Shown here: positions 1-22,416 of the stretch, piece by piece
How positions within the stretch are numbered: the stretch's first letter is position 1
Layout of the letters: each line of letters starts with the position of its first letter
Virus record (IMG/VR): IMGVR_UViG_3300046001_006770
Coordinates: 1 to 22,416 of that record
DNA: 22,416 nt
Source of the DNA: a virus
Direction: 5' to 3' (one strand)
The notes under the pieces: generated by a model
What the model was told of the DNA's origin: nothing
Seen by the model: only the letters and a program-made list of their open reading frames with translations
Databases searched by the model: none
Made by a program: the position numbers and the translations under genes

Positions 1-2025
1 ACTCCTTTATTTGTTGAAGAAAGATTCCAAACTTTATTGACTTATGGTTGGAGAAAAGGTTATATCAGAGGTTTAAGTTGTCAACTTACCGCTTTACCTG
101 ACGCAAGACAAGGATTTGACCCAACTAGTATTGCTTGGTATTTGGAAAGATATCAATCACCGGCGTCTCCGTGGGTTGTATCTGAACTTAGAGGTAGTAA
201 AGTATTTAACTTATTTAAGTTTACAACAATTGCTGACGGTGATGCGGCTAATACTGAAGTTAAAATATCAATTGCTAATATTTCATTTGGTAATGGTACT
301 TTTGATGTTATTGTTCGTGATTTCTTTGATTCGGATGCAAACCCTGTAGTTATTGAGAAATTTACAAACTGTTCAATGGACCCTAACCAAAATAACTTTA
401 TAGCGAAAAAAATAGGTACATTAAATGGTGAATACCAATTGAATTCAAAATACATAATGGTTGAGATTAATGAAGACGCACCAATTGACGCATTACCTTG
501 TGGTTTCTTAGGATACAACTTTAGAGAATATGCTGGTGTTAGACCTCCATTCCCAATTTACAAAACAAAATATGATTTCCCTGGTGAAGTTGTTTATAAT
601 CCTCCATTTGGTTTGGCATCAGGTGCCGATGATTTAATCAGAAGTGGTGGAGATAATGTTAGAAGAACTTACTTAGGTATTTCTGACACAATCGGTATTG
701 ATGTTGATTTTTATGGATACAAAGGTAAACAATTACCATTAGATATTTGTACTGACGTTACAGGTGAAGAATGGTTTTATAAAACAAGAGGTTTCCATAT
801 GGACATAAATGCGTCAGGTATTACAATTCCTGATTTGTTTACAACAAGTGGTACTCCTGAATTCTATGTAGGTTCAGCACCTTTCACATCAGACCCTGAT
901 TCGGAAACAAGTCCTTACTATCGTTTATTCGCACGTAAATTCTCATTACTATGTAGTGGTGGTTTTGACGGATGGGACATCTATAGAGAATATAGAACAA
1001 ATGGTGATAGATTCGTATTAGGTAGAAGTGGTTATTTAAGAGGAGCATGTCCTTCATTAAAATACCCTACGGCGAATGGTTGGGGAGCTTTCAAACAAAT
1101 TACAGTTGGTGATAACACTGTAGATTATGCGAATACCGACTATTACGCATACCTTTTAGGACAACAAACATTCTCAAATCCTGAAGCGGTTAATATTAAC
1201 GTGTTTGTAACACCTGGTATTGATTATTTAAATAACTCTGATTTAGCGGAAAGTGCAATCGACATGATTGAAAACGACAGAGCTGACTCATTGTATATTG
1301 TAACAACACCTGATTACAACTTGTTTACACCAACTGCGGGAGAATCTACGGATTTAATTTACCCACAAGAGGCGGTAGATAACTTAGAACAAACAGGAAT
1401 TGATTCGAACTACACCGCAACTTATTATCCTTGGGTGTTAACAAGAGATTCTGTGAATAATACACAAATTTACCTTCCAGCTACTGCCGAAGTTACAAGA
1501 AACTTAGCATTAACTGATAACATTGCATTCCCTTGGTTCGCGGCAGCGGGTTACACTCGTGGTATTGTAAACGCGATTAAAGCGAGAAAGAAACTAACTC
1601 AAGAAGATAGAGATACTCTATATAAAGGAAGAATCAACCCAATCGCAACTTTCTCAGATGTTGGAACTGTAATATGGGGTAACAAAACTCTTCAAATTAG
1701 AGAATCCGCTCTTGACAGAATTAACGTAAGAAGATTATTGTTACAAGCTCGTAAATTAATATCTGCGGTTTCAGTTAGATTGTTGTTTGAACAAAACGAT
1801 GATAAAGTGAGACAAGATTTCTTAGACGCGGTTAATCCTATCTTAGATGCTATCAGAAGAGATAGAGGTTTATACGATTTCCGTGTAACAGTTTCTTCAG
1901 ATACTGCTGATTTAGACAGAAATCAAATGACAGGTAAGATTTACATTAAACCAACACGTTCATTAGAATTTATAGATATCACATTCTATATTACTCCAAC
2001 AGGAGCATCTTTTGAAAACATCTAA
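1..2025 (+). CDS. 18: Contractile tail sheath protein, gp18-like (5' end outside window)
   Basis: The frame is open from base 1, so the gene begins upstream; 674 residues are visible. A TTG at base 37 is only an internal leucine. The protein polymerises around the tail tube and contracts during DNA injection. Numbering from base 1, I see YGWRKGYIRG (15-24), the sheath signature FDVIVRDFFDSDANPVV (101-117) followed by EKF and SMDP, and NVRRLLLQARKLI (575-587). The C-terminal 100 residues, ending in ITFYITPTG, match the conserved sheath domain that packs on the tube and links to neighbouring subunits. T4 gp18 has 659 residues, so this protein is at least slightly longer. A terminator lies 12 bases after the stop. 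The family call is confident; the full length cannot be known here. Confidence 0.93.
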   Translation, partial: TPLFVEERFQTLLTYGWRKGYIRGLSCQLTALPDARQGFDPTSIAWYLERYQSPASPWVVSELRGSKVFNLFKFTTIADGDAANTEVKISIANISFGNGTFDVIVRDFFDSDANPVVIEKFTNCSMDPNQNNFIAKKIGTLNGEYQLNSKYIMVEINEDAPIDALPCGFLGYNFREYAGVRPPFPIYKTKYDFPGEVVYNPPFGLASGADDLIRSGGDNVRRTYLGISDTIGIDVDFYGYKGKQLPLDICTDVTGEEWFYKTRGFHMDINASGITIPDLFTTSGTPEFYVGSAPFTSDPDSETSPYYRLFARKFSLLCSGGFDGWDIYREYRTNGDRFVLGRSGYLRGACPSLKYPTANGWGAFKQITVGDNTVDYANTDYYAYLLGQQTFSNPEAVNINVFVTPGIDYLNNSDLAESAIDMIENDRADSLYIVTTPDYNLFTPTAGESTDLIYPQEAVDNLEQTGIDSNYTATYYPWVLTRDSVNNTQIYLPATAEVTRNLALTDNIAFPWFAAAGYTRGIVNAIKARKKLTQEDRDTLYKGRINPIATFSDVGTVIWGNKTLQIRESALDRINVRRLLLQARKLISAVSVRLLFEQNDDKVRQDFLDAVNPILDAIRRDRGLYDFRVTVSSDTADLDRNQMTGKIYIKPTRSLEFIDITFYITPTGASFENI

Positions 2026-2036
2026 TAATTATAAAT

Positions 2037-2066
2037 GGGTGGGAGAACAAAACTCTCACCCTTTTT
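2037..2066 (+). terminator. Rho-independent terminator after the sheath gene
   Basis: A 9-bp stem pairs GGGTGGGAG (2037-2045) with CTCTCACCC (2053-2061), with one G-U pair and a 7-base loop. A run of five T follows (2062-2066). It lies between the sheath stop and the HAD-like gene, so it probably limits read-through of the abundant sheath transcript. The next ATG begins only 7 bases after the T run, so that gene depends on read-through or on RNA starting further upstream. Confidence 0.85.
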
Positions 2067-2072
2067 AGCCAA

Positions 2073-2882
2073 ATGAAAAACGAATTTAAAGAAGGAATAT
2101 CAGAAACAAGTACCCCAGACATGAAGTATTACGCTTTTGATTGGGATGACAACATCATGATGATGCCAACAAAACTTATCTTAAAAGATGAAAATGGTGA
2201 TGATGTTTTAATGTCAACTGAAGATTTTGCAACTTATAGAAGTAAAATTGGAAAAGAACCTTTTAAATATAAAGGAAAAATGGTTGTTGACTATTCTAAA
2301 GAGCCATTTATGAACTTTACAGTTAAAGGGGACAAACAATTTTTAATTGACTCAATGGTTGCTAAACCAGGTCCCGCATGGCCTGATTTTGTAGAAGCGA
2401 TTAATGGAGGGTCAATTTTTTCAATTATTACCGCTAGAGGACACACACCTTCAATTATGAAAGAAGCTTGTTATAACCTTATTATTTCAAATCATAATGG
2501 TCTCAATTCAAATGAGTTAGTTAAAAATTTAGAAAAATATAGAAATTTAGCTGACGAAGAAATTCTTCCAAAAAAAGAAATGATTAGGGAATATTTGGAT
2601 TTGTGTAGGTTTTATCCTGTCTCATACGGAGAAGGAAGTGCCGCAAGTCCTGAACAAGGAAAAATAAATGCTTTAAGGGAGTTTATTAACTATGTAAAAG
2701 AAATGGGAAATAACCTTCATAAAAAAGCGTTCTTAAAAAATAAAGTTAGTAATACATTTACACCTTTAGTAGGTTTTTCAGATGATGATTTAAAGAATTT
2801 AGAAAAAATTAAAGGACATTTTGGAAAAACACCAGAATTAAAAATGTATTCAACACATGGAGGTAGTAAAAAGCCTTATTAA
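2073..2882 (+). CDS. HAD-superfamily phosphatase-like protein (269 aa)
   Basis: The protein shows the main HAD-fold motifs. Motif I is FDWDD with D23 and D25 as the DxD nucleophile and acid/base pair. Motif II is ITARG with T120. Motif IV is GFSDDD with D237-D239 as the Mg2+ site. An insertion of roughly 90 residues between motifs I and II could form a cap. HAD enzymes of this type remove phosphate from small molecules, nucleotides or nucleic acid ends; the substrate here cannot be told from sequence. The gene sits between sheath and tube, an unusual place for an enzyme. The start is the first ATG after the terminator and has no Shine-Dalgarno; a second ATG at residue 17, just before the fold begins, is possible. 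HAD fold is likely, catalytic activity is inferred from the intact aspartates, and a structural role is not excluded. Confidence 0.75.
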   Translation: MKNEFKEGISETSTPDMKYYAFDWDDNIMMMPTKLILKDENGDDVLMSTEDFATYRSKIGKEPFKYKGKMVVDYSKEPFMNFTVKGDKQFLIDSMVAKPGPAWPDFVEAINGGSIFSIITARGHTPSIMKEACYNLIISNHNGLNSNELVKNLEKYRNLADEEILPKKEMIREYLDLCRFYPVSYGEGSAASPEQGKINALREFINYVKEMGNNLHKKAFLKNKVSNTFTPLVGFSDDDLKNLEKIKGHFGKTPELKMYSTHGGSKKPY

Positions 2883-2943
2883 TATAATACTTATAACTGG
2901 ATTTTAACTTAAAATAAATCAAAGTAAAGAGAAAAAGTTTAAG

Positions 2944-2958
2944 TTGATATATTTATAA
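2944..2958 (+). promoter_or_regulatory. Candidate phage late-promoter element TTGATATATTTATAA
   Basis: This 15-base string lies in the 114-base gap before the tail tube gene and is repeated exactly at 19688-19702 before another gene. Its core TATTTATA also occurs before the 1645-aa gene (7585-7592), with near matches at 5521 and 3525. Here the core begins 47 bases before the ATG. The gap holds no other gene and no convincing terminator. Promoter function is inferred from recurrence and position only. Confidence 0.4.
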
Positions 2959-2996
2959 AATATAAAACAAAATAAAAATTAAAAAAATACAATACA

Positions 2997-3485
2997 ATGG
3001 CTGATTTATTAATGAAAATGCCCATACCCTACGAACCAAAAAGACAGAATCGATTTATTATGAGATTTCCTTCTACGTTGGGTATTAATGAATGGTTTGT
3101 TGAAACTGCCGCAAGACCCTCTTTAACAGTTAATGCGACTGAAATACCTTTCCTAAATACTTCAACTTATGTTGCGGGAAGATTTAAATGGAATCCAATT
3201 AGTGTGAAATTCCGTGACCCTATCGGACCATCTGCGTCTCAGGCTCTTATGGAGTGGGTACGTTTATGTGCTGAATCGGTAACAGGTCGTATGGGTTATG
3301 CTGCGGGTTATAAAAAGAATGTTGACCTTGAAATGTTAGACCCAACAGGTGTTGTTGTGGAAAAATGGATTATCGAAGGAGCATTTTTAACTTCAGTTAA
3401 CTTTGACTCTTTGGGATACACAACTGACGGTTTAGCGACTATTACAACCTCACTTCAAATGGACCGTTGTATACTCGTGTATTAG
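2997..3485 (+). CDS. 19: Tail tube protein, gp19-like
   Basis: At 162 residues the protein is almost the same length as T4 gp19 (163). The opening IPYEPKRQNRFIMRFP, then WFVETAARPSL, FKWNPISVKFRDPIGPS (62-78), ALMEWVRLCAES, and the ending GLATITTSLQMDRCILVY fit the beta-sandwich tube subunit that stacks as hexameric rings inside the sheath. The ATG at 2997 has no Shine-Dalgarno but an A-rich leader. In T4 the sheath and tube genes are adjacent; here a HAD-like gene separates them. A hairpin and an endonuclease gene follow at once. The tail end of this gene is the likely target region of that endonuclease. Confidence 0.9.
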   Translation: MADLLMKMPIPYEPKRQNRFIMRFPSTLGINEWFVETAARPSLTVNATEIPFLNTSTYVAGRFKWNPISVKFRDPIGPSASQALMEWVRLCAESVTGRMGYAAGYKKNVDLEMLDPTGVVVEKWIIEGAFLTSVNFDSLGYTTDGLATITTSLQMDRCILVY

Positions 3486-3515
3486 AATACATCTGTCCAT
3501 TTACAATATTGTTAT

Positions 3516-3543
3516 ATTCCCATATATTTATTTATATGGGAAT
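3516..3543 (+). promoter_or_regulatory. Perfect hairpin covering the endonuclease start codon, possible terminator
   Basis: ATTCCCATAT (3516-3525) pairs perfectly with ATATGGGAAT (3534-3543) around an 8-base loop, and Ts continue to 3547. The endonuclease ATG (3536-3538) lies inside the 3' arm. Two roles are possible and compatible: a terminator for tail tube mRNA, and a structure that hides the start codon in read-through RNA. The loop and arms include TATTTATT, close to the candidate late-promoter core, so a transcript starting here would lack the 5' arm. The pairing is directly visible; the function is inferred. Confidence 0.65.
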
Positions 3544-4444
3544 TTTTATTTGTAAAATATGTCAAAAAGAATTTGAAAATTTAAAATCTTTAAGTTCTCA
3601 CTCATACCAAAAACATGAAGTTATCCCCGAGAAAATATATACAGATTATTTTTTGAATGGGGAAATACCTTCTTGTGGTTGTGGGTGCGGTGAAAAACCT
3701 TCTTTTATTTCTATAAATAAAGGATTTAATAAGTTTGTTTTATCACATCATAATAGAGTTCCGGGAAAAAATAATTTTCATAAAAATCCTGAAACACATC
3801 AGAAGGCTATTGAAACCCAAAAGAAAAATTGGAAATTAGGTAAGTATAAAGGTTGGTGGGAAGATAAAAGTCCTGAAACAATTAAAAAAATTGATGGTAT
3901 AAAAGAAAAATTAAAAAACGACAAAAATAGGGGTAAAAAAATTTCAGATAAATTAAAAGGTATTCCTAAAACAGAACAATCTAAGAAAAAATTATCAGAA
4001 TCACAAAAGAAAAGATATAGAGATAATCCACAATTAAAAGTTAATCAATCTATTTTTAGATTAAAATGGATGAGAGAAAATTCCAAAGTTAAAACATCTA
4101 AACTTGAAAATAGATTCATGACTATTCTTAATGAAATGGGGTTAAAACAAAATGTTGACTACATTCATAATTATTTGATTATAAATATCAAAACTTTTTT
4201 TGATTTTTATATACCTTCAAAAAAAATTATAATAGAAACTGATGGTGATTTTTATCATTGTAACCCAAATAGTGATTATAGTGAAGTTAAATATGATATA
4301 CAGAAAAAAAATATCACGAATGATAAAAGAAAAAATACTTGGTGTAAAAACCACAACATTCAATTAATTAGGTATTGGGAAAAAGATATTAATGAAAGAC
4401 CCGAGTGGGTTATAAACGATTTAAAAAACAAATTAAATTTATAA
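3536..4444 (+). CDS. Free-standing homing endonuclease with zinc finger and Vsr/EDxHD-like nuclease domain
   Basis: The start chosen is ATG 3536, giving 302 residues; the frame extends upstream only into the tube gene through a TTG. A C2H2 finger (C6, C9, H22, H27) is followed by a Cys cluster (C47, C49, C51). A Lys-rich middle has a NUMOD3-like DNA-binding segment around 133-165 (GKKISDKLKG and SQKKRYRDN). The C-terminal nuclease region shows FFDFYIP (D223), then ETDGDFYH (E234, D236, H241), then NDKRK (D263) and IQLIRYWEKDI, the layout of Vsr-like/EDxHD homing nucleases such as I-Bth0305I. Such enzymes cut phage genomes lacking the insertion and spread the gene by recombination. It sits between two tail genes, appears more A-rich than they are, and its start codon is in a hairpin. 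Homing role is confident; the subclass is less sure. Confidence 0.85.
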   Translation: MGIFICKICQKEFENLKSLSSHSYQKHEVIPEKIYTDYFLNGEIPSCGCGCGEKPSFISINKGFNKFVLSHHNRVPGKNNFHKNPETHQKAIETQKKNWKLGKYKGWWEDKSPETIKKIDGIKEKLKNDKNRGKKISDKLKGIPKTEQSKKKLSESQKKRYRDNPQLKVNQSIFRLKWMRENSKVKTSKLENRFMTILNEMGLKQNVDYIHNYLIINIKTFFDFYIPSKKIIIETDGDFYHCNPNSDYSEVKYDIQKKNITNDKRKNTWCKNHNIQLIRYWEKDINERPEWVINDLKNKLNL

Positions 4445-4445
4445 T

Positions 4446-4574
4446 ATGGAAAATGAAAACATAACAGGATATACATGTACTACTTGTGGTAAAGTATTTG
4501 AAACAAAAGAAGAATTTGACAATCGTCACAAAAAAAAGAAAAATAAAAAAGACCAAAGTAAAAATAAAGATTGA
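4446..4574 (+). CDS. Small zinc-finger-like protein (42 aa)
   Basis: This short frame begins one base after the endonuclease stop (TAATATG) and encodes 42 residues. It has YTCTTCGKVFETKEEFDNRH, with C11, C14, F18 and H28 in C2H2-finger spacing, but the second His is missing and a Lys-rich tail follows (residues 29-41). It resembles the finger at the N-terminus of the upstream endonuclease (CKICQKEF), which suggests shared origin or a DNA-binding accessory. It may be cotranslated with the endonuclease. It could also be a stand-alone zinc ribbon fragment. The frame and spacing are directly visible; expression is unproven. Confidence 0.55.
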   Translation: MENENITGYTCTTCGKVFETKEEFDNRHKKKKNKKDQSKNKD

Positions 4575-4611
4575 TTTTTATTAAAAAAAAATTATTTTTA
4601 AAATAAAAACC

Positions 4612-5370
4612 ATGGAACAAGATATAATTAAAGCCGGACAAGAAAATTTCACATTACCACACGACGTAGTCCAACTACCAACTGGAGGAGTATTTTATAA
4701 AAATAAGAAACGTCACGTTAAGGTAGGTTATTTAACCGCCAACGATGAAAACGTACTTATAGGTTCAATACAACAAGGAAGAGAAAATTTAGTATTGTCC
4801 TTATTAAGAAATAAATTATATGAACCTGATTTAAAACCTGAAGATTTATTAGATAAAGACGTTGAAGCAATATTAATTTTTTTAAGAAACACATCTTTTG
4901 GTCCTGAATATAATTTTAAATTAACTGACCCAAACACAACAAAACAATTTGATTCATCAATATTATTAGATGAATTAAATATTAAACAAGGAACAGTACC
5001 ACCTAACGAAGATGGAACATTTACAACCGTTCTTCCTAAAACAAACGCAAAAGTTAAGTTAAAACCACTTACCTTTGGGGATACTATTGAAATAGAAAAA
5101 ATGTCTGAAAATTATCCTGCGGGAAGAGTGGCTCCAAAAGTATCTTGGAGATTAAATAAACAAATTGTTGAACTTAATGATAGCTCAGACAGAGGTCAAA
5201 TCTCAATGTTTATTGAAACTCTACCAATCATGGACTCAAAATACATTAGAACTTTTTTAAACGAAAACGTACCATCACTTGACTTAAACAAAAAAGTATA
5301 TGCCCCTTCAGGAGAAGTAGTTGACGTTGATGTTAACTTTGGGGTTGACTTTTTTCGTCCTTTCTTCTGA
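4612..5370 (+). CDS. 26: Baseplate hub assembly protein, gp26-like (T4_baseplate family)
   Basis: The 252-residue protein opens with LPTGGVFYKNKKRHVKVGYL (22-41) and continues with TANDENVL, LLDKDVEAILIFLRNTSFGP and EYNFKL, then a second half with VKLKPLTFGDTIEIEKM. This is the plan of the gp26-type family: a short N-terminal platform strand, a helical region that counts assembly intermediates, and a repeated beta module. Many relatives carry a CPxC pair after the EY(K/N)F strand; here it is replaced by DPNTTK, so no metal site is visible. In T4, gp26 takes part in hub assembly. The gene overlaps the following gp51-like frame by 41 bases. It starts at an ATG after an A-rich leader without Shine-Dalgarno. 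Confidence 0.7.
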   Translation: MEQDIIKAGQENFTLPHDVVQLPTGGVFYKNKKRHVKVGYLTANDENVLIGSIQQGRENLVLSLLRNKLYEPDLKPEDLLDKDVEAILIFLRNTSFGPEYNFKLTDPNTTKQFDSSILLDELNIKQGTVPPNEDGTFTTVLPKTNAKVKLKPLTFGDTIEIEKMSENYPAGRVAPKVSWRLNKQIVELNDSSDRGQISMFIETLPIMDSKYIRTFLNENVPSLDLNKKVYAPSGEVVDVDVNFGVDFFRPFF

Positions 5371-5512
5371 TTATAGACAAACTTTACTTGAAGAATATTA
5401 TTTCTTGGCAAAATTTATCAGAATATCTTATTCTGATTTTTTTGTCATGCCAACTTATGCAAGAAAACACTTGATTAACCGAATTATTGAGGATAATACA
5501 CCAAAAAAATAA
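5330..5512 (+). CDS. 51: Small baseplate hub assembly protein, gp51-like
   Basis: A 60-residue product is read in the +1 frame relative to the gp26-like gene. The segment YRQTLLEEYYFLAKFIRIS followed by YSDFFVMPTYARKHLINRII fits the short T4-like gp51-type family, which shows an LVKYG-like helix, then an MPxYxRxxxIxKI helix. The frame is open further upstream through TTG codons at 5321 and 5327; ATG 5330 is the best start. The conserved part begins only at about residue 16, near the gp26 stop, so the first 15 residues translate the overlap. Alternatives are translational coupling, or a +1 frameshift giving a gp26-gp51 fusion. In T4, gp51 acts catalytically in hub assembly and is not a major virion part. 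Confidence 0.6.
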   Translation: MLTLGLTFFVLSSDYRQTLLEEYYFLAKFIRISYSDFFVMPTYARKHLINRIIEDNTPKK

Positions 5513-5518
5513 ATAAAG

Positions 5519-5530
5519 AATATTTATTAA
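5519..5530 (+). promoter_or_regulatory. Weak candidate late-promoter element (AATATTTATTAA)
   Basis: The 32-base gap before the tape measure gene contains TATTTATT, one base different from the TATTTATA core at 2950, 7585 and 19694. It begins 24 bases before the ATG, close to the 22 bases seen for two of the other sites. In such an AT-rich gap a chance match is quite possible. Confidence 0.25.
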
Positions 5531-5544
5531 TTAAAGTAATATAA

Positions 5545-7566
5545 ATGTTTCAAGAAGGAACAAATCCATCACAACAATCAAGTCCTTTACAACCCGCAGA
5601 TTTAACGAGTTTAGATAAAATTGCCGCGGCTTTAAGTAAAGCGACATTATCAAATTTAGATTTTTTAAAAGGACTTCAAGAAATTGAAACGAGGTCTTTT
5701 GGTATCGCTAAAAATTTTGGTTTAACTAAATCTGAAATTGACAATATTACAAAGGCGACCGTAACCGCAACTGAAGTTTTAATACAATATGGTGCATCCC
5801 AAGATACTGCATATAAACAACAATTAGAAATTGGAAAAGTATTAGGAAGAAACTTAATTTTAGGTACTGAAGCACAAAAAGATTTATTTTTTGCGTCACA
5901 AACTTCAGGACAAGCGGCGGATAAAATTGCGGGGTCTTTTAAAAATGCGGGATTTTCATTGTACGATACAGGAAAACAAATGAATACTGTAGTAAATACT
6001 GCTAGAGAAATAGGAGTAAACGCCACAATAGTTAGTGAAAAAGTTTTACAAAACACATCATTACTTAACAAATATAACTTCCAAGGAGGTGTTGAAGGAT
6101 TGGCCAAAATGGCGGCAAATGCTGCCGCTCTCAGAATAGATATGGGGGATACTCTCAAATTTGCGGAAAAAGTTTATAGTCCTGAAGGAGCTATTGAGGC
6201 GGCGGCCGCGTTACAAAGACTTGGTGTTGCACAAAGTGATTTATTAGACCCTTTAAAACTATTAGATTTAGCTGAGAATGACCCTACAGAGTTACAAAAT
6301 CAAATTGCGGAAATGTCAAAACAATTTGTGAAACTCAACAAAGACGGTAACTTTGAAATACTTCCCGGAGCTAAAAAACAATTAAGAGAAATTGAACAAG
6401 TCCTTGGATTTGGTGCTGGAGAACTTTCTAAGATGGCGTTAAGTTCTGCCGAACTTGATACCAAACTTTCAAAAATCAAATTTCCCGATTTTGCAACTGA
6501 AGAACAAAAGAAATTACTTGCAAATATTACAGAAATGAAAGACGGACAACTTCAAATTAACGTTAATGGTGAAATGGAGGATGTGGCTAAGGTACTTGAA
6601 AAAAATTCAACTGAGGAACAATTTAAAAAATTATTAGAACAAGGTGAAAAAAAGGAACCTCAAGATTTAGTAAAACTACAACTTTCATCAACAGATAATT
6701 TAAGAATTTCTATAGAAAAACTAACAAACGTACTACCAAGGGCTTTAGCAAAAACTTCTGGAGGGGCGGCGTTGTTAGATATATCTGTAAAATCAATGGA
6801 ATCTATGGCAGCTTTACTTGAAAAAGGGATTAATAAAGCAAAAGATAACTTAATTCCTGGTATGAGTGATATTGCGGTAACACTTGATAAAACTCTTACA
6901 AGTTTATTTAATCAAAAAGATTACACCGGGGTACTTAGTAAGACTGCAAGTGTGTTTGGTGAAATTGGTGGTATATTAAGTACTAACTTTAAAGAACCTC
7001 TTACTAAACTAGGAGAATCGTTTACTAATGTTTTTTCAGCACTTACTAGTGCTAATGTAAGTACCTATAATTTTACAACATCGATTACAAATGCTAAAAC
7101 GGCGGTTGATAATCTTATAAAGGCCTTTGAAACTCCAAACATTTCATTGACCGAGAGTTTAGAAAGAATAAAACAAAGCGCACAAGATACTATAATTACA
7201 CCTAATGGAGAAATAGAATTACTACCTCAAGATACAATTATTGCTGGAACGGGATTAGAATTTATAAGAGATTTAATAAAATCACCAATCCAACCAAAAG
7301 CGATTGAAAATATTAAAAATATGGGAGTTGACCCAATTGAAGTCATGAAAATGGTTAAGAATGAAATTACATCAACCACTAAAACCCCATCAGAAGTAAC
7401 AGTTAATTTTAAAATGTCATTGGATGTTTCGGGAAGTAATGCGGCGTCGATAGATACAAATAAATTAATGATGGTTTTGAATGACCAAGGAGTTAAAGAA
7501 AAAATTATACAAGTGACAAAAGAAGCTCTAACAGAAAGAGGGCAAAAGATTCTATATCCAAGTTAA
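5545..7566 (+). CDS. 29: Tail tape measure protein (gp29 role)
   Basis: The 673-residue protein is almost entirely helical in character, with Ala-, Leu- and Lys-rich stretches, no Cys, and no clear membrane span. It lies between hub assembly genes and the large baseplate genes, where T4-like phages place the tape measure. The N-terminal 250 residues contain repeated short helices (GIAKNFGLTKSEIDNI, VVNTAREIGVNATIVSEKVL, LAKMAANAAALRIDMGDTLK), typical of tape measures. The C-terminus changes to a beta-like segment (VTVNFKMSLDVSG) and a final helix. Using the usual rule of about 0.15 nm of tail per residue, it would specify a tail near 100 nm, similar to T4, whose gp29 has 590 residues. Function rests on composition, length and context more than on a sharp motif. 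Confidence 0.72.
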   Translation: MFQEGTNPSQQSSPLQPADLTSLDKIAAALSKATLSNLDFLKGLQEIETRSFGIAKNFGLTKSEIDNITKATVTATEVLIQYGASQDTAYKQQLEIGKVLGRNLILGTEAQKDLFFASQTSGQAADKIAGSFKNAGFSLYDTGKQMNTVVNTAREIGVNATIVSEKVLQNTSLLNKYNFQGGVEGLAKMAANAAALRIDMGDTLKFAEKVYSPEGAIEAAAALQRLGVAQSDLLDPLKLLDLAENDPTELQNQIAEMSKQFVKLNKDGNFEILPGAKKQLREIEQVLGFGAGELSKMALSSAELDTKLSKIKFPDFATEEQKKLLANITEMKDGQLQINVNGEMEDVAKVLEKNSTEEQFKKLLEQGEKKEPQDLVKLQLSSTDNLRISIEKLTNVLPRALAKTSGGAALLDISVKSMESMAALLEKGINKAKDNLIPGMSDIAVTLDKTLTSLFNQKDYTGVLSKTASVFGEIGGILSTNFKEPLTKLGESFTNVFSALTSANVSTYNFTTSITNAKTAVDNLIKAFETPNISLTESLERIKQSAQDTIITPNGEIELLPQDTIIAGTGLEFIRDLIKSPIQPKAIENIKNMGVDPIEVMKMVKNEITSTTKTPSEVTVNFKMSLDVSGSNAASIDTNKLMMVLNDQGVKEKIIQVTKEALTERGQKILYPS

Positions 7567-7583
7567 AAAAATTTTCATTTTAT

Positions 7584-7596
7584 CTATTTATATATA
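7584..7596 (+). promoter_or_regulatory. Candidate late-promoter element (CTATTTATATATA)
   Basis: The 40-base gap between tape measure and the 1645-aa gene contains the exact core TATTTATA at 7585-7592. It begins 22 bases before the ATG, the same distance as the core at 19694. No terminator is visible in the gap, so the element would add to read-through transcription. Promoter function is inferred. Confidence 0.35.
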
Positions 7597-7606
7597 AAAA
7601 AAAGAA

Positions 7607-10600
7607 ATGTCAAATAGTACCCTATCATTTGCATCAACATCTACGTTCAGAAATGCTCTGATGGCGAAAAATTTGGCCACCTATAAAGTTACAGGGGTTT
7701 ATAATCCTCCGTCAGGACCTAAAAATTATGAGACGGTACTTTCAGATTCACCTGTTAAAGATTCTCCTGACACATTAATCTCTCAAGACCCATTTGGTCA
7801 ACAATTATATCCATTAAATCAATACGGACCACAAGGTGGGTTTAATTTAAATATAAATTATAACGGTCCGCCATTACCTGTAAATTCAAATCAAGGTGAG
7901 TATAGTCCAAATGATACTAACATGGATTTACTCAATGAGTTTTTTATTGACGCGGCATATGTTGAAAATGTTTACGGACCTGCGGGTGGGTTTAATAACA
8001 TGGTTGTTGTAACAAATATACAAAACAACGACAAAATTTATCAACCTTATTGGGAGCCACCTAGCTTTGTTCCATCGACCTACACACCATATGATATTAT
8101 TCTAAACGATAATCCAAATGGTAATAACGGTTCATTGTCTCAAGACTCTTTCATAGCCAAATTAGGTGCGTCCACATTAAAAAAAGAATTTCAAGAAAGA
8201 ATTGGTAGATTGACGTATCAAAATACGGTTGGTTTAGTTAATTTAGAATCTTTACAAGACCCTTTTGAAGCCACCTTAATAGCAACGGGAAAAGAACCTT
8301 TGATTTATAAAAATTGGAGGATTACCGTTCCTGAAAATCCTGTTGGAGCCGCGGCAAATTTTTTATTAAGAGTTTCAGGAGCATACTCGCCCGTATCTCC
8401 AATACCCGGAGATTATTTCAATGAGAATAATATAAACGGAGCACCTTCACAACAAACTTCAATAGCGCTTAATGTTGTTAACCAACTTACAGGAGGATTT
8501 TTAGGTCCTATTCTAAATACAGTTAGAAATCCATCTCAGATATTTTTAGCGAATACAGGTAACGGTCAAAGGTCGGCACTTTTTAGTAATTTAAATTATA
8601 ATAGATATCAGCCATTTTTAGAGAAAAAAATAGGTGGTCTTATTATTGATACATTAGCAGGATTAATAAATCCAAATAATAATACAATAAATGGAAGTTA
8701 TTATGTTGGTAGTAAAAATTCTGAACCATCAACAATAACATCACCACCAAATCAAATACCGGTAAATCCTTTTGGACAACAAGTTGCGTCACCGGTTTAC
8801 GGTCCGTCTGAACTTGGTATATTATATGAAGGAAATCAGAACAAATTGAACTTTGGTTTGGCAGCTAAATCAACAATTGATGGTGGTGGGTTAAATGGTC
8901 AATTTGTTTGGACATCACCAAAATATAAAGGTAATGCGGGGTTCAAAGCGACTCCTGGTGGTGGAGCGGGTTCAAGAGATAATGAATTTAATTTAATAAG
9001 TAGTGATTATACAAAAAATGAATCGACTACGGTTACTTTCAAGAAATCATCTATTTTAGACCAAACACAAAGATTAATCGAGGCCGCGGATAATGTTTCA
9101 GGTATTTCTCGTTTAAAACACGTTGGTAACGCGATAAATCAAGTTAGTAAGGTATTCAATGATGGATATAAAGAAATGACAAAAGGTTCTCAAGTCGTTT
9201 CTTATAAAGATAATACAACTGGTTCTGAAAAAGGAATTGAATATTGTAGAGTTTTTGCTAAAGACACTCCTTATTACACATTCGCCGATTTACAAAAATC
9301 TGATGGTATTGTTAAAGAAGGTAGGAGATTTGCTAACTCTGTTTTAGATAGTACTTATAATCTTAATATTGTCCCAACATCAACAAATGTTAAGAAAAAT
9401 CAAAAGGGGGACTTCATAGCTCAAAAATATATGTTCTCAATAGAGAACTTAGCTTGGAGAACTTCGAATAAAGCGGGTTATACTTATGATGAGTTACCTA
9501 GTTGTGAAAAAGGCCCGAATGGTGGTAGAGTTATGTGGTTTCCACCTTATAATTTAAAGTTTAACGATACTTCAACCGCAAATTGGACATCAACTCCTTT
9601 TTTAGGTAGACCTGAACCTATATATACTTACAGAGATACTAACAGAACAGGAACTTTAACTTGGCAAATTGTTGTTGATAGCCCTTCAGTACTCAATATC
9701 ATTGTTGATGAACAACTTAAAGGTTTAAGTAAAGACAAAATTAATTCAGTAATGGATTCATTCTTCGCTGGCTGTACTAAGTTTGATATATATGAATTAG
9801 CCAAAAAATACAATAGAATACCTGTTTCAGAATTACAACAAATTCAAGAAGTATTAAATAATCCAAGATTAACGGCTCAAGAGGCTGCGGGAGCTATTGC
9901 GGCAAATCCGTCAGTCAATACAGTACCTTCATCAGGAATTAACAATCCTGTAAATCAATCCAAAACTGAAAAAAGTGCTCTTGCAAATAGTTTAGAGAGT
10001 GGGTATACTAATAAAAGTTTTTATTTCGATAATGATGAGCCTAAAAGTGTTACAAGTTATGAAACATTGTATAACAGTTATATAGGTCAAAAAAATACAT
10101 ATCAAATAAAATCTAACGGTATTTTCGGTTCTAATAATGTTTTATCAAATACTGATGGTTTTTTTAACAGTCAAATAGAAAAAGATTTTACAGACATATC
10201 TAAAGGAAATGATTCATTTATTAGTAAACTAAGTGAATTTTTAAAACAGGAAAACACTCAAGTTAACATAGAATTAGTAGGGACTAGTTCTGCTCTCGAT
10301 AGTGCAAATTATAATAAAAATTTATCGCAAACTAGAATAGATTCTGTTATTGAATATTTTAAAAATTATACAAATCCAAACACAAATACATCTTTAAAAA
10401 ATTTAGTAGATACTAGATTAAAATTTACAACTGTTTCTGAAGGGGAGGATGCGGTAATTTCAGTAAACGGTAGAACAATAAATTGTAATCAATTAATCAC
10501 TCAGGGTACAAGTAACAATAATAAAGATAAAAATATTTATTCTACAGATTCTATGGCGTGTAGAAGAGTAAGAATTGGTAAAGTTACCGCAACCGAACCA

Positions 10601-12544
10601 CCAACAAATAATAAAAGTAATGTTTTAGGACCTATTCAAACAAACCCTCAAAACGACAATAAAACAATAAACAATACGGATAACGTTACGGTTTCAAAAC
10701 CACAATCAACAACAAGTATATCACAAAAATTAAAAGAAGGTTTGAGTAAAAAAGTACTTAGAAATCTTTTAACGGAGTGTGAATATTTTGAAGTTATGGA
10801 AAAAACAACACCGTTTGTTTACGACTCAATAAAAGAAAAAATTAAATATTTTAATCCGGCATTTCATTCTATGACACCCGAAGGATTAAATGCTAGATTA
10901 ACATTTTTGAATCAGTGCCTCAGACCTGGACAAACGATTCCTGTTATAGGTACTGATGGAAAACCGAAATTTAATGACGCGTCAAATACATCTTTTGGAG
11001 CACCTCCCGTTTTAATTTTAAGAATCGGTGATTTTTACCACACTAAGATTATTCCGAAAAGTATTGCATTTACTTATGACCCGTTGATTTACGATATGAA
11101 CCCTGAAGGAATTGGATTACAACCTATGATTGCAAATGTTACAATGTCTTTTGATTTTATAGGTGGTCATGGTTTGGCAGGTCCTGTGGGGCAATTACAA
11201 AATGCGTTGTCGTTTAATTATTATGGTAATACAGAAATATATGATGAAAGAGCGGTGGCTACTGAGGATACAAGTGCTTTAGATAAAGAAGTTTTTGACG
11301 CTATTGTTGAGGCTCAAGGTATAAAATCACCAATTGCGACAAATCCTAAAACTAATTTAGGAGGTACGACAATTGGTAATATATTATCAACTAATGTAAT
11401 TGAAGGTGGAGAAACTGGAGATATGACCTATCAAGCAATAATGGATAAACAAGTTGACCAACTTAAAGAATATTTTAGTAATGTTGTTAATCAAGCGGAT
11501 TCGGTGGTTAAGACATATAATATGGGAGTATGGCAACTTATGACAAAAGATAGATTGTATACGACAGGTTTATTAAACGGCGAACCACCAAATAATAATA
11601 CCCCTATTTTTGGTTCATCTTCCGGTATTAGTAAAAAAATTGATGATTTATTTACATCATTTGTAAATGACATTAAAACCACCGATGTTATAAACAATAA
11701 TAATTCAATTATGTTTGGTTTGTATAAAACCACAAAATACAATAAAGAAATTCCTACAATTGAAAATAATTTTGTTAAATATGTGGAATCATTAAAGAGT
11801 GAATTTGAATCCACCGTTTTTGAAAAAAATCAAAATATTGTAAATCAAGAAGTTGATATGGTTCAAACATTTAGAAAATTAAATGTTGTTACTAAAAAAA
11901 CTGATGGTAAAATATTGGCGAACACTTCCGCATTTATATACAATGTAAGTGGAACTAGCGAAGTTACTCCACCAACCACACAAACAAATACTTTAGGTGA
12001 ATTAAGTAGTGATTACTCTTTAGCGTCAGATAAGTTAATGGATTATAATGATTTTTTAAAAAATAAAAAATTATTAGAAACAACATATGGACCAGAACCA
12101 GGAAAGTTCACTGCGTCCAGTGAAAAGTTTCAAGTACAATCTATAAATGAAAAAAGAATGTTTATGGTTATGGCTAGAATTTTTGAAAATAAAGATAAAT
12201 TAGAAAAATTTAAAAGTACTGTTATAAGTACAGAAATTTCAAATGTACCAAAATTAAGAAAAACTTTTGACGAATTATGTGATAAATTTAAAGATTTAGT
12301 TTTGAACGAATTAAAAGCTGAAGAGAAAAAAATGAAAGATATTAAAGAAGATAAAGAGTATTTAAGTTACATTAATACTAATGTATATTCTAAAGGTAAG
12401 ACTAGAAAGTTTAATTATACCACAGTTCCTAATCAAACCACAAATAGTCAACAGATAACTTTAATAAAGAATGTTTACTCTGACCAAAATGTTGATAATG
12501 ATAATAAGACATTCAATGGTAAAATTAAGTTCAATAATAATTAA
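7607..12544 (+). CDS. Giant baseplate/tail structural protein with embedded OmpA-like domain (1645 aa)
   Basis: No single known family covers this protein. Residues 60-410 contain repeated short motifs (PFGQQ at 62 and 388; YGPxGGFN at 73 and 123). Residues about 580-760 hold a structural segment with AQKYMFSIENLAW, GRVMWFPPYNLKFND and GRPEPIYTYRDTNRTGTLTW, typical of tail-tube-adjacent baseplate proteins. Residues 804-992 match an OmpA-like peptidoglycan-associating domain: SFYFDNDEP, then G892 to R910 aligning without gaps to the canonical GHTDxxGxxxYNxxLSxxR, then CRRVRIG. After it, PPVLILRIGDFYHTKIIP and YDMNPEGIGLQPMIANVTMS resemble a beta-barrel tube-initiator or cap domain (gp48/gp54 type; tentative). 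The C-terminus is Lys-rich and helical. The gene ends 2 bases before the gp53-like gene, so they are likely cotranslated. The tail or baseplate role is confident; the exact T4 equivalent is unresolved. Confidence 0.7.
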   Translation: MSNSTLSFASTSTFRNALMAKNLATYKVTGVYNPPSGPKNYETVLSDSPVKDSPDTLISQDPFGQQLYPLNQYGPQGGFNLNINYNGPPLPVNSNQGEYSPNDTNMDLLNEFFIDAAYVENVYGPAGGFNNMVVVTNIQNNDKIYQPYWEPPSFVPSTYTPYDIILNDNPNGNNGSLSQDSFIAKLGASTLKKEFQERIGRLTYQNTVGLVNLESLQDPFEATLIATGKEPLIYKNWRITVPENPVGAAANFLLRVSGAYSPVSPIPGDYFNENNINGAPSQQTSIALNVVNQLTGGFLGPILNTVRNPSQIFLANTGNGQRSALFSNLNYNRYQPFLEKKIGGLIIDTLAGLINPNNNTINGSYYVGSKNSEPSTITSPPNQIPVNPFGQQVASPVYGPSELGILYEGNQNKLNFGLAAKSTIDGGGLNGQFVWTSPKYKGNAGFKATPGGGAGSRDNEFNLISSDYTKNESTTVTFKKSSILDQTQRLIEAADNVSGISRLKHVGNAINQVSKVFNDGYKEMTKGSQVVSYKDNTTGSEKGIEYCRVFAKDTPYYTFADLQKSDGIVKEGRRFANSVLDSTYNLNIVPTSTNVKKNQKGDFIAQKYMFSIENLAWRTSNKAGYTYDELPSCEKGPNGGRVMWFPPYNLKFNDTSTANWTSTPFLGRPEPIYTYRDTNRTGTLTWQIVVDSPSVLNIIVDEQLKGLSKDKINSVMDSFFAGCTKFDIYELAKKYNRIPVSELQQIQEVLNNPRLTAQEAAGAIAANPSVNTVPSSGINNPVNQSKTEKSALANSLESGYTNKSFYFDNDEPKSVTSYETLYNSYIGQKNTYQIKSNGIFGSNNVLSNTDGFFNSQIEKDFTDISKGNDSFISKLSEFLKQENTQVNIELVGTSSALDSANYNKNLSQTRIDSVIEYFKNYTNPNTNTSLKNLVDTRLKFTTVSEGEDAVISVNGRTINCNQLITQGTSNNNKDKNIYSTDSMACRRVRIGKVTATEPPTNNKSNVLGPIQTNPQNDNKTINNTDNVTVSKPQSTTSISQKLKEGLSKKVLRNLLTECEYFEVMEKTTPFVYDSIKEKIKYFNPAFHSMTPEGLNARLTFLNQCLRPGQTIPVIGTDGKPKFNDASNTSFGAPPVLILRIGDFYHTKIIPKSIAFTYDPLIYDMNPEGIGLQPMIANVTMSFDFIGGHGLAGPVGQLQNALSFNYYGNTEIYDERAVATEDTSALDKEVFDAIVEAQGIKSPIATNPKTNLGGTTIGNILSTNVIEGGETGDMTYQAIMDKQVDQLKEYFSNVVNQADSVVKTYNMGVWQLMTKDRLYTTGLLNGEPPNNNTPIFGSSSGISKKIDDLFTSFVNDIKTTDVINNNNSIMFGLYKTTKYNKEIPTIENNFVKYVESLKSEFESTVFEKNQNIVNQEVDMVQTFRKLNVVTKKTDGKILANTSAFIYNVSGTSEVTPPTTQTNTLGELSSDYSLASDKLMDYNDFLKNKKLLETTYGPEPGKFTASSEKFQVQSINEKRMFMVMARIFENKDKLEKFKSTVISTEISNVPKLRKTFDELCDKFKDLVLNELKAEEKKMKDIKEDKEYLSYINTNVYSKGKTRKFNYTTVPNQTTNSQQITLIKNVYSDQNVDNDNKTFNGKIKFNNN

Positions 12545-12546
12545 TA

Positions 12547-12873
12547 ATGGCAAAAAGGCAAACATACGATAGATACGGAACTTTTCTTATTAACGGACAA
12601 CAAACAGTCGTCCCTTATATTACTTTACCAAGTAAAACAACAGATAAGAGATATATCTATAAAGTAGACCAATCAAGATTAGATAAAATCTCTCAACAGT
12701 TTTATGGTTCACCAACTTTTGGGTGGTTAATATTAATGGCTAATCCTCAATATGGTGGTCAAGAATGGAACATCCCTGATGGTGCGATATTGACAATACC
12801 TTTCCCACTTATAAGTTCTTTACAAGACTATAAAAGTCAATTAGATTTACATTTCTTCTACTATGGACGATAA
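12547..12873 (+). CDS. 53: Baseplate wedge protein, gp53-like with LysM-like fold
   Basis: The 108-residue protein has the LysM-like core YKVDQSRLDKISQQFYGSP (38-56), then GWLILMANP, IPDGAILTIPFPL, the arrangement seen in gp53-type wedge proteins and in tail protein X. In T4, gp53 joins neighbouring wedges to close the baseplate ring around the hub; T4 gp53 is longer (196 residues), so this is a minimal form. It lies 2 bases after the 1645-aa gene and its last 11 bases (ATGGACGATAA) overlap the start of the hub gene, suggesting translational coupling. An alternative name would be a LysM tail adaptor. Family assignment is good. Confidence 0.82.
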   Translation: MAKRQTYDRYGTFLINGQQTVVPYITLPSKTTDKRYIYKVDQSRLDKISQQFYGSPTFGWLILMANPQYGGQEWNIPDGAILTIPFPLISSLQDYKSQLDLHFFYYGR

Positions 12874-15800
12874 TCAAGAAAACATACTTGTCGATTTTGA
12901 CGTTAATAATATTATTGTTGTTGACCCAAACAAAGTTGTTGATGAGAATGGTAGAGCCTCGGAACGTTTGATAAATCATGAGAATTTGGTAATATACGCC
13001 AATCTTGAGTGTAAAGTTTTACCTAGAACTAAATTAATTTTAGGCTCTTCAAATACTGACAATGTCAGAACTATTTCTGTTGCGGAAATAAATTTTTTGA
13101 ATCCAGGTAAAAAAACGTTTTTGGACAACTCTTATACTGATGATTTAACAGGTAAAGATATTCTTACTGGAAAAGGGACAAATCAATCAAATCCAAATAG
13201 TCCAACTAAGGATTTGAAAACTGATGAGTATTATTTAAAACAATCAACAACTACAGGAACTGCTGACGTTAAAACAACAGACAATGGTTTATTGGGTATA
13301 CGTTCAATTAGCGTTAGACAAAACACTAGTTTTTTACCAACAATAACCGTTAAAATGGAAGACGTTAGAGGTAGAGCATTATTTGAAAGTGGAGACAATT
13401 CACCGTATGCGTCTTTCTTTAATTTACCATATCCTTTATTTCATCTTACTTTAAAAGGGTATTATGGTAAAGCGATAAAGTTACCTTTGATGTTAAAAGA
13501 TTTTACCGCATCGTTTAATAGTGAAACTGCGAATTTTGATGTTACATGTGAATTTATTACTTATAAATTTAATGTGTTAAGTGATATTTCGATGGGAAAT
13601 GTTTTTGCAACACCTCACATGTATCAATCAAACGTTGAAACAAAGCCAAAGGTTGGAGGACCACAAACAAACCAACCAACAAAAAATAGTGTGGTTGAGT
13701 TAGGTTATGAAAAAATAAGGGAAATGTATAGTGAATACAAATCAAAAGGTATGATACCTGACGATTTTCCTGAAATAACTGTAGTACAGATGAAAAATAG
13801 AATTGATAATTTTATTAAAAATATTCTTAATTCATTTGAACAACAAAATTTAGACGCATTAACAAATTGTTCAAAATATCAAACACAAGTAGGTAATTTT
13901 AGAGGGGAAGTTTTAATTTATCAAGGTAGTTCATGGTTCAACAGATACATGGATACTGAAAATGCTTTTATAACCAATGACGGTCAAAAAGTTTATACGT
14001 TTAAAAAAGAATACAATCAAACAAAAAGACAAGACGCTAAAAACGAACTAAAAAAAATTGTTGAAAAGTATAATGAAATTTTAAATAAAAATGAAACATT
14101 AGGTAATCCTGGTAGTTACACAATTAATGGGGATGAAAAAAAGGTTGAGTTAGGTAACAAAGTTAATTACAATGATTTTAGTGTTACGGATTTGAAAGTA
14201 GAAGATTTTGAATTATTGGAGACTTATCGACAAAGAAAAAAAATAACGGGAGATGTTAATCAAACACAACTTGACTTATTCAGAATAGAACTTGAAGAAG
14301 AAAATATTGTAAGTAATTCAAGTATTAAATTAGAAGACGGTCAACCTGTATTGATAACGGATTATTTTATTTTTGAAGGGTTAAAGAGATTTGAAGGTAT
14401 AATTAACGAAATGTTAAAGTCTGCAAAAGACAATAGAAACGCGATTGAAGAGGACTTGACACAAGCTTTATCGGAACAACTACAAAATAAATCTAACGGT
14501 ATAGGTTTTGTGCCAACAATTAGAAATGTTTTGGCGGTTTTGTTTGCAAATGGTGAGGCTTTTTTACGTTTGATGGACGATGTTCATACTAAGGCGTGGG
14601 CTCAAAAAGATAATAAAATACGTAAGTCAATTATTTTTGACGCCAAAACAAATCCGGCTAGCTCAGAACCATCAAGTTCGGGTGGTAATGCTAAAATACC
14701 TGTATTTCCTTGGCCACAAATTTTAGTGAGTACAAGTGGTGATAAAGGTCAAGAATATTTTGAAGTGAAATATCCTGGTAGTCCCGAGATAATTGACCAA
14801 ACACAGGCTTATCGTTATGACGTTTGGCCTGAAGTTGAATTTCTTGAAGAATTTATCAAAGGATTAACTCAGAGAACAACTTCAGTTGATTATGTTGAAA
14901 CTTCAAATGAAGAAAGTGATATCAAAAGAGTAAGTTTAAATGCTATTGAATATCCAACATCTAATGTGATTTATAGTAATAAAGAAGAGACTAAATATTT
15001 TTTTGAAATATATGAAAGGATTTTATTATATTCATTTTTTTCTAAAATGGGAAGAACTAATAATAACACTGCGGACTCAAGTTCAATTTCAAACCTAATC
15101 GCCGAGATAGAAAAAACTAATATAGTTCAAAGTTTAGGTAATAACAATCCATTTTTAAGTGAAAAATTAAAAAACTATCCCTACAATTCTTCAAATATTC
15201 TCGAGATATTAAAACAATACTCAAATCAAGGTGTTGGGGAAAGTTGGCAAAACTTTATTAGAGGTATATTCAATACGTCGTATATTAAAAATTTAGTAGA
15301 AAATTCAGAATTCGAAATATTCAATATCGGTACTAATAAAATACAATTTTTAGGTAGAACAATAGATTTATTCAAAGTCAACAATACGATATCTATTGAA
15401 GGTGAAGAAAAATTAGTTGAGTATTTGACGGGAAATTCAAAAAATCAAAAAACATTTGATTTAACGGATACATTCCCTTTTACAAACTTAAGTTGGGATA
15501 AGACAAACATGGCTGGTGTTTCATCGTTAGATTTATCGTCTTTGAATTTAGTTAGTAATTTAAATTTACCAATACCGTTTGCATCTATCGGAGATTTTTT
15601 CCAAACTAGTAAAGTTATAAATTATAATAAAAATCTGAAAGTAATTTCAAATTTTTCAGGTCAAACATTAAACTCATTAGCTCCGAAACCATTCGCCAGT
15701 TTCAATTATCTAAGTTTAACAACTCCAAATTTATTAAATCAAAAACAAGAATTTAATATTTCCAAATTAAATGATTTTTATTTAAATAGGGTAAATAAAC

Positions 15801-18800
15801 CTAATCAACAATTACCTACCGAAGGAACATTACTTTATAAAAATCATAATGGTGAGTTAACTGATTTACAAACGGTTTCAATTTTGAATACTCCTTATTT
15901 TATAAATTCTATACAAGATGGAGTAAATAAATTCAGAGATTATAATGAAAATCCATATGTTGCATCCGCTTTTTTATTTTTAAACAGCTTACCAATTGCA
16001 ACATTGAAAGAAAAGTATAAAACCTTCAATGAAGTATCAAATCCAAACGCGACTGAACCTCAAGATAATATAGAAGATTTAAATTATATTTTTGCGACCT
16101 TAAAAAAATACGGAGCGATACATAAATTACCGTTGGCGTGGACGCTAAAAATGGGGTCGATATGGCATAGATATAAAAAATACGTTGAAAAAGGTGAGGA
16201 TATTTTAAACACTTCTTGGTCAGGTTTTAGTTATATTAATAATTTTGACCCTACGACTAATGACCCAACAAAAGATTATGCGTTAACTCTTTCAGGGGGT
16301 AATGTTGATATTATTTTAGAAAAAAACTCAACATTAGGAGGTCAACAATACACTACAATTAACACCGGAGTTTATCCAAAATTAATTAACGATTTTAATG
16401 TGTTTTATCAAGGATATCAAGTTTTTAATGGTTATACAAGTTCAGATATACAAAGTGGTATTACTTCAGGAGTTACAATTTTCAATGTACCGACATCGAA
16501 TTTAACATTTAGTAATGGTTATGATTTACAAAACTTGAATAGAGTTTTACGTATAACGCCTTGGTCTGTTTATGTTGACGATATAAGTAAAAAATATTCA
16601 TATTTACTACCCTCACACGGAAGTCAAATAAATCAAATTAAAGATGAATGTTTTGTAAATAATTTAAAAGTTACTGAAGTAACAGGAAACACCTCAGTTT
16701 ATAATGGTTCAATTAGATTATTTTGGGCGGCACCAAATTATGGTTATTTTGATGTTAATGACATTGTTAAGCCATCTCCATCGGAGTATATGCAAAGGAT
16801 TTTACCATTCACAAGTCAACAAAGAAACTTTACATTACAGGGGAGTCAATCAACATATAGTAAAATTGAAGATATCTTCGGTGTCTTCGAAAAAAATGTT
16901 TTAGATACTTTCGAAAAGAAATTTTTGGATTTTTCAAAATCAATTTATGACTACAAAGACCCGTTAGAAGGTAGTACAAAATCGTACGGTAATTTTCAAA
17001 TGTTATTTACATCATTAATGAAAGTACCTTCAATTTCTGACGATTTAAGTTTGACTAATTATGATAGATTAATTTTTTTACAAAATAGACAGATTATAAA
17101 CTTTGGTAATATAATTAAAAGTTTCTTAGAGTATGATGTTTTGATAAAATTTGGTAACCCATCTAATTTTGATAGAAATTTATTTTATTCTTTTTCTAAT
17201 GATGTAAATGAGATTGTAGACCCTTGGACTTGGGAATACTATAGTATTAACACACCAAACGCTTTACCTAACACAAGTGGAGTACCTAATTTGGTTACTT
17301 CTAAACTAAACTACCCAAATGAATGGAAAACTTTGGAAACGTATGTTGGTTTTTCACAATTAAGTGGGATTACTTACACAAATACAGGCTCAACAATTAC
17401 CGATTTTTTTATAGATTTTAATATTGCATTTACTGAAAAAAATATTGTAAATTTTACACCGATAATAAAAATATATGCCACACAAAAACAAACTGACCCA
17501 AATTTAAATCCTATAACTTTCAAAACAAAAATGAGTGAATTTTTGGTTTCAAACGAAACTTTTGTAGGTAAAATTGTGAATAGTTTATTTACCAAATTAA
17601 ATAAAGAATTGGATAACATTAAAATAAATCCTGAAAAAAATACTAAAACGGCGATTGAAGGTGAAACCCCAAAAGAACAACTATGGGATATGTTCAAAGC
17701 AATTAACGATAAATGGATTGCGGGTAACGATTTTAAAAATAAAACATTGTTTGAAGATGTTTTACTTTTAGATAGAGCAAGTAGAAATGTTGGTGACATT
17801 ATTTTGGTTGATATATATAAACTTTCTGAACTAATTGACCCTCAAACTTTGAATCCTAAAACTAATTTATTATATGTTGTATCAAGTATATTGACTGAAA
17901 ATAGATTTCAGATGTTTAACGTTCCGGCATATGTTAATTTTTATAATGTACAAGATGCTACTAAAAATCCTAAACCAAGGTCAGATGGAAGTACTCAAAC
18001 GGCAAATGATTTGTTTGGAACATTTCTAAGTGTTGATACAAGAAATTCTTCCACTAAAATGGTTTGTTTTTATGTTGGTAAGTCAAGTGAATTTTTGGAT
18101 TCACCAAAAACACAAACACAAAGAAAAAATGATACATTTTCATTAACACAAGTTTCTAATCATCCATTGGTGGAAAATTTATCGGACAAAAAAGATTGGG
18201 ACAAATCCAATAAAGTGGTCGGTTTCAATGTTGACATCGGACCACAAAATCAAGGGGTATTTACCAGATTCTCAGTGTCTCAAAAGTCCGCAACATCAAC
18301 TGCCGAGTCTTTACAAAGAATTTCGGAAATTGCGAATCAGGCAGGAAATAGAACTGTATCCACACAAAACCAATCTTTATTGGACATTTATCAAACAAGA
18401 AGTTACACATGTGACATTAGTATGATGGGTAATGTTATGATTCAACCAATGATGTACTTTAACTTGAGATATGTACCTATGTTTTCAGGGTCATATATGA
18501 TTACAACGGTAAATCATGAAATAGGACCTGGTAAATTTGAGACAACAATTCAAGGTGTAAGACAACCTACATTCAATTTACCAAAAATAACTGATTTCTT
18601 AATGTCGTTAAGAGCTAATTTAGTTCAAGCGATTATAGATAAAACTGCTCAAGCTAAACAAGAACAAACAAAGGATAGTCAAGGTAATTCTATTAGTAAT
18701 AAAAACAAAACCGCATCTGATGCAAAAAAAGGTAAGAAATTAACAGAAGTTCAGGCTTGTACGCCAATTCCGAAATACTCAGATTTCACGGTTTTAGACA

Positions 18801-19675
18801 CTCCACCACAACCTACAACAGTTACAATTCAAGATATGAAAAATAGAGTTGGTGTAATAGCAAACAAATATCCTGTTAATGGTTCAAAAATGGCACCAGT
18901 TGTTTTTACAACAATGTACTTATGGTCAGGAACAACCACAGGATTTAGTGCTCTCGGAAATAATTTTGCCGGTATTGATATTAACCAAGATTGGGTGACT
19001 CTTATCCCAACATACTTTACAAGTAAAAAATATTATTGTCTTAAAGGACAGTCCACACTTTTACCTTATGTAACGTTCCAAGATGTTAATTCTCAAATTG
19101 AATTTTTATTTGCTTTTTTCAATAAAAAAATAAATAATGTAAGTTTACCTAATATTACACCTGAAAGTGTGGCTAAGTTTTGGGTAGAAAACAAAGATTT
19201 TGCGTCTAAATCAAACACTTACTATTCGACATTAGATTCTTCTGTAAGAATTGATATTGAAGCAAAAGTAAAAGAATCTTTAAATTTATTCGGTTATTCA
19301 AACCCTGTCCCATCGCCAACACCAACCCCTACACCAACACCTTTACCATCTCCGGCAACATTGGTCATTATATCAACATCATCTCCAACACCTAATACAA
19401 GTGATGCTAGTTATATAAACATACAAATGCTTGGGGGTACTTACATTATTATGAAAATAAATGATGTTAATTTTGCGGTTAATAAAATAGGGACAACAAC
19501 TTTCAAAGATAATGGTAATAATATCGTTAGTTCTATCCTTACTTCAGGTCCTAATCCACCATCGATATATCAAGTAAATGGACAGATACCTGGTACTTAT
19601 TCTATTACTGTAAATTATTACGCCTTTGGTTTACTTAATCCAACAGTTCAACTTTCAGTTAACTTTAATCAGTAA
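12863..19675 (+). CDS. Giant baseplate hub protein, gp27-like, with C-terminal hydrolase-like and Ig-like domains (2270 aa)
   Basis: Residues about 145-245 (GIRSISVRQNTSFLPTITVK, MEDVRGRALFE, LPYPLFHLTLKGYYGKA) and 1850-1901 (CDISMMGNVMIQPMMYFNLR, MFSGSYMITTVNHEI, FETTIQGVRQP) look like the split N- and C-terminal parts of a gp27-type hub domain. About 1600 residues of unassigned sequence lie between them. Residues 1990-2095 resemble a FlgJ-type glucosaminidase fold (NNFAGI at 2033-2038, YVTFQD at 2069-2074), but the catalytic Glu is not evident. A Pro-Thr linker (2148-2165) joins a final beta-rich domain of about 105 residues, probably Ig-like. In T4 the hub (gp27) and lysozyme spike (gp5) are separate proteins; here the roles may be fused. 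The start overlaps the gp53-like gene by 11 bases. The hub role is likely; the end domains are inferred. Confidence 0.72.
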   Translation: MDDNQENILVDFDVNNIIVVDPNKVVDENGRASERLINHENLVIYANLECKVLPRTKLILGSSNTDNVRTISVAEINFLNPGKKTFLDNSYTDDLTGKDILTGKGTNQSNPNSPTKDLKTDEYYLKQSTTTGTADVKTTDNGLLGIRSISVRQNTSFLPTITVKMEDVRGRALFESGDNSPYASFFNLPYPLFHLTLKGYYGKAIKLPLMLKDFTASFNSETANFDVTCEFITYKFNVLSDISMGNVFATPHMYQSNVETKPKVGGPQTNQPTKNSVVELGYEKIREMYSEYKSKGMIPDDFPEITVVQMKNRIDNFIKNILNSFEQQNLDALTNCSKYQTQVGNFRGEVLIYQGSSWFNRYMDTENAFITNDGQKVYTFKKEYNQTKRQDAKNELKKIVEKYNEILNKNETLGNPGSYTINGDEKKVELGNKVNYNDFSVTDLKVEDFELLETYRQRKKITGDVNQTQLDLFRIELEEENIVSNSSIKLEDGQPVLITDYFIFEGLKRFEGIINEMLKSAKDNRNAIEEDLTQALSEQLQNKSNGIGFVPTIRNVLAVLFANGEAFLRLMDDVHTKAWAQKDNKIRKSIIFDAKTNPASSEPSSSGGNAKIPVFPWPQILVSTSGDKGQEYFEVKYPGSPEIIDQTQAYRYDVWPEVEFLEEFIKGLTQRTTSVDYVETSNEESDIKRVSLNAIEYPTSNVIYSNKEETKYFFEIYERILLYSFFSKMGRTNNNTADSSSISNLIAEIEKTNIVQSLGNNNPFLSEKLKNYPYNSSNILEILKQYSNQGVGESWQNFIRGIFNTSYIKNLVENSEFEIFNIGTNKIQFLGRTIDLFKVNNTISIEGEEKLVEYLTGNSKNQKTFDLTDTFPFTNLSWDKTNMAGVSSLDLSSLNLVSNLNLPIPFASIGDFFQTSKVINYNKNLKVISNFSGQTLNSLAPKPFASFNYLSLTTPNLLNQKQEFNISKLNDFYLNRVNKPNQQLPTEGTLLYKNHNGELTDLQTVSILNTPYFINSIQDGVNKFRDYNENPYVASAFLFLNSLPIATLKEKYKTFNEVSNPNATEPQDNIEDLNYIFATLKKYGAIHKLPLAWTLKMGSIWHRYKKYVEKGEDILNTSWSGFSYINNFDPTTNDPTKDYALTLSGGNVDIILEKNSTLGGQQYTTINTGVYPKLINDFNVFYQGYQVFNGYTSSDIQSGITSGVTIFNVPTSNLTFSNGYDLQNLNRVLRITPWSVYVDDISKKYSYLLPSHGSQINQIKDECFVNNLKVTEVTGNTSVYNGSIRLFWAAPNYGYFDVNDIVKPSPSEYMQRILPFTSQQRNFTLQGSQSTYSKIEDIFGVFEKNVLDTFEKKFLDFSKSIYDYKDPLEGSTKSYGNFQMLFTSLMKVPSISDDLSLTNYDRLIFLQNRQIINFGNIIKSFLEYDVLIKFGNPSNFDRNLFYSFSNDVNEIVDPWTWEYYSINTPNALPNTSGVPNLVTSKLNYPNEWKTLETYVGFSQLSGITYTNTGSTITDFFIDFNIAFTEKNIVNFTPIIKIYATQKQTDPNLNPITFKTKMSEFLVSNETFVGKIVNSLFTKLNKELDNIKINPEKNTKTAIEGETPKEQLWDMFKAINDKWIAGNDFKNKTLFEDVLLLDRASRNVGDIILVDIYKLSELIDPQTLNPKTNLLYVVSSILTENRFQMFNVPAYVNFYNVQDATKNPKPRSDGSTQTANDLFGTFLSVDTRNSSTKMVCFYVGKSSEFLDSPKTQTQRKNDTFSLTQVSNHPLVENLSDKKDWDKSNKVVGFNVDIGPQNQGVFTRFSVSQKSATSTAESLQRISEIANQAGNRTVSTQNQSLLDIYQTRSYTCDISMMGNVMIQPMMYFNLRYVPMFSGSYMITTVNHEIGPGKFETTIQGVRQPTFNLPKITDFLMSLRANLVQAIIDKTAQAKQEQTKDSQGNSISNKNKTASDAKKGKKLTEVQACTPIPKYSDFTVLDTPPQPTTVTIQDMKNRVGVIANKYPVNGSKMAPVVFTTMYLWSGTTTGFSALGNNFAGIDINQDWVTLIPTYFTSKKYYCLKGQSTLLPYVTFQDVNSQIEFLFAFFNKKINNVSLPNITPESVAKFWVENKDFASKSNTYYSTLDSSVRIDIEAKVKESLNLFGYSNPVPSPTPTPTPTPLPSPATLVIISTSSPTPNTSDASYINIQMLGGTYIIMKINDVNFAVNKIGTTTFKDNGNNIVSSILTSGPNPPSIYQVNGQIPGTYSITVNYYAFGLLNPTVQLSVNFNQ
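19304..19354 (+). repeat. Low-complexity Pro-Thr linker repeat in the hub gene
   Basis: Codons for Pro alternate with Thr or Ser (PTPTPTPTP with flanking SP pairs; residues 2148-2164), made from repeated CCAACA/CCTACA units. It is a flexible or stiff spacer between the hydrolase-like region and the last beta-rich domain. Such tracts can change length by slippage, so strains may differ here. Confidence 0.8.
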
Positions 19676-19687
19676 CATTTTGTTTTA

Positions 19688-19702
19688 TTGATATATTTAT
19701 AA
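19688..19702 (+). promoter_or_regulatory. Candidate late-promoter element TTGATATATTTATAA
   Basis: This is an exact copy of the 15-base string at 2944-2958. It lies in the 40-base gap after the hub gene, and its TATTTATA core starts 22 bases before the next ATG. A repeat this long in two intergenic gaps is more than AT-richness readily explains. Function is inferred. Confidence 0.4.
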
Positions 19703-19715
19703 TAAAAAATAGATT

Positions 19716-19940
19716 ATGAATACTAAGTTAATATTAGATAATTATTTAGGTAAAAATACCAGAACCACTGAAAAAGATTTAGGTGACGGTTCAAAACAAG
19801 TTTGTGACTTAGACACAGGTGAGTGTTATGTAATAAGAATGAAAGATGGATTGATTGAAAGAGTAGATAATACATTACAAAGAAATAAAAAAATCCAAGT
19901 TGAAACAACAACAGGAATTAAACAACTTTTAAATGGATAA
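19716..19940 (+). CDS. Small protein of unknown function (74 aa)
   Basis: I do not recognise this family. The protein is hydrophilic with a compact central segment, KQVCDLDTGECYVIRMKDG, that looks like two short beta strands with two Cys 8 residues apart (C30, C37). There is no signal peptide and no membrane span. It starts at an ATG just after the candidate promoter, and its end overlaps the next gene by 8 bases (ATGGATAA), so the two are probably coupled. Its place at the end of the baseplate block suggests a virion or assembly role, without direct evidence. Confidence 0.65.
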   Translation: MNTKLILDNYLGKNTRTTEKDLGDGSKQVCDLDTGECYVIRMKDGLIERVDNTLQRNKKIQVETTTGIKQLLNG

Positions 19941-20595
19941 TAAGATGAAAATAGATGATAAAATCATTTCTGAATTAAGGCGTTATAATAGTATTAACAA
20001 ATATATTACTGAACAAGATGCTACTTTACCTCCACCTCCAAATGACGCACCTCCAGTTGATGCGGGTTTAACCCCACCACCTGCGGATATGGGGGCGACT
20101 CCACCACCCGCACCTGTAACAGGGGGTACAACGGTTGATATTGAATCAGACCCTGATGTTGAAAAAATTGGTGATGAAAAAGATGGGAACAAAGAAGAAC
20201 TTGAAATTACTGATTTGGTAACATCACAAAAAAATGCTGAAACAAAACAAGAAGAATACTTCGAATCATTATTCAAACATATTGAATCGTTAGAAGGAAA
20301 ACTTTCAGAAATGGATAATATTGTTAATAAATTAAATGATTTAGAAAATAAAATAGAAAAATATAGAGTTAAAACACCTGAAGAAAAATTAGAATTAAGA
20401 AGTTTAGATTCAGGACCTTTTAACCAAAAACTTACAGATTTCTTTGACGATAAACAAGAAGATATGAAAAAAACGGGTAAGAATGAATATATCTTAACTC
20501 AAGATGAAGTTCAAGATTATTCACCTTTGGAAATTAAAAAAAGTTTTAGAAACTTTGAACAAAATCCTGTTAGTGACTACCAAAATATTAAATAA
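19933..20595 (+). CDS. Proline-rich, coiled-coil protein of unknown function (220 aa)
   Basis: Three regions are visible. A short basic N-terminus ends in YNSINKYITEQDA (residues 18-30). A Pro/Ala/Gly-rich stretch follows (about 31-68, with PPPP and several PPPA/PPPAP runs). An acidic region then leads into a coiled coil (about 98-142: SLFKHIESLEGKLSEMDNIV, NKLNDLENKIEKY). The C-terminus, with RSLDSGPFNQKLTDFFDDKQ, looks like a folded conserved segment. Such an architecture suits an oligomeric linker or virion-associated protein, but no function can be assigned. The 8-base overlap with the previous gene supports the ATG at 19933; ATG 19945 is an alternative. It ends 1 base before a strong terminator and is the last gene of the tail block. 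Confidence 0.7.
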   Translation: MDNKMKIDDKIISELRRYNSINKYITEQDATLPPPPNDAPPVDAGLTPPPADMGATPPPAPVTGGTTVDIESDPDVEKIGDEKDGNKEELEITDLVTSQKNAETKQEEYFESLFKHIESLEGKLSEMDNIVNKLNDLENKIEKYRVKTPEEKLELRSLDSGPFNQKLTDFFDDKQEDMKKTGKNEYILTQDEVQDYSPLEIKKSFRNFEQNPVSDYQNIK

Positions 20596-20596
20596 T

Positions 20597-20622
20597 AAAA
20601 ACGACCCAAAAGGTCGTTTTTT
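20597..20622 (+). terminator. Strong Rho-independent terminator ending the tail block
   Basis: The G/C-rich core ACGACC (20601-20606) pairs with GGTCGT (20612-20617) around a 5-base loop. An A tract before and a T tract after extend the stem to 10 bp and supply the U run (20617-20622). It separates the tail genes from the ssDNA-binding gene. The A and T tracts could also let it work on the opposite strand, but no opposing gene is seen. Confidence 0.9.
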
Positions 20623-20634
20623 GTTCCAAGCAAA

Positions 20635-20663
20635 TTGACTTACATGAAAAACTCTATTATACT
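20635..20663 (+). promoter_or_regulatory. Sigma70-like promoter before the ssDNA-binding protein gene
   Basis: TTGACT (20635-20640) and TATACT (20658-20663) are separated by exactly 17 bases and each differs from the classical -35/-10 consensus at one position. The site lies just after the terminator and 27 bases before the ATG. It is unlike the TATTTATA elements before the structural genes, consistent with early or middle expression by host polymerase. In Bacteroidota the usual -7 element is TAnnTTTG, which this site does not match well, so host recognition is uncertain. Confidence 0.5.
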
Positions 20664-20689
20664 TATTAAACAATTAAATTATATAAATT

Positions 20690-21538
20690 ATGGCGACAAA
20701 CAATTCACTAGACGCGGTACTTGCACAGTACGAAATCTCAAAACAGGGGTCTTCTTCTACCTCTAAAATGTCTCAAGACGAAAGAATGAAAAAATACTTT
20801 GCGGCAATTTTAAAAGATAATGAAAAGCAAGGTCAGAAAAAATTAAGAATCCTACCTACAAAAGACGGAACTTCCCCATTCAAAGAAGTTTGGTATCATG
20901 AAATCCAAGTGGATGGTAAATGGCAAAAATTTTACGACCCAGGAAAAAATGATAATGAACGTTCACCATTGAATGAAGTTCATGAAGAACTTATGTCAAC
21001 AGGTAAAGACTCTGATAAAGAATTGGCAAAACAATACAAAGCTCGTAAATTCTATATCGTTAAAGTTATTGATAGAGATAATGAACAAGATGGCGTTAAG
21101 TTTTGGAGATTCAAACACAATTACAAAAACGAAGGAATTCTTGATAAAATTATTCCAATTTGGAGAAATAAAGGTGATATCACTGACTCAGAAAAAGGTC
21201 GAGACATCATACTTGAGTTGACAAAAGCTAAGACACCAAAAGGCGCAACTTATACAGTTATTCAAACAATTATGCACGATGACCCAACTCCTGTTCACGA
21301 TAATAAGGAAACTATGGAATCATGGTTAAGTGATGAATTAACTTGGCAAGATGTTTACTCTAAAAAACCTGAAGAATATCTTGAAGCAATTGCAAGAGGT
21401 GAAACCCCACGTTGGGATTCAGACGCAGGTAAATACGTTTATGGAAACTCTACCGAAGAAACTGTTTCATTTGGTGGTAGTAAATCAGTAAAAGACCCAC
21501 AAGAGGATGCTGAACCAGATTCAGATATGCCTTTCTAA
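20690..21538 (+). CDS. 32: Single-stranded DNA-binding protein, gp32-like
   Basis: The 282-residue protein has a short N-terminal helix region, a basic/aromatic core (KKLRILPTKDG, FKEVWYHEIQ, GKWQKFYDPG, ARKFYIVKVIDRDNEQDGVK, FWRFKHN) and an acidic C-terminal tail ending DPQEDAEPDSDMPF (269-282). This is the layout of T4 gp32: N-terminal cooperativity region, OB-fold core, and acidic tail that binds replication and recombination partners. The protein contains no Cys, so the zinc site of T4 gp32 is absent. It has its own promoter-like site upstream and a terminator downstream, as expected for a protein made in large amounts. The ATG has no Shine-Dalgarno. UvsX, a known functional partner of gp32 in T4, is encoded two genes later. 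Confidence 0.88.
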   Translation: MATNNSLDAVLAQYEISKQGSSSTSKMSQDERMKKYFAAILKDNEKQGQKKLRILPTKDGTSPFKEVWYHEIQVDGKWQKFYDPGKNDNERSPLNEVHEELMSTGKDSDKELAKQYKARKFYIVKVIDRDNEQDGVKFWRFKHNYKNEGILDKIIPIWRNKGDITDSEKGRDIILELTKAKTPKGATYTVIQTIMHDDPTPVHDNKETMESWLSDELTWQDVYSKKPEEYLEAIARGETPRWDSDAGKYVYGNSTEETVSFGGSKSVKDPQEDAEPDSDMPF

Positions 21539-21551
21539 TCAAATTCACAAT

Positions 21552-21592
21552 ACATAGACACTGACTATATTTTGGTGTCTATGTTTTTTTTT
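21552..21592 (+). terminator. Rho-independent terminator after the ssDNA-binding gene
   Basis: ACATAGACAC (21552-21561) pairs perfectly with GTGTCTATGT (21575-21584) around a 13-base loop, followed by a run of nine T (21584-21592). It begins 14 bases after the stop codon. It should insulate the highly expressed binding protein from the downstream recombination genes, so those need read-through or a promoter not recognised here. Confidence 0.88.
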
Positions 21593-21610
21593 AATACAAA
21601 ACTTAAAATT

Positions 21611-21856
21611 ATGAAAAAACAAGACCAAATTACAAGAAAAATGTACGATGCTTTATTATTGAAGTATCAATCACAAATGGCCGATTCTGAAGCGTCACTA
21701 TTGGTGTATTTTAATAATCCAGTTGCGATTGGAGAACACCCTCAACATATTGAAGAAATGGATAAATTAGTTGAGAAAATTGCGAATGCTAAAGATAAGT
21801 TAGAAACAATCAGAAATTTTTACAAATACGAATTAGATTTAAATCATGGCAATTAA
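21611..21856 (+). CDS. Small helical protein of unknown function (81 aa)
   Basis: The frame is open upstream to 21572, but that part would lie inside the terminator hairpin, so ATG 21611 is preferred. The protein is mostly helical, with charged repeats in the second half (HIEEMDKLVEKIANAKDKLE) that suggest a coiled coil and a dimer. No catalytic motif, signal or membrane span is visible. Its last 11 bases overlap the start of uvsX (ATGGCAATTAA), so the two are probably coupled, and a role in recombination or replication is a guess from context only. Confidence 0.7.
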   Translation: MKKQDQITRKMYDALLLKYQSQMADSEASLLVYFNNPVAIGEHPQHIEEMDKLVEKIANAKDKLETIRNFYKYELDLNHGN

Positions 21857-22416
21857 GAAAAAAGAAATTAGTTTATCATCTATAAAAGATAAGTTTTCAA
21901 CTAAAACTAAGTACAAACCTGAAAGTTACTATAGTTGTGGTGATGCTTTTATGGAGGCTTGTGGATTACCAGGTCCGATTATGGGAGGTATCAACATGTT
22001 TTTAGGACATTCAAATAGTAGCAAAACAACCGCTATGATTTTAGCAGGCGTTGATGCTCAAAAAAAAGGACATTTACCTGTTTTTATCATCACAGAAAAA
22101 AAATGGAGTTGGTCACACGCAGTTGAGTTGGGATTACAAGCTGAACAAAATTCAGACGGAGAGTGGGACGGAGATTTTATTTTTAATGATAGTTTTGACT
22201 ACATAGAACAAGCGACTGATTATATCAATGAATTATTAGATGCTCAAGAGAAAGGTGAATTACCTTATAATTTATTATTCTTATGGGATTCCGTTGGTTC
22301 AATTCCATGTAAAATGACTTTTGAAGGTAAAGGTGGTAAAATGCACAACGCATCCGCATTGGCGGATAGAATAGGTATGGGAGTTCACTCAAGAATTTCT
22401 AAATCCAAAAAAGATT
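21846..22416 (+). CDS. uvsX: UvsX-type RecA-like recombinase (3' end outside window)
   Basis: 190 residues are visible before the window ends. The Walker A loop is GHSNSSKTT (54-62) with K60 for ATP phosphate; the second canonical Gly is Ser, and T4 UvsX also has a non-canonical loop (GPSKSFKS). A Walker B strand LLFLWDS has D148. The segment IITEKKWSWSHAVELGL carries the E that follows the first strands in RecA-like folds, and KGGKMHNASALADRIGMGV fits the UvsX L1/linker region. UvsX forms helical filaments on ssDNA, aided by gp32 and UvsY, and drives strand invasion for recombination-dependent replication and repair. The ATG overlaps the previous gene by 11 bases. Confidence 0.9.
   Translation, partial: MAIKKKEISLSSIKDKFSTKTKYKPESYYSCGDAFMEACGLPGPIMGGINMFLGHSNSSKTTAMILAGVDAQKKGHLPVFIITEKKWSWSHAVELGLQAEQNSDGEWDGDFIFNDSFDYIEQATDYINELLDAQEKGELPYNLLFLWDSVGSIPCKMTFEGKGGKMHNASALADRIGMGVHSRISKSKKD

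Follow-up and report, generated by a model that had tools for sequence, protein, structure and literature searches.

A homing endonuclease gene behind the tail tube gene

The window that we analyzed is the whole of a 22,416-nucleotide stretch of viral DNA (IMG/VR record IMGVR_UViG_3300046001_006770, positions 1 to 22,416). This virus fragment carries tail genes of the T4-like type, with sheath, tube, baseplate hub, gp53-like, and gp32-like proteins. A predicted tail or baseplate protein of 1,645 amino acids (7607-12544) also has a match to an OmpA-like domain at residues 862-925 or so, which is below Pfam's cut-off. Behind the tail tube gene lie a free-standing endonuclease gene and a small zinc-finger ORF, and then the next structural gene (Table 1). 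The endonuclease has homing-endonuclease hits to PHROG families 559 and 3339, and its matches to zf-C2H2_6 and DUF559 are slightly under the Pfam cut-offs. By these matches, its nuclease domain is of a homing-endonuclease family, and it would be expected to cleave DNA site-specifically and to home. We found no match to the endonuclease in the records of isolated phages.

Table 1. Features around the start of the endonuclease gene, with their positions in the window
Feature	Position	Strand	Remarks
Late-type box TATATTTAT of the tail tube gene	2948..2956	+	
Tail tube gene (T4 gp19-like)	2997..3485	+	Transcript probably ended by the hairpin
TTTACA, possible -33/-35-like box	3500..3505	+	17 nt upstream of TATATTTA
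5' arm of the hairpin, ATTCCCATATA	3516..3526	+	
Late-type box TATATTTAT across the 5' arm and loop	3523..3531	+	Same class as the boxes of the tube, capsid-like, and gp25 genes
Loop TTTATT	3527..3532	+	Latter half of the promoter-like box
3' arm of the hairpin, TATATGGGAAT	3533..3543	+	Holds the ATG and codons 2-3
Predicted start of the endonuclease mRNA	3535..3536	+	Leaderless or 1-nt leader; inferred from 5-nt spacing and known box geometries
Endonuclease gene	3536..4444	+	302 amino acids; N-terminal C2H2 zinc finger, C-terminal DUF559/Vsr-like nuclease; free-standing
T-rich tract TTTTTATTT	3543..3551	+	Makes the site intrinsic-terminator-like; also encodes part of M-G-I-F-I-C
Small C2H2 zinc-finger ORF	4446..4574	+	42 amino acids; between the endonuclease and gp26
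Baseplate hub gene (T4_baseplate / PHROG 150)	4612..5370	+	Next structural gene

A hairpin that contains the start codon

The start codon of the endonuclease (ATG at 3536-3538) lies within the 3' arm of a hairpin with a perfect 11-bp stem and a 6-nt loop. The sequence-only reading of this DNA had already placed the ATG in the 3' arm of a perfect stem; the stem is one base pair longer than the 10 bp that it gave. The RNA from 3510 to 3549 is predicted to fold with an energy of -13.7 kcal/mol (z = -3.3), and none of 200 shuffled sequences reached this stability. If we consider hairpins with a perfect stem of at least 11 bp, a loop of 3-10 nt, and at least three GC pairs, then this is the only one in the window, while 0.025 would be expected (mean of 40 dinucleotide shuffles). 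We rejected an outer helix around the hairpin (TTTACAA/TTTGTAA) as it is just 77% paired across alleles.

The hairpin is also a GC-containing stem that is followed by a T tract (TTTTATTT, which is interrupted, and which is in part accounted for by coding). It was picked up by a terminator scan, although that scan gave 12 sites vs. 8.6 expected. In nearly all alleles, it is the only strong hairpin between the stop codon of the tube gene and the endonuclease. Strong terminator-like hairpins are also found after the sheath gene (2037-2061) and after the gp32-like gene (21552-21584).

No Shine-Dalgarno site was found at the start of the endonuclease in the window, in agreement with the earlier reading, so the AUG itself would be the masked element. 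Folding predictions bear out the idea that the start codon is masked in read-through RNA. In that RNA, the average probability that the AUG is unpaired is just 0.001, and the AUG is buried in 33 of 33 alleles. In RNA that begins at the predicted start, the average probability over the 33 alleles is 0.75 (0.57 in the window). For the other genes of the window, the probability ranges from 0.01 to 0.71. The tube gene and the endonuclease are separated by 53 nt in the window and by 53-121 nt in the relatives that we compared, so translational coupling to the tube gene is unlikely. We also considered TTG at 3467 as an alternative start, but in relatives such as L019, there are in-frame stop codons ahead of the ATG.

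Pairing is maintained in relatives that carry the endonuclease

We took 80 relatives of the endonuclease from IMG/VR, all of which are directly behind a tail tube gene. The junction is complete in 46 distinct alleles. In 38 of the 46, the ATG is within the 3' arm, and in 38 of the 46, the motif TATATTTA, which we discuss below, is within the hairpin (because the alleles are related, these and our other allele counts are not independent). The exceptions include L143 and L213, which are on the same contig and lack the element; L143 has neither the motif nor a masked start.

The sequence-only reading had proposed comparing the relatives for compensating changes, and these are present. In 33 distinct aligned alleles, 361 of the 363 cells of the 11-pair core are paired, with 6 double (compensatory) changes; the other two cells belong to two alleles whose loop is shortened. 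There are also many one-sided changes in the core stem, all of which preserve wobble (G-U) pairing (C-G to U-G, A-U to G-U, or U-A to U-G). These wobble changes point to the RNA, rather than to a DNA palindrome, as what is selected. The protein's sequence changes as well: residue 2 or 3 covaries with the opposite arm (G-I, G-N, E-I, or E-F in the window's endonuclease family), and in a second endonuclease family (PHROG 3339), D-F and E-F change in step with the opposite arm. A synonymous change from GAT to GAC is matched by a change from A to G on the opposite arm. The arm-matched changes, both in the residues and at the synonymous site, indicate selection on pairing beyond the protein sequence. 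As judged from these comparisons, the hairpin is selected and not due to chance, because the relatives keep the fold where the letters change.

A promoter-like box within the hairpin

The promoter-like box is TATTTATT (3525-3532), and its conserved unit is TATATTTAT. Exact TATATTTAT occurs three times on the + strand of the window (at 2948, 3523, and 19692), each time shortly upstream of the start of a gene. On the sense strand, the density of TATATTTA is 2.8 per kb over the 100 nt that precede genes, compared with 0.012 per kb in coding sequence, while for the reverse complement, the two densities differ only twofold. Because the enrichment is on the sense strand only, we rejected the T4 box TATAAATA on the minus strand (3529-3536) as a divergent promoter. 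The strand-specific enrichment upstream of genes, along with the boxes at the tube, capsid-like, and gp25 genes, supports the earlier suggestion that the hairpin contains a promoter-type element that is common to structural genes. This element would be active as a promoter.

In a 203-kb relative (G003), promoters fall into two classes, and we label these as early or late by gene content. TTTG-N-TATCTTTG is found upstream of small early-type genes, and nine of these have the form TTTGG-N-TATCTTTG-tatt-ATG, with the box exactly 4 nt from the ATG. TATATTTA precedes gp25 (5 nt from its ATG), the tail tube gene, and a capsid-like gene. The TTTG-N-TATCTTTG class is the Bacteroidetes sigmaA promoter, which has its box at -12 to -5 (PMC6847099; PMC9723704). 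Because of this sigmaA-type promoter, and because of the kinship to Flavobacterium phage immuto (tube 37.5% identical), the hosts are probably Bacteroidetes. Arrays of small genes, with a sigmaA-type promoter for each gene, are found at 155-190 kb of G003 (L502-L507) and at 60-76 kb of immuto (L482).

The early promoters of immuto, and the TTKACA upstream of the box, gave us the idea that the box in the hairpin might be an early or sigmaA promoter. TTKACA (at -23) is present in 51 of 82 endonuclease promoters, with enrichment in tube-linked endonucleases, vs. 10 of 138 structural promoters. We rejected this idea because the core sequence disagrees: in G003, the early-type genes use TATCTTTG with TTTG upstream, and the structural genes use TATATTTA.

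For ordinary structural genes, TATATTTA is mostly 29-46 nt upstream of the ATG. In 30 cases, nearly all of which are endonucleases, it is exactly 5 nt upstream, and the spacing in the window is the same. The late box of T4 spans 8 bp from -13 on and hence occupies -13 to -6 (PMC2988020). Given the known geometries of the boxes, a spacing of 4 or 5 nt predicts that transcription starts at or next to the A of the ATG, which would give a leaderless mRNA. (About 5.5% of the mapped mRNAs of F. psychrophilum are leaderless; PMC9723704.) The early mRNAs of the nine G003 genes look leaderless too. A phage sigma-70 family factor (with regions 1.2, 2, and 4) is encoded at L391:10885-11778, directly upstream of a gene with a hairpin and box, and it has homologs in G005, G006, and G007.

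Alleles without the endonuclease

The insertion site is fixed: occupied alleles have the endonuclease behind the tail tube gene, and there are empty alleles as well. In relatives without the endonuclease, the tube gene is followed by a plain terminator hairpin whose loop varies. This, together with the terminator-like layout in the window, fits the earlier proposal that the hairpin may double as the terminator of the tail tube gene. Among alleles with the endonuclease, 38 of 46 have TATATTTA inside the tube hairpin; among those that lack it, 5 of 65 do, and all 5 carry a second endonuclease family at the same place. If we exclude loci with other inserts, the comparison is 38 of 46 vs. 0 of 56 (P about 1e-20, Fisher exact test, uncorrected for relatedness). 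In L003, which lacks the endonuclease and whose tube is 94% identical, the small zinc-finger ORF comes immediately after a plain terminator, so the cassette, including its hairpin, occupies the place of the plain terminator. (This 42-amino-acid ORF is directly behind the tube terminators of L003, L036, and L041.)

The stop codon of the tube gene (3483-3485 in the window) also differs: all 50 occupied alleles end the gene with TAG or TGA, whereas 51 of the 56 empty ones use TAA. The contrast suggests co-conversion or a mark of target resistance, with an endonuclease site that includes the stop codon. L045, which lacks the endonuclease, has a nearly identical hairpin about 46-76 nt behind the tube stop codon, with the box decayed to TATATTAAT; perhaps this is a scar of endonuclease loss. 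In 16 cases without the endonuclease, the 5' arm of a terminator shares sequence with a TATATTTA box; most of these are just upstream of gp26, whose ATG is not masked. (In L014, L034, L056, and L060-L082, the overlap has the form TATATTTAACCGTAAAG...CTTTACGGTTA-TTTTTTT just before the ATG.) Thus, the overlap of promoter and terminator is not specific to endonucleases; the masked start is.

Similar hairpins in other endonuclease families

The second family behind the tail tube gene (phrog_3339) is larger (about 527 amino acids) and has a similar layout. Among its 56 distinct alleles, the ATG is in the 3' arm in 46 and the box is inside the hairpin in 44, with a spacing of 5-22 nt. In L089 and L104, a single tail tube gene is followed by a tandem pair of different endonuclease genes, both of which have a hairpin and a box to themselves. 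L128 also has a long insert upstream of gp26. In zinc-finger families that are more distant, the stems are unrelated and end shortly before the ATG (3-11 nt before it in several). In one such group (L290-L306), the loop ATATTTATAATAAA is nearly constant, the stems are wholly different yet complementary, and the 3' arm contains a Shine-Dalgarno-like GGAGG, GAGGG, or AAGGA.

We also scanned IMG/VR for CCATATATTTAT-N2..22-TATATGG. Any match to this pattern has ATGG in its 3' arm by design, and only long endonuclease ORFs that start there are therefore informative. Matches were found upstream of GIY-YIG/NUMOD (L451, L365, L372, L437, L425), NUMOD3 (L429), and DUF723 (L373) endonucleases, as well as upstream of HNH-like ORFs that we assigned only by eye (L397, L463, L383). 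The elements from the scan often have longer stems and are found at sites other than the tail tube. The same scan matched some structural genes too (gp25 and large tail proteins). Among the 134 genes of G002, only two have the ATG in an arm of at least 10 bp, and both are endonucleases with a hairpin of this kind. The 172 genes of G003 include seven with the ATG in an arm of at least 10 bp, none of them with a TATATTTA box. We see an even chance that unrelated endonuclease families in these T4-like phages, which probably infect Bacteroidetes, have repeatedly assembled a general, compact start module that combines the invaded gene's terminator with the invader's promoter and start lock, and that yields a leaderless endonuclease mRNA in hosts whose lineage translates without Shine-Dalgarno sites.

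How the hairpin might work

We propose that the 28-bp hairpin is probably three elements in one, a terminator, a promoter, and a start lock, for an endonuclease that was inserted behind the tail tube gene. RNA from the tube promoter would fold and, with the T-rich tract, would form an intrinsic terminator that replaces the tube gene's original one. In RNA that reads through, the AUG and codons 2-3 would be locked in the 3' arm, and ribosomes would be unable to initiate. The endonuclease's own late-type box, which spans the 5' arm and the loop and is 5 nt from the AUG, would produce an RNA that begins at the AUG or one base before it. Without the 5' arm, this RNA would not fold and would be translated as a leaderless message (AUGGGAAUU). 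Overall, the endonuclease would be expressed from its own promoter only, insulated from the strong transcription of the tube gene, and the tube message would keep a proper 3' end. For this model, we infer promoter activity, the start of the transcript, termination, and translational repression from sequence features.

Another explanation is that the promoter and the terminator share sequence to save space. The ATG would be in the stem because of compaction, read-through would be rare, and the masking would have no regulatory role. Terminators behind the tube gene are general in this clade, and the 16 endonuclease-less terminators described above overlap TATATTTA at the 5' arm, mostly with the unmasked ATG of gp26 next. 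However, compaction would not lead us to expect that the start is buried in every one of 33 folded alleles, with the second residue changing to keep the pairing. Unrelated endonuclease families, some of them at other sites, mask their starts too, and in the distant L290-L306, it is a Shine-Dalgarno-like sequence that the 3' arm hides. We consider space-saving by itself to be unlikely.

The sequence-only reading saw here the design of I-TevI of T4. Taken exactly as in T4, this would be a switch from early to late, in which early read-through RNA is silent and a late promoter frees the start. The layout does resemble that of I-TevI, segB, and mobE, and the box is of the class used by structural genes. 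But the tube gene, which is next upstream, has this late-type box too, and read-through would therefore be expected late as well; we did not notice an early-type promoter before the tube gene. A timing switch therefore seems unlikely. If most read-through RNA is late, then the more likely role of the lock is to shield the endonuclease from read-through of the tube gene, or to limit its dose, rather than to time its expression.

Alternatively, the palindrome could be a DNA operator that is bound by the endonuclease. I-TevI represses its own expression at an operator that overlaps its late promoter (PMC2988022), and the element is palindromic as DNA. However, the G-U wobble changes preserve the RNA pairing but break the DNA palindrome, and the stem sequences vary between families and even within L290-L306, so an operator is very improbable. 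Finally, we discount a chance hairpin or a codon constraint (the F-I-C of the zinc finger's N terminus does favor T-rich codons) almost entirely, given the 0.025 hairpins expected per window, the compensatory changes, including a synonymous one, and the conserved loop.

If the proposed three-in-one hairpin is correct, it suggests that a T4-style endonuclease lock may operate where Shine-Dalgarno sites are absent, through a buried AUG and a leaderless RNA. It also suggests that by bringing along a replacement terminator, selfish genes could enter harmlessly between late structural genes. The first residues of the protein would be a case of protein sequence that is shaped by RNA pairing. TATATTTAT inside a hairpin, with an ATG in the 3' arm, is a signature that can be used in searches.

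Comparison with known systems

For I-TevI, I-TevII, I-TevIII, and segB of T4, the initiation region is hidden when the read-through RNA folds (PMC2988022, PMC3014915). As in those systems, the gene encodes an endonuclease and has its own promoter, which is predicted here to be placed so that its RNA omits the 5' arm. In the T4 systems, a Shine-Dalgarno sequence is hidden and the upstream RNA is early or middle, whereas here the AUG is in the stem without a Shine-Dalgarno sequence, and the upstream gene is late-type by promoter class. Also unlike those systems, the gene's own RNA is predicted to be leaderless, and the hairpin is terminator-like as well.

A hairpin at mobE of Aeromonas phage Aeh1 was reportedly described by Gibb and Edgell in 2007 and 2009. 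As it is recounted in a later paper, mobE also combines a free-standing endonuclease, a sequestered initiation region, and a promoter at the hairpin (PMC2988022). In the same account, mobE is an HNH gene within nrdA whose ribosome binding site is hidden, while here it is an isolated AUG (PMC2988022).

The mobE and segF genes of T4 resemble our case in having an intrinsic terminator inside the first codons of an endonuclease gene, but they are described as promoter-less cassettes, and here the promoter box and the terminator coincide (PMC2988022). In T4 genes e, soc, and 49, the Shine-Dalgarno sequence and/or the AUG is sequestered in the long RNA, and for gene e, a late promoter at the 5' strand of the hairpin was shown (PMC3014915). 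These genes are not homing endonucleases, and a terminator role is not described for them in that paper (PMC3014915). Overall, the logic of the lock is known from T4 (I-TevI and segB) and from mobE of Aeh1, and relative to the openly licensed literature, the version proposed here, which would be free of Shine-Dalgarno sites, probably leaderless, and fused to a terminator, is new.
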